From contig JAQXGF010000003.1 in the NCBI GenBank assembly GCA_029006155.1, positions 1 through 64,000 on the forward strand: a stretch of 64,000 nt of DNA. The letters are read 5' to 3'. The DNA is from Lachnospiraceae bacterium (lineage in GTDB: Bacteria; Bacillota; Clostridia; Lachnospirales; Lachnospiraceae). A program made the translations under genes and the position numbers. Below the pieces are notes generated by a model, which was given only the letters and a program-made list of their open reading frames with translations, did not search any database and was not told the DNA's origin. Positions 1 to 64,000 of this stretch are shown here, piece after piece. How positions within the stretch are numbered: the first letter of the stretch is position 1; each line of letters starts with the position of its first letter.

Positions 1-351
1 CTGGATGTCATCGTGCATCCGCATAATGTAAAGAAGCTGAAAATGGACGGAAGGGTGGTGGAACACTCGGTTGTGCGTTCCATCAATGTCTTTATCGCGT
101 CATATCTGATGGTATTTGCATTTTCCGTGCTGCTGATCTCGCTCGACAACTTTGATTTTACGACGAACTTTACCGCAGTCGCAGCCACGATCAATAACAT
201 CGGCCCAGGTCTTGGCATGGTAGGACCGACCGGGAACTTCAGCCAGTTTTCCAATTTTTCCAAGCTGGTGCTGACCTTTGACATGCTGGCAGGGCGGCTG
301 GAGCTGTTCCCGCTTTTGATTGTATTTGCAAAGAATACGTGGTCAAGATAA
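1..351 (+). CDS. trkH: TrkH-family potassium uptake protein, C-terminal part (5' end outside window)
   Basis: The reading frame is open from base 1 and ends at 351, giving the last 116 residues of a membrane protein. The fragment begins with a short cytoplasmic stretch rich in VKKLKMDGRVV, as found before the last repeat of TrkH/KtrB. It continues with a hydrophobic helix (about residues 25-45), a pore-loop-like segment with GLGMVGPTGNF, and a final hydrophobic helix. In the family this subunit forms the K+ path and works with the cytoplasmic TrkA/KtrA gating ring. TrkA would be expected upstream, outside the window. The truncation is only the window edge. A rho-independent terminator follows immediately, so this is the last gene of its unit. 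Confidence 0.85.
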   Translation: MDVIVHPHNVKKLKMDGRVVEHSVVRSINVFIASYLMVFAFSVLLISLDNFDFTTNFTAVAATINNIGPGLGMVGPTGNFSQFSNFSKLVLTFDMLAGRLELFPLLIVFAKNTWSR

Positions 352-364
352 GAAAAACAATGAG

Positions 365-400
365 AGGCTTTCAGCGTACCGCTTGGAAGCCTTTTGTTTT
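365..400 (+). terminator. Rho-independent terminator after trkH
   Basis: An AGGCTT...AAGCCT stem with an inner AGCG/CGCT pairing is followed by TTTTGTTTT. It sits 14 bases after the trkH stop. Confidence 0.7.
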
Positions 401-403
401 GGC

Positions 404-432
404 TTGCAATGCTTTTTTGAGTGTGATAAAAT
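404..432 (+). promoter_or_regulatory. Sigma-A-type promoter of the NlpC/P60 gene
   Basis: TTGCAA and TAAAAT are separated by 17 bases. They lie just past the trkH terminator and about 85 bases before the start codon at 518. Confidence 0.6.
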
Positions 433-517
433 AGTAGGCACTTGTGTGGGATGAAGAAATGGGGAAATGTAAACAGGGGAATTTGGCATCAGGCCACACA
501 GAGAGTCAGGGGATTGC

Positions 518-2194
518 ATGTATAAGAAAAAATTAGTAACGGTTGTTGTCAGCATGGCGTTGCTCACTGCATCGTATACGGTGGGTTCTGCCTATGAGGA
601 GACGACCGTAAAGTCGGAACAGACAGAACAGGTAACGACATCAAAGCAGAGTGCAGAAGCACCTCAGGATACAAAGGAGGCAGCTCCGGCGGCAGAGCAG
701 CCAAAGCAGGAGACACCGGCTACCCCGGCACCGGAAGCACCGTCACAGCCAACGACGGAGGCACCGCAGCCGGCGACCTCCACGCCAACGACAGAGGCAC
801 CGCAGCCAGCGACTTCGACGCCGACGACGGAAGCGCCGTCACAGCCATCGACGCCGGGTGAGACGCAGCCATCGACACCAGGCGAGACACAGCCGGCGAC
901 GCCAGGACAGACAGAGCCGTCCACGCCAGGTGAGACGCAGCCGTCCACACCGGGGCAGACGGAGACCTCGACTTCGGATGAGACACAGCCGGCGACACCG
1001 GGCGAGACACAGACAGAGACCGGGTCAGAGGCGATGAGCGAGTCTGAGTCGGAGCAGGAGAGCGAGACGGATCCACCGGAGGAGGAGTCGGAGTCTGAGA
1101 CATCCGAATATGGTTCCAATGAAGAGCTGCTCGCCCACCAGAATATCGTTATTCCGCCGAAGCTCGAGCTGGAGTTCCGGTTTACGAAAGTCGATAAGCG
1201 CTATGCGCTGGTACGCAATGCCGAAGGGACATCTGTCTATGAGAAAAAGTCCGAGGACGCACGTGAGGTAGGAGAGCTGGAGTATTATGGACTCGCCTAC
1301 ATTCTGGACGATGCGGGAGACGGCTGGTACTATATTGAATCCGGAAATGTGCGCGGTTTTATCCATGCAGAGGAAACCGTAGCAGATGAGGCGGCAGAGC
1401 GGATCGTAAAGGTCAAAGGACTGGATGCGCTTCCACTTGCCCGTCTGATTGTGGCACGCACGGAAAATGAGGCATTTACTTACACACATACGACCGTGCA
1501 GGAGGTCATGGCTTCCAAGGTCTATGCGATTGCTGCACAGGATCTGGAGATCCGGGAGCAGCGCAAAGACGGCGCGAGGACGACCGGCACGCTGGCAAAA
1601 GGCGGGCTGTGCTATATTCTTGCGGACGGAGATAAGGACTGGATCTTTGTAGAGTCCGGAAATGCGCGAGGATTTGTAAAGCGCGCAGAGCTGACGACCG
1701 GGGCAAAGGCAGACGCTACGGTATCCGAAAAAGGGGAGAAGAATCTGACCCTTGCAGATGTGAAAGTAAAGCCGGAGGAGAACAAAGCCTGCTATTATAC
1801 ATTTACGTCCGTACAGGAGGCATCTCAGGAGGCCAAGACCAGAGAGTCAATGGTAAATTTCGCGCTGCAGTTTCTTGGCAATCCATATGTCTGGGGCGGC
1901 ACGAGCCTGACAAACGGCTGTGACTGTTCCGGATTTGTACAGAGTATTTACGCATATTACGGATATTCGCTGCCGCGTGTCGCAGATGCACAGAGTGTCT
2001 ATGGCATGCAGATCCCGATCTCGTCGGCACAGCCGGGCGATCTGATCTTCTATGCGAAGAATGGTTATGTCTATCACGTGAGCATGTACATCGGCAATGG
2101 CCAGGTTGTACACGCAGCCGGAAGAAAGCTTGGAATCATCACGTCCGGAATCAGCGGTAACGCAGTCTGGGCGACGCGGATCATCACCGGGTAA
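518..2194 (+). CDS. Secreted NlpC/P60 peptidoglycan hydrolase with Pro/Thr repeat linker and two SH3-like domains
   Basis: The 558-residue protein starts with a Sec signal peptide (residues 1-25, ending near VGSA). A long Pro/Thr/Ser/Glu-rich linker follows (about 45-165), built of TPGETQPS- and TTEAPQPA-like repeats, then a Ser/Glu-rich stretch (165-205). Two bacterial SH3-type modules follow at about 225-295 and 335-405. The NlpC/P60 domain spans 445-558. Its catalytic Cys is at about 470 (GCDCSGFV), His at about 520 (YHVSMYIG) and the third polar residue His at about 532. The family cleaves D-Glu/meso-DAP-type peptide bonds of peptidoglycan outside the cell. The linker probably spans or anchors in the wall. 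An AGGGG ribosome site precedes ATG 518. The gene is alone between its own promoter and a terminator. Substrate specificity is inferred. Confidence 0.9.
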   Translation: MYKKKLVTVVVSMALLTASYTVGSAYEETTVKSEQTEQVTTSKQSAEAPQDTKEAAPAAEQPKQETPATPAPEAPSQPTTEAPQPATSTPTTEAPQPATSTPTTEAPSQPSTPGETQPSTPGETQPATPGQTEPSTPGETQPSTPGQTETSTSDETQPATPGETQTETGSEAMSESESEQESETDPPEEESESETSEYGSNEELLAHQNIVIPPKLELEFRFTKVDKRYALVRNAEGTSVYEKKSEDAREVGELEYYGLAYILDDAGDGWYYIESGNVRGFIHAEETVADEAAERIVKVKGLDALPLARLIVARTENEAFTYTHTTVQEVMASKVYAIAAQDLEIREQRKDGARTTGTLAKGGLCYILADGDKDWIFVESGNARGFVKRAELTTGAKADATVSEKGEKNLTLADVKVKPEENKACYYTFTSVQEASQEAKTRESMVNFALQFLGNPYVWGGTSLTNGCDCSGFVQSIYAYYGYSLPRVADAQSVYGMQIPISSAQPGDLIFYAKNGYVYHVSMYIGNGQVVHAAGRKLGIITSGISGNAVWATRIITG

Positions 2195-2221
2195 GGGAAG
2201 ATACAGAACGAAAAGAAACTG

Positions 2222-2272
2222 AAAAAAGCTTCGATCAGGTTCCTGATAAAGGATCCGATCGAAGCTTTTTGT
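2222..2272. terminator. Bidirectional terminator between convergent genes
   Basis: AAAAAGCTTCGATC pairs perfectly with GATCGAAGCTTTTT across a 20-base loop. A and T tracts lie on both sides, so it can serve the NlpC/P60 gene and the opposing corC-like gene. Confidence 0.85.
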
Positions 2273-2301
2273 CTGCAATTTAGTTTGTGTTTTATATGGG
2301 T

Positions 2302-3612
2302 TTACTCTCTGGTATGTTCCTCGTCCGGAACTTCCGTATCGTCTTTCGGATCTTCTGTCGGCTCCGGCAACAGCAGCCGTACCGTCTCAATCCGGTTCTT
2401 ATCCATTTTTTCCACAGTGATTTGGATACCATCGTCAGTCGTTACGGACTCTTTTACCGTTGGAAGGTGGTCGAGCTTTTCGATGATCAGTCCGCCGATC
2501 GAGTCATATTCTTCGGATTCCAGTGACAGCCCAAGCGCATCATTGATGTCGTCGAGCTTGACGGAGCCTTCAATGCGGTATTCGCGGTCGGAGAGCTTCT
2601 GAATCCAGTCTTTTTCGTCGTCGTCATATTCATCCCGGATCTCTCCGACGATCTCTTCGAGCAGGTCTTCCAGAGAGATCATGCCGACCGAAGCACCATA
2701 CTCATCGAGCACGATGGCGATGCTCACGGAGTCTTTCTGCATTTCCAGGAGCAGTTCAGAGGTCTTTTTGTATTCATAGGTAAAATACGGCTTATACATG
2801 ACGTGGGATACGTCAAATGCGGCATTGTCATCGCAGAAAAAGAAATCCTTGATATTTAAAATGCCGACGATGTTGTCGCGGTCGTTCTGGTAGACCGGAA
2901 GGCGGGTATATTTTTCCGCACGAAAGACTTCCCGGATCTCCTGATAAGAAGCGGTATCGCTGATCGTGACCATGTCCGCGCGCGGAACCATGACGTCCTT
3001 GGCCTGTGAATCACCGAAATCTACAACGTTGTAGATCATTTCCCGTTCTTCCTTTTCAATAACCCCGTCTTTATGGCTGACATCTACGATCGTGCGCAGT
3101 TCCATCTCCGTCATCGGATTCATGGAGCTGTCCGTGCTGACATGCAAAAGCTTCAGGAAAAAGCGGCAGATCGCATTGATGACAAAGATCACCGGTGTCA
3201 TGATTTTCATGAGCATGGCGATGATGGAAGCATAAGACAGTGCCATTTTTTCTGAGTTGGCGGTGGCATAGGTCTTTGGGGTGATTTCACCAAAGATCAG
3301 GATAATGACGGTGAGCACCGCAGTGACAGCACCGAGCGCTCCTTTCCCGAACAGCTTGATGGCAAGCGCAGTCGTCAGAGAAGCCGCGAAGTTGTTTACC
3401 AGATTGTTGCCGATCAGAATGGCACTGAGCATTTTAGATGGGTTTTGCTTCACCTTCAGTGCGACCGCGGCACGTCGGTTGCCTTCGTCCGCGAGTGATT
3501 GCAGACGGATCGCATTTGCCGTGGTAAGGGAAGTCTCTGCGGAAGAAAAGAATGCAGAGAGAAAAACGAGAATTAACAGCGCCAGTAGTTGTATGGCGTC
3601 ATCAGAAGCCAA
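2302..3612 (-). CDS. CorC/HlyC-family (CNNM/DUF21-CBS) membrane protein
   Basis: The 436-residue protein has the family order: N-terminal CNNM/DUF21 transmembrane domain (about 1-190, several hydrophobic helices, FFSSAETSLT near the start), a CBS pair (about 205-330, with VMVPRADMV and RLPVYQND typical of its first repeat), and a C-terminal CorC_HlyC domain (about 345-425). CNNM/CorC members are membrane proteins linked to Mg2+/Co2+ efflux; CBS domains bind adenine nucleotides. The old name hemolysin is not functional evidence. The start appears to be TTG at 3612 with an AGGAG site eight bases upstream. It is a single-gene unit, with a -35/-10 pair upstream and a shared terminator downstream. 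Confidence 0.85.
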   Translation of the reverse strand: MASDDAIQLLALLILVFLSAFFSSAETSLTTANAIRLQSLADEGNRRAAVALKVKQNPSKMLSAILIGNNLVNNFAASLTTALAIKLFGKGALGAVTAVLTVIILIFGEITPKTYATANSEKMALSYASIIAMLMKIMTPVIFVINAICRFFLKLLHVSTDSSMNPMTEMELRTIVDVSHKDGVIEKEEREMIYNVVDFGDSQAKDVMVPRADMVTISDTASYQEIREVFRAEKYTRLPVYQNDRDNIVGILNIKDFFFCDDNAAFDVSHVMYKPYFTYEYKKTSELLLEMQKDSVSIAIVLDEYGASVGMISLEDLLEEIVGEIRDEYDDDEKDWIQKLSDREYRIEGSVKLDDINDALGLSLESEEYDSIGGLIIEKLDHLPTVKESVTTDDGIQITVEKMDKNRIETVRLLLPEPTEDPKDDTEVPDEEHTRE

Positions 3613-3678
3613 AAGATCATCTCCTTTTTGATTGTGTGAGACGGCATGAAAAGACCGTCAGTTCTTGAGTTTAGGAGC

Positions 3679-3707
3679 ATCATACAATAAAATCCCATAA
3701 AATGCAA
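3679..3707 (-). promoter_or_regulatory. Promoter of the CorC-like gene
   Basis: On the minus strand TTGCAT and TATGAT are 17 bases apart. The roughly 60-base leader contains a GACGG...CCGTC hairpin (about 3638-3658). Confidence 0.55.
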
Positions 3708-3885
3708 TAAGTAGTTTCCAATAAGGAATAAAACAAAAATGGGAGCCATACAATCTGGTAAGGAATAAAAAGTCGCCCGGCTGTGCCCATGCGAGCAGTG
3801 AGCACCGGATATTTCGGACATTGCAGTGAAACATGTTAGAAGCAGCGTTCCTAAAAAAAGGCCGGGGAAGAAGCGGAGGATGGAT

Positions 3886-4260
3886 ATGGAATATTCCGGA
3901 GAAAGAACGGGGATGATCCGGGCGTTGGCCAAAGCACAGGTGATGGCATGGCTCATGACAGCCGCATTGCTTTTGGTGATGGCATTGATTATGTGGAAAT
4001 TTCAACTGGATATGGGCAAACTGCAGCTTGGCATTTATGGCATTTACGTGTTATCCTGCCTGTTCGCAGGACGATTTGCAGGAAAACGGGGAGCACGCAG
4101 AAAATTTTTGTGGGGGCTGTGCTGTGGAGTACTGTATTTTGGGATTCTTGCTGCGGTATCGGTGCTTTCGGACCGCACGGTACAGCCCGATGCACTGCAC
4201 CGGGTACTTGCATTTGTGTTTTGCGCAGCAGGCGGGATGCTCGGCGGTATGACGGCATAA
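3886..4260 (+). CDS. Small four-helix membrane protein, TIGR04086-like
   Basis: The 124-residue protein has a short polar N terminus and four hydrophobic segments (about residues 20-40, 45-63, 72-92, 103-122), joined by a basic loop (GRFAGKRGARRKF). The pattern matches the small Firmicute membrane family TIGR04086 as I recall it; its function is not known. ATG at 3886 is preferred over 3880 because GGAGG at 3875-3879 leaves a normal 6-base spacing. It lies divergent from the CorC-like gene and upstream of rho. It may be a single gene, since a promoter-like sequence follows. Confidence 0.7.
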   Translation: MEYSGERTGMIRALAKAQVMAWLMTAALLLVMALIMWKFQLDMGKLQLGIYGIYVLSCLFAGRFAGKRGARRKFLWGLCCGVLYFGILAAVSVLSDRTVQPDALHRVLAFVFCAAGGMLGGMTA

Positions 4261-4265
4261 AATGC

Positions 4266-4554
4266 TTTCTTTTTCCGGAAAACTGTGCTATAGTGTGGGA
4301 TGATAAAAGAGTCTTTGCCATTTCTGGCAATTATCCCATTTGTTTTGCGGGCAGCGCCTGCATCCATTTCAAATCAGTATCTGTGTCGCTATCCTATCAT
4401 TTGGACGAAATTTACCACAAATTATGACTTGCGAATATCCGATTGGCCCGTGGCTGCCTCAAATAAGGGAGTCAGGGGGAAAAGTTTCTGAGTCGTATGA
4501 AATCCGATCATGATCGGATTGGATTTGGCGCTGATTTATGAGAAAGAGGTATTT
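4266..4554 (+). promoter_or_regulatory. Putative rho promoter and long untranslated leader
   Basis: A TATAGT -10 at 4289-4294 lies 17 bases from a weak TTTCTT. The following 255 bases before the rho start contain no convincing ORF. Long rho leaders are known to carry autogenous termination in other bacteria. Here that role is inferred only from length. Confidence 0.35.
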
Positions 4555-6495
4555 ATGAGAGAAAAATATGAAACGCTTTCGCTTGCTACTTTGAAAGAGC
4601 TGGCGAAGGGGAGAGGAATGCGCGGCATTTCTACCTTAAAAAAGGGAGAACTGATCGAGGCGATGCTCCGGCAGGATGAGAAAGACGCGGCAAACAAAGA
4701 CGTTGCCGGTACGCTATCAGAGACGCGGCAGGAAAGGGCGAAGACGGTGCGGGGAAGAAGACCGTCCGCACCAGGACAGGAGAAGGCAAAGGCGGATGCA
4801 GGGACTGTGCCGGAAGAGGGAAAGACGGAAACGGCAGTACCGTCAGAAGGAAGAACTACCGCATCTGCGGATGGTGGACAGGAGCTCCGGCCACAGACGA
4901 TGGCGAATCCGTCTGGAGAGACACACAACATCCGGACATCCGGCAACCGCACCTGGAACAATCCGGCAAGGCGGACAAATGCGACATCACGTCCGGAAAA
5001 TACACAGGAGCGTGGCCGGAGAAACGGCATGCAGCAGGGACGGACGTATGTGGCGCGTACACAGCAGAATGCGGATGGCTCTGAGCAGCCAAGATTCGGA
5101 AGGGTACAGCGGAACTATACCGAGCGCAGCAATTATGCAGGGACAGGCAGTACGCGCGTCTTAGCAAGAAGAGAGTATCCATCGGAGATGTCCGTTTCTG
5201 CGGCATCTGCAAATGAGGAGCATACCCGTGAAGCTGCTCCGTCAGAACTGCGCAGCAACCGTGAGGAACGCACGCCTCTGGAACCATCCGGAGCGGTATC
5301 TGCGGCTGTAGGGACGAATCCGGAGCAGGAAAACCGTTCGGACCGCCCGCCGGTAGACATCCAGCAGCTCGACAGCGGGCAGGAGGTATCCGGTATCCTT
5401 GAGATGGTGGAAGGATACGGGTTTCTGCGCCGGGAGAACTACATGCCGGGGGAAAATGACATTTACGTTTCGCCGTCTCAGATCCGCCGGTTTAATCTGA
5501 AGACCGGAGATATCGTCTGCGGCAACACCCGCATCAAGACGATGCAGGAAAAATACAGCGCGCTTTTATACCTGAAGTCGGTCAATGGCATGCCGCCGTC
5601 CGAGGCGACACGCCGCTACAATTTTGAAGATATGACACCGATCTTTCCGGATGAGCGCCTCTGTATGGAGCGTGGCTCCCGGGCGATCGCGATGCGGATC
5701 GTCGATCTCTTTTCTCCGATCGGAAAGGGACAGCGCGGGATGATCGTATCACCGCCAAAGGCCGGTAAGACGACGCTTTTGAAAGATGTGGCGCGCTCGA
5801 TTTTACAGAATGATCCGGACATGCAGCTGATTATTTTGCTGATTGATGAGCGCCCGGAGGAGGTCACAGACATCAAGGAGGCCATTCAGGGCGACAATGT
5901 GGAGGTCATCTACTCGACGTTTGATGAGCTGCCGGAGCATCACAAGCGTGTCTCTGAGATGGTTATCGAGCGGGCGAAGCGTCTCGTAGAGCACCGGAAA
6001 AATGTGACGATCCTGCTCGACAGCATCACCCGGCTGGCACGTGCGTACAACCTGACCGTTCCGCCAAGCGGGCGTACGTTATCCGGCGGACTCGATCCGG
6101 CGGCGCTGCACATGCCGAAGCGCTTTTTCGGGGCGGCCCGGAACATGCGGGAGGGCGGCAGCCTGACGATTCTTGCGACGGCGCTCGTCGACACCGGAAG
6201 CAAGATGGATGACGTCGTATACGAGGAATTTAAGGGGACAGGCAATATGGAGCTCGTGCTCGACCGGAAGCTGTCTGAAAAGCGGGTATTTCCGGCAATC
6301 GATATCCCGAAGTCCGGTACACGCCGCGAGGACTTGCTTTTGACGAAAGAAGAGCAGGAAGCTGTCTACATCATGCGCCGCGCGTTAAATGGTATGAAGT
6401 CCGAGGAGGCCGTCGAGAACATTCTGAATATGTTCGTCCACACGAAGGACAATCAGGAGCTCGTCGCACGTGTCCGCAGGCAAAAGTATGTATAA
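4555..6495 (+). CDS. rho: Transcription termination factor Rho with a large disordered insert
   Basis: Rho is the hexameric RNA-dependent ATPase that ends transcription. ATG 4555 is chosen because AAGAGG precedes it at good spacing; an in-frame ATG at 4510 lacks a site. The 646 residues comprise an N-terminal Rho-N helix-extension domain (about 1-45, [15 protein letters not shown]), a roughly 220-residue low-complexity region rich in Arg, Gly, Asn, Gln and Glu, a cold-shock-type RNA-binding domain (about 275-350, [14 protein letters not shown]), and the RecA-like ATPase. Walker A is PPKAGKTT near residue 400 and Walker B is [12 protein letters not shown]. The Q/R-loop region is also present. 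Total length is well above the roughly 420 residues of E. coli Rho because of the insert. It is followed by the rpmE promoter. Confidence 0.95.
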
Positions 6496-6502
6496 AAACT
6501 GC

Positions 6503-6531
6503 TTGCAATTTTACTGTTATTATGCTAGAAT
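6503..6531 (+). promoter_or_regulatory. Promoter of rpmE
   Basis: TTGCAA and TAGAAT are 17 bases apart, starting 8 bases after the rho stop. The leader to rpmE is about 150 bases and contains short GC-rich pairings, but no recognised control element. Confidence 0.6.
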
Positions 6532-6686
6532 ACGAATGTTGTTTTATACACATGAACTGCAGGGACTTGCAGGGATAGCCCGGGATAGCTTGCCGTGGCA
6601 ACATCAGAGCGGCATTGGCCGGGAATCGGCTTCGCCAAATGAGGCGCAGTCAGCAGTTCACAACTAAAATAGAAGAGGTGAAAATC

Positions 6687-6893
6687 ATGAAGGAAGCAAG
6701 CCATCCGAATTATTATCAGGCAACTGTTACCTGCAACTGTGGCAACACATTTGTGACAGGTTCCACAAAGAAGGACATTCACGTTGAAATCTGCTCCAAG
6801 TGCCATTCATTCTATACCGGTCAGCAGAAGGCTACGACAGCCCGCGGACGTATTGAGAAGTTCAATAAGAGATACGGTATCGAATCTAAATAA
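6687..6893 (+). CDS. rpmE: Ribosomal protein L31 (zinc-binding type)
   Basis: The 68-residue protein matches bacterial bL31 in length and motifs: [11 protein letters not shown] near the start, the zinc-ligand pairs CNCG and CSKCH, then HSFYTGQQ and [10 protein letters not shown] at the C terminus. The Cys-bearing form binds zinc; zinc-free paralogues lack these cysteines. AGAGGTG precedes ATG 6687. Upstream in-frame ATGs lie in the leader and have no site. L31 sits at the subunit bridge of the 50S particle. Confidence 0.95.
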
Positions 6894-6906
6894 TGCAGAA
6901 AAGATA

Positions 6907-6938
6907 AGGATGAGATTGAAAAATCTCATCCTGTTTTT
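6907..6938 (+). terminator. Terminator after rpmE
   Basis: A perfect 11-bp stem (AGGATGAGATT / AATCTCATCCT) with a GAAA loop is followed by GTTTTTG. The next gene starts 20 bases later, so some readthrough into it is possible. Confidence 0.8.
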
Positions 6939-6957
6939 GAATTACGGAGGAAAATAA

Positions 6958-8118
6958 ATGAAGCCATCCGGCATTGGAGGTCAGGCCGTCATCGAGGGTG
7001 TCATGATGCGCAACGGCGGGGAGTATGCCGTCGCCGTCCGTACCCCGGAAGGCCAGATCGTAGTAGACAAACAAAAGTGCAGCAGCAACAAAATTCAGAA
7101 TAAGAAGTTTGCAAAGCTGCCAATCATCCGTGGCGTGATCAATTTCTTTGATTCCATGATCCTTGGAATGAAGTCTCTGATGTATTCTGCTTCTTTATTT
7201 GCGGAAGAGACCGAGGAGGAGAAGGCGGAGCGCGAGGGCAAGGCGCGGAAAAAGGCTGCCGCGAAGGCAGAGAAGCTGCGTGCACAGGGCAAGACGGCAG
7301 AGGCAGAGCAGGTGTTGAAAAAATGCGAGGAGAAGCTCGCAAAAGAGGCCGGTCAGCTGCATGCCGAGGCGGAGAAGGAAAAGCAGAAGAAGGACGATGA
7401 TCTGCTCATGACCCTGACCGTCGTATTTTCACTTGTCGTATCGATTGCACTGTTTATGATGCTCCCGTATTTTATATCCAGATGGATGCGGACCGTCATT
7501 CATTCCGAGATCCTGATCGTGATCGCGGAAGGTATCGTGCGGCTTGTGATTTTCTTTGGCTATCTGGCACTCGTATCCCGGATGAAGGATATTCAGCGCA
7601 CCTTTATGTATCATGGTGCGGAGCACAAATGCATCAACTGCATTGAGCACGGTCTGGAGCTGAATGTGGAAAATGTACGGATCAGCTCCCGTGAGCACAA
7701 GCGCTGCGGTACGAGTTTTCTGTTTATTGTTATGTTTATCAGTATCGTGTTTATCATGGTATTCAGCATTCCGCTGTTTATGGTGATCCATGTGAATACG
7801 TCATTCTGGCGGATTGTACTGCGTCTTCTGCTGCTTCCGCTGATTGCAGGTGTATCGTATGAGTTTATCCGTCTGGCAGGCACATCCGAGAGCCGGATCG
7901 TGAGCATCTTAAGCCGTCCGGGTATGATGCTGCAGCATCTGACGACGAAGGAGCCGGACGATTCCATGATCGAGGTCGCGATCGCATCGGTAGAGGCGGT
8001 ATTTGACTGGAAGAAGTTTGAAAATGAGCAGTTTGGCACACACTATGAGCTGGATCAGCCAAAAGAGGATGCGGATCAGAACGCAGACGGAGCGGCTGAG
8101 ACGGCATCGAGGGCGTGA
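6958..8118 (+). CDS. DUF1385 membrane protein (YqhQ-like)
   Basis: The 386-residue protein opens with the family signature GIGGQAVIEGVMMRN. It carries a Lys/Glu-rich predicted coiled stretch (about 85-140) and hydrophobic helices near 150-170, 182-203, 258-280 and 283-303. The conserved core YHGAEHKCINCIEHG lies at about 220. DUF1385 proteins are widespread in Firmicutes, often next to prmC-prfA as here, but have no established biochemical role. The GAEHK and Cys residues could bind metal, which is an inference. An AGGAG site precedes ATG 6958. The stop overlaps or nearly abuts prmC, indicating cotranscription. Confidence 0.85.
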   Translation: MKPSGIGGQAVIEGVMMRNGGEYAVAVRTPEGQIVVDKQKCSSNKIQNKKFAKLPIIRGVINFFDSMILGMKSLMYSASLFAEETEEEKAEREGKARKKAAAKAEKLRAQGKTAEAEQVLKKCEEKLAKEAGQLHAEAEKEKQKKDDDLLMTLTVVFSLVVSIALFMMLPYFISRWMRTVIHSEILIVIAEGIVRLVIFFGYLALVSRMKDIQRTFMYHGAEHKCINCIEHGLELNVENVRISSREHKRCGTSFLFIVMFISIVFIMVFSIPLFMVIHVNTSFWRIVLRLLLLPLIAGVSYEFIRLAGTSESRIVSILSRPGMMLQHLTTKEPDDSMIEVAIASVEAVFDWKKFENEQFGTHYELDQPKEDADQNADGAAETASRA

Positions 8119-8123
8119 AGCAT

Positions 8124-9014
8124 ATGGCAGGAAAGGATGCGGTGTTTGCAAACCGGGAGATCAGCAGCGGAGAGGCAGTGCGATGCGCCGCACAGTATCT
8201 TGCAGCGCATCAGATCGAGGATGCGGACAACGATGCATGGCTGCTGTTTTCCTATGTGACACATATCAGCCGGGCGATGTTTCTCGCGGAGCGCCGGGCG
8301 CGCATGGATCAGGCAGCGCTGGATGTGTATGAAACGCTGCTCATGCGGCGGGCCGCGCATATTCCGCTGCAGCATCTGACCGGGGAGCAGGAGTTCATGG
8401 GATTCCCGTTTCACGTCAATGCGCACGTGCTCGTGCCGCGGCAGGATACGGAGATCCTGGTAGAAGAGGCGCTAAAGGTGGTAAAAGCAGGCGATCATGT
8501 GCTGGATCTGTGTACGGGATCCGGCTGCATTGCGGTCAGTTTGTGGAAGCTCTGTGCAGGGCTTAGCGTGGATGCCGCCGATCTCTCGGCGGAAGCACTT
8601 GCGGTCGCAAAGGAAAATGCGGAAACGCTTGGGGCAGAGGTGGCCTTTTTTCAGGGAGATCTGTTCGAGGCAGTCGCCGGGCGAACGCGGTATGACTGTA
8701 TCGTGTCGAATCCGCCCTATATCCGTACAGAGGTGATCCATACGCTCTCTGAGGAAGTGCGGGCGCATGAGCCATATCAGGCGTTAGATGGAAAAGAGGA
8801 CGGGCTGTATTTTTACCGGGAGATCATCCGGAATGCAGGCGATTATCTGAAGCCGGGCGGGCATCTGCTCTTTGAGATCGGGTACGATCAGGCAAAGGAT
8901 GTGAGCATGCTCATGCAGGCGCAGGATTATGAAGAGATAGAAGTGATCAGGGATCTGGCCGGACTGGACCGGGTCGTGAGAGGAAAGAGAAAGCAGGAGG
9001 AATTACATGTTTGA
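8124..9014 (+). CDS. prmC: Peptide chain release factor N5-glutamine methyltransferase
   Basis: PrmC (HemK) methylates the Gln of the GGQ motif in release factors using S-adenosylmethionine. The 296-residue protein has an N-terminal helical domain (about 1-80), the linker region with [15 protein letters not shown], a Rossmann SAM site ([14 protein letters not shown]) and the catalytic SNPPYIR motif. ATG 8124 has GAGGG ten bases upstream. GTG 8115, overlapping the previous stop, is an alternative adding three residues. The gene overlaps the start of prfA by eight bases, so enzyme and substrate are made together. Confidence 0.93.
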
Positions 9015-10083
9015 TAAATTAGAAGATTTGCTGATACGGTTCGACGAGCTTCTGAACATGCTCAATGACCCGTCTGTGATCGGGGATCCGCAGCGGTTTC
9101 AGAAGCTAATGAAGGAGCAGAGCAGCCTTCAGCCGATCGTGGATGCCTATAAGGAATATAAGAGCTGCAAGCAGACGATCGAGGAGAGCCTCTCCATGCT
9201 GGAGGAGGAGTCTGACGAGGAGATGCGCGAGATGCTCAAAGAGGAGCTCGCAGATGCGCGCCGCCGTGTCGAGGAGCTCGAACAGAAGCTGATGATTCTG
9301 CTGCTGCCGAAGGATCCGAATGACGACAAGAACGTCATCGTCGAGATCCGTGCGGGTGCTGGCGGAGACGAGGCAGCGCTGTTTGCAGCCGAAGTATACC
9401 GGATGTATGTACACTATGCCGAGAGCCAGCGCTGGCGCGTCGAGACGATGGATGTCGAGGAGATCGGGATCGGTGGTATGAAGTATGTCAGCTTCATGAT
9501 CACCGGACAGGGCGCGTATTCCAAGCTGAAGTATGAGTCCGGTGTGCACCGCGTACAGCGCGTGCCGGAGACCGAGTCCGGCGGACGGATCCATACGTCT
9601 ACGATCACGGTAGCGATCATGCCGGAGGCGGAGGACGTGGATGTCCAGATCGATATGAACGACTGTAAATTCGATGTGTTCCGTGCATCTGGAAATGGTG
9701 GACAGTGTGTCAATACGACGGACTCCGCCGTACGTCTGACCCATATCCCGACCGGAATCGTCATCTCCTGTCAGGATGAGAAGTCCCAGTTGAAGAATAA
9801 GGACAAGGCGTTGAAGGTACTGCGTGCAAAGCTGTACGATCTGGAAATGCAGAAAGCACACGACGCCGAGGCCGAGGCGAGAAGAAGCCAGGTCGGCACG
9901 GGAGACCGTTCCGAGAAGATCCGCACTTACAATTTTCCGCAGGGCCGTGTGACCGACCACCGGATCAACCTGACCCTGTACAAGCTGGATAAGATTCTGG
10001 ACGGCGATTTGCAGGAGATCATCGACAGCTGTATCGCAGCCGATCAGGCAGCGAAGCTGGCAAAGATGAATGAGAATGTGTAG
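9007..10083 (+). CDS. prfA: Peptide chain release factor 1
   Basis: RF1 releases the finished peptide at UAA/UAG. The 358 residues are the standard RF1 length. N-terminal helices span about 1-100. The stop-codon recognition region carries RVPETESGG, where the tripeptide anticodon reads PET rather than the common PAT/PVT. The peptidyl-hydrolase loop GNGGQCVN is the substrate of PrmC, encoded just upstream. Overlap with prmC and an AGGAGG site inside prmC show translational coupling. Confidence 0.95.
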
Positions 10084-10110
10084 AAGTTTGAGAGAAAAGA
10101 GGATGGCATA

Positions 10111-10965
10111 ATGCGACTTACCATGCTGGGAACTGGAAATGCAATGGTGACAAACTGTTATAATACCTGCTTTGCACTCGAAGAAGATGGCAGATGTTTT
10201 CTCGTGGATGCCGGAGGCGGCAACACGATTCTTGTACGTCTGCGTGAGGCCGGGATCGACTGGAAGCAGACGCGGGACATCTTTGTGACACATAAGCATA
10301 TCGATCACATTCTCGGCATTGTCTGGATGATGCGGATTTTCTGCCAGAATATGAAGCGGGGCGGCTGCAGCGGCGAGGCGCGGATTTATGCGCACCGAGA
10401 GGTCGCAGAGATCCTGCAGAGCCTTGCGGCGACCCTGCTTCAGAAAAATCAGGCGGACTATATCCGGATACAGACCTTACCGGAGCGGAAGGCGGGGGAT
10501 GAGGCGGCCTTTCAGGCGGAGACCTGTCTGCGTCTGATCATCGTGGAGGATGGCGAGTCGACGCAGATCCTCGGACATCCGGTGACCTTTTTTGATATTC
10601 ATTCGACGAAGGCGAAGCAGTTTGGCTTTACGATGGAGTTCGCGTCGGGGCGGCGTCTGACCTGCTGTGGCGACGAGCCGTACAATGAGGCGGAGTATCC
10701 GTATGCGAAGGACAGTGAATGGCTGCTGCATGAAGCATTCTGCCTGTATGATCAGGCGGATGTCTTTCATCCGTATGAGAAGCACCACTCGACTGCAAAG
10801 GACGCGGCACTTCTGGCTGAGCAGCTGGGCGTAAAGCACCTGCTGCTGTATCATACCGAGGATAAGAATCTGGCGCGGCGCAAGGCGCTCTATACGGCGG
10901 AGGCGCGCCAGCAGTTTCACGGTGAGGTGCACGTGCCGGAGGATCTGGAGAGCTATGAGCTGTAA
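10111..10965 (+). CDS. MBL-fold metallo-hydrolase, RNase Z-like
   Basis: The 284-residue protein has the metallo-beta-lactamase fold markers: the opening strand MRLTMLGTGNA, the metal motif THKHIDHILG (HxHxDH form) at about residue 65-75, a later CGDEPYNE Asp region and a C-terminal His in LLLYHTED. The order resembles RNase Z/ElaC-like phosphodiesterases. The exosite arm of true tRNase Z is not evident, so the substrate is open. It follows prfA by 27 bases in the same direction and probably ends this operon. Confidence 0.75.
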   Translation: MRLTMLGTGNAMVTNCYNTCFALEEDGRCFLVDAGGGNTILVRLREAGIDWKQTRDIFVTHKHIDHILGIVWMMRIFCQNMKRGGCSGEARIYAHREVAEILQSLAATLLQKNQADYIRIQTLPERKAGDEAAFQAETCLRLIIVEDGESTQILGHPVTFFDIHSTKAKQFGFTMEFASGRRLTCCGDEPYNEAEYPYAKDSEWLLHEAFCLYDQADVFHPYEKHHSTAKDAALLAEQLGVKHLLLYHTEDKNLARRKALYTAEARQQFHGEVHVPEDLESYEL

Positions 10966-10996
10966 GATTGTACCGGAAAAAAGACAAACGTAGGGC

Positions 10997-11025
10997 TTGA
11001 CATTTCAAAACGACAGCGCTATTAT
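10997..11025 (+). promoter_or_regulatory. Promoter of the T-box leader
   Basis: TTGACA and TATTAT are separated by exactly 17 bases. Transcription would begin near 11032, where the T-box structure begins. Confidence 0.75.
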
Positions 11026-11031
11026 GATGCC

Positions 11032-11299
11032 AATCTAAGTATTTCGCAATGACGAGGAAGAGTAGTTGAAGGGAATTCCACAGAGAGCTGCGGATGGTGG
11101 AAGCGCAGCGATGAAGCTTCAGTGAAAATCACCTCTGAGCCTCCGGACTGAAAGGCATCCGCGTAAGTCTGGACGAGTAACAGTCGTTATCCTGTTTCCC
11201 ATTGATCAGATGTGGAGTAGAGTGGCCGTCTATACGGCAAGAAGAGTGGTACCGCAGAGGTTTAGCCTTTGTCTCTTATGTAGAGACAGAGGCTTTTTT
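11032..11299 (+). ncRNA. T-box leader, probably isoleucine-specific
   Basis: The RNA shows the family marks. Stem I elements are AGAGAGCTGCGGATGG with GGTGGAAGCGCAGCG. A specifier-loop-like TGAAAATCACC has ATC at 11128-11130 as the likely codon. The T-box core AGAGTGGTACCGC is at 11243-11255. An 11-bp terminator GCCTTTGTCTC / GAGACAGAGGC followed by TTTTTT lies at 11265-11299. The UGGU bulge pairs with a tRNA ending ACCA, which fits tRNA-Ile (A73). T-boxes normally bind uncharged tRNA and prevent termination. No aminoacyl-tRNA synthetase or amino-acid biosynthesis gene follows; the next gene is a BASS symporter at 11693. The codon call rests on alignment by eye. Confidence 0.85.
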
Positions 11300-11307
11300 A
11301 ATCGAAT

Positions 11308-11503
11308 CAAGCAAGTCCCCTGCTTCAATTGCGCGAAGCAATAAGCAGTGGGTTGGGACTTGCTTGTATCAGGAGTGGTGTAAGCCACTCCTGATAAGCT
11401 GCGAAGCAGCTGTTCGGTTATGACATATCATAAGGAGGGACCCGCTTGCGGGAGGATTCCTTATGATCCTACAAGTAGCGAAGCGGATTGCGAATATCCG
11501 CTT
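11308..11503. repeat. Array of five consecutive hairpins, ends in a 32-bp element repeated at 23502
   Basis: Directly after the T-box terminator lie five perfect stems. The first (11308-11366) has a 12-bp outer stem CAAGCAAGTCCC / GGGACTTGCTTG enclosing two nested stems with a GCGAA loop. The second (11368-11395) is 11 bp. The third (11397-11411) is AGCTGC-GAA-GCAGCT. The fourth (11427-11467) is 10 bp enclosing CCCGCTTGCGGG. The fifth (11481-11503) is AAGCGGAT / ATCCGCTT. The block from 11472 to 11503 recurs exactly at 23502-23533. Function unknown. Confidence 0.75.
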
Positions 11504-11661
11504 GACCTTTCAGAAAATGATGACTCTGCGGCAGATATGTGTCGAAAGGATTCGATGCGATTCGCGATAGCATCCCTGATTTTCTGATCCGTATCCGATG
11601 AGATCACCCGATATGAGGGTTCGCCGGTGAAATCACTTGGAAATACAGTTATTCGTATCAT
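11461..11661 (-). CDS. Doubtful 66-residue ORF between hairpin array and BASS gene
   Basis: The minus-strand frame encodes a hydrophilic peptide. Residues 1-50 read like ordinary protein (FPSDFTGEPSYRV, DQKIRDAIANRIESF), while the last 15 are encoded by the repeat hairpin. No ribosome site is visible before the ATG at 11661. I do not recognise it. It may be a gene remnant, or chance coding in a structured leader of the rightward BASS gene (TGATTT / AAATCA and ATTCGT / ACGAAT pairings are present). Confidence 0.2.
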   Translation of the reverse strand: MIRITVFPSDFTGEPSYRVISSDTDQKIRDAIANRIESFRHISAAESSFSERSSGYSQSASLLVGS

Positions 11662-11692
11662 ACACGAATGACGGATCTACGAGGAGAGAATT

Positions 11693-12640
11693 ATGGAAGT
11701 ATTAAAGAAGGTTACGAATTTTGTCAGCAAGTACATGGCAGTGATTGTCATTGCAGTTGCTGCGCTTGCATTGTTTGCACCGAATACCGTCAGCTTTATC
11801 AAGACAAGCTACGTCAACACCCTGCTTGGAATCGTCATGTTTGGTATGGGTCTGACTCTGAAGCCGAGTGACTTCAAAGTCGTATTCAGCCGTCCGAAAG
11901 ATGTCGTGATCGGCTGCATCGCACAGTTTACCGTGATGCCGCTCCTGGCCTTTGGCCTTACAAAGCTGTTCCACCTGCCGGAGGAACTGGCGATCGGTGT
12001 CATCCTCGTCGGTACCTGCCCGGGTGGTACTTCTTCCAACGTCATGACGTACCTTTCAAAAGGGGATGTGGCACTGTCTGTTGGAATGACCGCCGTATCT
12101 ACCGTGCTCGCTCCGTTCCTTACCCCGCTGCTTACGTATCTGTATGCCGGTGAGACCGTCAATGTCAATATGGTCAGTATGTTCCTTTCGATCGTAAAGG
12201 TCGTCATCGTTCCGATCGTACTTGGTTTTGTCATCAATCATTTCTTTAAGGCATTTACCGAGAAAGTCGTTGAGGTACTGCCGCTGATCTCCACGACCGC
12301 GATTGTCGCGATTGTCGCAGCGGTCGTATCTGCAAACTCTGCAAAGCTGATGACCTCCGGCCTGCTGATCATCGGCGTCGTAATCCTGCATAACGTGCTT
12401 GGCTACACCGTTGGCTATGGCATCGGCAAGGCACTGAAGCTGGATTCCACAAAATGCCGTGCGATCTCGATCGAGGTCGGCATGCAGAACTCCGGACTGG
12501 CGACGTCTCTGGCGGCGACCCATTTCGCTCAGTATCCGCTGGCGACCATTCCGGGAGCGGTATTCAGTGTATGGCATAACGTATCCGGTGCAATTCTGGC
12601 AAACTTCTTCGCACGGACCGCAGAGAAAGACAGAGCTTAA
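11693..12640 (+). CDS. BASS-family (bile acid:sodium symporter) transporter
   Basis: The 315-residue protein is almost wholly hydrophobic, with about nine or ten helices. It carries the two BASS crossover signatures: GTCPGGTSSNVMTYL with GDVALSVGMTAVST (about residues 103-130), and EVGMQNSGLATSLAA (about 262-276). BASS proteins use Na+ to import organic anions; characterised bacterial and plastid members carry bile acids, pantoate, pyruvate or other 2-keto acids. The substrate here is unknown. GAGGAGA precedes ATG 11693 and a terminator follows. The upstream isoleucine T-box, if it drives this gene, would suggest a link to branched-chain keto acids; that is inference. Confidence 0.88.
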   Translation: MEVLKKVTNFVSKYMAVIVIAVAALALFAPNTVSFIKTSYVNTLLGIVMFGMGLTLKPSDFKVVFSRPKDVVIGCIAQFTVMPLLAFGLTKLFHLPEELAIGVILVGTCPGGTSSNVMTYLSKGDVALSVGMTAVSTVLAPFLTPLLTYLYAGETVNVNMVSMFLSIVKVVIVPIVLGFVINHFFKAFTEKVVEVLPLISTTAIVAIVAAVVSANSAKLMTSGLLIIGVVILHNVLGYTVGYGIGKALKLDSTKCRAISIEVGMQNSGLATSLAATHFAQYPLATIPGAVFSVWHNVSGAILANFFARTAEKDRA

Positions 12641-12643
12641 GAA

Positions 12644-12690
12644 AAAAACTGCCACTTTTGGATCAAAGAGTCTGAGAGCGGCAGTTTTTA
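12644..12690 (+). terminator. Terminator after the BASS gene
   Basis: AAAAACTGCC pairs with GGCAGTTTTT across a 26-base loop. Confidence 0.8.
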
Positions 12691-12700
12691 AAAATTTTCT

Positions 12701-12738
12701 CACTTTATATTGTTAAAGTGGTAAATAGCTGTTATAAT
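12701..12738 (+). promoter_or_regulatory. aroQ-aroK promoter with overlapping inverted repeat
   Basis: TTGTTA (12710-12715) and TATAAT (12733-12738) are 17 bases apart. The -35 box lies inside an inverted repeat CACTTT-N8-AAAGTG (12701-12720), which could be an operator. Confidence 0.6.
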
Positions 12739-12819
12739 AGGCATACTTGTAAAAAACAGCCCATAGGAGTGTAACCATTCACTGGATTTCGAGAAGGGCA
12801 GAAAAGAGGAAATAATCAT

Positions 12820-13614
12820 ATGAATCAGTTAGAAATACTCAGAGAGAGCCTTGGTCAGTGTGATGAAATCCTTCTGGATGCGCTGCTGATGCGTAACCGG
12901 ATTGTCGAAGATATCATGGTCTATAAGGAGCAGAATGATGTGCCGATTCTGCAGCCGGAGCAGGAGGCGAAGCAGCGCGAGTGGCTCGCAAAGCGTATGG
13001 AAGGCAAGCGGCACGAAGATGAGGTGGCGGCCGTATTCGAGGAGATCACGAGAAACAGTAAGAAGATCCAGGCGCGGAAGCTGTTTGACTACAATATCGT
13101 CCTGATCGGCTTTATGGGAGCAGGAAAATCGACGATCTCAGACTTCCTCCGCACGGTATTTGCGATGGAAGTGATCGAGATGGATCAGATCATCGCAGAG
13201 CGCGAGGAGATGTCGATTTCCGATATTTTCGAGACGTATGGTGAGGAATATTTCCGGGATCTGGAGACAAAGCTTCTGATCGAGATGCAGTCGCGGAAAA
13301 ATGTAGTCATCTCCTGTGGCGGTGGCGTGCCGATGCGGGAACGCAACGTTGTCGAGATGAAGAAAAACGGACGCGTCGTATTGCTGACCGCAAAGCCGGA
13401 GACGATCCTGAACCGTGTCAAGGACAACCACGACCGTCCGCTGCTCGAGGGAAATAAGAATGTCGATTACATTGCAGGACTCATGGAAAAGCGCCGTGAG
13501 AAATACGAGGCGGCGGCCGACATCGTGATCGAGACCGATGGAAAGGACAAGCTCGAGATCTGTGAGGAGCTGGTACACCGGCTCAGAGCGCTGGATGAGG
13601 CGACGAAGCATTAA
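12820..13614 (+). CDS. Chorismate mutase-shikimate kinase fusion
   Basis: The 264-residue protein has an AroQ-type chorismate mutase helical domain (about 1-85) and a shikimate kinase domain (about 88-264). The mutase part opens with LEILRESLGQCDEILLDALLMR and continues VYKEQNDVPI. The kinase part has Walker A GFMGAGKST, the shikimate-binding EMDQIIAE, the CGGGVPMRERN loop and an LID-region Arg in HDRPLL. The kinase makes shikimate 3-phosphate; the mutase turns chorismate into prephenate. Such fusions occur in Clostridia. It is the biosynthetic counterpart of the neighbouring quinate/shikimate locus but has its own promoter and terminator. Confidence 0.9.
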   Translation: MNQLEILRESLGQCDEILLDALLMRNRIVEDIMVYKEQNDVPILQPEQEAKQREWLAKRMEGKRHEDEVAAVFEEITRNSKKIQARKLFDYNIVLIGFMGAGKSTISDFLRTVFAMEVIEMDQIIAEREEMSISDIFETYGEEYFRDLETKLLIEMQSRKNVVISCGGGVPMRERNVVEMKKNGRVVLLTAKPETILNRVKDNHDRPLLEGNKNVDYIAGLMEKRREKYEAAADIVIETDGKDKLEICEELVHRLRALDEATKH

Positions 13615-13698
13615 TCGTTTTATATAGTTTCCAAAATAGTTTCCCAAACGGTCACTGTGAAACAGATCCACGCAGCAAAAGATATTAAGAACAAAAAG

Positions 13699-13756
13699 AA
13701 AACCTCCGGATATCACGACCTTACATGTGTAAAGTGGTGATAGTCCGGAGGTTTTT
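13699..13756. terminator. Bidirectional terminator between aroQ-aroK and dctP
   Basis: AAAACCTCCGGA pairs with TCCGGAGGTTTT, with a nested TATCAC / GTGATA stem. T tracts on both strands let it serve both convergent units. Confidence 0.85.
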
Positions 13757-13827
13757 GTGGATAACGGTGTAAAAGAAATGGCGCCAGGTGGATAAAAGGA
13801 ATCCCACCGGTAAGCAGTAAAACTCGT

Positions 13828-14841
13828 TTACTCCGACGTCGTCAGATTCTTTGTGTATGAAGCATAAATATCCGCATCAATCGCGTTCTGGATCACGGTA
13901 TAGACCGGCTGTGCCGCGGACCGGAGCTCGTCGCGCGTCTCCTCTGAGAGCGAAAGGATCTCGGTGCCGCTTGCCTTGATGGTCGCGATCCGGTCAGCGA
14001 TGCGGGCATCGGACTGCTCGCGGGCATAAGCGGTCGCGATATTGGCGGCCTCGGTGAGAATTTCCTGATCTTCTTCTGGAAGATCCGCGAAGAAAGTATC
14101 ATTGACGATCAGGGAGATGAGGTGCGGCAGATGGTTGGTCTCTACGATGTAGTCCTGCTGCTCATAGAGGCGGTTCGAGACGATGACCTCGTATGGATTT
14201 TCCTGCGCATCGATTGTGTGCTGCTGCAGCCCGATGTAGACTTCACTGAATGTCATCGGCGTCGGATTCGCGCCGAGTGCCTTCCAGAAGGCGAGGTGGT
14301 AGCTGTTCTCCATGGTACGGATCTTCTGTCCCCGGAAGTCTGTCAGAGACGTGACCGGCTTGTTTGTGCTCATGACACGGAAGCCCTGATCGGCCATGCC
14401 GAGCAGATGATAGCCGCCGTCCGTGTAGACATCACTGATCAGGCGATAAAAGTCCGGATCGTCGATCGTCGCACGGCAGTCGTCCAACGTGTCAAAGACG
14501 CAGGGCAGGTCAAAGACTGCCAGATCGCTCATAAACGATACCTGAGGAGCCGTATTCTGTACGACAAACGGGATATCCCCGTCTGCGCAGGTCTCCAGCA
14601 GGTCGCGGTCCCCGCCTAAGGTGGAGTTCGCGTATACCTGAATTTTCATGCGGCCATCGCTTAACGAGGAGACTTCCGCGGCAAATTTTTCGGCAAATAT
14701 TTGTGTGACCGTATCTTCCGGGCTGGCGGTCGCGAGTGGCCACGAATAGCGCTGCGTGCTCTCGCCAGAAGAGCTGCAGCCGGTGAGCAGCAGCGCCGCA
14801 CCAAGGACCGGAAGCAGGAAAGAACGATGTAAATTTTTCAT
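13828..14841 (-). CDS. dctP: TRAP transporter solute-binding lipoprotein DctP
   Basis: The 337-residue protein begins with a lipoprotein signal (MKNLHRSFLLPVLGAALLLTGC; the Cys at 22 would be lipidated). It continues as a DctP-family periplasmic-type binding protein. Visible family features are the ligand-carboxylate Arg in GQKIRTMEN, the FSEVYIGLQQHTIDAQENP block and a C-terminal helical tail. DctP proteins bind acidic organic solutes outside the cell and pass them to the DctQM membrane complex. It is the last gene of the leftward operon MFS-aroD-dctQ-dctM-dctP; the shared operon with dehydroquinate dehydratase suggests quinate, shikimate or a related cyclohexane carboxylate as ligand. Confidence 0.92.
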   Translation of the reverse strand: MKNLHRSFLLPVLGAALLLTGCSSSGESTQRYSWPLATASPEDTVTQIFAEKFAAEVSSLSDGRMKIQVYANSTLGGDRDLLETCADGDIPFVVQNTAPQVSFMSDLAVFDLPCVFDTLDDCRATIDDPDFYRLISDVYTDGGYHLLGMADQGFRVMSTNKPVTSLTDFRGQKIRTMENSYHLAFWKALGANPTPMTFSEVYIGLQQHTIDAQENPYEVIVSNRLYEQQDYIVETNHLPHLISLIVNDTFFADLPEEDQEILTEAANIATAYAREQSDARIADRIATIKASGTEILSLSEETRDELRSAAQPVYTVIQNAIDADIYASYTKNLTTSE

Positions 14842-14854
14842 ATCAAAAACCTCC

Positions 14855-16144
14855 CTACAGCAATCCGAGCGAAATCGCCGGTACGAACGTGATGAGCAGC
14901 AGTGCGATGAGAAAAAAGAAAATCATCGGCATTGCTTTTTTTGCGATCTCCATGACCGGCACATCGGTCAGCGAGCTTGCGACAAAGAGGTTGACGCCGA
15001 TCGGTGGTGTGACAAAGCCGATCGCAAGGTTCACGACCATGATCACACCGAACTGCACCGGGTTCATACCGATGGCTTCTACGATCGGAAGCAGGATCGG
15101 TGTCAGGATCAAGATCGCCGGAGTCGTGTCCATCACCATGCCGACGATCAGCAAAAAGCAGTTGAGCACGAGCAGGATCGATACCGGGCTGTGAAAATGT
15201 TCCAGAATGAACGTGCTCACGGTCTGGGGAATCTGCATCAGTGTGAGCACTCTGGAAAATGCCGTGGACGTGGCCAGGATGAACAGGATCGGCGTGTAGG
15301 TGCGGATCGCTTCCACGAAAATGCCCCAGATATCTTTTGGATGGATGCTGCGATAGACGAACAGGCTGATGATCAGTGCGTAGAATACCGAGATCACGGC
15401 GGCTTCGGTCGGGGAGGCCACGCCGCTGTAGATGCAGCCAAGGATGATGACCGGGCTTAAGAGGGCGAAGAAGCTCTCCTTTAATACCCGGAGCAGTCCT
15501 TTGTCGTGCAGGATCTGGATCTCTGCCTGAATCCGCTCTTGATCTTCGCCGTGCCGCTTGCAGTAGCAGATCGCATAGAGCATGAGCAGTGCTCCGATCA
15601 TCAGGCCCGGAATAATACCTGCGAGGAACAGGTCACTGACCGAGGCGCCGCTCGCCATACCGTACATGATGAACGGGATGCTCGGCGGGATGATGACGCC
15701 GAGTCCGCCGGCGACTGCGACAATTGCGGTGGAGAAGGTCAGATCGTATCCAAGCCCGGAGAGGATCGGGATCGTCATACTGCCGACGGCAGCGACCGTA
15801 GCCGGGGCGGATCCGGAGATCGCGCCGTAGAACAGGCAGGTGACGATGACGGCACATGGTATGCCGGCCGTGAATGTTCCGAGAAAATAGGCAAAGACAT
15901 CGAACAGCTTCTTGGAGATACCGCCTTTTGCCATGAGGATGCCGGAGAGGACAAACATCGGCACCGCGAGCAGCGGGAAAGAGTCCAACCCGCCGAACAT
16001 CGCGCGGATCAGATATTTGGCACCGACCGTAAAGGACGGGTCGAAGATCGACGGGAGCACAGAGGTGATCCCAAGTGTGATCGATACCGGAATGGCAATG
16101 ACCAGTAAAATGACAAAAATCAGAAATAATAAGACAGCTGGCAT
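14855..16144 (-). CDS. dctM: TRAP transporter large permease DctM
   Basis: The 429-residue polytopic protein has roughly twelve hydrophobic segments and DctM-type blocks, such as PMFVLSGILMAKGGISKKLFD, SGSAPATVAAVGSMTIP, GGLGVIIPPSIPFIMYG and FGVIMVVNLAIGFVTPPIGVNLF. DctM is the Na+-coupled transport subunit of tripartite ATP-independent transporters. Its start codon region abuts the dctQ stop at 16144, and only 13 bases separate it from dctP, so the three are cotranscribed. Confidence 0.93.
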   Translation of the reverse strand: MPAVLLFLIFVILLVIAIPVSITLGITSVLPSIFDPSFTVGAKYLIRAMFGGLDSFPLLAVPMFVLSGILMAKGGISKKLFDVFAYFLGTFTAGIPCAVIVTCLFYGAISGSAPATVAAVGSMTIPILSGLGYDLTFSTAIVAVAGGLGVIIPPSIPFIMYGMASGASVSDLFLAGIIPGLMIGALLMLYAICYCKRHGEDQERIQAEIQILHDKGLLRVLKESFFALLSPVIILGCIYSGVASPTEAAVISVFYALIISLFVYRSIHPKDIWGIFVEAIRTYTPILFILATSTAFSRVLTLMQIPQTVSTFILEHFHSPVSILLVLNCFLLIVGMVMDTTPAILILTPILLPIVEAIGMNPVQFGVIMVVNLAIGFVTPPIGVNLFVASSLTDVPVMEIAKKAMPMIFFFLIALLLITFVPAISLGLL

Positions 16145-16758
16145 TACGGTTCCTCCTCCGTTGCATTTGTGATCGTCTGGATCCGGTTGTCAATGCCGGC
16201 GTCCGCAGAACGGTCGGCATTGGCTTCAATGAAAGATTCCGGGGTATTGCGCTCCGGATGGGCCGGGTCAAAGACCTGCTCGCCCCGTGCGACCCGGAAC
16301 TCGATGATCCAGCGCTGCAGTACGCGGAAGGCAACGAGGATAAAAGAGACAAGCGGAGCCGCCTGCACATAATACATCGGAAGGTGGCAGGCAGGAGAGA
16401 GCTGTCCACTTTTTATGGCGGACAGCAGATAGGATGCTGCAAATGGGATCATGTAGAGGAAAAAGAGCAGCTCAAACGTGTGGTTCACGACTTTGAAGAT
16501 GGCTCTTCCTCTGCGTGGAAAGACCGCGACAAACTGCTCGATTTTGATGGAGAGGCATTTTTTACTGCAGTAGCTGACGCTCAAAAAGCCGCTCCAGATG
16601 AACAGATACCGGGTGATTTCCTCTGACCAGGAAAGCGACTGCCCGAAAACATAGCGGGAGAGTACCTGAATGCCCATGATCAGCGTCATGGCGATCAGAA
16701 ATACGACGAGCAGGAACTCTTCCAGGTTTTCGTCCAGCCAGTGCAACACTTTTTTCAT
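16144..16758 (-). CDS. dctQ: TRAP transporter small permease DctQ
   Basis: The 204-residue protein has four hydrophobic helices (about residues 14-34, 48-66, 88-108, 128-148) and DctQ hallmarks such as VLSRYVFGQSLSWSEEITRYLFIW. The C-terminal 50 residues are polar and longer than in many DctQ proteins, ending in an acidic tail. DctQ is the accessory membrane subunit supporting DctM. It lies 10 bases downstream of aroD in the same unit. Confidence 0.92.
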   Translation of the reverse strand: MKKVLHWLDENLEEFLLVVFLIAMTLIMGIQVLSRYVFGQSLSWSEEITRYLFIWSGFLSVSYCSKKCLSIKIEQFVAVFPRRGRAIFKVVNHTFELLFFLYMIPFAASYLLSAIKSGQLSPACHLPMYYVQAAPLVSFILVAFRVLQRWIIEFRVARGEQVFDPAHPERNTPESFIEANADRSADAGIDNRIQTITNATEEEP

Positions 16759-16768
16759 AGGAGACTCC

Positions 16769-17530
16769 TTACATTGCGTTATGCAGCAAATCGAGCACGG
16801 TGTTCAGATCGTTGACACCCATCTGACCCGGTGCGGATGCCTTTTTCGCGGCACCAAAGGTCATCGAGGAGCCAAATACTTCGCCGCACAGACGGCTGAT
16901 GACGCCGGTGCCGGCCATGGACATCGTGATGATCGGACGGTCTGCGTAGTCCGTGACCATTTCCTCGGTCGCTGCAAGCAGGGTGAGCACGTCGCGTTTG
17001 CTCTGCGGCATTACGGCGATCTTCGGGATATCTGCGCCCATGTCCTGCATCTTGCGCAGGCGGTAGATGATGTCAGACTTGGCAGGTGTCTGGAAGAAAT
17101 CATGGTTGGAGGCGATGACTCTTACGCCGGCTGCGTGTGCACCGTCGATGATTTCCTTTACCACATCGTCGCCGGTGAAGATTTCCACGTCAATGAAATC
17201 GACATAGCCGGTCTTTGCCGCGCGCAGGTTCAGCTCTGCATAAGCGTTCGGGTCGATCGCTTTTTCGCCGCCTTCTTTTTTCGTGCGGAAGGTCATCAGA
17301 AGCGGAATGTTGCCGAGCACGGCGCGCAGCTCTTTGAGCACGTCCTCTACCTTGTCAAATTCAAATACGTGTTCAAACCAGTCCACCCGCCACTCGACGA
17401 CATCGACCGGGATGGAATCGAACGTTTTGGCCTCGTTCAGAATATCTTCTTTTGTGACGCCGACGATCGGCACGATGATCTTTGGTGCTCCGGCACCGAT
17501 TTCAATCTCTCTGACTTTGATAGTATTCAT
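16769..17530 (-). CDS. aroD: Type I 3-dehydroquinate dehydratase
   Basis: The 253-residue enzyme interconverts 3-dehydroquinate and 3-dehydroshikimate through a Schiff base. Type I markers are EWRVDWFEH, the catalytic His in ASNHDFFQTP, the Schiff-base Lys in KIAVMPQSKRDVL, and the substrate-phosphate-site-like SMAGTGVISR. Length is normal for the type I (AroD) class. It sits between an MFS transporter and TRAP genes and beside two quinate/shikimate dehydrogenases, which points to a catabolic or exchange role rather than, or in addition to, aromatic biosynthesis. Confidence 0.94.
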   Translation of the reverse strand: MNTIKVREIEIGAGAPKIIVPIVGVTKEDILNEAKTFDSIPVDVVEWRVDWFEHVFEFDKVEDVLKELRAVLGNIPLLMTFRTKKEGGEKAIDPNAYAELNLRAAKTGYVDFIDVEIFTGDDVVKEIIDGAHAAGVRVIASNHDFFQTPAKSDIIYRLRKMQDMGADIPKIAVMPQSKRDVLTLLAATEEMVTDYADRPIITMSMAGTGVISRLCGEVFGSSMTFGAAKKASAPGQMGVNDLNTVLDLLHNAM

Positions 17531-17594
17531 GATGATTCTCCTTTTCTGAGTGAAATAGCAAAGCAGCTATTGATGATCTGCCTGATATGGATGT

Positions 17595-17627
17595 TCTGCC
17601 CGGCTTCGGGGAAGAAGCACGGGCAGA
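17595..17627 (-). promoter_or_regulatory. Stable intercistronic hairpin between MFS gene and aroD
   Basis: TCTGCCCG-GCTTC pairs with GAAGC-A-CGGGCAGA: a 13-bp stem with one bulge and no T tract. In the 129-base gap it could act as a processing or stabilising element that changes the ratio of transporter to downstream products; this is inference. Confidence 0.5.
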
Positions 17628-17659
17628 GATGAAATGATATGGACATTATGACATAAGGT

Positions 17660-18868
17660 TTATTTGTTTGCAAGCTCCACCATCTTTTTGTAACGAAGAT
17701 TTACAAAGAGACCGAGCACGACGCCGACCGCTGTGAGCACGATATTCATGAGCATGACCTGAGACGGAGCCATCTTGGAGGCTGCGGTCAGGATCGTGTA
17801 GTTGCACAGCGAGGATGCGATCATGACGAGAGCCGTGACGGTACCCTTGATCTTCGGGAAGAGCATGTTGCAGACCGAAGTAGCGATCTGGAGCAGTCCG
17901 CCGGCGCCGGCCCATCCGATGATGAAAGCGCCTGCGATCATCAGAGGCTGGCTCTGTCCACTGAGCACGACGATCAGAGTGACAAGGCAGATCACCGGAT
18001 AGATGACGATGAAGCGTACATCCTTGATCTTTCTTGTGAGCAGCGCCGTCACGACAAGTGCAATCAGGGTTCCGGCAGAATACCAGGTCTGCATGATGGA
18101 CGGATCCGCCCAGCCGACATTTTCTTTGGCAAAATTCTGCGCACAGTTCAGCCAGAGCTGGAACGTACCGGTGCAGGTAAAGCCGATGAGGATCATTGCG
18201 ATCGACTCAAACGAGAAATGGGTGTGCTTCAGACTCGCGATCAGCCCTTCCTTTTTGCCGGCAGCCTTCTGGTCAGAATCCGGAAGCGGGAAGAGGAAGA
18301 CAAGGACAAAGAGCACGAGGTATAAAATACCGCAGCCGATAAACAGACGGTTGTAGGAGGTCAGTCCGGCAGCGTTTGTTGCGACCGTTGCACCGAGTAC
18401 GAACGGCAGGAGCATCTGGGCAATTGCGATGAAGAATTTGATGCCCATCGTAGCCACGCCCGGAGCCTTGTAGAGGATCTCACCGACGGCCGGATAGATA
18501 CCGGTATCGAGGAAAGAATTGGCGATACCGCCGAGGATCGCACAGATGTAGGCGATCGTGTAGCCGCCGTTTGTGCCGGCATTGAATGCGAAGGCGAGGC
18601 CGATCAGGTAGATCGCGTAGGAGGCACTTCCGATGGCAGTGGAAATGCGGCGTCCCAGCTTGTCTGAGAGTGGTCCGGCGAACGGAAGGGCGATGAGACG
18701 TCCGAGTCCGAGCGCTGCGGCGATCGCGGTGATGGCCATCGTCTCCACGCCCCAGGAAGCGGCGAGTGCTTCTTTGATCACGGCCTGCCCTAAGATGGAG
18801 CAGCCAACGCCGTGGATGAAGTAGTTCAAGTACAGAATCAGCGCACTTGGCAGATATTTCTTGTTCAT
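17660..18868 (-). CDS. MFS transporter of the quinate/shikimate locus
   Basis: The 402-residue protein has about twelve hydrophobic helices and the MFS loop motif GPLSDKLGRRIS after helix 2. It begins MNKKYLPSALILYLNYFIHGVG. No individual substrate can be read from the sequence. It is the first gene of the leftward operon and lies divergent from the LysR gene, so it may import quinate/shikimate-type acids or export a reduced product while TRAP imports the substrate. AGGAG precedes the start. Confidence 0.85.
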   Translation of the reverse strand: MNKKYLPSALILYLNYFIHGVGCSILGQAVIKEALAASWGVETMAITAIAAALGLGRLIALPFAGPLSDKLGRRISTAIGSASYAIYLIGLAFAFNAGTNGGYTIAYICAILGGIANSFLDTGIYPAVGEILYKAPGVATMGIKFFIAIAQMLLPFVLGATVATNAAGLTSYNRLFIGCGILYLVLFVLVFLFPLPDSDQKAAGKKEGLIASLKHTHFSFESIAMILIGFTCTGTFQLWLNCAQNFAKENVGWADPSIMQTWYSAGTLIALVVTALLTRKIKDVRFIVIYPVICLVTLIVVLSGQSQPLMIAGAFIIGWAGAGGLLQIATSVCNMLFPKIKGTVTALVMIASSLCNYTILTAASKMAPSQVMLMNIVLTAVGVVLGLFVNLRYKKMVELANK

Positions 18869-18922
18869 GGTTTTCTCCTTTGCGGGTAAATGATAGATAA
18901 TAGATCAAGATGAATCTGGATA

Positions 18923-18936
18923 GGAACGGTCGTTCC
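18923..18936. promoter_or_regulatory. Short palindrome in the MFS leader
   Basis: GGAACG-GT-CGTTCC lies 55 bases upstream of the MFS start codon. It could be a hairpin or protein site. Confidence 0.3.
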
Positions 18937-19034
18937 GGTCTCGTCACAAACAGGAGGCGTGCCAGTTCCAGGTTTTGTTAAAAAAATAACGCAACGTTTG
19001 ATCTGATTTTAACAATAGTTTGCAAAAGAGTCTA

Positions 19035-19073
19035 ATACTTTTCGCGTAGAAAACTAATACACTGGATGTATTA
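19035..19073. promoter_or_regulatory. Tandem LysR-type boxes (ATAC-N7-GTAT and ATAC-N7-GTAG)
   Basis: A perfect inverted repeat TAATAC-N7-GTATTA (19055-19073) contains ATAC-N7-GTAT, the core of BenM/CatM-class LysR sites. An imperfect copy ATAC-N7-GTAG begins at 19035, exactly 22 bases (two helical turns) away. The pair lies upstream of the rightward lysR promoter and upstream of the divergent MFS gene, which is where an inducer-binding tetramer would sit. Confidence 0.7.
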
Positions 19074-19089
19074 ATGGGGGGACGGGCTT

Positions 19090-19118
19090 TTGACCGTGGC
19101 GGTATTCTATGGTACAAT
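19090..19118 (+). promoter_or_regulatory. Promoter of the lysR gene
   Basis: TTGACC and TACAAT are 17 bases apart. The LysR boxes lie 17-55 bases upstream of the -35 element. Confidence 0.65.
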
Positions 19119-19222
19119 AGTACAAATGACTGGTATGCGGACGGAGGATGTCTTGCAGCCGGGAAGGAATGAATGCGGACATTCCGGATAAAAGAAGAAC
19201 GGAACAGAAAGGAAGAACCGGG

Positions 19223-20173
19223 ATGACATTGAATCAGATTTTATATTTTCAGAAGGTCGCAAGACTGGAAAATTATCATTACGCGGCGGAGGAGCTCTAT
19301 GTCTCCCAGCCGTCTCTGAGCCGCTCGATGGCTTCGCTTGAGAGCGAGCTTGGTGTGGCACTGTTTGAAAAAAAGGGCAGGGGCGTGAATCTCACAAAGG
19401 CGGGGAAGCTTTTTCTGGAATATGCGGAGCGGATTATCGAGGACTGTAAGATTGCGACGGACAAGATGCGGGAGCTCGCTTCCGATGGCGGACAGATCGA
19501 TATCGGCTATGTGTTTCCGCTGGCAGGGCATTACATCCCGCATATGGTCAAAGAATTTTTGAACCGGGAAGAAAATCAGAAGGTCGTTTTTGGTTTTTTG
19601 CAGAACCATACGGTGGCGATCGCGGAAAAGGTCAAATCCGGAGAGCTGGATGTCGGCTTTGGCGGATGTCTGGACCGGGACGATATGGAATTTTTCCCGG
19701 TCGTCAATCAGGAGATGGTGATTATCACGCCAAGGGAGCACCCGCTGGCGGGGATGGACCGGCTGCCACTGACCGTGCTGGAGCAGTATCCAATCATCGG
19801 CTATGAGAAGGCGTCGTGGCTTGGTACCCACACGCGGTATTTTTATCAGAATCAGAATCTGTCGCCGAACATTATTATGGAATGCCCGGATGAGTACTCG
19901 ATCGTGGCGCTCGTGCGGGAAAATTTCGGGATTGCGTTTATTCCGCGGACCGATATTTTAGATGAGACGGTCGGAGTGAGCATTCATCCGCTTCAGGATA
20001 TAGAGCTGTTCCATCAGATTTTCATGTTCTGGATGAAGGACCGCTACCGGCTGCCTGCCGTCGACCGTTTTATTACTTATATGAAAGAACAGGCGGAGAC
20101 GAAAACTGATAGCGAGAACGTATTAAAACTTTACCTGAAAGATATTGTTCATTTTTCTTACAAAGATGTATGA
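19223..20173 (+). CDS. LysR-family transcriptional regulator of the quinate/shikimate locus
   Basis: The 316-residue protein has the LysR winged-helix N terminus (MTLNQILYFQKVARLENYHYAAEELYVSQPSLSRSMASLESELG) and a two-lobed inducer-binding domain from about residue 90. ATG 19223 has GGAAG upstream; earlier in-frame ATGs lie in the leader. LysR proteins are usually activated by a pathway compound and often act on a divergent operon. Here the divergent MFS-aroD-TRAP operon and the downstream flavoenzyme gene are the obvious targets, and tandem ATAC-N7-GTAT boxes lie in the shared region. The ligand is inferred to be a cyclohexane or cyclohexene carboxylate. Confidence 0.9.
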   Translation: MTLNQILYFQKVARLENYHYAAEELYVSQPSLSRSMASLESELGVALFEKKGRGVNLTKAGKLFLEYAERIIEDCKIATDKMRELASDGGQIDIGYVFPLAGHYIPHMVKEFLNREENQKVVFGFLQNHTVAIAEKVKSGELDVGFGGCLDRDDMEFFPVVNQEMVIITPREHPLAGMDRLPLTVLEQYPIIGYEKASWLGTHTRYFYQNQNLSPNIIMECPDEYSIVALVRENFGIAFIPRTDILDETVGVSIHPLQDIELFHQIFMFWMKDRYRLPAVDRFITYMKEQAETKTDSENVLKLYLKDIVHFSYKDV

Positions 20174-20230
20174 TAAAAATGTCACAAACAAGAGGATGTC
20201 GCTCATGCATCAAACGTAAGGAGAATATTT

Positions 20231-22252
20231 ATGAAAAACAAATATCCGAAGATTTTTGAGCCAATCACAGTCAAGAGAACGACCATCCGGAACCGCATTG
20301 CGATGACTCCGATGGGCACCAACTATGGTGAGACGAGCGGTGAAATGAGCAACCGCCACATGAATTACTATTCGTTGCGCGCCAAGGGCGGCACGGGACT
20401 GATTATTCTGGAAAATGCGAATGTCGAGTACCCGGTCGGCTCCAATGGCACGAGCCAGATCCGGATCGACCATGACAGCTTCATGCCGCGCTACTACCAG
20501 CTGGTCGAGAACCTGCACAAGAACGGCGCGACCGTCGCGATCCAGATCAACCACGCAGGCGCGTCCGCGTCCTCTGCGCGTACCGGTATGGAGACCGTAT
20601 CTTCTTCCAACATCCCGACAAAGGCAGGCGGAGAGATCCCGCGCCCGATGACGAAGGAAGAGATCCTTACGACCGTGAAAAAGTACGGTGAGGCAGCGAA
20701 GCGCGTGCAGACGATTGGCTTTGACGCGGTGGAGATCCACTGTGGACATTCCTATCTGATGAGCCAGTTCATCTCTCCGTATTACAATAAGCGGACTGAT
20801 GAATTTGGCGGTTCCGTGGAGAACCGTCTCCGCTTTCCGCGCATGGTACTCGAAGAAGTACGGAAAAATGTAGGCCCGCGGTTCCCGATCATCATCCGTA
20901 TCTCTGCGGAGGAGCGTGTACCGGGCGGAAATACGCTGGAGGATACACTGGAGTATCTGCAGTATCTGGATGAGTTCGTCGATATGTATGACGTATCCTG
21001 TGGACTGAATCCGTCACTGCAGTATCAGATCGATTCGAACTATCTGCCGGATGGCTGGAGATCCTATATGGCGAGAGCGGTCAAGGATAAATTCGGCAAG
21101 CCGGTCATCAACGCCGGTAACTACCGTGATCCGGAGATCGTCGAGAAGATCCTGGAGAGTGGTGATGTCGATATCGTCGGCATGGGACGTGGGCTGATCG
21201 CAGAGCCGAACTGGGTAAAGAAGGTGCAGAGTGGTGAGGAGGATCTGCTCCGCAAATGTATCTCCTGCAACGTCGGCTGCGCCGGCAACCGGATCGGTGT
21301 CAACCGCCCGATCCGCTGTACGGTGAACCCGGCGGTACCGGAAGGTGATATTTATAAAAATATGAAGGTAAAGAAGGGCTGCAACGTCGTGGTCGTTGGC
21401 GGCGGTACGGCAGGACTCGAAGCAGCCTGTACGGCAGCGGAGGTCGGCTGTAATGTATTCCTGCTCGAGAAAAAGGACCATTTAGGCGGACTGTCCACCT
21501 TTATCTCCGATCTTCCGAGCAAGACCCGTATGAAAGATTTCCCGAAATATCTGGAGGCGCGTGCCTCCCGCCTGCACAACCTTTACATTTTCCTGAATAC
21601 CGAGGCGACGGTCGATATGGTGAAGCAGTTCAAGCCGGATATCGTCGTAAATGCGACCGGATCCGTGCCGCTTGTACCGCCGATCCCGGGACTGAAGGAA
21701 CATATCGCAGCGGGCAATGTGGCGACGATCTTTGACATGATCAACAATCTGAACGCAGGCAAGTATCCGGATGACTTCTGCAAGGGGAAGGAAGTCGTCG
21801 TGGTCGGCGGCGGTTCCGTCGGACTGGATGTCATTGAGTATTTTGCACCGCGCGGTGCGAAGTGTACGATCATTGATATGCTCCCGCAGATCGGTATGCT
21901 GGCAGACCCGATCACGAAGTGCTCCATGCGCGAGACGCATGACAAGTACGGCGTGAAGGAATATGTGAACACCGCATTGCAGGAAGTAAAGGCAGATGCA
22001 TTTACCGTGAAGCTGCCGGATGGCGAGATCCGGGATCTGAAGTTTGACCTTGGCTTTAACTGCCTTGGCATGCGCTCGAACAACCCGATATTGCCGCAGC
22101 TGGAGGAAGCGTTCCAGGATACCGATACGTTTGTATACCCGATCGGAGACTCTGTGCGTGCCCGTCGTATCATGGAGGGGACGATGGACGGCCGTGCGAT
22201 TCTGAATGTGCTCGATGCGAGAGGCTTTCTGGATCTGGAACCGCTGGAGTAA
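20231..22252 (+). CDS. Old yellow enzyme/FadH-like NAD(P)H:flavin oxidoreductase with 4Fe-4S cluster
   Basis: The 673-residue enzyme has the 2,4-dienoyl-CoA reductase/enoate reductase layout: an FMN-binding TIM barrel (about 1-350, IRNRIAMTPMGTN, HCGHSYLMSQFISPYYNKRTDEFGG), a 4Fe-4S motif CX2CX3CX12C (CISCNVGC...) at about 345-365, then an FAD/NADH Rossmann region (VVVVGGGTAGLEAA, VVVVGGGSVGLDV). The class moves hydride from NAD(P)H through FAD, Fe-S and FMN to an activated C=C bond. Family members reduce enoates, dienoyl-CoAs and steroid or bile-acid enones. Gene context makes the ring double bond of shikimate or 3-dehydroshikimate a plausible substrate, but this is inference. It follows lysR by 57 bases and precedes a dehydrogenase by 27. 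Confidence 0.9.
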   Translation: MKNKYPKIFEPITVKRTTIRNRIAMTPMGTNYGETSGEMSNRHMNYYSLRAKGGTGLIILENANVEYPVGSNGTSQIRIDHDSFMPRYYQLVENLHKNGATVAIQINHAGASASSARTGMETVSSSNIPTKAGGEIPRPMTKEEILTTVKKYGEAAKRVQTIGFDAVEIHCGHSYLMSQFISPYYNKRTDEFGGSVENRLRFPRMVLEEVRKNVGPRFPIIIRISAEERVPGGNTLEDTLEYLQYLDEFVDMYDVSCGLNPSLQYQIDSNYLPDGWRSYMARAVKDKFGKPVINAGNYRDPEIVEKILESGDVDIVGMGRGLIAEPNWVKKVQSGEEDLLRKCISCNVGCAGNRIGVNRPIRCTVNPAVPEGDIYKNMKVKKGCNVVVVGGGTAGLEAACTAAEVGCNVFLLEKKDHLGGLSTFISDLPSKTRMKDFPKYLEARASRLHNLYIFLNTEATVDMVKQFKPDIVVNATGSVPLVPPIPGLKEHIAAGNVATIFDMINNLNAGKYPDDFCKGKEVVVVGGGSVGLDVIEYFAPRGAKCTIIDMLPQIGMLADPITKCSMRETHDKYGVKEYVNTALQEVKADAFTVKLPDGEIRDLKFDLGFNCLGMRSNNPILPQLEEAFQDTDTFVYPIGDSVRARRIMEGTMDGRAILNVLDARGFLDLEPLE

Positions 22253-22279
22253 GAAAGAAGAATTTAGGAGGATAAAATC

Positions 22280-23167
22280 ATGCCGAATATTACAGGACAT
22301 ACCGAACTGGTTGGATTAATGGCGTACCCGATTCGCCATACACAGTCACCGACGACCCACAACCTTGCTTACGATAAAAATGGAGACGATGTCATTCAGC
22401 TCGCATTTGAGGTCGACAACAGCACCTTAAAGGAAGCGGTTGAGAGCATCCGTGCATTGAAGATGCTCGGATCGAACATCTCCATGCCGAACAAGACCGT
22501 CGTACATCAGTACCTCGATGAGGTCGATGAGGCGGCAAAGCTCTGCGGCGCGATCAATACCGTCGTAAATCTCCGCGATGAGAACGGCAATGTCACCGGG
22601 AAGCTCAAAGGCTACAATACCGATGGCATGGGCTACTGGCAGGGCATCAAGGAAGAGGGAATCGATTTTAAGGGAATGAAGATGGTACTGATCGGTACCG
22701 GCGGAGCTGCGACCGCGATCGCTGTGCGCGGAGCACTCGACGGCATTGCACAGCTCGATATCTTCAACATCAAGGATAAGTTCTACGCAAGAGGCGAGGA
22801 GATCGTAGAGACGATCAACCAGAATACAAACTGCAAGGCGTATATGCACGATCTGGCGGATCTGGCGCTTTTGAAAGAAAAAATGTGGGAGGCAGATATC
22901 TTCTGTGATGCGACCGGCGTCGGCATGCATCCGCTCGAGGATCTTACCAACATCCCGGATCCGTCCTACTTCCGCAAGGATCTGATCGTGACGGATACGG
23001 TGTACGCGCCGCGCGAGACTGTCATGATGAAGCAGGCGAAAGAAGCAGGCTGCGAGCGCGTCTACAACGGAATGAGCATGATGCTCTTCCAGGCACTGAT
23101 CGCGATCAAGCTCTACACAGGCAAAGATACACCGGTGGATTATATGAAGGAGAAGCTGGGGATCTGA
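22280..23167 (+). CDS. YdiB-like quinate/shikimate dehydrogenase, paralogue 1
   Basis: The 295-residue protein has the AroE/YdiB fold. The N-terminal substrate domain carries HTQSPTTHN and the catalytic Lys in NISMPNKTVV. CGAINTVVN and NTDGMGY follow, then a Rossmann domain with GTGGAATAIA. The strand-2 motif reads FNIKDKF, like the FNRRDEF of E. coli YdiB, instead of the NRT that binds NADP phosphate in AroE; this favours NAD. The substrate-binding Ser of HSxSP is Thr here. YdiB-class enzymes oxidise or reduce quinate and shikimate at C3. An AGGAGG site and close spacing place it in the same transcript as the flavoenzyme. Confidence 0.88.
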   Translation: MPNITGHTELVGLMAYPIRHTQSPTTHNLAYDKNGDDVIQLAFEVDNSTLKEAVESIRALKMLGSNISMPNKTVVHQYLDEVDEAAKLCGAINTVVNLRDENGNVTGKLKGYNTDGMGYWQGIKEEGIDFKGMKMVLIGTGGAATAIAVRGALDGIAQLDIFNIKDKFYARGEEIVETINQNTNCKAYMHDLADLALLKEKMWEADIFCDATGVGMHPLEDLTNIPDPSYFRKDLIVTDTVYAPRETVMMKQAKEAGCERVYNGMSMMLFQALIAIKLYTGKDTPVDYMKEKLGI

Positions 23168-23417
23168 TTGCGTTTCGTAACAGACGATTCACATAATTTA
23201 TACCACTGCTTATAATTTTTAACGAATGCAGCTTCTGGTGAATGGATGCCGGGAGCTGTATTTATTAGTATTATCATTCATTCTTATTTACGTGAATATT
23301 TTCAGAACGATGCCTGACCATTGATTACAGACAGACTATTTGGCCAAAATCAACCGGGTTGTGTATTGTCCTGACGCAGTTAATATAGAAGGAACTTTGT
23401 AGAATCAAATTCCGAGG

Positions 23418-23446
23418 TTGCGTTATGGAATCGTTTCATGTATAAT
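23418..23446 (+). promoter_or_regulatory. Separate promoter of the second dehydrogenase gene
   Basis: TTGCGT and TATAAT are 17 bases apart. Transcription would start near 23453 and run through the hairpin array before the gene at 23571. Confidence 0.65.
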
Positions 23447-23469
23447 ACAATCTAAACACAACATTGCTT

Positions 23470-23546
23470 AACCGAGGATGCAAAGCAGCCTCGGTTATGA
23501 GCAAGTAGCGAAGCGGATTGCGAATATCCGCTTTGCCGGAGGCAAA
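23470..23546. repeat. Three-hairpin array sharing a 32-bp element with 11472-11503
   Basis: Stems are AACCGAGG / CCTCGGTT (23470-23496), AAGCGGAT / ATCCGCTT (23511-23533) and TTTGCC-GGA-GGCAAA (23532-23546). The block 23502-23533 is identical to 11472-11503. Here it forms the untranslated leader of a dehydrogenase gene. Confidence 0.7.
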
Positions 23547-23570
23547 GAATCAGAGAGGAAAGTGGAGATT

Positions 23571-24443
23571 ATGTCAAAACACATTACAGGACACACAGGA
23601 TTGTTATGTTTACTCGGAAGCCCGGTTGCACACAGCGTTTCACCGGAAATGCACAATGAGGCATGTGACCAGCTGGGACTTGATTATACATATCTTGCAT
23701 TTGACGTGCCGGAGGAGAAGATGCCGCAGGCCGTTGAGGGATTACGGACGATGGGTGCACGTGGCTGGAACATCACAATGCCGGGTAAAAACATTATGTG
23801 CAAGCTGGCAGACAAAGTCTCCCCGGCATCTGAGATTTCCGGAGCCTGCAATACGATCGTGAATGACAACGGCGTGCTCACGGCCTACACGACAGATGGT
23901 GTCGGCTTTATGAAAGCAGTCGCAGAGAATGGCGTGGACATCATCGGCAAGAAGATGACACTGCTCGGAGCAGGCGGTGCGGCGACGGCGATTCTCGTAC
24001 AGGCAGCGCTGGATGGCGTGGCAGAGATCAATGTATTCAATGTCAGAGATGCGTTTTTCCCGCGGGCAGAAGAGATCGTGGCGAAGCTGAACGAGCGCAC
24101 GAGCTGCAAAGTGACCTTACATGATTACTCGGATCCGGAGCTGCTGCGTGCCTCCATCAAAGAGAGCGCAATCCTTGTCAATGGTACTTCCGTCGGCATG
24201 GCTCCGAACGTAGACCGCACGATCATCACCGACACGAGCATGTTCCACAAGGATCTCTTCGTATTTGATGTGATCTACAATCCGCAGGAGACACGGCTTT
24301 TGCGCGAGGCAAAGGAAGCGGGCTGCCGCACCGGCAATGGCATGTACATGCTGCTCTATCAGGGAGCTGCATCCTTCAAGCTCTGGACCGGAGAGGATAT
24401 GCCGGTCGAGGTCATCAAGGCGAAATATTTTTCCGGAAAATAA
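23571..24443 (+). CDS. YdiB-like quinate/shikimate dehydrogenase, paralogue 2
   Basis: The 290-residue protein aligns by eye with E. coli YdiB over much of its length. It has HSVSPEMHN (both substrate Ser present), catalytic Lys in NITMPGKNI, GACNTIVN, TTDGVGF, GAGGAATAI, the NAD-type FNVRDAFFPR strand-2 motif and a C-terminal YQGAASFKLWTGEDMP. ATG 23571 follows AGAGGAAAG; upstream in-frame ATGs lie in the hairpin leader. It differs from paralogue 1 at the first substrate Ser, so the pair may act on different ring acids (for example quinate against shikimate or a reduced product). It has its own promoter and terminator. Confidence 0.9.
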   Translation: MSKHITGHTGLLCLLGSPVAHSVSPEMHNEACDQLGLDYTYLAFDVPEEKMPQAVEGLRTMGARGWNITMPGKNIMCKLADKVSPASEISGACNTIVNDNGVLTAYTTDGVGFMKAVAENGVDIIGKKMTLLGAGGAATAILVQAALDGVAEINVFNVRDAFFPRAEEIVAKLNERTSCKVTLHDYSDPELLRASIKESAILVNGTSVGMAPNVDRTIITDTSMFHKDLFVFDVIYNPQETRLLREAKEAGCRTGNGMYMLLYQGAASFKLWTGEDMPVEVIKAKYFSGK

Positions 24444-24478
24444 GAACGGTAACAGACCCTATATATAGTAGAAACTGC

Positions 24479-24538
24479 GAACAGGCATGGTATCCGAAGG
24501 AGTGGAAAGCTCTGACAGGTGCTGTGCCTGTTCTTTTA
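24479..24538 (+). terminator. Terminator after dehydrogenase paralogue 2
   Basis: GAACAGGCA pairs with TGCCTGTTC, followed by TTTTACTTTATG. The loop is long (about 37 bases). Confidence 0.6.
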
Positions 24539-24565
24539 CTTTATGTAAAAAACAGGAGAAACTAC

Positions 24566-24593
24566 TTGCGGATTTTGTAAATTCATGTAAAAT
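24566..24593 (+). promoter_or_regulatory. Possible promoter of the LTA synthase-like gene
   Basis: TTGCGG and TAAAAT are 16 bases apart. The remaining 200 bases to the gene at 24791 show no other feature that I can support. Confidence 0.35.
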
Positions 24594-24790
24594 AATAAGG
24601 AAAACTTAAGAAAAAACAGATCTGCAGAGCATAAAATAGAAGGTGCGCATTTTATGAAAAGACCGGCGTGCCTTTTTTTGCTTGCAGAACCGTGTACCAT
24701 AGCCTTGCGTACGGCAGGATGTTTTGTCAGGCATCCGGATATCCGTATGCGAACGCGCGGTGCAGGTCTGGAAAGTAAAGAGGAAATGCA

Positions 24791-27307
24791 ATGAGTATAC
24801 GATGGAAAAAGAGCAACTGGAATCGCCAGCGGGTGGTGCTCGCCCTGTTTTGTCTGGTGTGTATGTTTGTGACCGGTATTCGCAGGCAGAATTTTAAAGG
24901 GGAGGAGACCGAGACTTCGATTGGCTGGGATCTGACGAACGGGCCAATGGAAAATCTGGAACTGGATGCAGATACAGAGCTGACTCAGGTGTTTTATGCG
25001 CAGGATGGCATTCTGGATCTGATCTATATCGGGGTTGACGGACATGGACAGACCGGAAGTATGATCGTGACGGTGCGGGATGCCAGTGGAAAAGAGATCG
25101 CCGTGCGGGAATTGCCTTGCAATACGATGATTGATCAGGGTGCACAGGGCATCGGGATCTATACGCGGGTGAAAAAAGGGGAGCAGTATTCCTATACGAT
25201 TACGTTTCAGGGAATTACCGATTCGTACCCGGTGATCCAGACGGCGAAATGCCTGACGAAGAAGGAGCTGGGCGATTTTTCTGTCAATGGAGTGAAGCAG
25301 CCGTTTAAAATCTACGGGCTGTTTGTCTATCAGTCGCATTATACGCAGTGTGCGGCATGGTGGATCTGTGTGGGTGTGACGCTGCTCATGCTGCTGTATC
25401 TGCTGCTGTATCCGCTCCTTCCGGTGTGGCATACACGGCTGCTGCCCCTTTTCATGGCGGCACATGCGGTACTTGGCGTGTTTTTGCTGGAATTTGTCGT
25501 CGGGACATCGTTTGAACTTCTGGGATTTCGGAATTTTGCACTGAATGTTCTGCTTTGCATGATCGGCTATGTCGCACTGTCACTCGTGATCTGGCGCGGC
25601 GGTGTGCTGCTGAAGCTTGGGACCGTTATCTGCTGTGTGCTTGGCATTGCGGAGTATTATGTGCTTGAGTTCCGGGGGCTTCCGATCGTGCTCACCGATG
25701 TGTTGAGCATCGGGACAGCGGCAGATGTGAGCGATGCGTATGCATTTGATATTACACCGGAGATGATCGCGGCGGTGCTGCTCATGCTCAGTGTCTTTTT
25801 ACTGGAGAGTAAGATCCGGTTTACGAAATACAGCCTGCGTCTGCGTGGTGCCGTATCTGGCGTGCTCGTAGCCCTTTCGGTACTCGGCGTGGTGTATCTG
25901 AATTCGTTGCCACTGATGAAGACGGAGAAGGATGGAAGCTTTTTCTGGAATCTGCCAAAGTCTTATCAGGAGAACGGATATTTCCTGAGCAGCTATATTT
26001 ATCAGAAGTTCCAGGTCGTACAGAAGCCGGAGCACTATTCTGAGCAGGCGGTGCAGAATCTGATGGCAGAGCTGGAGGAGACGGAACATGCAGTGAGCGG
26101 ATCGGCGGATGCGGTGATGGTATCGGCGGACGCGGTGGAAGCTGAGACGGAGGCTGCGGATGATGTGGCAGCAGAAGCGGATCAGGAACAGAAGCTTCCG
26201 AATATCATCGCGATCATGAATGAGTCGTGGACGGATTTTGCGAGTGTCGGAGGGATCGAGACCTCAGAGCCGGTGACACCGTTTATCGATTCCCTGACGG
26301 AAAATACGATCCGCGGGGAACTGTATGTATCAGTATTTGGAAGTGGGACGGCGAACTCAGAGTTCGAATTTCTGACCGGCAGCTCAATGCGGTTTCTGCC
26401 AAACGGTAGCATTCCGTATCAGGCATATATCGAGCAGAAGACGCCGTCGCTGGCGAGCTATCTGAAGCAGTACGGCTATTTTACACTCGCGAGCCACTTT
26501 GCGAACCGTTCGAACTGGAAGCGGGATACGGTGTATCCGCTGCTCGGATTTGATGAATTTTTATCAGAGCCATCGGTGGAGGAGTTCGAGTGTGAGCATG
26601 GAAGGATCTCCGACTGGGCAAACTATCAGGAAGTCATCAAGCGCTATGAGCAGTGGAAGGAGGAGCAGACTACGGAGCATTTCTTCTGCTTCAATGTCAC
26701 CTTCCAGAACCACGGAGGCTATCTGACCGGCTATCGCTGTGAGAATCCGCCACACTATACCGGGGGCGCGGCAGATCCGGATGTGGAGGAATATTTATCG
26801 ACCGTGCATGTCTCGGATCAGGCATTCCAGAAGCTCGTGGAATATTTTGAGCAGGAGGAGGAGCCGACCGTCATCGTGATGTTCGGCGATCACTGGCCAC
26901 GGCTGAACAATGAATTTCTGGATGCGATCACGGATCAGGACACTTCGGCCGGGGAGCTGGAAAAGAGCCAGGACCGCTATGAGACGCCGTATCTGATATG
27001 GGCGAATTATGACATCGATGCAGAAGAGGGCGGAAAGCTCAGCGCGAATTATCTGTCAACGTTGTTGCTTGAAACAGCTGGCGTACCGCTGAACAGCTAT
27101 TATTCGTTCCTGGATGGACTCTCAAAAGAACTTCCGGTGATGAACAGCATCGGCTACATAGACGCAGAAGGTGATTATATCGGAAGCGAGACGGAACTGG
27201 ATGAAAAGACGCAGGCGGATCTGAGCGATTATGAACTGCTGCAGTACGAATTACTTTTTGGAAAAAAGGATGAGAGTAAGGCATTTTTTGATGCGGCGGT
27301 TAAATGA
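24791..27307 (+). CDS. LTA synthase/phosphoglycerol transferase-family membrane sulfatase-fold protein
   Basis: The 838-residue protein has an N-terminal membrane helix (about 15-32), an extracytoplasmic beta-rich region (35-195), a bundle of hydrophobic helices (about 200-375) and an extracellular alkaline phosphatase/sulfatase-fold domain (about 470-800). Catalytic features are IAIMNESWTDF (metal Glu), the nucleophile Thr near residue 519 in GSGTANSEF, and FGDHWPRL. The family transfers glycerol phosphate from phosphatidylglycerol to wall or membrane glycans (LtaS, MdoB). The N-terminal extracytoplasmic module and length above LtaS (about 650) suggest a variant acceptor. GAGGAA precedes ATG. 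It is apparently monocistronic. Confidence 0.85.
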   Translation: MSIRWKKSNWNRQRVVLALFCLVCMFVTGIRRQNFKGEETETSIGWDLTNGPMENLELDADTELTQVFYAQDGILDLIYIGVDGHGQTGSMIVTVRDASGKEIAVRELPCNTMIDQGAQGIGIYTRVKKGEQYSYTITFQGITDSYPVIQTAKCLTKKELGDFSVNGVKQPFKIYGLFVYQSHYTQCAAWWICVGVTLLMLLYLLLYPLLPVWHTRLLPLFMAAHAVLGVFLLEFVVGTSFELLGFRNFALNVLLCMIGYVALSLVIWRGGVLLKLGTVICCVLGIAEYYVLEFRGLPIVLTDVLSIGTAADVSDAYAFDITPEMIAAVLLMLSVFLLESKIRFTKYSLRLRGAVSGVLVALSVLGVVYLNSLPLMKTEKDGSFFWNLPKSYQENGYFLSSYIYQKFQVVQKPEHYSEQAVQNLMAELEETEHAVSGSADAVMVSADAVEAETEAADDVAAEADQEQKLPNIIAIMNESWTDFASVGGIETSEPVTPFIDSLTENTIRGELYVSVFGSGTANSEFEFLTGSSMRFLPNGSIPYQAYIEQKTPSLASYLKQYGYFTLASHFANRSNWKRDTVYPLLGFDEFLSEPSVEEFECEHGRISDWANYQEVIKRYEQWKEEQTTEHFFCFNVTFQNHGGYLTGYRCENPPHYTGGAADPDVEEYLSTVHVSDQAFQKLVEYFEQEEEPTVIVMFGDHWPRLNNEFLDAITDQDTSAGELEKSQDRYETPYLIWANYDIDAEEGGKLSANYLSTLLLETAGVPLNSYYSFLDGLSKELPVMNSIGYIDAEGDYIGSETELDEKTQADLSDYELLQYELLFGKKDESKAFFDAAVK

Positions 27308-27415
27308 AAGAAATACCAGCGTGGATGCAAACATAAGAGAGACGATTCGTATAGAAAAAGATTCGATCGATTGCAAGAGTAGAAATCTGGGTACGATAAG
27401 ACAGGAGGATACGAC

Positions 27416-27907
27416 ATGGAAATCAGAAAAGCGCAGGAGGCAGACCTTCCGGCATTGCTGGATATTTACAATTATGAGGTGGAGCATGGCACGGCGACGT
27501 TCGACCTGCATCCGAAGACGTTAGAAGAGCGCAGGGAGTGGTTCGATCAGCATCCGGGCGGACGGCATATCCTGCTCTCTGCGGTGGAAGATGGCAGGGC
27601 GGTCGGCTATGCGAGTCTTTCGCCGTATCGGGAGAAGGAGGCGTATGCCGCTACCGTAGAGCTGTCCATTTATGTAGATGTGGCATATCGCGGGCGCGGC
27701 ATTGCGGATCAGCTGATGCAGGAGCTCCTATCCTATGCGAAAGCGCGCAAGGATGTGCACACGATCGTCTCGGTCATCACAGAGGGCAACGGGGCGAGTG
27801 TGAAGCTGCATGAAAAATATGGATTTCAACACTGTGGCTGTATCCGTGAGGTCGGCGTGAAGTTTGGAAAATCGCTTGGCATTGTAAATATGGAGCTGGT
27901 GGTATAA
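27416..27907 (+). CDS. GNAT-family N-acetyltransferase (phosphinothricin acetyltransferase-like)
   Basis: The 163-residue protein has the GNAT fold: MEIRKAQEADLPALLDIYNYEVEHGTATFD, a central VGYASLSPYREKEAYAATVELSIYV strand pair, the acetyl-CoA loop RGRGIADQLM and a C-terminal GFQHCGCIREVGVKFGK. The arrangement matches the Pat/Bar-like amino-acid acetyltransferase subgroup; the actual substrate is unknown. Its TAA directly abuts the ATG of the response regulator at 27908, so it is cotranscribed with a Bce-type two-component system, which is an unusual partner. Confidence 0.85.
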   Translation: MEIRKAQEADLPALLDIYNYEVEHGTATFDLHPKTLEERREWFDQHPGGRHILLSAVEDGRAVGYASLSPYREKEAYAATVELSIYVDVAYRGRGIADQLMQELLSYAKARKDVHTIVSVITEGNGASVKLHEKYGFQHCGCIREVGVKFGKSLGIVNMELVV

Positions 27908-28600
27908 ATGTATCGGATTTTGATTATTGAGGATGACCGCGCGATCGCGGAGACGATGCAGCGGCAGATCGCCCTGTGGGGCTATGAAGTGCGCTGTGTG
28001 GAGCATTTTAAAGATGTACTGCCGGAATTTACAGCTTTTGATCCGCAACTCGTGCTGCTGGATCTGATGCTTCCTTATTTTAATGGATATCACTGGTGCA
28101 GCGAGATCCGGAAGGTGTCGCGCGTCCCGATCGTTTTTCTCTCCTCGGCTTCCGACAATATGAATATCGTGATGGCAATGAATATGGGCGGTGATGATTT
28201 TATTGCGAAGCCGTTTGATCTGAACGTGCTCACGGCGAAGCTGCAGGCGATCCTGCGCAGGACCTATGATTTTGGAAGCACGGAGCAGGTGCTGGAGTGC
28301 CGGGGTGCGGTGCTCAACACGTCAGATGCAAGCCTGATGTATCAGGGAGAGAAGCTGGAGCTGACGAAAAATGAATATCGGATTTTGCAGACGTTATATG
28401 AGAATCTGGGCAAGGTCGTAAGCCGCGATACTTTAATGCAGCGGCTCTGGGAGACGGACTGCTTTGTCGATGAAAATACGCTGACCGTCAATGTCACGAG
28501 GCTTCGCAGGAAGCTGGACGGGATCGGTCTGCAGAATTTTATCGTGACACGCAAAGGAATGGGGTATGTGATTGTAGAAGACACAGCAATGGAACGATAA
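27908..28600 (+). CDS. OmpR-type response regulator, BceR-like
   Basis: The 230-residue protein has a receiver domain (about 1-120; acidic pocket EDD, phosphoacceptor Asp in LLDLMLPYFNG, Thr/Ser in FLSSASD, Lys in AKPFD) and a winged-helix output domain (about 130-225, LTKNEYRILQTLYENLGKVVSRDTLM, VNVTRLRRKLD). Sequence and neighbours (BceS-type kinase, BceAB-type ABC transporter) indicate the cell-envelope-stress class that responds to peptide antibiotics. A matching box lies upstream of the ABC genes. Confidence 0.88.
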   Translation: MYRILIIEDDRAIAETMQRQIALWGYEVRCVEHFKDVLPEFTAFDPQLVLLDLMLPYFNGYHWCSEIRKVSRVPIVFLSSASDNMNIVMAMNMGGDDFIAKPFDLNVLTAKLQAILRRTYDFGSTEQVLECRGAVLNTSDASLMYQGEKLELTKNEYRILQTLYENLGKVVSRDTLMQRLWETDCFVDENTLTVNVTRLRRKLDGIGLQNFIVTRKGMGYVIVEDTAMER

Positions 28601-28678
28601 GGATATGAAGACACAGAGCAAGAAAGAGGCGGAAAACGGAATGGGGAGTCTTGAGCATGGAGAGGGAGAACAATTGTG

Positions 28679-29677
28679 ATGAAATCGTACTTGCATACGC
28701 ATCGGCGTGGCATTCTGGCATTTTTCCTGATGATGATTGCGGCGGCCGGCATCATCCGGCTGTATGAGCTTCCGCTGGAGGCAGTCGGGTATACGGCGGC
28801 CGTGAGTGGATTCATTGGGGCAGTTTTTTTACTGGAAGATTTTTTGCGCTTTCGAAAGCGTGCGCGTGAGCTGGAAACGCTTCGCAGGGAGATTCTGGTG
28901 TCGCTGGATAGCCTGCCGGAGCCGCAAAATGATCTGGAGGCGCAGTATCAGGAGCTGCTCCGGATGGAATTTGCAGAAAAGGAGCGGCTGAACGGGGAGC
29001 AGCAGGACGGTTACCGGGATATGATGGAATATTACAGCATGTGGGCGCATCAGATCAAGACGCCGATCGCGGCGGCACAGTTGATTTTGCAAAGCGCGCA
29101 GCAGCAGGGCGGAACGCTTTCACCGGAAGATTGCACAGAACTGCAGGAGGAGATCCGCAGGATCCGGCAGTATGTCGAGATGGTCATGTGCTATCTGCGG
29201 CTGGATTCCGATGCGACGGATTATGTGATCCGGGAGTATGACCTCGATGCGATCATCCGTCAGGCATTGCGGGAAAATGCGTCCGTCTTTATACGGAAGA
29301 AACTCAGCCTGTACTATGAGCCACTTCAGGTGAAGGTACTGACGGATGAAAAATGGCTGCTGTTCGTGATCGAGCAGGTATTGTCAAATGCGCTGAAGTA
29401 TACGCCATCCGGCAGCATCACCATATCGATGAAGGAGCCGAAAACGTTGTGCATCCGGGATACGGGAATCGGCATTGCGCCGGAAGATCTGCCGCGCATT
29501 TTCGAGCGGGGCTATACCGGTGGCAATGGACGTACGGACCGCCAGGCGAGCGGGATCGGTCTGTATCTGTGCCGGCGGATCTGTCAGAATCTGGGTCATA
29601 CCATCACCGCGGTCACGCATGAAGATGGGACGGAGCTGCAGATCAATTTGCAGAGTGAGAAACTGGAGATAGAGTAG
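28679..29677 (+). CDS. Intramembrane-sensing histidine kinase, BceS-like
   Basis: The 332-residue kinase has two closely spaced N-terminal helices (about 12-30 and 36-54) with almost no extracellular loop, as in intramembrane-sensing kinases. The phosphoacceptor region is MWAHQIKTPIAAAQLIL (His near 122). The ATPase domain has EQVLSNALKYTP, DTGIGIAPEDLPRIFERGYTG and GIGLYLC. BceS kinases sense flux through the BceAB transporter rather than the drug itself. ATG 28679 is preferred over the adjacent GTG 28676; AGAGGGAGA precedes both. Confidence 0.88.
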   Translation: MKSYLHTHRRGILAFFLMMIAAAGIIRLYELPLEAVGYTAAVSGFIGAVFLLEDFLRFRKRARELETLRREILVSLDSLPEPQNDLEAQYQELLRMEFAEKERLNGEQQDGYRDMMEYYSMWAHQIKTPIAAAQLILQSAQQQGGTLSPEDCTELQEEIRRIRQYVEMVMCYLRLDSDATDYVIREYDLDAIIRQALRENASVFIRKKLSLYYEPLQVKVLTDEKWLLFVIEQVLSNALKYTPSGSITISMKEPKTLCIRDTGIGIAPEDLPRIFERGYTGGNGRTDRQASGIGLYLCRRICQNLGHTITAVTHEDGTELQINLQSEKLEIE

Positions 29678-29798
29678 CCAGACATTGCATTCGTGAGCTA
29701 CTTATCTGGAATCAAGCGCATCAGGTTGGAAATGTTTGGAACACGCCTTGTCTACGATACGGGTATGGTAGATGAATTGCACAGTCATGTGAGAAAAT

Positions 29799-29863
29799 CT
29801 TACAACTTTGTAAGGTTCCCGTAAGGACAAGCTATGGCTCGATAACAGGAAACTGCGTATAAT
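29799..29863 (+). promoter_or_regulatory. BceR-type box and promoter of the bceAB-like operon
   Basis: The inverted repeat CTTACAACTTTGTAAG (29799-29814) contains TTACA-N4-TGTAA, close to known BceR-class sites. About 44 bases further is a strong -10 TATAAT (29858-29863) with only a poor -35, as expected for an activator-dependent promoter. A partial half-site GTAAGG follows at 29821. Confidence 0.7.
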
Positions 29864-29973
29864 GGCATCAGTGAGCAGGAGAGAAAGCTTACAGATGCCT
29901 TTTTCTATAAGAAGAATCACAGGAAACAGGCTGTGATGGTCAGGCATCTCATGTGAAAATCAGGAGGAGCAAA

Positions 29974-30738
29974 ATGGCGATCTTATCAGTAAAAAATCTG
30001 AAGAAAATTTATACGACCCGCTTTGGCGGCAATCAGGTACAGGCGTTAAAAAATGTGACCTTTGATGTGGAGGAGGGTGAGTACGTCGCGATCATGGGCG
30101 AGTCCGGTTCCGGTAAGACGACGCTTCTGAATATTCTGGCGGCGCTCGATAAGCCGACCGCGGGAAGCATCCTGCTCGATGGCAGAGATTTTTCCCGGAT
30201 CCGGGAGTCGGAGCGCGCGGCGTTTCGAAGAGACAATTTAGGATTTGTTTTTCAGGAATTTAACCTGCTCGATACCTTTTCCTTACAGGACAATATTTTT
30301 CTGCCGCTCGTACTCGCAGGCACGCCGTATGAGGAGATGGTAAAACGGCTCGAGCCGATCGCGCGGCAGCTCGGGATCACGGACATTTTGCAGAAATTTC
30401 CGTATGAAGTATCCGGTGGCCAGAAGCAGCGGGCGGCAGCGGCGCGGGCACTGATCACACATCCGAAGCTGATATTGGCGGATGAGCCGACCGGGGCGCT
30501 GGATTCGCGTTCGACCGATGAGATGCTGCGGCTGTTTTCTGCGATCAACGACGGCGGACAGACGATCCTCATGGTGACGCACTCGGTCAAGGCAGCGAGC
30601 CATGCAGGGCGGGTGCTTTTCATCCGGGACGGTGAAGTCTTCCATCAGATCTACCGGGGGACGAGCACAAATGAGCAGCTGTATCAGAAGATTTCCGATA
30701 CGCTTACGCTGCTGGCGACAGGTGGTGACCGGGCATGA
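29974..30738 (+). CDS. BceA-like ABC transporter ATP-binding protein
   Basis: The 254-residue ATPase has Walker A GESGSGKTT, Q-loop FVFQEFNLLDT, signature VSGGQKQRAAAARAL, Walker B LILADEPTGALD and the H-loop VTHSVKAA. ATG 29974 has AGGAGGAG upstream; an earlier in-frame ATG at 29953 lacks one. It pairs with the FtsX-type permease that overlaps its stop. Together they form a peptide-antibiotic detoxification transporter that also feeds the kinase signal. Confidence 0.92.
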   Translation: MAILSVKNLKKIYTTRFGGNQVQALKNVTFDVEEGEYVAIMGESGSGKTTLLNILAALDKPTAGSILLDGRDFSRIRESERAAFRRDNLGFVFQEFNLLDTFSLQDNIFLPLVLAGTPYEEMVKRLEPIARQLGITDILQKFPYEVSGGQKQRAAAARALITHPKLILADEPTGALDSRSTDEMLRLFSAINDGGQTILMVTHSVKAASHAGRVLFIRDGEVFHQIYRGTSTNEQLYQKISDTLTLLATGGDRA

Positions 30739-32756
30739 GACGAATTGGATTTTACCCGAAGCTCGCGGCGACCGGGATTCGGAAAAACGGAAATACGTAC
30801 GGACCTTATTTTCTGACCTGTATCTGCATGATTATGATGAGCTATCTGATGCGGTACCTCGGTGCCAATCCGGTCATTGCCGGGATCAAGGGTGGCACCA
30901 GCCTGCAGGAAATGCTTGGGTTGGGCAATGGCGTATTTATCATTTTTTCACTGATCTTTCTGTTCTACACGAATTCATTTCTGATCCGCAGAAGAAAGCG
31001 GGAGTTCGGGCTTTACAACATTCTCGGCATGGGAAAATGGAATCTGGCGCGCATTCTCGTATGGGAGTGCATTTTAACGGCTGTGGTATCCCTGGTTGGC
31101 GGCCTTGTGCTCGGCATTCTTTTCTCCAAGGCGAGTGAGATGCTGCTGATCCATATGCTGAGCGGAGAGATCACGCTTGCATTTTCGGTGGACACTGCGG
31201 CAATGTTCTGGACGGCGGCGCTGTTTCTCGTCATCTTTGCGCTGATCCTGCTGAACAATCTGCGACAGATCCAGATGTCCAATCCGATCGAGCTGCTGCA
31301 CGGCGCAGCGGAGGGCGAAAAGCCACCCAAAGGGAATCTGCTGCTGGCAATCTTAGGTGCGGTGCTTCTGATCGGCGCATATTACATTGCGGTAACGATC
31401 GAGAATCCGGTGTCGGCGCTGATGCTTTTTTTCGCGGCGGTGCTGATGGTTATATTGGGGACTTACCTGATCTTTCTCTCGGGCTCTGTCGTGCTGTGCA
31501 GATGGCTGAAAAAATGGAAGCGCTACTATTATAAGCCGAACCACTTTATTTCCGTCTCCTCCATGCTGTACCGGATGAAGCGCAATGGCGCAGGTCTGGC
31601 CTCGATCTGTATTCTTTCTACGATGGTACTTGTCATGATCTCTTCCTCCGGCTGTCTGTACATCGGAAAAGAGAACATCCTGCGCAGGCAGTATCCGAGG
31701 GACATCCAGCAGACGGCCTGGGATGGAGAGGAGGAACATCTGGATCTGCTGCAGAATATTTCGGAGGAATATATGCAGCAGCATGGATATACGATGAAAG
31801 AGGAATGGCGCTATCGTTATCTTTCCGTTGCGGCGATCGCTGACGGAGACCAGCTCATATTTGAGCGCGCGGGAGCATCTGCGGGCAGCCTGAGTGATGT
31901 TTCCGATCTGAGAAATCTTCTGGTGGTTCCACTTTCCGACTATAACAGTGCAACTGGTAGCGACGAGACGCTCGGAGAGGATGAGATCCTGATCAGCGTC
32001 AACCGCAAACAGGAGTATCCATATGAGACGCTGAAAATCGGGGATCTGGATGCGTGGAAAGTGAAAAAGACCGTTCCGCAGCCATTTGACAATAAGGTAG
32101 CATCCTATGAGATCAATACGACCTATTTTGTGATCGTGCCGGATATGGATGCGGTGTATCAGGTCGAAAAAGAGGAAAAGAAGGTCTACGGCGATTATGC
32201 ATCGGATGTCCGGGGATATTTTGGATTCAATGTAGACTGTAGCGACGAAGAGCAGATCGAGATTGAGGAAGGAATTTCTCTGGCAGTCAGCAAAAAATGG
32301 ACGGATATGGATGTCGCCTATTCGGTGGAATGCATTGCGAATGACCGCAGCTATTTCTTTGGCACATTCAGCGGACTGTTTGCACTTGGTATCATCTTAG
32401 GCAGTGTCTTTATTCTGGCGATGATCCTGATCATGTACTACAAGCAGATCACAGAAGGATACGAGGATCAGTCCCGGTTCGAGGTCATGCAGAAGGTCGG
32501 AATGACGAAACGGGAGATCCGGCGTAGCATCAATTCCCAGATGCTCACGGTATTCATCCTCCCGCCGGCGATGGCAGGGCTTCACCTCGCATTTGCCTTC
32601 CCGTTCCTGAGCAAAATTCTGATGCTGTTCGGATTAAGCGACCAGAACTTCCTGATTCAGATCGCGATCGGATGCTTCGGCGTGTTTACGGTATTTTATA
32701 TTCTGGTATATCTGATTACGTCACGTGCGTACTATCGCATTGTGAGCGGAACCTGA
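30735..32756 (+). CDS. BceB-like ABC transporter permease
   Basis: The 673-residue protein has the BceB plan: ten hydrophobic segments, with FtsX-type modules near residues 50-180 and 560-665, and a large extracellular domain (about 310-530) between helices 7 and 8. Motifs include RRKREFGLYNILGMGKWNLARILVWE and QKVGMTKREIRRSINSQM. ATG overlaps the TGA of bceA (ATGA). This permease class extracts cell-wall-active peptides from lipid II-cycle targets. Drug range cannot be read from the sequence. Confidence 0.9.
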   Translation: MRRIGFYPKLAATGIRKNGNTYGPYFLTCICMIMMSYLMRYLGANPVIAGIKGGTSLQEMLGLGNGVFIIFSLIFLFYTNSFLIRRRKREFGLYNILGMGKWNLARILVWECILTAVVSLVGGLVLGILFSKASEMLLIHMLSGEITLAFSVDTAAMFWTAALFLVIFALILLNNLRQIQMSNPIELLHGAAEGEKPPKGNLLLAILGAVLLIGAYYIAVTIENPVSALMLFFAAVLMVILGTYLIFLSGSVVLCRWLKKWKRYYYKPNHFISVSSMLYRMKRNGAGLASICILSTMVLVMISSSGCLYIGKENILRRQYPRDIQQTAWDGEEEHLDLLQNISEEYMQQHGYTMKEEWRYRYLSVAAIADGDQLIFERAGASAGSLSDVSDLRNLLVVPLSDYNSATGSDETLGEDEILISVNRKQEYPYETLKIGDLDAWKVKKTVPQPFDNKVASYEINTTYFVIVPDMDAVYQVEKEEKKVYGDYASDVRGYFGFNVDCSDEEQIEIEEGISLAVSKKWTDMDVAYSVECIANDRSYFFGTFSGLFALGIILGSVFILAMILIMYYKQITEGYEDQSRFEVMQKVGMTKREIRRSINSQMLTVFILPPAMAGLHLAFAFPFLSKILMLFGLSDQNFLIQIAIGCFGVFTVFYILVYLITSRAYYRIVSGT

Positions 32757-32853
32757 GATTTGGTCGAATCTGCATGAGACCTGCTTCCATTCCCTGGCGC
32801 AATTCGTATGGGGCTGAGAGGTACACATGGAAATACCGGAACAAATGCAGTGT

Positions 32854-32895
32854 GAGGAGGACGTACCCAACGACGGGGGTCCTCCTCTTTGTGTT
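32854..32895 (+). terminator. Terminator after the bceAB-like operon
   Basis: GAGGAGGAC pairs with GTCCTCCTC, then TTTGTGTTTTCTT. Confidence 0.75.
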
Positions 32896-32985
32896 TTCTT
32901 AAGAATTTGTCAGTGGTATTTTCCCATAAAGTAGGGTAGTATGAAGATAGCTCTGTCGGTACACAGATATCGTTATTCCAGTCGG

Positions 32986-33041
32986 CTGCCTACGCAGGTT
33001 TGCCGGTGAGCCGCAAATATAGGTCATTCTCTGGGCGGCAG
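32986..33041 (+). promoter_or_regulatory. Possible structured leader of the secreted-protein gene
   Basis: CTGCC (32986-32990) can pair with GGCAG (33037-33041), enclosing TTTGC / GCAAA (32999-33017). This sits 54 bases before the start codon at 33095. It matches no riboswitch that I can name. The rest of the 338-base gap holds the terminator just upstream and no clear gene. Confidence 0.3.
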
Positions 33042-33094
33042 ATGGTTTGAGAAAGAGGAGTACAGGCAGAAAATGCAGAAGGGGGAGCATGGAT

Positions 33095-33988
33095 ATGCAA
33101 AAATTTAGAAAAAGAACTGCAGTGGTGTTATCTCTCGTTGCCGTTACCGCTTTGTTTGCAGGCGGTGTGGCGCAGGCAGAAGAGACAGAAGCAGTGCAGA
33201 CGTATGGACTGGAGGCCGGTGTGTCCTACGATCTGGATCTGGACGGGGACGGGACGACCGAGCAGTTCGTCTGGCAGACGACGGCAAAGGAATTTGATGA
33301 TACGTATGCAATCAGCCAGGCGGTACTGGATCTCTATGTGAATGACAGCCAGCCGTCCAGCTTTATTGATGACTATGCCTATATGTGGCGGATGGATAAG
33401 GGAACGCTGGCAGATGGCCGTACCCTTTTATTTGCGATGAGTATCGGAGACAATGATTACAGTGAGCAGGTGCTCGCGCTCACCGAATCGGAGGCAGGGC
33501 TGCCATTTCAGTCGACCGATCTGGTAAAACTGAGCCGGACGGAAGGGGAAACGGCCGATCATATTTTGAGTGGCTGGGCGCGCGGCGTGGATTTTGTAAA
33601 ATCGGAGGGGGATCTCTTTACTGTTCGGTGGTTTGACACGCTCTCCTGCGCTGGGATCGTATCGGTCGATCTGGACTATCAGATCGATGGGGCAAAGATC
33701 ACGCAGGTGGACCAGCCGGGGATTCTGGATGAGACAAAGACGTGGACGGCCTGGCAGAGCTTTTCGGTCAAGACAGATGTGGAGAGCGATCAGGAAGCAT
33801 TTGCGGTCGCACCGGGTGATACGGTATCGCTGTTTCAGGTCGTGCTCAGAAATGGCACGCGCTGGATTTTGTGTGAAAATGCGAATGGCGAAGAAGGCTG
33901 GTTCGCAGATCCGGATTCTGCGGTATGGGAAGAGCAGAGCGACGGGCTGCACTGGGGATATTTTGATGAGGCACATTTTGCGGGGTGA
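33095..33988 (+). CDS. Secreted protein of unknown function with a calcium-type DxDxDG motif
   Basis: The 297-residue protein has a Sec signal peptide (KFRKRTAVVLSLVAVTALFAGGVAQA, cleavage near residue 27). A mature beta-rich domain follows. Near its start is LDLDGDGTTEQF, a DxDxDG calcium-binding loop common in secreted clostridial proteins. The last 45 residues (TRWILCENANGEEGWF) resemble an SH3-like strand pattern. I do not recognise the family. ATG 33095 is preferred over 33089 because AGGGGGAG then has a 7-base spacing. It lies 9 bases upstream of the CmpB-like gene, so the two are probably cotranscribed. Confidence 0.75.
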   Translation: MQKFRKRTAVVLSLVAVTALFAGGVAQAEETEAVQTYGLEAGVSYDLDLDGDGTTEQFVWQTTAKEFDDTYAISQAVLDLYVNDSQPSSFIDDYAYMWRMDKGTLADGRTLLFAMSIGDNDYSEQVLALTESEAGLPFQSTDLVKLSRTEGETADHILSGWARGVDFVKSEGDLFTVRWFDTLSCAGIVSVDLDYQIDGAKITQVDQPGILDETKTWTAWQSFSVKTDVESDQEAFAVAPGDTVSLFQVVLRNGTRWILCENANGEEGWFADPDSAVWEEQSDGLHWGYFDEAHFAG

Positions 33989-33997
33989 GGAGAGAAA

Positions 33998-35317
33998 ATG
34001 AGTTACACAACATATGAACTGCTCTGGCTGTTCTTTGCGTATTCGGTGCTCGGATGGGCGCTCGGCGTGGCAGTGGAGAGCCTGAAGCGGAAGACATTTA
34101 TCAATGCGGGAGTCATGAGCCTGCCGCTCTGTCCGGTCTATGGTGTCGCATCAGTCGTGAATGCGATCTTTTTAAAGGAGCTGAAAGGTGCGCCGGTCTT
34201 TTTGTTTGTCGGAGGGATGCTGCTGAGTGCGTTTCTGACCGTCGTCACCGGTGTGGTGCTGGAGCACATTTTTCACCGGAAATGGCGGGATTACAGTGAG
34301 CAGCGGTTCGGATTCGGCGGATTTATCACGGCGCCGCTTCTGCTGCTCTACGGAGCAGGAGCCGTATTGGAGCTTTATTTTGGAAACGGGCTGATCTTGA
34401 GCCTGGTGCATCTCATTCCGCATTTTATTGGAAAGATCATCCTGATCGTAGCGGGTGTGCTGTTTGCGGCGGATCTTTCCGGGACGCTGGCTGCAGTCTG
34501 GAAATGGCGGCGGCATGTGAACCGCATGGCGGCGTGGACGGACGGCATGCAGCAGATGACCGACACGTTCGGCAATGCGATCACGCGGATGGTCCGGAAG
34601 CGACTGGAAAAGACCTATCCGAATATCCGCACGGAAGCACTGGTCGCGGCAAAACAAAAAGAAGAGCGGCAGGCGTCAGCCTGCTTTGCTGCCGGGTGCA
34701 GCATCTATAAGCTGATCTGGCTCTTTCTGATCGGTGCATTCTTAGGGGATCTCGTGGAGACGGTCTTCTGCCGGGTCACGATGGGCTACTGGATGAGCCG
34801 CAGCAGTGTCGTTTACGGACCGTTCAGCGTCGTGTGGGGACTGGCATGTGCGCTTCTGACGGCGTTTCTCTATAAATATAAGGATAAAAGTGACCGCTAC
34901 ATTTTTGCATACGGCACGGTTGTCGGTGGTGCCTATGAGTATCTGTGCAGTGTCTTTACGGAGCTTTTCTTCGGCACGACCTTCTGGGACTACAGCGACA
35001 TCCCGTTCAACCTTGGTGGAAGGATCAATCTGCTCTACTGCTTTTTCTGGGGGATCGCGGCAGTCGTATGGCTGAAAGGGATTTATCCGATTCTCTCCGG
35101 GTGGGTCGAGAAGATTCCAAAGAAGATCGGCCCGGCGCTGACGTGGATTGCAGTCGTTCTGATGAGTGCCAACATGATGATCTCCGCCCTGGCGCTGGCC
35201 CGCTACTCTGCCCGTCAGACCGGAGTGGCTCCGACGAATGCGATCGAGCAGCTGCTCGATCAGCACTTCCCGGATAGTCGCATGCAGCGGATCTATCCGA
35301 AAGCGAAATTTGTGTAA
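33998..35317 (+). CDS. CmpB-type (PF06541-like) membrane protein with two repeats
   Basis: The 439-residue protein holds two copies of a membrane module. The first begins YELLWLFFAYSVLGWALGVAVES (about residues 7-145). The second begins IYKLIWLFLIGAFLGDLVETVF (about 235-370). Each has a Glu-containing first helix, a VYGP/CPVYG loop and a WDYS or WRDYSEQ region. This matches the family often labelled putative ABC transporter permease (ABC_trans_CmpB) as I recall it; no ATPase partner lies nearby, so that label is weak. A basic linker (about 165-225) separates the halves. Confidence 0.75.
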   Translation: MSYTTYELLWLFFAYSVLGWALGVAVESLKRKTFINAGVMSLPLCPVYGVASVVNAIFLKELKGAPVFLFVGGMLLSAFLTVVTGVVLEHIFHRKWRDYSEQRFGFGGFITAPLLLLYGAGAVLELYFGNGLILSLVHLIPHFIGKIILIVAGVLFAADLSGTLAAVWKWRRHVNRMAAWTDGMQQMTDTFGNAITRMVRKRLEKTYPNIRTEALVAAKQKEERQASACFAAGCSIYKLIWLFLIGAFLGDLVETVFCRVTMGYWMSRSSVVYGPFSVVWGLACALLTAFLYKYKDKSDRYIFAYGTVVGGAYEYLCSVFTELFFGTTFWDYSDIPFNLGGRINLLYCFFWGIAAVVWLKGIYPILSGWVEKIPKKIGPALTWIAVVLMSANMMISALALARYSARQTGVAPTNAIEQLLDQHFPDSRMQRIYPKAKFV

Positions 35318-35322
35318 CCAGT

Positions 35323-35410
35323 TTCGAGCAGCAGCGGATAGCTCGAAGAGCGGGGTGCTGAGTCCCAGTGGGACTCGTTTAGCACCGACCGAAGCGGAGC
35401 GAAGACCTGT
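35323..35410. repeat. Third intergenic hairpin array
   Basis: TTCGAGC / GCTCGAA (35323-35347) is followed by a two-part stem GGTGCT-GAGTCCC-AGT-GGGACTC-GTTT-AGCACC (35354-35386), then CGAAGCGGAGCGAAG. The 9-mer CGAAGCGGA is shared with the arrays at 11308 and 23470. As in those, it lies directly upstream of a gene start (35447). Confidence 0.55.
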
Positions 35411-35446
35411 GGCCTGTGCGCAGAACGTCCGGAGAAAGGAGAACTT

Positions 35447-36529
35447 ATGACCAAGCGCAATCTGAACGCCGACCTGATTCGGTGTGTCGCCGTATTCAGC
35501 GTCATTTCGGTGCATTTCCTGCTGAACGGCGGCTTTTACAAGCAGGAAGTGCGCGGCATACCGATGCTCGTGATGTGCATGTACCGCTCCTTTTTTATGA
35601 CCTGCGTGCCGCTTTTTCTGATCCTGACCGGCTATCTGATGGGACAGAAAAAGCTCTCGAAGGGATATTATAAGGGGCTATGGAAGACGATCGAGATCTA
35701 TCTGCTGGCGAGCATTGCCTGCCTGCTGTTTAAGAAATTTGTGCAGGAGGAGGACATCACCATCTACTCCGGGCTGCTCTCCATTCTGGCTTTTAAGGGT
35801 GCAAATTACTCGTGGTATATCGAGATGTACATCGGGCTGTTCTGCCTGATCCCGTTTCTGAACCTGATCTGGCAGGGGCTGGAAGATCAGCGCCAGAGAA
35901 AGGCGCTCGTGCTGACGATGGTCGGTCTGACCATGCTGCCGAAGCTGCTGAACAATTTTAATCTCGTGGAGCCAGGCTGGTGGCTGCACCCGATGGTATC
36001 GGATCAGTACAACAAGCTCGTGCCGTCGTTCTTTACGGCGATGTACCCGATTACCTACTATTTTATCGGACGGTATCTGCGGGAATACGACTGGCAGATC
36101 AGCCGCAAGAAGAATCTGGCGCTGCTTTTGCTGGCAGTAGCGGTCTTTGGGACATACAATTACTATCGCAGCTACGGCGGCTCCTTCATCTGGGGATCCA
36201 ACAGCACGTGGGGCGGGGAGAATCTGATCACCGCGACTCTGTGGTTTACTCTGATGCTGCATCTGCATCCGGATCGCTGGCCGCATGCGATACAGGAGGG
36301 CATGATCTACCTCTCGAAGATTTCCCTTGGCGTTTATCTGATTTCCTGGATTTTCGACAAAATTGTCTATCAGGTCTACCTCATCCCATACGTCCCGGAG
36401 ATCCCGGCGCGCTTCAAATTTTACCCGCTCGTGGCCGGCGCGGTCTTTCTGGCATCCATCGGGGCCGCATCGGTGCTGTACCTGATCCGGGATGGCGTGC
36501 ATGCGGGTGTGAAGAAGATGCGGCGATAA
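35447..36529 (+). CDS. Membrane acyltransferase (acyltransferase 3 family)
   Basis: The 360-residue protein has about ten hydrophobic helices. Its N terminus NLNADLIRCVAVFSVISVHFLL contains the conserved Arg and His of the acyltransferase 3 family. FFMTCVPLFLILTGYLMG, WYIEMYIGLFCLIPFLN and a C-terminal YLSKISLGVYLISWIFDKIVY are also typical. The family O-acetylates or O-succinylates extracellular polysaccharides, peptidoglycan or teichoic acids. The acceptor is unknown. GAAAGGAG precedes ATG 35447 and a terminator follows. Confidence 0.85.
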   Translation: MTKRNLNADLIRCVAVFSVISVHFLLNGGFYKQEVRGIPMLVMCMYRSFFMTCVPLFLILTGYLMGQKKLSKGYYKGLWKTIEIYLLASIACLLFKKFVQEEDITIYSGLLSILAFKGANYSWYIEMYIGLFCLIPFLNLIWQGLEDQRQRKALVLTMVGLTMLPKLLNNFNLVEPGWWLHPMVSDQYNKLVPSFFTAMYPITYYFIGRYLREYDWQISRKKNLALLLLAVAVFGTYNYYRSYGGSFIWGSNSTWGGENLITATLWFTLMLHLHPDRWPHAIQEGMIYLSKISLGVYLISWIFDKIVYQVYLIPYVPEIPARFKFYPLVAGAVFLASIGAASVLYLIRDGVHAGVKKMRR

Positions 36530-36552
36530 TACAAAAAAGTACAACATTTCGC

Positions 36553-36589
36553 AGAACGGACAGTGGAAAAATGCTGTCCGTTCTTTTAT
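36553..36589 (+). terminator. Terminator after the acyltransferase gene
   Basis: A perfect 11-bp stem AGAACGGACAG / CTGTCCGTTCT is followed by TTTAT. Confidence 0.8.
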
Positions 36590-36622
36590 ACTGAGGGTAT
36601 GAGTGAGAGGAGGGTTTTACGA

Positions 36623-39013
36623 ATGAAGTACGGACATTTTGACAATGAGAGACGGGAATACGGCATCGACCGGGTCGATCTGCCGGTCTCGTGGACGAAT
36701 TATATCGGGGTAGAGGATCTGTGCGCGGTCATGAACCATACGGCGGGAGGCTATATGTTCTATAAATCCCCGCAGTATCACCGCATCACACGGTTCCGCC
36801 CGAACGGGGTGCCGATGGACGGGCCGGGACATTATGTGTATCTGCGCGACGAGGAGGACGGCGACTACTGGTCGATCTCGTGGCAGCCGGTCGGCAAGCC
36901 ACTGACCGAGGCGAAGTATCGTTGCCGCCACGGCCTGTCGTATTCGGTGTATGAGTGCGACTATAAGGGGATTCAGGCGTCAGAGCGGCTGCTGATCCCG
37001 CTCGGGGATGCGGTGGAGCTCTGGGATGTGAAGGTGAAAAATACTTCGGATCATCCGCGCACGCTTTCGGTGTATTCCTACTGTGAATTTTCTTTCCATC
37101 ACATCGACATGGACAATCAGAATTTCCAGATGAGTCTGTATGCGTCGGGGTCGTCGTATGCGGATGGCATCATCGAATATGACCTGTTCTATGAGGAGTT
37201 CGGCTACCAGTATTTTACGGCAAATTTTGAGCCGGACGGGTATGACTGTGTGCGCGACATCTTTCTCGGACACTACCGCACGGAGCGGAATCCGGAGGCG
37301 GTTGAACAGGGGCGCTGCAGTGGATCGACCGAAAAAGGTGGCAATCACTGCGCGGCGCTGCAGAAGAAGCTGACGCTGGCTCCGGGCGAGGAAGTGCGGC
37401 TGATCTTCCTGCTCGGAGAGGGAAGACGGGACGCAGGGGCAGCGATGCGTGAAAAATATCAGGATCCGGCGGTGGTCGATGCGGCAGCCGATGCACTGGC
37501 AGCCTACTGGGAGGAGAAGCTCGGACGGCTGCAGGTACAGACGCCGAGTGAGACGATGAACACGATGCTCAATACCTGGAATCTCTATCAGGCCGAGGTG
37601 AACATTCTGTTTTCCCGGTTTGCATCGTTTATCGAGGTCGGAGGCCGGACCGGGCTGGGCTACCGGGATACGGCGCAGGATGCGATGACGGTCCCGCACT
37701 CGAATCCGGAAAAATGCCGCCTGCGGATCGAGCAGTTGCTGCACGGGCTCGTCTCGGAGGGCTATGGCCTGCATCTGTTTGACCCGCAGTGGTTCGAGCC
37801 GGAACCGGACGTGAAGCCGTTCGCATCTCCGACCGTCGTGCCGACGCCGGATGAAGCGAGCCGCGTGCACGGGCTGAAGGATGCCTGCTCAGACGATGCC
37901 CTCTGGCTGATCCCATCGATCATGGAGTATATCCGTGAGACCGGTGATGTGGATTTCCTTGACAAGGAGATCGGCTATGCAGATGGAGGCAGTGGAAGTG
38001 TCTACGGGCATATGAAGAAGATTCTGGACTTTTCTGCGCGGCAGATTGGTGCGCATGGCATCTGCAAAGGGCTGCGGGCGGACTGGAACGACTGCCTGAA
38101 CCTTGGCGGAGGAGAGAGCGCGCTCGTCTCCTTCCTGCACGTATGGGCGCTCGGACATTTTCTGGAGGCGGCAAAATGTAAGGGGAATCAGGAAGATTTC
38201 GAGTACTATGAGCGACTGAAGGATAAAGTCACAAAGTGCTGTCAGGAGCAGCTCTGGGATGGAAACTGGTTCCTGCGCGGCTTCACAAAGAGCGGACGCC
38301 CGATCGGGACGCATACGGATAAAGAAGGTCGCGTCCATCTCGAGTCAAATGCATGGGCGGTGATCTCTGGGGCAGCGACGCGCGATCAGGCACTGCAGGC
38401 GATGGATGCGGTGGACGAATATCTCTATACGCCGTATGGTCTGATGCTCAACGCGCCGTCGTACACGGTGCCGGACGAGGAGATCGGCTTTGTCACCCGC
38501 GTCTATCCGGGCGTGAAGGAAAATGGCTCGATCTTCAGCCATCCGAATCCGTGGGTGTGGGTGGCAGAGTGTATGCTGGGGGATGGCGGCCGCGCGATGA
38601 AATATTACGACGCACTCTGCCCGGCTGCACAGAACGACCAGATCGAGGTGCGCGAGTCAGAGCCGTACTCTTACTGCCAGTTCATCATGGGCAAGGATCA
38701 CACAGCACATGGACGGGCGCGGCATCCGTTCATGACCGGAAGCGGCGGCTGGGCGTATTTCGCTGCGACGCACTACATGCTCGGCATCCGTCCGGAGATG
38801 GATACACTCACCGTTGATCCGTGTATCCCACCGGACTGGAAGGGCTTTACAGCGACGCGGAAATGGCGCGGCGCGACGTATCACATCACGGTCGAGAATC
38901 CGAAGGGCGTGAGCAAAGGTGTCGAGCGGCTGTATGTCGATGGTGTGGCATCCGAGCGGATTTCGGCGCAGGAGCCAGGAACCGTACATGAGATAAAAGT
39001 AATTATGGGATAA
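36623..39013 (+). CDS. GH94 disaccharide phosphorylase, probably N,N'-diacetylchitobiose phosphorylase
   Basis: The 797-residue enzyme has the GH94 layout: N-terminal beta-sandwich (about 1-270), helical linker and (alpha/alpha)6 barrel (about 315-740), C-terminal strands. The general-acid Asp lies in ADWNDCLN near residue 490. GYMFYKSPQYHRITRFRP, CSGS..GNHCAALQK, RTGLGYRDTAQDA and YADGGSGSVYGH resemble Vibrio chitobiose phosphorylase more than cellobiose phosphorylase, judged from memory. Reaction: disaccharide + phosphate gives sugar-1-phosphate + monosaccharide, in the cytoplasm. ATG 36623 follows GGAGGG at 8 bases; an upstream in-frame ATG lies at the terminator. It heads an operon with a phosphohexomutase, a two-component system and an ABC importer. 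Confidence 0.9.
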   Translation: MKYGHFDNERREYGIDRVDLPVSWTNYIGVEDLCAVMNHTAGGYMFYKSPQYHRITRFRPNGVPMDGPGHYVYLRDEEDGDYWSISWQPVGKPLTEAKYRCRHGLSYSVYECDYKGIQASERLLIPLGDAVELWDVKVKNTSDHPRTLSVYSYCEFSFHHIDMDNQNFQMSLYASGSSYADGIIEYDLFYEEFGYQYFTANFEPDGYDCVRDIFLGHYRTERNPEAVEQGRCSGSTEKGGNHCAALQKKLTLAPGEEVRLIFLLGEGRRDAGAAMREKYQDPAVVDAAADALAAYWEEKLGRLQVQTPSETMNTMLNTWNLYQAEVNILFSRFASFIEVGGRTGLGYRDTAQDAMTVPHSNPEKCRLRIEQLLHGLVSEGYGLHLFDPQWFEPEPDVKPFASPTVVPTPDEASRVHGLKDACSDDALWLIPSIMEYIRETGDVDFLDKEIGYADGGSGSVYGHMKKILDFSARQIGAHGICKGLRADWNDCLNLGGGESALVSFLHVWALGHFLEAAKCKGNQEDFEYYERLKDKVTKCCQEQLWDGNWFLRGFTKSGRPIGTHTDKEGRVHLESNAWAVISGAATRDQALQAMDAVDEYLYTPYGLMLNAPSYTVPDEEIGFVTRVYPGVKENGSIFSHPNPWVWVAECMLGDGGRAMKYYDALCPAAQNDQIEVRESEPYSYCQFIMGKDHTAHGRARHPFMTGSGGWAYFAATHYMLGIRPEMDTLTVDPCIPPDWKGFTATRKWRGATYHITVENPKGVSKGVERLYVDGVASERISAQEPGTVHEIKVIMG

Positions 39014-39023
39014 AGGGGAAGCT

Positions 39024-40463
39024 ATGATACACTTTGGAACCGGCGGCTGGAGAGCCGTCATAGGAGATGAGTTTACCCGGCAGAACATTCAGCTGCTGGC
39101 GAAGGCGATGTGCCGGAAAATGAAAGAGGAACAGGTGGAACAGGAAGGGATCGTCATCGGGTATGACCGACGGTTTCTTTCCAAGGAGGCGGTCAAATGG
39201 GCGTGTGAGGTCTTTGCCGCAGAGCAGATCCATGTGCTTTTTGTCAACCGTTCGTCACCGACGCCGCTCGTCATGTTTTATGTGGAAAAGCATGAGATGC
39301 ACTATGGCATGATGGTGACGGCGAGCCACAATCCGGCGATTTATAATGGATTTAAGGTATTTACGTACGGCGGGCGGGATGCGAGTGAGGAGCAGACCCG
39401 CCAGATCGAGGCATATGCAAAGGAGATCGAGGCGTCCGGCGAGCCGATCGCCCGGATGGAATACGAGCAGGCAAAAGAAGAGGGGTGGGTACGCGAGTTC
39501 AATCCGATGAACGAATACCTCGACAATATCATTGCAAACATCGACATGCAGGCGATCCGTGACCGGGGACTGCACATCGTGCTCGACCCGATGTACGGCG
39601 TGAGCCAGATCGCGATGAAGACGATCCTCTCGACGGCGCGCTGTGAGATCGATCTGATCCACGAGGCACATGACACCCTGTTCGGGCGCAGGCTTCCGGC
39701 ACCGAGCGAGGGGGCACTCTCGGAGCTGTGCACTTATGTGCGCGAGATGGAGTGTGACCTCGGTATCGCGACAGATGGAGACGCGGACCGTTTAGGTGTC
39801 GTCGATGATACCGGTAACTATCTGCATGCGAATGAGATTCTGATGCTTTTGTACTATTATCTGTTGAAATACAAGGGCTGGCACGGTCCGGCGGTGCGCA
39901 ACGTGGCGACGACGCACATGCTCGACCGGATGGCGGAGGACTTCGGCGAGGTCTGCTATGAGGTGCCGGTCGGCTTTAAGTATATCTCCTCGAAAATGCA
40001 GGAAGTGGATGCGATCATCGGCGGAGAGTCCTCCGGTGGCCTGACTGTGCGCGGGCATATCCACGGAAAGGACGGCATTTACGCGGCTTCTCTGCTCGTG
40101 GAGATGGTAGCTGTGACCGGGAAAAAGCTCTCGGAGCTGATGAAAGAAATCACGGATCGGTATGGGACGTGCTGGATGGAGGAGAAGTCCTACCGGTTCA
40201 GCGCGAAGCGCAAGGAGGAGCTGAAAAAGCTTCTGTTTTCGGATAAGCTGCTGCCGGAATTTTCCGATCCGATCGCGAAGGTATCCTATCTGGATGGAGT
40301 AAAAGTATATTTTCAGGATGGAGGCTGGATCATCGCCCGCTTTTCCGGGACAGAGCCGCTGCTGCGCATTTTCTGCGAACAGTCGACCAGGGAGCAGGCA
40401 GAGGAAAAATGTCTCCGGTTTGCTTCGTTCCTGTCGCTCGATGCGACAAAGGAGCAGCGATGA
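39024..40463 (+). CDS. Phosphohexomutase (phosphoglucomutase/phosphomannomutase/phosphoglucosamine family)
   Basis: The 479-residue enzyme has the four alpha-D-phosphohexomutase signatures: catalytic phosphoserine loop TASHNPAIYNG (Ser near residue 101), metal loop DGDADR, sugar loop GGESSGG and phosphate-binding RFSGTEPLLRI. It would convert the sugar-1-phosphate released by the GH94 enzyme (GlcNAc-1-P or Glc-1-P) to the 6-phosphate. The N terminus starts at MIHFGTGGWRAVIG, the usual first strand. Eleven bases separate it from the phosphorylase gene, and its stop overlaps the kinase start (ATGA). Confidence 0.92.
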   Translation: MIHFGTGGWRAVIGDEFTRQNIQLLAKAMCRKMKEEQVEQEGIVIGYDRRFLSKEAVKWACEVFAAEQIHVLFVNRSSPTPLVMFYVEKHEMHYGMMVTASHNPAIYNGFKVFTYGGRDASEEQTRQIEAYAKEIEASGEPIARMEYEQAKEEGWVREFNPMNEYLDNIIANIDMQAIRDRGLHIVLDPMYGVSQIAMKTILSTARCEIDLIHEAHDTLFGRRLPAPSEGALSELCTYVREMECDLGIATDGDADRLGVVDDTGNYLHANEILMLLYYYLLKYKGWHGPAVRNVATTHMLDRMAEDFGEVCYEVPVGFKYISSKMQEVDAIIGGESSGGLTVRGHIHGKDGIYAASLLVEMVAVTGKKLSELMKEITDRYGTCWMEEKSYRFSAKRKEELKKLLFSDKLLPEFSDPIAKVSYLDGVKVYFQDGGWIIARFSGTEPLLRIFCEQSTREQAEEKCLRFASFLSLDATKEQR

Positions 40464-42214
40464 ACACAAAGGAGCCGTCTGGGAACACAGGCGGCTCTAT
40501 GCGTCGTTGGATGCTTGGACTGCTGCTGACCTGCTGGCTGATCCCAATCGCACTTCTGATCGGGATCTTCGGTGTCTATGTGGCAGGGCATCACGACGAT
40601 ATGACGGTCGAAAATTTTCTGGAACAGCTGCAGTTCGGCGACCAGATCTGCGTCGAGCGGCTGAACAATGTGATCAGTGCATCCCGTCAGGCATCTTACG
40701 ATGGCGAACTGCTCGCGGCCTATGAGGCGTACCAGGCAGGGACACTGGATGCCTTAAAGGCCGGAAAGCGCTACAAGGAATATCTGGCATCCAAATATCA
40801 GAAGAACAATGCGATTGCGAGTGCGATCCTCTGGTTCGGGACGGCAGATGCACCAGATTCCTTTTACAGTGTGTACAATGAGCACGCGCATGGTTCCTAT
40901 CAGCAGATCCGTACTTATCAGGAGCAGGACCACGAAGCGGCGGCAGCCTGCGCAAAAGAGCTGGGTACCGGGATCCGGTTTTTAAAATGTGGCAGTCGGC
41001 TCTACCTTATTCGAAATCTGGTCGATGCCCGCTATCAGACACAGGGAACGCTCGTATTCTGTCTGAATCAGTCGTACTGTTTCCAGAGCCTGAGAGACTA
41101 TCTGCAGGCAGAGGGCGTCAGCATGCGGATCAATGACGAATCGTTGATGCTCCGGGGGGATGAGCGGCTTCAGGCGTGGGAAGAGAAGAAGGAAGAGAAA
41201 AATTATACGTGGAAGGGTGGACGGCTGTATCTGCGGGATGAGCTGCGGGGGGATAATTACATCCTGCAGACGTATGTGCTGTTTGGAAAGGAGATTACAC
41301 AGTATCCGTTTTATGGCTATCCGTATGTGCTGGGCGCGCTGATCGTCTGTCTGATTCCGATGCTGCTTTTGCTGCTCTGTGTATTCCGGCGACAGGTGAC
41401 GCACCCCATTGAGGTGCTTTGCCGTGCTTCGCAGCGGATTGAAGGCGGTGAGCTGGGATACCAGATTACGGAGCAGATGGAAAATGCGGAGTTTGCCTAT
41501 CTGAGCGCATCTATGAACCATATGTCTGCGCATTTAAAACAGCAGTTTGACCGCATTTATGAGGAGGAGATCGCCTTACGGGAGGCGCGGATCATGGCGC
41601 TGCAGTCACACATCAATCCGCATTTTATGAACAACACACTCGAGATCATCAACTGGGAAGCGCGGATGGGGGACAACCTCAAAGTGTCGAAGATGATCGA
41701 GGCGCTCTCGACGATGCTGGATGCGGCCTTAGACCGCAGAAAGCGCCCACAGGTGCGTCTGGCAGAAGAGATGGTCTATGTGAACTCGTATCTGTATATT
41801 ATGAAGGAGAGGCTTGGCAGGCGATTGACGGTTGAGACGGACATCCCGGAGGAGCTTCTGGACTACTATGTGCCGCGCCTCTGCCTGCAGCCGGTCATTG
41901 AAAATGCAATCGAGCACGGCGTCGTGCCGAATGGATCGGGGACGGTGTGGATTCAGGCGAAAAAAGATGACACGTATCTGTATCTGGTCATTAAAAATGG
42001 TGGCGGAATGAGTGAGGAAGATCAGGCACGCATTCATCGGCTGCTCGATCCCAACTACAATACTGGCAAAGAGCCATCCGGCAATCTGGGCATTGCAAAT
42101 GTGAACCAGCGCCTGCGGATTCTCTGCGGAGAACCGTGCGGACTGACGATTACAGAGGAGGAAAATCAGATTGTGACAGCAAAACTGACGATGACATTGC
42201 AGAAAAATGGATAA
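40460..42214 (+). CDS. YesM-like sensor histidine kinase
   Basis: The 584-residue kinase has a membrane helix (about 20-42), an extracellular sensor region (45-285), a second helix (about 287-309), a HAMP region and a His_kinase domain with LQSHINPHFMNNTLEI (His near 386). An HATPase domain with PVIENAIEHG and NLGIANVNQRLR follows. The usual FLYNTL is FMNNTL here. ATG 40460 overlaps the mutase stop and has AAGGAG upstream. It should pair with the AraC-type regulator at 45615 to switch on sugar uptake. Confidence 0.9.
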   Translation: MNTKEPSGNTGGSMRRWMLGLLLTCWLIPIALLIGIFGVYVAGHHDDMTVENFLEQLQFGDQICVERLNNVISASRQASYDGELLAAYEAYQAGTLDALKAGKRYKEYLASKYQKNNAIASAILWFGTADAPDSFYSVYNEHAHGSYQQIRTYQEQDHEAAAACAKELGTGIRFLKCGSRLYLIRNLVDARYQTQGTLVFCLNQSYCFQSLRDYLQAEGVSMRINDESLMLRGDERLQAWEEKKEEKNYTWKGGRLYLRDELRGDNYILQTYVLFGKEITQYPFYGYPYVLGALIVCLIPMLLLLLCVFRRQVTHPIEVLCRASQRIEGGELGYQITEQMENAEFAYLSASMNHMSAHLKQQFDRIYEEEIALREARIMALQSHINPHFMNNTLEIINWEARMGDNLKVSKMIEALSTMLDAALDRRKRPQVRLAEEMVYVNSYLYIMKERLGRRLTVETDIPEELLDYYVPRLCLQPVIENAIEHGVVPNGSGTVWIQAKKDDTYLYLVIKNGGGMSEEDQARIHRLLDPNYNTGKEPSGNLGIANVNQRLRILCGEPCGLTITEEENQIVTAKLTMTLQKNG

Positions 42215-42264
42215 ACTTGCTGGTGATATGAACAAAAAAGAGCAAGAAATGCCAGTTCTGGTTA

Positions 42265-42293
42265 TTCAGAAAATGAAAAAGAAGGTGCATAAT
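42265..42293 (+). promoter_or_regulatory. Possible promoter of the ABC importer genes
   Basis: TTCAGA and CATAAT are 17 bases apart in the 142-base gap before the binding-protein gene. The weak -35 would suit activation by the operon's AraC-type regulator. Confidence 0.35.
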
Positions 42294-42356
42294 AGAGCCA
42301 TAAACAAGAACGAACCCGGCAGGGGGCCGGAGAAAATGTATGGGAGGTAACAAGGT

Positions 42357-43667
42357 ATGAAAAAACAGTTGGCAATCATGATGGCAGGAGCAATGGCGTG
42401 TTCGATGGCAGGTGCAGCCCCGGTGCTGGCAGATGGCGTAGAGCTGAACGTGACGACAACGTTCGCCGGTGAGGACGGCAACGCGACGAATTTTAAAAAT
42501 GCAGTGGCAGAGTGGGAAGAGGCGACCGGCAATACGGTCAATGACGCATCTGCGACATCGGATGAGACTTTTAAGGCACGTGTGGAGATGGATTTCCAGA
42601 CCGGAGCCGATCCGGATGTCCTGTTCTTCTTCAACGGAGCAGACGCGAACTCCTTCATCGAGGCAGGCAAGGTCGTTTCGATCGACACGATCCGTGAGAA
42701 ATATCCGGAGTACGCTTCGAATATGAACGATGACCTGATCACCGCCTCCATCGTGGATGGCGTGAAATACGCCGTTCCGGTCAATGGCTACTGGGAGGCA
42801 ATGTTCTGCAATACGGAGGTATTAGACGCAGCAGGTGTGGCAGTACCGGGTGCAGATTATACCTGGGATGCATTCTTGGAGGACTGCCAGAAGATCAAGG
42901 ATGCAGGCTACACGCCGATCGCAGCAGCGCTTGGCAACATCCCGCACTACTGGTGGGAGTATGCGATCTTCAACAACGGCAGCCCGGAGAATCATCTGAC
43001 GATTCCGGAGACTGCAGACGATGAGATCGGCAAGGGATGGGTAGCAGGAATGGAAGACATCAAGGCTTTATATGAGGCCGGGTACTTCCCGGAGAATACC
43101 TTATCCGCAACGGATGATGAGACATTTGCAATGTTCACCGAGAGCAAGGCAGCATTCCTCATCGACGGTTCCTGGAAGGTCGGCGGAATCGCAGGCGCAT
43201 GCCAGTCGGATCCGGAGGATGCATCGACACTTGATACCGAGAAGCTTGACAAATTTACCGTGACCTATGTACCGGGCAAGGGTGACCGCAAGGCGACCGA
43301 CCTGATCGGCGGACTGTCCATGGGCTACTACATCAGCACCGCAGCATGGGAAGATGATGCAAAGCGCGACGCAGCAGTCAGCTTCGTAGAGCATATGACA
43401 AGCGACGAGATGGTAGCGAAATTTGCACAGCATACCGCATCCGCACTGAAGGCAGCTCCGGAGACGAATGAGGCAGACTTCAATTCCCTGCAGACCAAGG
43501 CGATGTCCATGATGGCAGGTGTCACTTCCCTGACCGGCGCCGTACAGGATATTTTCAACGGTGAGTGCAGAGTCTCTACGTTTGACGGCATGCCGCAGAT
43601 CGTGACCGGTGAGGTCGCAGCAGCAGATGCAGTGGCAGAAGGACTTGAAGCTTACCACGCACAGTAA
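42357..43667 (+). CDS. Sugar ABC transporter extracellular solute-binding protein
   Basis: The 436-residue protein has a signal peptide (residues 1-25, MKKQLAIMMAGAMACSMAGAAPVLA). A Cys at 15 lies in a poor lipobox, so lipidation is unclear. A family 1 solute-binding fold follows (VELNVTTTFAGEDGNATNFKNAVAEWEEATGN, DPDVLFFFNGADANSF, YAVPVNGYWEAMFCNTEVLDAAG). Family members bind oligosaccharides for CUT1-type importers. Neighbouring GH94 phosphorylase and phosphohexomutase suggest a beta-linked disaccharide ligand such as chitobiose or cellobiose. AGGAG-type site GGGAGG precedes ATG. Confidence 0.92.
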   Translation: MKKQLAIMMAGAMACSMAGAAPVLADGVELNVTTTFAGEDGNATNFKNAVAEWEEATGNTVNDASATSDETFKARVEMDFQTGADPDVLFFFNGADANSFIEAGKVVSIDTIREKYPEYASNMNDDLITASIVDGVKYAVPVNGYWEAMFCNTEVLDAAGVAVPGADYTWDAFLEDCQKIKDAGYTPIAAALGNIPHYWWEYAIFNNGSPENHLTIPETADDEIGKGWVAGMEDIKALYEAGYFPENTLSATDDETFAMFTESKAAFLIDGSWKVGGIAGACQSDPEDASTLDTEKLDKFTVTYVPGKGDRKATDLIGGLSMGYYISTAAWEDDAKRDAAVSFVEHMTSDEMVAKFAQHTASALKAAPETNEADFNSLQTKAMSMMAGVTSLTGAVQDIFNGECRVSTFDGMPQIVTGEVAAADAVAEGLEAYHAQ

Positions 43668-43681
43668 CAAATCATATGGCG

Positions 43682-43760
43682 GGCCTGCTTACCGGCAGGT
43701 CTGTTATAAGGAATCCGAGGATGCGGCAGACGCGGACAGATGCCTGACCGCATCCTCTTT
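43682..43760 (+). promoter_or_regulatory. Two hairpins between binding-protein and permease genes
   Basis: CCTGC / GCAGG (43684-43699) is followed by a 10-bp stem GAGGATGCGG / CCGCATCCTC (43717-43757) and only TTT. A stem without a strong T tract in this position fits partial termination or mRNA protection that keeps binding protein more abundant than permease. Confidence 0.6.
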
Positions 43761-43794
43761 GCGTCTCATCGCGCGTTTGGAGGAGGTAGAGGTC

Positions 43795-44673
43795 GTGATT
43801 TATAAAAATAAAAAACCGCTGGTGCTGTTTCTTCTGCCGGCGTTCGCCTTTATGGTCGTCTTTTTACATTATCCGTTTGTCATGAATATTCTGAACAGCT
43901 TTCAGAATATCGCAGGGCTGGCGGCTCCGAGCAAAGGCTGGCTCGATCCGTGGTATTCCAACTATGTGGAAATGCTGCATGATAAAAATGTCTGGATTGC
44001 CCTGAAAAACACGCTGATCCTGATGGGCGCGACGCTCGTTTTTGAGGTCGGCATGGCGCTCGTACTGGCGATCCTCGTCGACCAGATCCGGGTCGGGGCG
44101 AAGTTCTTCCGTGTCGTTTACTTTTTCCCGATCGTCATTTCCGCGACGGCGCTGGGGCTTCTGTTCAACCTGATTTTCCTGCGGGATAAGGGAATGGTCA
44201 ATCAGCTGTTTGCAATCTTCGGCTATGAGGGGCTGATCGACTGGAAAAATGAGAAATATGCGATGTTTACGATGCTCCTTCCGGTCGTCTGGCAGTATGT
44301 CGGCTTCTATTTTGTCATCATCGTGACCGGACTGAATAATATTTCCGCAGATCTTTATGAGGTCGCTTCAATCGACGGAGCCGGACGGATGCAGCGGATT
44401 CGCTACATCACACTTCCGCTTCTGCACAACGTGCTCTGTACCTGTGTCATTCTGGCCGTGACCGGAGCTTTAAAGGTATTTGATCTGCCGTGGATCATGT
44501 TCCCGAAGGGCATGCCGCAGAACAAGACATGGCTGACGAGTACCTACATGTATTACCATTCGATCGAGACGCGCAATACGGACTATGGCTGTGCGCTGGC
44601 GGTACTGATCGTTGTGCTCGGAATCATTTCCGCAAAGATCGTGAATGCGATTTTCAAAGAGAAGGACTATTGA
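43795..44673 (+). CDS. Sugar ABC transporter permease (MalF/UgpA type)
   Basis: The 292-residue protein has six membrane helices, starting at KPLVLFLLPAFAFMVVFLHY, and the EAA loop EVASIDGAGRMQRIRYITLP that docks the ATPase. GTG 43795 is chosen because GGAGGAGG lies eight bases upstream; the frame stays open into the previous gene but has no earlier site. It forms the membrane channel with the next gene product. No ATPase gene is in the operon, so a shared MsmX-type ATPase is expected elsewhere. Confidence 0.9.
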   Translation: MIYKNKKPLVLFLLPAFAFMVVFLHYPFVMNILNSFQNIAGLAAPSKGWLDPWYSNYVEMLHDKNVWIALKNTLILMGATLVFEVGMALVLAILVDQIRVGAKFFRVVYFFPIVISATALGLLFNLIFLRDKGMVNQLFAIFGYEGLIDWKNEKYAMFTMLLPVVWQYVGFYFVIIVTGLNNISADLYEVASIDGAGRMQRIRYITLPLLHNVLCTCVILAVTGALKVFDLPWIMFPKGMPQNKTWLTSTYMYYHSIETRNTDYGCALAVLIVVLGIISAKIVNAIFKEKDY

Positions 44674-44688
44674 TGGAGGTGGAGAAGA

Positions 44689-45549
44689 ATGGGAAAAAAG
44701 AAAGCTTCAAAGGCATGGATGATCCCGGTCTATCTGATCCTGATCTTCTGGGCACTGACGACGATCTATCCGCTGATCTGGGTCATGCTGAATTCGTTTA
44801 AAGTCAAAAATGAGATTATTGCCAATTCCTTTGCGCTGCCGACCGGCGATCTGTTTACGTTGGCAAACTATAAGCGGGCGTTTGACCGGGTACCGATTTT
44901 CGGCGCATATGTGAACAGCATCGTCGTCTCCGGGACGGTCACGGTCGTTGTCATGGCATTTGCAGGGTTGGCGTCGTTTGCACTCGTGCGCTATCAGTTC
45001 CGGCTGAAAAAATTTCTCATGTCCGTCGTTGTGGCGAGCATGATGTTTCCTGCCTTTTCTACGATCGTTCCGGTCTTCCGGATGGAGGCTTCGTGGGGCA
45101 TCGTGAACAGCAGCAGCCGGTGGATGTCCTTATTCTCCTGCGCACTTCCGCAGATCGCGGGCAACCTTTCGTTTGCGATCATCGTACTGACCGGCTATAT
45201 CCGCAGCCTGCCGCTCGAACTGGAGGAAGCAGCGTTCATGGAAGGGTGCAGTGCACTGCAGATTTTTACAAAGATTGTCGTACCACTTGCAAAGCCATCC
45301 TTTGCAACGGTAGCGATTTTCTCCTTCCTCTGGAGCTACAATGATCTCTTTACGCAGACGTTCTTCCTTCGCCTGCAGACGCAGTGGGCGATCACGCGGC
45401 TGTTGAAAGAGCTGACTGCGATGGAAGGCACGAACTACGGACTGATGGCGGCAGCGGTGACGATCGTCATCATCCCGGTCATCGTCGTCTATGCCTGCCT
45501 GCAGAAATACATCATCCGCGGACTGACCGCAGGCGCTGTGAAGGGATGA
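44689..45549 (+). CDS. Sugar ABC transporter permease (MalG/UgpE type)
   Basis: The 286-residue protein has six helices and the EAA loop EEAAFMEGCSALQIFTKIVVP. The N terminus KAWMIPVYLILIFWALTTIYPLIWVMLNSFK is typical of CUT1 second permeases. GGAGGTGG lies upstream of ATG 44689. It is 15 bases downstream of its partner permease gene. Confidence 0.92.
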   Translation: MGKKKASKAWMIPVYLILIFWALTTIYPLIWVMLNSFKVKNEIIANSFALPTGDLFTLANYKRAFDRVPIFGAYVNSIVVSGTVTVVVMAFAGLASFALVRYQFRLKKFLMSVVVASMMFPAFSTIVPVFRMEASWGIVNSSSRWMSLFSCALPQIAGNLSFAIIVLTGYIRSLPLELEEAAFMEGCSALQIFTKIVVPLAKPSFATVAIFSFLWSYNDLFTQTFFLRLQTQWAITRLLKELTAMEGTNYGLMAAAVTIVIIPVIVVYACLQKYIIRGLTAGAVKG

Positions 45550-45614
45550 CAGCAATGCTGTGGTGTGATAAGATAATACTTGTATTGGAAATATAAATGA
45601 GTGGGGGTGAGTCG

Positions 45615-46349
45615 ATGTACCGGGTAGTCATTATCGATGATGAGCCGATTATCGTAAAAGGGCTTTCCAGGATGGTGCCGTGGGAGAAATATGGCTGTGA
45701 GGTATCCGGCACGGCAGAGAACGGGCAGGAAGGGCTGGAGCTGATCCGTAAGCTGCAGCCACATATGATTATCTCCGATATTTATATGCCGAAGATGGAT
45801 GGCCTTACGATGGCGGCGGCCATGAAGTCCGAGTTTGAGGATACAGAGCTGACGATCCTGACCGGCTACCGTGACTTTGAGCTCGCCCAGAAGGCGATCC
45901 GGCTCGGCGTGCGGCGCTTCCTTTTGAAGCCCTCGAATATGGAGGAGCTCGAGGAAGCAGTAGCAGCGATGGCCGAGCATCTGAAGAAGCGCGGCATCAC
46001 GGGGGAGAAGCCGCCCGAGGAGGATGTGGCGGGCAGCTTTATTGTGAAGAAGGCGCTCGATTATATGCAGGAAAATTATGCGCATAAGGTGACACTGACC
46101 GATGTGGCGGATCACACCTATGTGAGCCAGTGGCATCTGAGCAAGCTTTTAAACCGGCATACCGGGCAGAGTTTTTCGGAAAAGATGAACACGATCCGGA
46201 TCGAGGAGGCGAAGAAATTGCTTTCGGATCCGTCCCTTCGGATCTGTGATATCGCCGAGCAGGTCGGATTTCTTGACATGGGGCATTTTTCCAGAGTATT
46301 TAAGAAGATCACCGGAATATCCGCGAATGAGTACCGTAACCGGATGTGA
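45615..46349 (+). CDS. AraC-type response regulator (YesN-like)
   Basis: The 244-residue protein has a receiver domain (about 1-120; IIDDEP acidic pair, phospho-Asp in MIISDIYMPKMDG, Thr in ILTGY, Lys in FLLKPS) and a C-terminal AraC double HTH (about 145-244, HTYVSQWHLSKLLNRHTGQSFSEKMN, CDIAEQVGFLDMGHFSRVFKKITG). ATG 45615 follows GGGGGTGAG; an in-frame ATG at 45597 lacks a site. It is the cognate output of the YesM-like kinase in the same operon and probably activates the importer promoter. Confidence 0.9.
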   Translation: MYRVVIIDDEPIIVKGLSRMVPWEKYGCEVSGTAENGQEGLELIRKLQPHMIISDIYMPKMDGLTMAAAMKSEFEDTELTILTGYRDFELAQKAIRLGVRRFLLKPSNMEELEEAVAAMAEHLKKRGITGEKPPEEDVAGSFIVKKALDYMQENYAHKVTLTDVADHTYVSQWHLSKLLNRHTGQSFSEKMNTIRIEEAKKLLSDPSLRICDIAEQVGFLDMGHFSRVFKKITGISANEYRNRM

Positions 46350-46355
46350 GGCGGT

Positions 46356-46384
46356 TTGACAAACAGCCGGAAGTAGGGTATAGT
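46356..46384 (+). promoter_or_regulatory. Promoter of the SGNH hydrolase gene
   Basis: Consensus TTGACA and TATAGT are 17 bases apart, starting 7 bases after the regulator stop. Confidence 0.75.
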
Positions 46385-46419
46385 GAAGGCTGCAGGCAAA
46401 CAGACTCAAAGGGGGTACT

Positions 46420-47469
46420 ATGATTCATTCAAGAAAAAAAGGTGCATACATCGGATGGATGCTGCTGCTTTTACTGGTGTTTTCGATGGGAATGGCTTCT
46501 GTACAGGCAAGTGCGGCGACGGTTTCGACAGCGGCAAAGAGTGCAGATGGAAAAATTGTGACAAAGGGTTCCGAGAAGTATTATCGATACAAAGACGGGA
46601 GCTATGCAAAAAATACATGGATCAAGATCGGCAAAAAGTCTTACTATTTTCTGAAGAGCGGAAAGATGGCGGTCAGCCGTATGCAGAAGCTCTCCGGCAA
46701 GACCTATTATTTTAAGGCAAACGGCGTCCGTGCCGAATCTATCTGGATCAAAAAAGGTGGCAAGTATTATTACTTCGATAAGAACGGCGTCCGCGCGGAG
46801 AATCAGTGGGTCAAGCGGAACGGCAAGTATTATTACCTTGGCGAAGATGGGAAGATTGTAACAAATGCATGGGTGGACAATCATAAATACTACGTCGGTG
46901 CAAACGGCACACGGGTGACGAACACGGTAAAGGATGGCTATTATCTGAATGCCAGCGGCAAGAATGTCGTGAAGGTATTCAATGGCGACTATATCTTCGT
47001 GGGGGATTCCAGGACGGTCGGCATGCAAAGTGCAATCGCACCGTCGGACACCTTGTATATTGCGAAGAATGGCCAGGGCTATGCATGGCTGAAGAGTACC
47101 GCCGGTGTACAGCTGCGCTACTATCTGAAATCGAATCCGGATGTGAAGGTCGTATTAGCGCTCGGCGTGAATGACCTCGGGAATGTGAACTCTTACATCA
47201 GCTATTATAAGAAGCTGATCAAGGAATTTCCGAAGACAAAGTTTTATGTGCTTTCGGTGAATCCGGTAAATGAAAAGATCCGCAGATACCACATCAAGAA
47301 TTCTTCGATTGAAGCGTTCAATAAAAAGATGTATGTGGCATTCCGGAGCAGGTATGTGAATACCTACAAGCAGATGAAGCAGGAAGGATTTGGCACAAAG
47401 GACGGCCTGCATTATCTGGAGGCGGACTATCAGAAGCTGTATGCGACGATTATAAGTAAAATTCAGTAG
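46420..47469 (+). CDS. Secreted SGNH-type hydrolase with N-terminal wall-binding repeats
   Basis: The 349-residue protein has a signal peptide (about 1-34, ending QASAA), about five choline-binding-like repeats with KYYYFDKNGVRAENQWVKR-type units (about 50-170), and an SGNH hydrolase domain (about 185-349). Catalytic Ser is in VGDSRTVGM, the Gly/Asn blocks are ALGVNDLGN, and the Asp-His pair is DGLHYL. Such enzymes de-esterify wall polymers or glycans. The repeats resemble cell-wall or glucan-binding modules and are shorter than full 20-residue units at the edges. Strong promoter and terminator flank it. Confidence 0.85.
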   Translation: MIHSRKKGAYIGWMLLLLLVFSMGMASVQASAATVSTAAKSADGKIVTKGSEKYYRYKDGSYAKNTWIKIGKKSYYFLKSGKMAVSRMQKLSGKTYYFKANGVRAESIWIKKGGKYYYFDKNGVRAENQWVKRNGKYYYLGEDGKIVTNAWVDNHKYYVGANGTRVTNTVKDGYYLNASGKNVVKVFNGDYIFVGDSRTVGMQSAIAPSDTLYIAKNGQGYAWLKSTAGVQLRYYLKSNPDVKVVLALGVNDLGNVNSYISYYKKLIKEFPKTKFYVLSVNPVNEKIRRYHIKNSSIEAFNKKMYVAFRSRYVNTYKQMKQEGFGTKDGLHYLEADYQKLYATIISKIQ

Positions 47470-47477
47470 AACAGGGG

Positions 47478-47522
47478 AGCTGCTGCAAAATGTGGGAAGC
47501 GCGTTTTGCGGTGGCTTTTTTC
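47478..47522 (+). terminator. Terminator after the SGNH hydrolase gene
   Basis: AGCTGCTGCAAAA pairs with TTTTGCGGTGGCT (with three G-T pairs), followed by TTTTTT. Confidence 0.65.
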
Positions 47523-47552
47523 CATTTACGGGAAGGATGAGAGAAAAGGACG

Positions 47553-49124
47553 ATGATGAGAAAGGTAATAAGAGGTGTTGGAATCGTGTTGATTTTATTT
47601 GTATTATATGTCGTGCTCGGTGCAACCATCCCGTACCGCAGGCAACCAGAGATCAGCGAGGAGACGAAAGCCTCCTTTGATCCGGCCACCTGCTATGGGA
47701 GCGGGACCGGCGTTGACCGGGCGCGCATCATCCGGGACAATAAGGAGGCACTCGATACGCGCATCCAGATGATCGCGGGTGCAAAAAATCGGGTCATCCT
47801 CTCGACCTTTGACTTCCGGACCGATGAAGCCGGGCTCGATCTGCTCGCAGCGCTGTATGATGCAGCGCAGAGGGGTGTGCAGGTCGAAGTGTTTGCAGAT
47901 GGCTTCAACAGCCTGCTGCGCATGGAGCGAAATCCGTACTTTTATGCGCTCTCGTCCCATCCGAATGCGACGGTCCGTATTTATAATCAGGTGAATCTGC
48001 TGCTTCCATTTCGCAGCATGGGGCGGATGCATGACAAGTATGTGATCGTGGACGATACCGCGTATCTGCTCGGCGGACGGAATTCGTTCGGGTATTTCCT
48101 CGGGGACTATGAAGGGCATAAGAATTATGACTGGGATGTGCTGGTATATCATACAAGTTCCGGACAGGAAGAGGAAAATAGTGAGAAAACAGGGCAAAAG
48201 GATGGACGTGTGGAACAGGAAAATCAGACGCAATCGGACGAGCGGACCGGTGAGAAGGTTTCGTTTCAGAAGTCAGAAACAGAACAAGAGCAGACAGTCA
48301 GGAATATGGCAGAGAGCAATGAGAGTTCTATCAATCAGCTGTTGGCCTACTATGAGAAGATCACGTCGCAGGACTGCTGCACGGTATTCCATAATGAAGC
48401 ATCTCTTGCAAACCGTCCATCCGTCGTGCACGCTGCGGAAGAATTGAATGTCCACATTGCGTTTTTAAAAGAACGGCAGCCGGAGCTGTTCGATTCCGAA
48501 TATCCGTATCTGGAAAATACCGAAGAAACCACGAAGATCACCCTGCTTTCGAATCCGACCGAATACACGGCCAAGGAGCCGATCGTTTTTTATGAGCTGA
48601 TGGAGCTGGCAAAACAGTCGGAAGGCGCGATCCGGATCCACACGCCATATATCATGTGTAATGAGTGGATGTGCAGCATGCTCTCTGCGCTTGGCGACCG
48701 GGCATCCATCATGCTGAATTCCGAGGAGAATAACGGAAATCCATTTGGTGCGATCGACTATGCGCGGCACAAGCAGGAGCTGATCGATACCGGCGTACAG
48801 CTGCTGGAATACAATGGGGGAATCTCCTATCACGGCAAGGTCCTGACGATGGGCGACCGTCTCTCGGTCGTCGGTTCCTTCAATATGGATATGCGGAGCG
48901 CCTATCTCGATACCGAGCTGATGCTCGTCATCGACAGCGAGGCCGTGAACGCGACACTGCAAAAAGAAATGGATGATTATGAGTCGCAGGCCGCGGTGGT
49001 CGATACGGTAGATACCTACAAAGAGGTACCAGAGGGAATGACGATGAAGGGACTCTCGACGGGACGGAAAGTGCTCTCGGCAACATTGGGATGGCTCTCG
49101 GATGGACTGCGGTATTTGATGTGA
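47553..49124 (+). CDS. Phospholipase D-family protein (cardiolipin synthase-like)
   Basis: The 523-residue protein has one N-terminal membrane helix (about 8-26) and two PLD catalytic blocks. The first is MHDKYVIVDDTAYLLGGRN (about 159). The second is YHGKVLTMGDRLSVVGSFN (about 425), where one extra residue separates Lys and Asp. Two HKD motifs form one active site that uses a phospho-His intermediate. A polar Glu/Gln-rich insert (about 205-255) lies between the halves. Cardiolipin synthesis is the commonest role, but other phosphatidyl transfers are possible. AAAGGA precedes ATG 47553. Confidence 0.8.
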   Translation: MMRKVIRGVGIVLILFVLYVVLGATIPYRRQPEISEETKASFDPATCYGSGTGVDRARIIRDNKEALDTRIQMIAGAKNRVILSTFDFRTDEAGLDLLAALYDAAQRGVQVEVFADGFNSLLRMERNPYFYALSSHPNATVRIYNQVNLLLPFRSMGRMHDKYVIVDDTAYLLGGRNSFGYFLGDYEGHKNYDWDVLVYHTSSGQEEENSEKTGQKDGRVEQENQTQSDERTGEKVSFQKSETEQEQTVRNMAESNESSINQLLAYYEKITSQDCCTVFHNEASLANRPSVVHAAEELNVHIAFLKERQPELFDSEYPYLENTEETTKITLLSNPTEYTAKEPIVFYELMELAKQSEGAIRIHTPYIMCNEWMCSMLSALGDRASIMLNSEENNGNPFGAIDYARHKQELIDTGVQLLEYNGGISYHGKVLTMGDRLSVVGSFNMDMRSAYLDTELMLVIDSEAVNATLQKEMDDYESQAAVVDTVDTYKEVPEGMTMKGLSTGRKVLSATLGWLSDGLRYLM

Positions 49125-49216
49125 AAACGTCTATCATCTTTGCAGTTCTACTGCGGGGCCGGATGCCTGAACGTTTGATTTGATCCGCAGAATAGAAACC
49201 GTGTGAGTGTTATTCA

Positions 49217-50131
49217 TTAGTACATCTTCTGTTTTTGCGCCCGTCCATTTTCATCTAAGAGAAAACGTGAATCTTCCGTATCCGGAATCAGCGTGCGTGC
49301 ATGCAGCTTCCGGTATGCGGATGGCCCGGTTTTATAATGTTTTTCAAAAGAATGCGCGAAATGCTGGCGGCTGTTGTAGCCGCAGGCAAACGCGATATCC
49401 GTGATTTTCATGGAGCTGTTCGTCAGCAGAAAGGCAGCCTGTTCGAGCCGTTTCTGCGTGATATAGCCGACGACCGAACAGCCCATCTGTCGCGAAAATA
49501 AGAGCTGCAGATACGACTTATTGATACCGGCGTGCGCGGCGATCTCCGGGACGGTCAGCGTCTCCAGAAGGTTCTGCTCGATATAGGAGCAGGCTTTTTT
49601 CAGATAGGCGGCGCCCTGCGCGCTGCGGGTGTGCTTCGTGCAGTAGACAAATTCCAGAATCATCCGGGAAAACAATAGCCGCCTCAGCTCCGGACCATCG
49701 TCCTGCGTAAGAGGCAGCTGGGTGATCAGATCCTTCATCGCATAGCCGAGATTGCGCTGATCTTCTGCAATCAGGCAGGAATGTCCCATCTGCAGCCATG
49801 CGGCAAATCCGGGACAGCGTTTGAGCAGTTCCCGAAGCGGCAGTTCCGTCCGCTTCCGCCCTAGACAGTTGAACTCCAGATTCAGGATCGAGCAGGAATG
49901 TCCGGCACTGATCTCCAGCCGGTGCGGCACTTTTGCCGGCAGGAAAATAAACTGATTGGCTGTAAGCGTATGTGCCCCATCCTCACAGTATACCTGACAG
50001 CTGCCGCTCGTCACATACATGATTTCACAGCTGTCATGCGTATGCATCGGCATATGATATTCCGGCAGTGAGAGCGCGTAGTAGGCCGTGATCGAGATAA
50101 AAAACGGAGAGGCATCGAAGGGTGTTTTCAT
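49217..50131 (-). CDS. AraC-family regulator with cupin sensor domain
   Basis: The 304-residue protein has an N-terminal cupin-like sugar sensor (about 15-110, HMPMHTHDSCEIMYVTSGSCQVYCEDG, FLPAKVPHRLEIS) and a C-terminal AraC double HTH (about 185-290, AAHAGINKSYLQLLFSRQMGCSVVGYITQKRLEQAAFLL, ITDIAFACGYNSRQHFAHSFEKHY). It is probably the regulator of the GH4 glycosidase and MFS genes on the other side of the small-ORF cassettes. Its start overlaps the stop of the upstream small protein (50128-50131), so translation is coupled. Confidence 0.88.
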   Translation of the reverse strand: MKTPFDASPFFISITAYYALSLPEYHMPMHTHDSCEIMYVTSGSCQVYCEDGAHTLTANQFIFLPAKVPHRLEISAGHSCSILNLEFNCLGRKRTELPLRELLKRCPGFAAWLQMGHSCLIAEDQRNLGYAMKDLITQLPLTQDDGPELRRLLFSRMILEFVYCTKHTRSAQGAAYLKKACSYIEQNLLETLTVPEIAAHAGINKSYLQLLFSRQMGCSVVGYITQKRLEQAAFLLTNSSMKITDIAFACGYNSRQHFAHSFEKHYKTGPSAYRKLHARTLIPDTEDSRFLLDENGRAQKQKMY

Positions 50132-50319
50132 GGCAGAAGTCCTTTGCTTTCCAGATCTTTTTTGATTAATTCCTTGATGTACACACTTTTTAACTGATTG
50201 GTCTGCTCAATATAAGCGATGAGTCGATTATATTCTTCCATTTCTTTTTCCGTATATTTTAGTCGAACGACCTTGCATTTTTCATTATAGGCTTTCTGAC
50301 TTTCTTTATTATAAGACAT
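50128..50319 (-). CDS. Small probable ribbon-helix-helix DNA-binding protein
   Basis: The 63-residue protein MSYNKESQKAYNEKCK... has a short basic strand (CKVVRLKYTEKEMEEYNRL) followed by two helices (YIEQTN, LKSVYIKELIKKDLESKG). This is the pattern of Arc/MetJ-type ribbon-helix-helix repressors found on mobile elements. GAGGTGA lies upstream of its ATG. It overlaps the AraC gene start by four bases. Two TAGG-N4-CCTA repeats just upstream are candidate self-binding sites. Its base composition is lower in G+C than the AraC gene. Confidence 0.65.
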   Translation of the reverse strand: MSYNKESQKAYNEKCKVVRLKYTEKEMEEYNRLIAYIEQTNQLKSVYIKELIKKDLESKGLLP

Positions 50320-50349
50320 AATTTGTCACCTCATTTTAGAATCTGTTAC

Positions 50350-50391
50350 TAGGAGCACCTATTGACAAATAGGGGCACCTAGCTATATAAT
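50350..50391 (+). promoter_or_regulatory. Rightward promoter bracketed by two TAGG-N4-CCTA operators
   Basis: TTGACA (50362-50367) and TATAAT (50386-50391) are 18 bases apart. TAGGAGCACCTA (50350-50361) and TAGGGGCACCTA (50370-50381) lie on either side of the -35, with 20-base periodicity. A bound repressor dimer pair would block this promoter and sit just upstream of the leftward small gene. Confidence 0.6.
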
Positions 50392-50425
50392 ATGGACATA
50401 AATAGCGCTGTTTATAGATAAAGAC

Positions 50426-50700
50426 AGGGTTTACACCATCAAAAGAAACCGCTATAATGATAATACCATCAGATCAAATATCATTTGTAAAGGCGGTGAG
50501 AAAATGGGAGGTGAGTATATGACGGGTAAAGAGATCGTCAATTTAATCCGTGAACTCCGAAAGAAAGGCATGAGTGATACCGATATACTCAATCTGATTG
50601 AATATGTCGAAACCCATGATCCAAAAGAGGTCTCAGAAACGTAACGAATTCACCCGGTGTAAACTCTATAAAGGTGCAGGCGCCAGCCTGTGCCTTTTTT
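50426..50700 (+). repeat. Small-ORF cassette copy 1 (own promoter, double start, terminator)
   Basis: The copy holds AGGGTTTACACC (50426-50437) containing the -35 TTTACA, then 17 bases to TATAAT (50453-50458), then GTAAAGGCGGTGAGAAA, ATGGGAGGTGA, the small ORF, GTGTAAAC (50657-50664), and a terminator GGTGCAGGC / GCCTGTGCC with T6 (50673-50700). The outer regions are nearly identical to copy 2, while the ORF is not. Confidence 0.8.
50519..50644 (+). CDS. 41-residue protein of unknown function, cassette 1
   Basis: The peptide MTGKEIVNLIRELRKKGMSD... is charged and predicted to form two short helices (residues 3-16 and 20-31), ending ETHDPKEVSET. GGGAGGTGAG lies directly upstream of ATG 50519. 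An in-frame ATG at 50504, preceded by AGGCGGTGAG, would add MGGEY. Promoter and terminator immediately flank the ORF, so it is very likely expressed. I recall similar unnamed small proteins in gut Clostridia, but no function. Confidence 0.7.
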   Translation: MTGKEIVNLIRELRKKGMSDTDILNLIEYVETHDPKEVSET

Positions 50701-50703
50701 CAC

Positions 50704-50715
50704 CGCTATATAGCG
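50704..50715. promoter_or_regulatory. Perfect 12-bp palindrome between cassettes
   Basis: CGCTATATAGCG lies between the first terminator and the second promoter and may be a protein-binding site. Copy 1 has only a diverged TAGCGCTGTTTATAG at the same place. Confidence 0.4.
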
Positions 50716-50721
50716 AAATAC

Positions 50722-51034
50722 AGGGTTTACACCATCATCACAAACCGCTATAATGATAATACCAAGAAGCAAATATTATTAGTAAAGGCGGTGAGAAAAT
50801 GGGAGGTGAAGCGATGTCGCTCGATGAACTCAAGCAGGTCACGATTGATTTTTATGTGAATCTGCAAAGAATCAAAAAAGCGCAAACCGGTGAAAATCCA
50901 GAGCTGAACTACCAGTTGAAAGTCTATGAGAACAAACTTACTGCGCTCGGTATTCCAGCAACGGATTATCAGATGTAACTACTAATTTCGTGTAAACCCT
51001 ATAAAGGTGCAGGCACATCGCCTGTGCCTTTTTT
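50722..51034 (+). repeat. Small-ORF cassette copy 2
   Basis: It has the same order as copy 1: AGGGTTTACACC (50722-50733), TTTACA-17-TATAAT (50726-50754), AGTAAAGGCGGTGAGAAA, ATGGGAGGTGA, a different ORF, GTGTAAACCCT (50990-51000) and terminator GGTGCAGGC / GCCTGTGCC with T6 (51006-51034). The boundary sequences AGGGTTTACAC and GTGTAAACCCT form an 11-bp perfect inverted repeat around the cassette. Confidence 0.8.
50814..50978 (+). CDS. 54-residue protein of unknown function, cassette 2
   Basis: The peptide MSLDELKQVTIDFYVNLQRI... is predicted mostly helical (residues 2-24 and 31-44) and ends IPATDYQM. It does not resemble the cassette 1 peptide. GGGAGGTGAA precedes ATG 50814; an in-frame ATG at 50799 would add MGGEA. 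Promoter, double start and terminator mirror cassette 1. No family recognised. Confidence 0.7.
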   Translation: MSLDELKQVTIDFYVNLQRIKKAQTGENPELNYQLKVYENKLTALGIPATDYQM

Positions 51035-51121
51035 GATATTATAATCCTGTTTTTTGAAGAATGCTACCGGAAATTTTGAAAAGAGGCACAGATCTGAAAA
51101 TTTAAATGCGACAATATCTTG

Positions 51122-51178
51122 CATATCCTCACTCCCGCGAGGATATGTTCCACCTGATGGATGCGTGGTGCGTATAAT
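51122..51178 (+). promoter_or_regulatory. Inverted repeat and -10 element upstream of the GH4 gene
   Basis: CATATCCTC-N8-GAGGATATG (51122-51147) is a perfect 9-bp inverted repeat, 25 bases upstream of TATAAT at 51173-51178. No good -35 is visible, so activation by a bound regulator (for example the AraC protein at 49217) is plausible. Confidence 0.55.
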
Positions 51179-51268
51179 AGCAGCATCAGAAAAATCCAGC
51201 TGACTGCAGCGGCTGGAGAAGACATTCCTGCAAAGAAAACAGGGCAGGAGATATCAGGAGGAAATGAT

Positions 51269-52735
51269 ATGAGTTTTAAGGTGGCATTTATCGGTGCGGG
51301 GAGCCTTGTGTTTGCACGCACGCTGTTTACGGACATTATGTCGGTACCGGAGTTTAAGGATATTGAGGTCGCGTTTACGGATATCAATGCGACGAATCTG
51401 GAGCGGACACGCGCGCTCTGTCAGAGAGATCTGGATGCGAACGGGATTCCGGTGACGATCGAGGCGACGACAGACCGCAGAGCAGCCTTTAAAAATGCGC
51501 GTTATATCGTGAACTGTGTCCGGATCGGCGGACTGGAAGGATTTGAGAAGGATGTGGAGATCCCGCTGAAGTATGGGGTAGATCAGTGCGTGGGCGATAC
51601 GCTCTGTACGGGCGGCATCATGTACGGGCAGCGTGTCATCGCGGCATTGCTGGACTTCTGCAAGGACATCCGTGAGGTGGCAGAGCCGGGTGCGATCATG
51701 CTGAACTATTCGAATCCGAACGCGATGGCGACCTGGGCCTGCAATAAGTATGGCAAGGTCAAGACGATCGGCCTCTGCCACGGAGAGATCCACGGTGAGA
51801 TGCAGATCGCAGAGGTACTCGGCATTCCGAGAGAGGAGCTGGACATCACCTGTGCCGGCATCAACCATCAGACGTGGTACATTGCCGTGAAGCATCATGG
51901 CGAGGATATGTTGCCGAAGCTCCTGCCGGGCTTTGAGGCGCATAAAAAATTCAGTGAGGAAGAAAAGGTCCGCATCGACATCCTGAAGCGGTTTGGCTAC
52001 TACTCGACGGAGTCCAACGGACATCTCTCTGAATATGTGGCATGGTATCGCAAGCGTCCGGATGAGATCAAGGACTGGATCAATCTGGACAACTGGATCA
52101 ACGGCGAGACCGGCGGCTATCTGCGCGTGACCCGTGAGGAGCGCAACTGGTTTGACACCGATTATCCGAAGCTTCTGCAGGAGCCGCCGAAGAAGCTGGA
52201 TGGCTCCGAGCGTGGAAATGAGCATTGCTCTTATATCATGGAGTCGCTGGAGACGGGCAGAAAGTACCGCGGTCATTTCAATATGATGAACGAGGCCTGT
52301 ATCACGAACCTTCCGTATGAATCCGTCGTAGAAGTTCCGTGCTATGTAGATGGAAATGGTATCAGCGTGCCGAAGATCGGGGATCTGCCGCTTGGATGTG
52401 CGGCGGTATGCTCACAGTCGATCTGGGTACAGAAGCTGGCAGTAGAGGCAGCGGTGGCCGGTGATGCAACGCTTCTGAAGCAGGCGGCTCTGATGGATCC
52501 GCTGACCGGAGCCGTCTGCAACCCGCCGGAAGTATGGCAGATGATCGATGAGATGCTCGTCGCAGAGGAAGAGTGGCTGCCGCAGTACGCGGAGGCGATC
52601 GCGCAGGCGAAAGAGAATCTCGCAAAGGGCGACCGGATTCCGACGAATGAAAACTATCACGGAGCAGTGCGCTTAAGAGAAAAGACGCCGGAGGAAGTGG
52701 CGGCGGAGCGCGCGGCACGGAAGATCACGGCGTAG
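51269..52735 (+). CDS. Glycoside hydrolase family 4 enzyme (alpha-galactosidase MelA-like)
   Basis: The 488-residue enzyme has the NAD-binding start KVAFIGAGSLVFARTL. The family 4 metal/active-site features are LNYSNPNAMATWA, the metal Cys in GLCHGEIHGE and the metal His in CAGINHQTWY. FGYYSTESNGHLSEY is also present. GH4 enzymes use NAD+ and Mn2+ in an oxidation-elimination mechanism. Overall it resembles MelA, though alpha-glucosidase or galacturonidase cannot be excluded. ATG 51269 has AGGAGG at good spacing. It lies with an MFS transporter downstream and an AraC regulator upstream, suggesting an uptake and hydrolysis module. Confidence 0.88.
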   Translation: MSFKVAFIGAGSLVFARTLFTDIMSVPEFKDIEVAFTDINATNLERTRALCQRDLDANGIPVTIEATTDRRAAFKNARYIVNCVRIGGLEGFEKDVEIPLKYGVDQCVGDTLCTGGIMYGQRVIAALLDFCKDIREVAEPGAIMLNYSNPNAMATWACNKYGKVKTIGLCHGEIHGEMQIAEVLGIPREELDITCAGINHQTWYIAVKHHGEDMLPKLLPGFEAHKKFSEEEKVRIDILKRFGYYSTESNGHLSEYVAWYRKRPDEIKDWINLDNWINGETGGYLRVTREERNWFDTDYPKLLQEPPKKLDGSERGNEHCSYIMESLETGRKYRGHFNMMNEACITNLPYESVVEVPCYVDGNGISVPKIGDLPLGCAAVCSQSIWVQKLAVEAAVAGDATLLKQAALMDPLTGAVCNPPEVWQMIDEMLVAEEEWLPQYAEAIAQAKENLAKGDRIPTNENYHGAVRLREKTPEEVAAERAARKITA

Positions 52736-52773
52736 AGTGCTTCCTGAGCGTACAGGAAAATGATAACAATGAG

Positions 52774-52820
52774 AAGCAGCAAGGATCTTGTGGAGTAGAT
52801 GAGATGCTTGCTGCTTTTTG
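52774..52820 (+). terminator. Terminator after the GH4 gene
   Basis: AAGCAGCAAG pairs with CTTGCTGCTT, followed by TTTG. Confidence 0.7.
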
Positions 52821-52980
52821 ACCACATAAAAATTACAAGACAGCGCCGAAAAATTGTGCTATGATGGCAGAACATGGGAACCTTTACGCAGCGATTGATA
52901 GAGGTGCTCAAAGAGTTATAGTCTGTATCTGCCCAAAGACACAGGCGCGGACAAATGACAGGAGGAGAGAGAAAAAATTT

Positions 52981-54162
52981 ATGAAACAGAATTACCAGAA
53001 GACGATGTATGCCTGCTTCATCGGCTACATCGTGCAGGCAGTGGTGAACAATTTTGTGCCACTTTTATTTGTTACGTTTCAGAAGACCTACGGGATTCCG
53101 CTGGATAAGATCACGATGCTGATCACCTTCAATTTTGCGATTCAGCTGCTGATCGATCTTTTATCAGCGGGCTTTATCGACCGGATCGGCTACCGGGCAT
53201 CGGTCGTGCTGGCACATATCTGTGCGGCGTCAGGATTGATTTTGCTGGCAGTGCTGCCACAGCTTTTGTCGGATCCGTTTGTCGGGATCCTGATCGCAGT
53301 CGTGATCTATGCGGTCGGTGGAGGACTCATCGAAGTGCTGATCAGCCCGATCATTGAGGCGTGTCCGACCGATAATAAAGAAAAAGCGATGAGCCTGCTG
53401 CACTCCTTTTACTGCTGGGGCCATGTAGGTGTCGTGCTGTTATCTACCGCGTTTTTTGCGGCCTTTGGCATTGAGAACTGGAAAATACTGGCACTGATCT
53501 GGGCACTTCTTCCGAGCGCGAACACGATCCTGTTTTTGCAGGCTCCGATCTATTCCCTGCATGAAGAGGGCGAGAGCGGACTGACCTTAAAGGAGCTGCT
53601 GCCGAGCAAAATGTTCTGGATCATGATGCTCATGATGACCTGTGCAGGGGCGAGCGAGCAGGCAGTGAGCCAGTGGGCGTCCACGTTCGCGGAGCAGGGG
53701 CTTGGCGTGAGCAAGACGGTCGGCGATCTGGCAGGACCGATGGCGTTTGCATTTTTAATGGGACTGGCGCGGCTTTTATATGGAAAATACGGTGAGAAGA
53801 TCGATCTCGACCGGTTCATGGGCTACAGCTGTCTGCTGTGTATTGCGGCATATCTGTGCATCGCACTCGTTCCGGTTCCGGTCATCGGGCTCGTAGGATG
53901 TGCGATCTGCGGTTTTTCGGTCGGCATCATGTGGCCGGGGACATTCAGCAAGGCGTCTGCGTCGATCAAAGGCGGTGGCACGGTTATGTTTGCGATGCTG
54001 GCACTGGCAGGAGACCTCGGATGTTCCGGTGGCCCGACACTGGCAGGCTTCGTCTCCGGCAGCTTTGGCAACAATCTGCACATCGGGATTCTGGCAGCAG
54101 TTATCTTTCCGGTGCTGTTGCTTGTCGGACTCTTCCTGTGCGGAAAGCAGCAGGCTACCTGA
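52981..54162 (+). CDS. MFS transporter
   Basis: The 393-residue protein has about twelve hydrophobic helices. It begins KTMYACFIGYIVQAVVNNFVPLLFVTFQKTYG and has DRIGYRAS in the loop after helix 2, a feature of the FucP/sugar-type MFS branch. ATG 52981 follows AGGAGGAG; an ATG at 52861 lies in the leader. TATGAT at 52860 may be its -10. The neighbouring GH4 glycosidase suggests that it carries a sugar or glycoside, but the substrate is not readable. Confidence 0.85.
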   Translation: MKQNYQKTMYACFIGYIVQAVVNNFVPLLFVTFQKTYGIPLDKITMLITFNFAIQLLIDLLSAGFIDRIGYRASVVLAHICAASGLILLAVLPQLLSDPFVGILIAVVIYAVGGGLIEVLISPIIEACPTDNKEKAMSLLHSFYCWGHVGVVLLSTAFFAAFGIENWKILALIWALLPSANTILFLQAPIYSLHEEGESGLTLKELLPSKMFWIMMLMMTCAGASEQAVSQWASTFAEQGLGVSKTVGDLAGPMAFAFLMGLARLLYGKYGEKIDLDRFMGYSCLLCIAAYLCIALVPVPVIGLVGCAICGFSVGIMWPGTFSKASASIKGGGTVMFAMLALAGDLGCSGGPTLAGFVSGSFGNNLHIGILAAVIFPVLLLVGLFLCGKQQAT

Positions 54163-54231
54163 CAGGTCATCATAATTACCAGTTTGTCAAAAAAAGAGAA
54201 AAATAAATTTTATTTCTGTGCATACAGGAAA

Positions 54232-54261
54232 TTGACATGGATTCCCCTGAAATAGTATACT
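54232..54261 (+). promoter_or_regulatory. Promoter of the binding-lipoprotein/kinase pair
   Basis: TTGACA and TATACT are 18 bases apart, 45 bases before the start codon. Confidence 0.7.
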
Positions 54262-54306
54262 AAAATCGTTGTTTTATGCGTAATCAGAATGTAGAGGGGG
54301 AGACCG

Positions 54307-55155
54307 TTGAGAGAAAAAAAGAGATACCGGCATGTTTGCCTGGGGCTGTTTTGCGTACTGGCTTTCGCGATGAGTGTTCTGTGCGGATGTCAGGCGCGCG
54401 GAATCGAGCAGGCATCGACCGGGACAGATACGCAGGGGCTGGAGAAAATTGTGGTGGGCATTGACAAATTTGAGCCGTACAGCTATCTGGATATAAATGG
54501 AAACTACACCGGTGTGGACATCGACCTTGCGACGCTTGTGTTTCATGAGCTGGGCTATGAGCCGGAATTTCAGATCATCCCATGGAAGGATAAAAATGCG
54601 CTCCTTGCGGACGGGACGATCGACTGCATCTGGAGCTGCTACTCAATGAACGGACGGGAGGATCAGTATCAGTGGGCCGGGCCGTATCTGTACAGCCGCC
54701 AGGTGATTGCGGTCCGTTCCGACAGCGATATTCAGACCTTTGACGACCTTGCCGGAAAGACGGTGGGAGTCCAGATCACGACAAGGGCAGCGGCACTCTT
54801 TTTACATACGATGGAATCCCCACTTCCCGAGGTCCGGCAGGTAAACTGCTTTGCCACGACCGAAGATATGTTCGCGTCGATCCGCAAAGGCTATGTAGAT
54901 GCCATCTCCGGGCATGAGGCGCTGGTCAATGAGTTGATTAAAAACGGAGAGGGGACCTATCGGCTGCTGGAAGAGAGTCCGCATATTTCCAAGGCGGGCG
55001 TCGCATTTGAAAAGGGAACCCATGTGGAGCTGACACAGGAGATCAATGAACTGATTAAAAAATGGAGTGAGGACGGCACCATCGGCAGTATTGCGGCATC
55101 CTATGGTCTTGACGCGGAGAAAGTCGTCGTGAGAGGAGACACGGATGAAGAGTAA
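54307..55155 (+). CDS. Family 3 solute-binding lipoprotein linked to a hybrid kinase
   Basis: The 282-residue protein starts with TTG (54307), preceded by AGAGGGGGA. It has a lipoprotein signal (CLGLFCVLAFAMSVLCGC, Cys near residue 28). The rest is a family 3 (amino-acid type) binding fold: KIVVGIDKFEPYSYLDINGNYTGVDIDLA, WSCYSMNGREDQYQWAGPYL, AGKTVGVQITTRAA, GYVDAISGHEALVNELI. No ABC permease or ATPase follows. Instead the gene overlaps the start of a hybrid histidine kinase by 11 bases, so it probably presents a ligand to that sensor. Confidence 0.88.
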   Translation: MREKKRYRHVCLGLFCVLAFAMSVLCGCQARGIEQASTGTDTQGLEKIVVGIDKFEPYSYLDINGNYTGVDIDLATLVFHELGYEPEFQIIPWKDKNALLADGTIDCIWSCYSMNGREDQYQWAGPYLYSRQVIAVRSDSDIQTFDDLAGKTVGVQITTRAAALFLHTMESPLPEVRQVNCFATTEDMFASIRKGYVDAISGHEALVNELIKNGEGTYRLLEESPHISKAGVAFEKGTHVELTQEINELIKKWSEDGTIGSIAASYGLDAEKVVVRGDTDEE

Positions 55156-58066
55156 AAAATCATGGAGACTGTCCGGCGGGATTCTGATCGTGCTGATTCT
55201 GGCAGGTGTGGTGATCTGGGGCATTTTCACAAGGATCGACCGGACGAGCCTTCGGGGTACGATTGCAGATACGATTTCCTTTGCCAAGATCCGACTCCAG
55301 AACTACGAGGACTATACGGCAAACGACCGGGTGAAGAGTCTGGTGCGGCTGCTCGACAAATCGACGGAGCTGGCCGGCAACATGAAAAAGCTGGCACCAT
55401 ATGGGCAGCAGGATCTGGACGAATACGTGGAGGAGCAGCGGTTAAGCGGTGCTTTTGCAATGGATGCGGATCAGAACGTAGTGCTGCAAAGCGGCCAGGC
55501 AGAAGCGCTGCAGGCGGTGAAGAACGAGATCGACAGAGAAGATTACGTCGCGGAACTGCTGGAGCACCCGGAAGAGACTTACACAGAGCGGGTGACGATC
55601 GCGGACGTGGAGTATGATATCGCACTTGTATCCCGCAAGGATGCAGAGGGACTTCTGGTGACCTATGCAAAGCGGGATGGGAAGACACTCGGAGATATGA
55701 CGCTGGATTCTGTATTTGCGGATTTTCCGGTCAGTTTGGATGGTACGATTGTAGTGTGCGCAGATGATGCAGTCGTCAGCACCAGTCAGAAGGCGCTGCT
55801 TGGAAAGACCGGCGAAGAACTGCAGGCGTATTACCACAACAGCCTGGATGGTAACGAGAGCGGAATCATTCGGTTCCGCACGCGAAAGCATACCTGGTAT
55901 GGCGGAAAAGATAAAATAGGGGAATATGTGATCTACGTATTCTTTCCATCCTCGCAGGTATTTATGACACGTTCCATTGCATGTGGATTGTATACAGCAG
56001 TCGCGGTGTTTCTCTACCTGCTGATCCTGCTCGTCCGGAGCAACATCGAAAAGACGGCGTTGAAGCAGAGCCAGAAGCGTATGCGGATTATCAATGCACT
56101 TGGAATGGCCTATTCTTCCCTTACGCTGTTTCATTTGAACTCCGGTAAGGCGGAACTGATTAAAAAGGCAGAGGCCGGACCTGAATCGAAGGAGACGCTG
56201 ATGCCGGGCGAAACGCTGCGGGAACAGATCGGAAGCCAGGTATCGGAGGAATACCGGGATGCGTATTTGCAGTTTGTCGATATGGATACCGTCGCAGCGC
56301 GATTGGAAGGCCATTTCCTGCTGACCTATACGAGCCAGCGACAAAATGGGACGTGGATCCTTTCTGTTATCGTGCCACAGCGTGTGGATAAGGAAGGAAA
56401 GCTGATCGCGGTACTGCTCGCAGAGCGGGATGTGACAAAGGAAAAGGAACGGGAGCTGGAGCAGAATGCAGCACTGAAAAATGCGCTTGCAGTGGCAGAG
56501 CATGCCAATAAGGCGAAGACGAATTTCCTGAACAGCATTTCCCACGACATCCGCACCCCGATGAATGCGGTGATCGGGTTTACGGCGCTTGCGACGACGC
56601 ACATTGACAACCAGGCGCTCGTGATGGAGTACCTGAAGAAGATCAATATCTCCAGCCGGCATCTTCTGAGCCTGATCAACGATGTGCTGGATATGAGCCG
56701 CATTGAGAGCGGCGTCGTCAAGCTGGAGGAGATCAAGATCCATCTTCCGGACGTGTTCCATGATCTGAGCTCGATCATTCAGGGCAATATTTACGCGAAG
56801 CAGCTGGAGCTATACATCGATACCCAGAATGTCATCCACGAGGATATTATTACGGATAAGCTCCGACTGAACCAGGTACTGCTCAATATTGTGAGCAATG
56901 CAATCAAATTTACGCCGACCGGCGGAATGATCAATATCCGGGTGAGCGAGAATCCGTGCGGACGCAGTGGATATGCGAGCTATTCGTTCAGCGTGAAGGA
57001 TAACGGAATCGGCATGTCAAAGGAGTTTCAGGAACAGATCTTTGATGCGTTTTCCAGAGAGCAGACCGTCACGAAGAGCGGCATACAGGGCAGCGGCCTC
57101 GGCCTTGCGATTTCCAAGAACATCGTCAATATGATGGGCGGAACGATCGAGGTAAAAAGTGAGCCGGGGAAAGGCTCTGAATTTATCGTGACGATCGAAT
57201 GCCGGATCTCGAAAGATACGGTGAAATACACTCCGGTGCCGGAGCTTCAGGGTGCACGGGCGCTCGTCGTAGATGACGATGCCAATACGTGTATGAGCGT
57301 CTGCAAAATGCTTCGGGACATCGAGATGGAGGCCGACTGGACGACGTCCGGAAAGGAAGCCGTATTGCGGGCGAGAGAAGCCTGTGATATGAAAAAGGAC
57401 TTCAAGGCATACATCATCGATTGGCAGATGCCGGACATGAACGGGATCGAGACAGTGCGGAGGATCCGGAAGGTGATCGGGGAGGAGACACCGATCATTA
57501 TCCTGACGGCCTATGACTGGGCAGATATCGAGGAAGAGGCAAAGGAAGCAGGTGTGACCGCCTTTGTATCCAAGCCGCTGTTTATGTCGGAACTGCGGTC
57601 AGTACTGACGCAGCAGGCGACTACACCGGAAAAGGAGCCGGACTCCGATAACCAGTACCGGCATGCAGGAAAGAAGGTGCTGCTGGTCGAGGACAATGAG
57701 CTGAATCAGGAGATCGCAGCCTCCATTCTGGAAGAGGCCGGACTGCTGGTAGATACCGTGGGAGATGGCACCGATGCCGTCGAGCGGATGGGTGAAGTGG
57801 ACGAAGACCGCTATGATCTCATCCTTATGGATATCCAGATGCCGAAGATGGATGGCTATACGGCGACTAGGGAGATCCGAACGCTGGATAATAACCAGAA
57901 GGCGAATATCCCGATTATCGCCATGACAGCCAATGCGTTTGAAGAAGACAAGCGGAAGGCACTCGCCGCAGGTATGAATGCCCACATTGCAAAGCCGATC
58001 AGCATTGAAGTGATACTGCATACGCTGGATGAGGTCTTTGGCAATACGAAGGCAGGTACAAACTGA
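55145..58066 (+). CDS. Hybrid sensor histidine kinase with two receiver domains (1)
   Basis: The 973-residue protein has a membrane helix (about 9-27), an extracellular sensor region (30-275), a second helix (277-297), a cytoplasmic PAS-like region (310-440), a HisKA domain with [15 protein letters not shown] (His near 467) and an HATPase domain (NIVSNAIKFTPTGG, KDNGIGMS). Two receivers follow (about 703-820, DWQMPDMNG; about 842-965, [11 protein letters not shown] and LMDIQMPKMDG). No histidine phosphotransfer or DNA-binding domain is attached and none lies nearby, so the output partner is unknown. Translation is coupled to the upstream binding lipoprotein. Confidence 0.9.
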   Translation: MKSKKSWRLSGGILIVLILAGVVIWGIFTRIDRTSLRGTIADTISFAKIRLQNYEDYTANDRVKSLVRLLDKSTELAGNMKKLAPYGQQDLDEYVEEQRLSGAFAMDADQNVVLQSGQAEALQAVKNEIDREDYVAELLEHPEETYTERVTIADVEYDIALVSRKDAEGLLVTYAKRDGKTLGDMTLDSVFADFPVSLDGTIVVCADDAVVSTSQKALLGKTGEELQAYYHNSLDGNESGIIRFRTRKHTWYGGKDKIGEYVIYVFFPSSQVFMTRSIACGLYTAVAVFLYLLILLVRSNIEKTALKQSQKRMRIINALGMAYSSLTLFHLNSGKAELIKKAEAGPESKETLMPGETLREQIGSQVSEEYRDAYLQFVDMDTVAARLEGHFLLTYTSQRQNGTWILSVIVPQRVDKEGKLIAVLLAERDVTKEKERELEQNAALKNALAVAEHANKAKTNFLNSISHDIRTPMNAVIGFTALATTHIDNQALVMEYLKKINISSRHLLSLINDVLDMSRIESGVVKLEEIKIHLPDVFHDLSSIIQGNIYAKQLELYIDTQNVIHEDIITDKLRLNQVLLNIVSNAIKFTPTGGMINIRVSENPCGRSGYASYSFSVKDNGIGMSKEFQEQIFDAFSREQTVTKSGIQGSGLGLAISKNIVNMMGGTIEVKSEPGKGSEFIVTIECRISKDTVKYTPVPELQGARALVVDDDANTCMSVCKMLRDIEMEADWTTSGKEAVLRAREACDMKKDFKAYIIDWQMPDMNGIETVRRIRKVIGEETPIIILTAYDWADIEEEAKEAGVTAFVSKPLFMSELRSVLTQQATTPEKEPDSDNQYRHAGKKVLLVEDNELNQEIAASILEEAGLLVDTVGDGTDAVERMGEVDEDRYDLILMDIQMPKMDGYTATREIRTLDNNQKANIPIIAMTANAFEEDKRKALAAGMNAHIAKPISIEVILHTLDEVFGNTKAGTN

Positions 58067-58072
58067 TACAGG

Positions 58073-58118
58073 AATCCCGTCACCATGCAGGATAAGAAAA
58101 TGGTGGCGGGATTTTTCT
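58073..58118 (+). terminator. Terminator after hybrid kinase 1
   Basis: AATCCCGTCACCAT pairs with ATGGTGGCGGGATT (one G-T), followed by TTTCTTTT. Confidence 0.8.
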
Positions 58119-58129
58119 TTTATTTATGG

Positions 58130-58159
58130 TTGACGGGTGGTTCCGGTGAGGCGTATAAT
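58130..58159 (+). promoter_or_regulatory. Promoter of hybrid kinase 2
   Basis: TTGACG and TATAAT are 18 bases apart. The start codon is 46 bases downstream. Confidence 0.7.
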
Positions 58160-58204
58160 TGAAATATTGTGAAAATAGATTGGTTCTGACAGGAGGAACG
58201 ATAC

Positions 58205-61200
58205 ATGAATCGCGTCTGTGGCTTTGCCTGGAACGGGCGGCGGTACAGCTGCCTTTTTTTATGCCTTTTTTTACTCTGGATTCTGTTGCCGGTCCCGGCA
58301 GCTGCCAGTGATCCGGATACGACGGAACAAATCCGGACCGGCTGGTTTGAGGATTCTTATAATATCACCGGAAAGGATGGTGAGCGAAGCGGATATGGCT
58401 ACGAATATCAGCAGTCAGTAGCGGCCTGTACCGGATGGTCGTATGAGTATGTCAATGCCGGATGGTCAGAGCTGCTGAAAATGATGGAGCAAGGCGAGAT
58501 TGACCTGATGAGCGGTGTTTCCTACACCGATGAACGGGCCAAATCCATGCTGTACTCAGAACTGCCGATGGGGGAGGAGCGCTACTATCTGTATGCAGAT
58601 CTGGCGAACACCGACATCTCTGCCTCTGATCTGAGTACTTTAAATGGCAAGCGGATTGGCCTTCTGGAGGGAAGTGTCCATGCCACACAGTTTTCTGCGT
58701 GGGAAGAGAAGCATGGTCTGCAATTACAGCACGTATCGATCATTGGCCTGGAGGATGCGGTGCAGAAGCTGGAAAGCCATGAGATAGACTGCCTTGTTTC
58801 GGCAGAGACGCCGCAGCTGGTAGAGCTCGGTATGTCCGCGATCTGCCTGGTCGGTGGTTCGGATATCTATTTTGTCATCAATAAAAGCCGCCCGGATCTG
58901 AAAGAAGCACTTGATAATGCGATGCGTAAGCTGCAAAATGACGATCCGTTTTATGCAGATGAGCTTTATCAGCGGTATCTTCTGGCAGAGGCAGCGTCGG
59001 TGCTCTCCGGGGAGGAGCAGGACTGGGTGGCGCAGCATGGTGCGATCCGGATCGGCTGGCTGAATGGGGATTCCGGTGTCAGCAGCGGTGAGGCCGAAAG
59101 TGGTGAAGTGGTCGGGATTCTTGCAGACTACATTCAGTTTGCAAAAGACTGCCTGGACAACCAGACGCTCGACTTTACGCTCGTGGGATTTGACTCGCAG
59201 CAGGAACAGATGCAGGCGCTGAAAGACGGCGAGATCGATATGATTTTTCATTTCAGCAAGGTTCCTTATGCAGGAGAAGAGAATGGGTTTATTTTGTCCA
59301 ATACGGTCTGGTCGGACAATATGGCGGCGGTCACGACCGAGCGCTATTTTGACGAAAATTCGGAGAACTGTGTTGCGATCGAAAAAGGAAATTTTCTGCT
59401 GAAATGGTACATTTCCTATCAGTATCCGAGCTGGAAAACGGTCGAGTGTGACACCTTTTCGGATGTGGAAAAGACGGTGCGGGACGGAAAGGCAGACTGC
59501 CTGATCGCCGGTTTTGGACAGCTGGAAGACTATATCAAAGACAGCAAGCTGCACTGCGTCTATCTGACAAAGCCGGATAATGCGGCGTTTGCGGTCAGAA
59601 GAGATAATCCGGTGCTGCTCTCCATTCTGGATAAGACCTTGCGGACAATGCCGTCTTCCATGCTCACCGGAGCGTTGTCTATGTATGAGAATACACTGAA
59701 AAAAGTCACGCTGCTTGATTTTATAAAAGAAAATCTGCTGGTAGTGACGATCGTGCTGCTCGTGGCATTTACCGGGATCCTGCTGCTGATTCTTGGTTTC
59801 CTGAAAAAATCGCAGGCGGCCGAGGCGAGGGCAAGGCAGGCAGCCGACCGGTCGCTGGAGCTCAATGAGAAGCTGCAGGAGAGTCATCAGGAACTGGAGG
59901 AGGCACTGATGCGGGCGGAAAGTGCAAACGCTGCAAAGACTACCTTCCTCAACAATATGTCCCACGACATCCGTACTCCGATGAACGCCATCATCGGCTT
60001 TACTTCCCTGGCGGCATCCCACATGGATAACAGGGACAAGGTAAAAGAGTATCTTTCTAAGATTGCCACATCGAGTGAACATCTGCTCTCGCTGATCAAT
60101 GATATTCTGGATATGAGCCGGATCGAGAGCGGAAAAGTAAAGATTTCGGAGAATCCGTTGCACCTTCCGGATCTGCTCCATGATATCCGGACGATCGTAC
60201 AGCCGAATATCGCTTCCCGTCAGCTGGATTTTCTGATCGATACGGTGGATGTTCGGGATGAGGACATTATTGCGGATAAGCTTCGTTTGACGCAGGTACT
60301 GCTGAATATCATGAGCAACGGAATCAAGTTCAATAAGACCGGTGGCATGATCAGTCTGCGGGTCAGACAGCTGAAGTCGGCGCCGACCGGCTATGGCGCG
60401 TACCAGTTTATCATCCGGGACACCGGAATCGGCATGAAACCGGAGTTCCAGGCGCATATCTTTGAATCGTTTTCCCGAGAAGAGTCTTCGACTGTGAGTG
60501 GCATTCAGGGAACGGGACTTGGTATGGCGATCACGAAGAATATTGTGGATATGATGGGCGGAACGATCACCGTGAAAAGTGAAGAAGGGCAGGGAAGTGA
60601 GTTCGTAGTGAGCCTGACCTTTCAGCTGAGTGGTGAGACGAAGCATTATCAAAAAGTAGAGCAACTGCAGGGGCTGAAGGTACTTGTCGCGGACGATGAT
60701 ACCGATACGTGCCTCAGTGTTTCCAGCATGCTGACTGAGATCGGCATGCGGTCCGAGTGGACGGTGTCCGGAAAAGAGGCGGTCATCCGGGCAAAGCATT
60801 CCATGGAGATCGGGGACGAATTTTATGCCTATATTATCGACTGGCTGATGCCGGATATGAACGGGATCGAGACGGTCAGACGGATCCGCAGAGTCATCGG
60901 AGACGGCAGGCCGATCATTATCCTCACCGCCTATGACTGGTCGGATGTTGAACAGGAAGCGCGGGAAGCGGGTGTCACTGCATTTTGTGAGAAGCCGCTG
61001 TTTATGTCACAACTGCGGGATCTTCTCGCAAATCCGGTCCCGGAGGCGACTGCACCGCAGAAAAAGAAACCGACGCCACGTGGAAAGCGGATTCTTCTGG
61101 TGGAGGATAATGAGCTGAATCAGGAGATCGCCCAGACGATTCTGGAAGATGCCGGATTCGTGGTCGAGGCCGCAAATAATGGCGCGGTGGCAGTGCAGAA

Positions 61201-61471
61201 AATGGAGCAGGCATCCCCGGGCCAGTATGATCTGATTTTGATGGATATTCAGATGCCGGTGATGGATGGCTATGAGGCGGCAAAGCGCATCCGTGTGCTG
61301 CCGGATCCGGCGGTTGCCTCCATACCGATCGTCGCGATGACGGCAAATGCATTTGACGAGGACCGGGAAAAATCTTATCAGGCCGGAATGAACGGACATC
61401 TGGCAAAGCCGGTCAGTGCGGAGGCGCTGATGGAGATGGTCGAAAAATCAGTAAAAGAAGAACAGAGATAA
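58205..61471 (+). CDS. Hybrid sensor histidine kinase with two fused solute-binding domains and two receivers (2)
   Basis: The 1088-residue protein has a signal/anchor segment (about 14-34). Two family 3 solute-binding domains follow in tandem outside the cell (about 40-265, [12 protein letters not shown]; about 275-500, [12 protein letters not shown]). Then come a membrane helix (about 508-532), a short coiled coil (538-575), HisKA with [19 protein letters not shown] (His near 586), HATPase, and two receivers (about 822-940 and 960-1080). From HisKA onward it is closely similar to the preceding kinase, while the sensor halves differ. This is an EvgS/BvgS-like arrangement without the HPt domain. 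AGGAGG precedes ATG. Confidence 0.92.
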
Positions 61472-61475
61472 AGAA

Positions 61476-61528
61476 AAAGCAGAAGCGATCTGGAGATCAT
61501 CCAGAATGTCGCTTCTGCTTTCTTTTTT
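61476..61528. terminator. Bidirectional terminator between hybrid kinase 2 and the BMC genes
   Basis: AAAGCAGAAGCGA pairs with TCGCTTCTGCTTT, with inner TCTGGA / TCCAGA. T tracts lie on both strands. It closes both convergent units. Confidence 0.85.
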
Positions 61529-62036
61529 ATACACCATCCGGCAGCGGGTCCCACTCGTTCAGTCCCATCCGCTGCTTTTGCTCGGCCTCCTCTAAGGTGA
61601 GCGTCGGAAGATCTTCGTTCAGATATTCGAGCAGCTCCGGGATCCCCTCCCGGGTCACATTATTAATAAGGAAGATTCGCTGACAGCCGGCGTTGTGCAG
61701 CCACTCTGTCACCATCGGAATATTGGCATAGGGCGAATCGATCTTCGTGATGATACCGATCAGCGGACGCAGGATGAAGCTCTGGCAATTCGCACCGAAC
61801 AGATTGAACGGTTCATCGGCCGCCTGCACGAGGGCGACGACGTCTGCCTCGAAGGAGAAGCAGGCGAGCCCGGCACTGAAATGCTTGGACTCGGCGTACT
61901 CGCCCGGGGAATCGATCGTGTCCTCGGATGTATTGGTATATTGTGTTTTTACATAATGAAGGGTCTCTCCCTTCAGAGCCTGGGTCAGGGAGGTCTTACC
62001 GGCCTCACTGCGGCCCGTCAAAAACAGTTTCTTCAT
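61527..62036 (-). CDS. EutP/PduV-family small GTPase-like protein
   Basis: The 169-residue protein has a P-loop GRSEAGKTSLTQAL, switch-region DTIDSPGEY, and IGIITKIDSP (the NKxD-like guanine-specificity element in TKID form), ending with a short acidic tail. EutP/PduV proteins accompany ethanolamine and propanediol microcompartments; PduV is reported to associate with the shell, and EutP has been studied as a nucleotide-handling or acetate kinase-like enzyme. Its exact role is unsettled. It is the last gene of a three-gene leftward unit with two shell proteins. Confidence 0.88.
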   Translation of the reverse strand: MKKLFLTGRSEAGKTSLTQALKGETLHYVKTQYTNTSEDTIDSPGEYAESKHFSAGLACFSFEADVVALVQAADEPFNLFGANCQSFILRPLIGIITKIDSPYANIPMVTEWLHNAGCQRIFLINNVTREGIPELLEYLNEDLPTLTLEEAEQKQRMGLNEWDPLPDGV

Positions 62037-62057
62037 ATTGTTATCCGTTTCCTTTGA

Positions 62058-62486
62058 TTAGCTTTTGTGGATCGCACAGGTATTAAAATGCAGTTCCTCG
62101 CCAAAGAAACGGACGACTTCCGTCACAGCGGTCTGCACCTGAGAGAGTCCACCGGTGATGATCAGCGATCCACAGAAGCGATCCATAAATCCGATCTGGA
62201 TATCTGCGGCCTTTACCGCGATATCCGCGGCCGCTACCGTTGCCTCCCATGGTGTGAGACGGATCATACCGATCGCCTCACCTGTGTGATCTTCGCCTGC
62301 ATGGGTGCCGATGTGCAATCCAAGATTCTGGTAAATGCACGGATCGGAAGGAGTGATGATATGCGCCAGGCACACCTCCTTGCCCGGTACACGCAGGCGC
62401 GTCATACGCAGACGCTTTCCTTTTAAATGCTCATAGTCGTCATGGAAGATCTGTTCCAGTAATTCTTCCTTTGATATCCGATTCAT
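62058..62486 (-). CDS. BMC shell protein, EutS/PduU (circularly permuted) type, with N-terminal extension
   Basis: The 142-residue protein carries a BMC domain of the permuted EutS/PduU class (about 35-142: GKEVCLAHIITP, EAIGMIRLTPWEATVAAADIAVKAADIQIGFMDRFCGSLIITGG, AVTEVVRFFGEELHF). Such proteins form hexameric tiles, often with a small beta-barrel over the pore. The first 35 residues (NRISKEELLEQIFHDDYEHLK) are an extra charged, probably amphipathic, helix absent from standard EutS. It lies 21 bases upstream of the eutP-like gene and 11 bases downstream of its paralogue. Confidence 0.88.
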   Translation of the reverse strand: MNRISKEELLEQIFHDDYEHLKGKRLRMTRLRVPGKEVCLAHIITPSDPCIYQNLGLHIGTHAGEDHTGEAIGMIRLTPWEATVAAADIAVKAADIQIGFMDRFCGSLIITGGLSQVQTAVTEVVRFFGEELHFNTCAIHKS

Positions 62487-62497
62487 AGCAGCACTTC

Positions 62498-62863
62498 CTA
62501 TCGTTTCGTGATTTTGCAGACGACATAACCGAGGGAATCACGGAAGTAATTGACGACCTCGGTCAGTGCGGACATAACCTCGGAAATTTCGCCGGTGATG
62601 ATCAGCGTCCCTGTGAAACGGTCCGCAAATCCAAGATAGACATTGCCACTTTTGACTGCAATGTCGGATGCGATGACCGCGGATTCCGGCGGTGTCATAT
62701 TCATAATGCCGATCGCAGAAGAGCGATAATCGACCTGCGGGTTCAGTCCAAGCTTCTGATAAATAATAGGAGCCGGGCCACCCATGACATGGGCGAAGGT
62801 GATCTCCTTCCCGGCTACGGTCTCCTGTACAATTCTGATCTGCTGGTTTGATTCATTTTCCAT
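62498..62863 (-). CDS. BMC shell protein, EutS/PduU type
   Basis: The 121-residue protein aligns by eye with EutS over its whole length: IVQETVAGKEITFAHVMG, AIGIMNMTPPESAVIASDIAVKSGNVYLGFADRFTGTLIITG, and ALTEVVNYFRDSLGYVVCKITK. ATG at 62863 is chosen because GAGGTG lies at a 6-base spacing; a GTG nine bases earlier overlaps that site. It is the first gene of the unit, with its promoter 48 bases upstream. Confidence 0.9.
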   Translation of the reverse strand: MENESNQQIRIVQETVAGKEITFAHVMGGPAPIIYQKLGLNPQVDYRSSAIGIMNMTPPESAVIASDIAVKSGNVYLGFADRFTGTLIITGEISEVMSALTEVVNYFRDSLGYVVCKITKR

Positions 62864-62910
62864 TTCAAGCACCTCACTTTCTGAATATTCAGGATCTGCC
62901 AGTATCTTTT

Positions 62911-62939
62911 ATAATACTATTAGAAAAAGTTTCTGTCAA
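62911..62939 (-). promoter_or_regulatory. Promoter of the three-gene BMC unit
   Basis: On the minus strand TTGACA (62939-62934) and TATTAT (62916-62911) are 17 bases apart. The palindrome CTGAATATTCAG lies between the expected start site and the first gene and may be an operator. Confidence 0.75.
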
Positions 62940-63055
62940 GCGAAGGAGCCAGCCCCATCAGCAAAGCAGCAGGGATAGATTGCAGATATTCACTTTTACG
63001 TACAACTTTTAAATACAACTAAAATACAAATGAAAAAAATACACGCACATCCATC

Positions 63056-63084
63056 TTGACATCTTATCATTCCAACTATATAAT
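63056..63084 (+). promoter_or_regulatory. Consensus promoter of the GntR-type regulator gene
   Basis: Perfect TTGACA and TATAAT are 17 bases apart. Confidence 0.8.
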
Positions 63085-63257
63085 GTGCTTGTAATCAATC
63101 CGATGAAAAAATAAAAACTATAAGAAGTGCATAAAATGCCGAAAGTAAAATTGTATGTTTTGCCAGAAAGAAAGCAACGATACTTTGCGAGCGAAGTTAA
63201 AAACATACATCTTATCAATACAAATTTGGCAGAGTACTCAGAAAGCGGTATGAGGCG

Positions 63258-64000
63258 ATGGGAAGAGCACCGAAGTATCAGCAGATCACAGAATGGATTC
63301 AGAACCAAATAGCATGCGGGAAGCTCTCGAATGGGGACCGGCTGGAGTCGGAGCATGAGCTTTCCGCACGGTTTCAGCTGAGCCGTCAGACGGTGCGGCA
63401 TGCACTTTTGGAGCTGGAAGAGGCCGGGATTGTGAGCCGGGTAAAAGGCAGCGGCACGTACATCCAGTACGGGACCGGGAGCACGGAGCCACTCTCGCAG
63501 ACGGTGACGATCATCAGTACCTATGCGGACAGCTACATCTTTCCGAAGCTTTTGCAGGTGATGGTGCGCAGACTCTCAAAGGCAGGCTACAGCACGAAGA
63601 TCATGTTCACGAACAATCGGGTCGAGACGGAGGGACGGTTGCTGCGTCAGATTTTGTCCGATGGCAGTCGGGATCCGCTTCTGGTCGAACCGGTCATGAG
63701 TGGGCTGCCCAATCCGAATCTGGGCTACTACCGGAAGCTGCAGGCAGCCGGGATCCCGATCCTCTTTTTCCACAGTTTCTATCCGGAGCTGTCGATTCCA
63801 CACGTGAGTATGGATGACCGTGCGGTCGGGCGTGCGGCGACGGAGTATCTGTTACGGCAGGGCCACACGCGGATCGGAGGCATTTTCAAGGCCGATGATG
63901 GTCAGGGGCGCCTGCGCTACGCGGGATTTACCGATGCGATGCGCGCTTTTGACGCTGAGATCCGGGAGGAGCGCATTTCATGGATCGATACACAGGAGCT
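63258..64000 (+). CDS. GntR/LacI chimeric sugar regulator (AraR type), 3' end outside window
   Basis: The frame is open from ATG 63258 to the window edge (247 residues seen). Residues 1-70 form a GntR winged helix (PKYQQITEWIQNQIACGKLSNGDRLESEHELSARFQLSRQTVRHALLELEEAGIVSR). From about 80 on it is a LacI/ribose-binding-type effector domain (VTIISTYADSYIFPKLLQ, IPHVSMDDRAVGRAATEYLLRQGH). AraR-type regulators release DNA when they bind a sugar such as arabinose. The ligand and targets are probably encoded downstream of the window. The start has only a close GAGG, so initiation may be weak. Confidence 0.88.
   Translation, partial: MGRAPKYQQITEWIQNQIACGKLSNGDRLESEHELSARFQLSRQTVRHALLELEEAGIVSRVKGSGTYIQYGTGSTEPLSQTVTIISTYADSYIFPKLLQVMVRRLSKAGYSTKIMFTNNRVETEGRLLRQILSDGSRDPLLVEPVMSGLPNPNLGYYRKLQAAGIPILFFHSFYPELSIPHVSMDDRAVGRAATEYLLRQGHTRIGGIFKADDGQGRLRYAGFTDAMRAFDAEIREERISWIDTQE

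Follow-up and report, generated by a model that had tools for sequence, protein, structure and literature searches.

Promoter-gene-terminator cassettes with paired borders and a changing small-protein payload in Lachnospiraceae genomes, two of them in tandem

The phage moron is an autonomous promoter-gene-terminator unit that is added to a genome and lies within prophages; to our knowledge, morons are not defined by a shared family of borders. MITEs are short, multi-copy elements with terminal inverted repeats and no internal transposase, and an integron gene cassette consists of a promoterless gene with an attC site. In the p576/pLS20 clade II plasmids, conserved strong promoters are reported to stand before variable, replaceable genes, and the establishment regulon of p576 is described as having a ribbon-helix-helix repressor, operators beside the -35 box, and ArdC among its genes (PMC8708921). 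Anti-defence genes of archaeal viruses have been found through a shared regulatory sequence that precedes many unrelated small genes (PMC11065993). The AcrIIA22 islands of gut Clostridia contain hypervariable small ORFs at a fixed chromosomal locus and in prophages, and their authors report having found no recombinase (PMC8545432). Plasmid leading regions are reported to carry accessory anti-defence genes, with Frpo promoters that work on folded single strands (PMC11541004). In the present study, we analysed two small units in a window of Lachnospiraceae DNA, the window being the whole stretch of 64,000 nucleotides that was examined. At the level of sequence, the results show a family of predicted promoter-gene-terminator cassettes, each about 300 nucleotides long, whose borders are paired and whose payload changes; two of them lie in the window. 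The open-access literature yielded no description of such cassettes (subscription journals and preprints lying outside the scope of the search), and a literature search with the border letters returned nothing.

Anatomy of the two units

The original prediction had placed two tandem small-ORF units at 50426..51034, each with TTTACA-17-TATAAT and with near-identical flanks. Reading and aligning the sequence recovered both units as described (Table 1), with this promoter in each of them and flank identities of 89% over 56 nt in the promoter block, 95% over 40 nt in the start block, and 96% over 25 nt in the 3' block. The left border of unit 1 reads AGGGTTTACACC (50426-50437), and GTGTAAAC stands at 50657; the 11-bp inverted repeat said to bound the second copy is exact (AGGGTTTACAC at 50722-50732 and GTGTAAACCCT at 50990-51000). 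Two details were revised. The terminator hairpin, described as the same in both units, has a common stem, but its loop differs (GCCA vs ACATC). The small ORFs are different, as predicted, but the proposed lengths of 41 and 54 codons are probably too short: the first ATG after AAAGGCGGTGA (50504 and 50799) fits the family better than the downstream ATGs chosen previously, and the family model R1, introduced below, ends exactly on these two ATGs, so that proteins of 46 and 59 aa, beginning at the family start, are more likely. The start block AAAGGCGGTGAGAAAATGGGAGGTGA is present in exactly two copies in the window and in none of 100 shuffles (up to 3 mismatches allowed), and the border 14-mer GGGTTTACACCATC is present in two copies in the 3.3-Mb genome of origin, with none for the reversed control. 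In both units, the predicted terminator is a separate hairpin that follows the right border and lies outside the inverted repeat. At the curated threshold of Rfam, the window contains only a T-box leader RNA (11040-11279, plus strand, 126 bits), which is distant from the units and unconnected with the cassettes.

Table 1. Features of the two units and their surroundings, in window coordinates
Feature	Position	Strand	Remarks
Ribbon-helix-helix (RHH)-like protein, 63 aa	50128..50319	-	Divergent from the cassettes; overlaps the start of the AraC-type gene by 4 bases
Insertion between AraC-type gene and GH4 gene	50132..51097 (approximate)		AraC-type and GH4 genes adjoin without the insertion in relatives
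Candidate regulator-controlled promoter	50350..50391	+	Reads towards unit 1
Unit 1 left border and predicted sigma-70-type promoter	50426..50458	+	TTTACA 50430-50435, TATAAT 50453-50458
Unit 1 ribosome-binding site and start AAAGGCGGTGAGAAAATG	50489..50506	+	One base off the family consensus AAAGGCGGTGAGAATATG
ORF1, 46 aa	50504..50644	+	41 aa if the second ATG (50519) is used
Unit 1 right border GGTGTAAACTCT	50656..50667	+	Inverse of 50426-50437, 92%
Unit 1 predicted terminator hairpin and T run	50670..50700	+	From sequence and folding
Unit 2 left border and predicted promoter	50722..50754	+	TTTACA 50726-50731, TATAAT 50749-50754
Unit 2 ribosome-binding site and start	50784..50801	+	Start-block match and model R1
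ORF2, 59 aa	50799..50978	+	54 aa if the second ATG (50814) is used
Unit 2 right border GTGTAAACCCT	50990..51000	+	Exact inverse of 50722-50732
Unit 2 predicted terminator hairpin and T run	51003..51034	+	From sequence and folding

Two adjacent sets of near-identical flanks might suggest that a single unit was simply duplicated in tandem in this genome and that one of the ORFs diverged afterwards, and pairing of the same two ORFs wherever the flanks recur had been named as the result that would argue for it. The protein families speak against such an origin. At E 1e-3, 15 of 47 genus genomes were observed to have ORF1 relatives and 18 to have ORF2 relatives, the genome of origin included in both counts, and a scan of one genome for each of 84,980 species revealed ORF2 relatives at 83 places, 80 of which were kept, under titles of mostly Lachnospiraceae, Clostridia, Roseburia, Blautia and Eubacterium, with one Gastranaerophilales and some designated just "bacterium". 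ORF1 and ORF2 are separate families, each with relatives elsewhere that lack the other beside them; among 463 loci, the two occur together only in the window's own region. The same kind of border carries ORF1, ORF2 and other payloads elsewhere, and both payload and copy number vary at single loci, as shown below. Simple duplication was excluded on these grounds, and we assign it next to no probability.

Several observations on the two families may be added. An ORF2 relative lies directly before the replication gene of inovirus PQ006180 (L236, 1966-2139); the notion of ORF2 as mainly an inovirus gene was dropped, as this was the only inovirus and MT836841 appears by eye to be a bacterial chromosome. 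Phage records gave no match to ORF1, and plasmids gave none to ORF2. In G018, an ORF1 relative with an internal TAA stop (L016, L103) is apparently a decayed copy. Several ORF1 or ORF2 units of the genus (L018, L019, L053, L120, L121, L129, L130) lie at most a few hundred bases from contig ends, as repeated sequence would cause.

A dispersed family with common borders

Some ORF2 loci of other genera display the anatomy of the window units in clearer form, even as arrays. The pattern GGCTTTACAC-N15-18-TATAAT was therefore drawn on in a search of 36 genomes picked for holding ORF2 relatives, covering 38 of the 80 ORF2 loci of the species scan, and gave 87 matches in 26 genomes, whereas the reversed pattern gave none. 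A single genome has up to ten matches, a number reached in the isolate Sporofaciens musculi. At 69 of the 85 distinct sites, an ORF of 30-75 codons follows at 60-100 bases, leaving 16 without such an ORF, and GTGTAAAG or a near variant lies within 200 bases after the ORF in 44 of these 69, the other 25 being without a right border. Under a uniform rule applied to loci L116-L376, an ORF was observed at 89 of 115 motif sites and an ORF with right border at 53; the corresponding numbers for 1226 other TATAAT sites were 149 and 18. A small ORF also follows 14 of 26 ordinary promoters with TTGACA and 13 of 37 with another -35 box, and a right border is present in 0 and 2 of these cases, respectively. 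Thus, ordinary promoters often precede small ORFs but rarely a right border, which makes the border the more telling part. The exact motif is rare across 397 family-wide genomes (32 matches in 24 genomes vs 3 for the reversed motif); of 30 sites read from this survey, 17 are followed by a small ORF and 4 coincide with sites of the 36-genome search. L363 and L365 have the appearance of additional payloads that possess a right border, outside the formal grouping. A border scan of IMG/VR returned 87 stretches, 80 of which were kept as loci; an ORF of at most 80 aa follows in 24 of them, and 7 of these 24 are cassettes by payload and right border, L449 and L451 being alike. Most of the genomes compared are drafts or metagenome-assembled.

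Searching with the flanks and listing their contents, as the original prediction had suggested, thus yielded dispersed consensus flanks with several payloads between them. The 68 motif-derived payloads, some of which come from orthologous loci of related genomes and are not independent, fall into groups of 25, 21, 8, 5, 3 and 2 with 4 singles (phmmer, E 1e-8; L326, a spurious low-complexity ORF, was left out of the grouping). Profile comparison links the group of 25 distantly to the ORF2 group (probability 97%); two of the small groups are perhaps related to each other (74%), and the remaining pairs reach at most 4%. ORF1 groups with L270, L298 and L336, which have the same border in three other genomes, and ORF2 groups with 21 others. 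None of the payloads tried against Pfam, NCBIfam, PHROGs and PADLOC reached a curated cut-off or gave a convincing match, and ORF2 has no relative among solved structures (best E 0.24).

The window units were compared with this family using R1, a sequence-only model for which 40 cassettes were taken from other genomes and none from the window. R1 recognises unit 2 at 50712-50801 (E 1.4e-14) and unit 1 at 50411-50506 (E 8.1e-13), the next match in the window having an E of 2.3. The exact flanks of the window match only themselves in their own genome, and 143 relatives gave short weak matches only, in 8 of them (best E 2.4e-4); the exact flanks being found nowhere else among the genomes searched, family membership rests on the profile. 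Both window left borders read GGGTTTACAC instead of the search seed GGCTTTACAC, which has no exact match in G000, the seed itself being non-defining for the family. Together with the R1 profile, the units have the inverse right border and a payload of a shared family; a right border that itself folds as the terminator is absent. By this profile comparison, the two units can be regarded as clear, albeit divergent, members of a cassette family dispersed in Lachnospiraceae. Among 37 other loci, R1 found the border in only 2 (L126, L127), although 29 hold ORF1 or ORF2, and these protein families therefore also occupy other flanks.

The paired borders constitute imperfect terminal inverted repeats, the right one often being a putative terminator hairpin. 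The inverse relation of the two borders extends over as much as about 36 bp, and the match of each left border to its own right border was compared with permuted partners in units with enough flank and no N. For the 47 of 85 pooled cassettes that also had a recognisable right border, this match was 15.85, vs a permuted mean of 12.82 and a maximum of 14.04 in 2000 permutations; in a motif-free test of units found by protein alone (125 of 127), it was 8.72, vs 7.62 and a maximum of 8.09 in 1000, the kinship between cassettes of one genome being not fully removed in either test. Only 15 of the 125 units of the motif-free test are in the top 5% for their own partner, and the own-partner match of the window units was equalled or beaten by 3 of 124 others for unit 2 and by 13 of 124 for unit 1. 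The right border continues as a hairpin with a T run in 39 of 48 cases, and a typical hairpin folds at -9.8 kcal/mol (z -6.0, one case). Conservation drops to background outside the borders, and it is among the highest in the promoter and the ribosome-binding site. As a single-stranded promoter, the left border folds weakly, with z values of -1.4 and -1.9, and the promoter of the window gave a z of -0.9.

Comparison of orthologous loci largely upheld the proposal of an exchangeable cassette with kept flanks and varied payload. At one locus (L328/L335; flanks 81% over 671 and 94% over 700), the promoter is common and the payloads are unrelated, with 63 vs 49 aa, membership in the groups of 25 vs 2, and no profile relation. 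In L292, both borders are intact and the payload is missing, and L342 has a payload at that locus; L276 has a whole cassette and L171 is without it. The number of cassettes, which the original prediction had singled out for comparison between strains, differs between related genomes at one locus, as seen in the array sizes of L341/L339, where L341 has a masked stretch, and of L345/L346. Moreover, two types of flank unrelated to those of the window each lead to ORF1 or ORF2. In one of them, the upstream DNA contains an HTH_26 regulator gene and is followed by ORF1 in three genomes but by ORF2 in another, with an identity of 87.9-89.3% over 354-394 bp (400 compared). The other, a third type of flank when that of the window is counted, precedes ORF1 in G046 and G007 and precedes ORF2 elsewhere in G046 (81-83% over 217 bp). 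A distant relative of the HTH_26 regulator was also observed in two additional genomes, where it precedes a third protein that is common to both. Comparison of genomes thus shows payloads that are exchanged, lost or stacked into arrays within borders that remain similar, and we infer that the cassette is the unit of exchange.

These results bear on two other explanations. First, the cassettes could be miniature transposable elements with cargo, moved in trans by a transposase that acts on their terminal inverted repeats. Imperfect repeats of up to about 36 bp, the scatter of as many as ten copies over a single genome, and the empty sites are consistent with such an element, but target-site duplications are not in excess (1.55 vs 1.79 expected, 29 elements), the outer ends of the repeats are not sharp, and the payload changes while the borders stay, and we consider this explanation unlikely. 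Second, the function might reside in the transcripts themselves, as in a type I toxin-antitoxin pair or an RNA regulator with a defined structure, the ORFs being secondary. The hairpin right borders and the complementarity of 5' and 3' parts would fit this view; however, the proteins are conserved in sequence across genomes, the peptides look by eye charged and not hydrophobic, and Rfam at its curated threshold gives, apart from the distant T-box of the window, only two tRNAs among 20 cassette loci, which leaves a role as RNA improbable. The payload proteins are about 40-70 aa in length and helical by eye. In HTH-linked and related units (L017-L019, L027, L060), the leader sequence GGCAAG is complementary to the terminator loop CTTGCC, and this complementarity, read by eye, suggests a possible 5'-3' contact in the mRNA.

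The insertion and its genetic neighbourhood

The two units of the window lie in an insertion of about 1 kb, the direct neighbours of which are an AraC-type gene and a GH4 gene. These two genes stand side by side without the insertion in L253, L254, L255 and L256. Full GH4 relatives (84-93% identity) are present in six other genomes, four of which are without the RHH gene and the units, and the remaining two have no similar AraC gene at that place. More distant GH4 relatives in the genus (L261, L265-L268) were matched with internal stop codons.

The RHH-like protein encoded in the insertion is present in 1 of 47 genus genomes and is 44-45% identical to proteins on the viral contigs L378 and L436, both of metagenome 3300006217, the genes of which are likewise divergent beside cassettes. 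Pfam assigns no family to the window protein, and RHH_10 to the L436 relative only below the cut-off. In the candidate promoter between this gene and unit 1, two 12-bp TAGGNGCACCTA repeats (50350-50361 and 50370-50381) enclose TTGACA (50362-50367), with TATAAT at 50386-50391; TAGGNGCACCTA has two exact matches in the window, both at this upstream promoter, and none in 100 shuffles. By eye, L378 has a similar promoter, with the -35 box between two 12-bp repeats.

Genes of four types were sought by tblastn in 92 cassette regions (about 1.5 kb per side), where adjoining cassettes share some matches: HTH_26-type and J-domain genes were each observed in 8 regions, RHH-like genes were observed in 4, and ArdC was observed in 3. 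When the 5 regions from which queries had been taken are set aside, the numbers, in this order, become 7, 7, 1 and 2, and in 135 somewhat shorter control stretches they were 1, 1, 0 and 0. J-domain genes are close to cassettes L281, L316, L317, L330, L336 and L350, and several start directly after the terminator. ArdC-type anti-restriction genes lie directly downstream of cassettes L289 (by Pfam), L407 and L449, and ArdC had no match within 1.5 kb of the window units. An integrase-like ORF was noted by eye near L281.

This neighbourhood, together with the precedents of p576 (PMC8708921) and the archaeal viruses (PMC11065993) as they are described, could also be explained by a regulon only, in which unrelated small genes of phages and conjugative elements have a common promoter, leader and terminator for joint switching, the cassette itself would be no unit of exchange, and the shuffling is ordinary recombination of their carriers. 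The position of the promoter and ribosome-binding site among the best conserved parts, and the ArdC, RHH-like, HTH_26 and J-domain genes near some cassettes, argue for this explanation. However, in 71 of the 92 regions no match to any of the four was observed within 1.5 kb, and a regulon by itself leaves unexplained both the paired inverted borders and the payloads that are changed or missing between intact borders at one locus. We therefore regard it as possible but doubtful.

Proposed working and comparison with described systems

Herein, we propose that the cassettes constitute a self-transcribed family of one-gene units that are spread, recombine at their borders, arrived in the window genome in connection with an RHH-like regulator, and work in the manner of an establishment regulon, and we hold this proposal, taken as a whole, to be rather probable. 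First, each cassette consists of a left border that includes the -35 box of a predicted sigma-70-type promoter, a ribosome-binding site of the standard kind, a gene for a small protein, and an inverse right border, which in many members doubles as the putative hairpin terminator. Second, mobile elements would spread the cassettes, through the chromosomes, phages and conjugative elements of Lachnospiraceae, and the replicons that carry them might then recombine at the shared borders. Third, in the window genome, two cassettes may have come with the RHH-like regulator in the insertion of about 1 kb. When such an element enters a cell that is free of the regulator, a burst of small proteins would be made, perhaps against the defences of the host, and, by likeness to plasmid p576, the burst would end when the regulator shuts the upstream promoter. 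The payloads would most likely be establishment or anti-defence proteins of mobile elements, a role suggested by the likeness to the p576 regulon (PMC8708921) and to anti-defence genes defined by their promoter (PMC11065993), as these are reported. A more far-reaching formulation, which we offer only tentatively, is that of a new kind of gene cassette, in which inverted, imperfectly palindromic borders, with the promoter in the left and the terminator in the right, allow small-protein genes to be inserted, swapped, lost and stacked; a pool of such cassettes might be shared by the bacteria, phages and conjugative elements of Lachnospiraceae and recombined at the borders by an enzyme or by way of folded single strands.

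The border sequence can serve as a handle for pulling pools of unannotated small proteins from gut genomes: a search that started from nothing but the border arrived at six groups of payloads plus four singles, and the payloads tried have no match above the cut-off in family libraries. The cassettes are also a concrete candidate for how islands of small genes turn over in gut Clostridia. Should the payloads indeed serve establishment or anti-defence, they would be a ready list of candidates to test.

Among described systems, morons resemble the window units, which have their own predicted promoter and terminator as sequence features. MITEs have in common with the cassette family the terminal inverted repeats, which are short in the window; unlike MITEs, the cassettes are coding, their cargo changes, and no target duplication was seen (29 elements). 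Unlike the promoterless genes of integron cassettes, each window unit has a promoter-like sequence of its own. As in the AcrIIA22 islands described from gut Clostridia, small genes are gained and lost at a fixed locus; the cassettes differ in having a common border and in occurring in other genera, and AcrIIA22 is reported to have a PC4-like fold (PMC8545432). The accessory genes behind recurring special promoters are reminiscent of plasmid leading regions; unlike the Frpo promoters reported there, the left border of the cassettes folds weakly (PMC11541004). As with the anti-defence genes of archaeal viruses, one promoter sequence precedes many unrelated small genes; those genes are described in viral genomes, and paired inverted borders and terminators are features of the cassettes (PMC11065993). 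Compared with p576 as reported, the cassettes also occur singly and scattered over chromosomes, their borders are inverted and their terminator is conserved, and the operator-like repeats of the window stand at the upstream promoter and not at each cassette promoter; the RHH-like gene may be a counterpart of the p576 repressor, and the conserved promoters with changeable genes, repeats of this kind beside a -35 box, and the ArdC genes next to three cassettes are features that the present family has in common with that regulon (PMC8708921).
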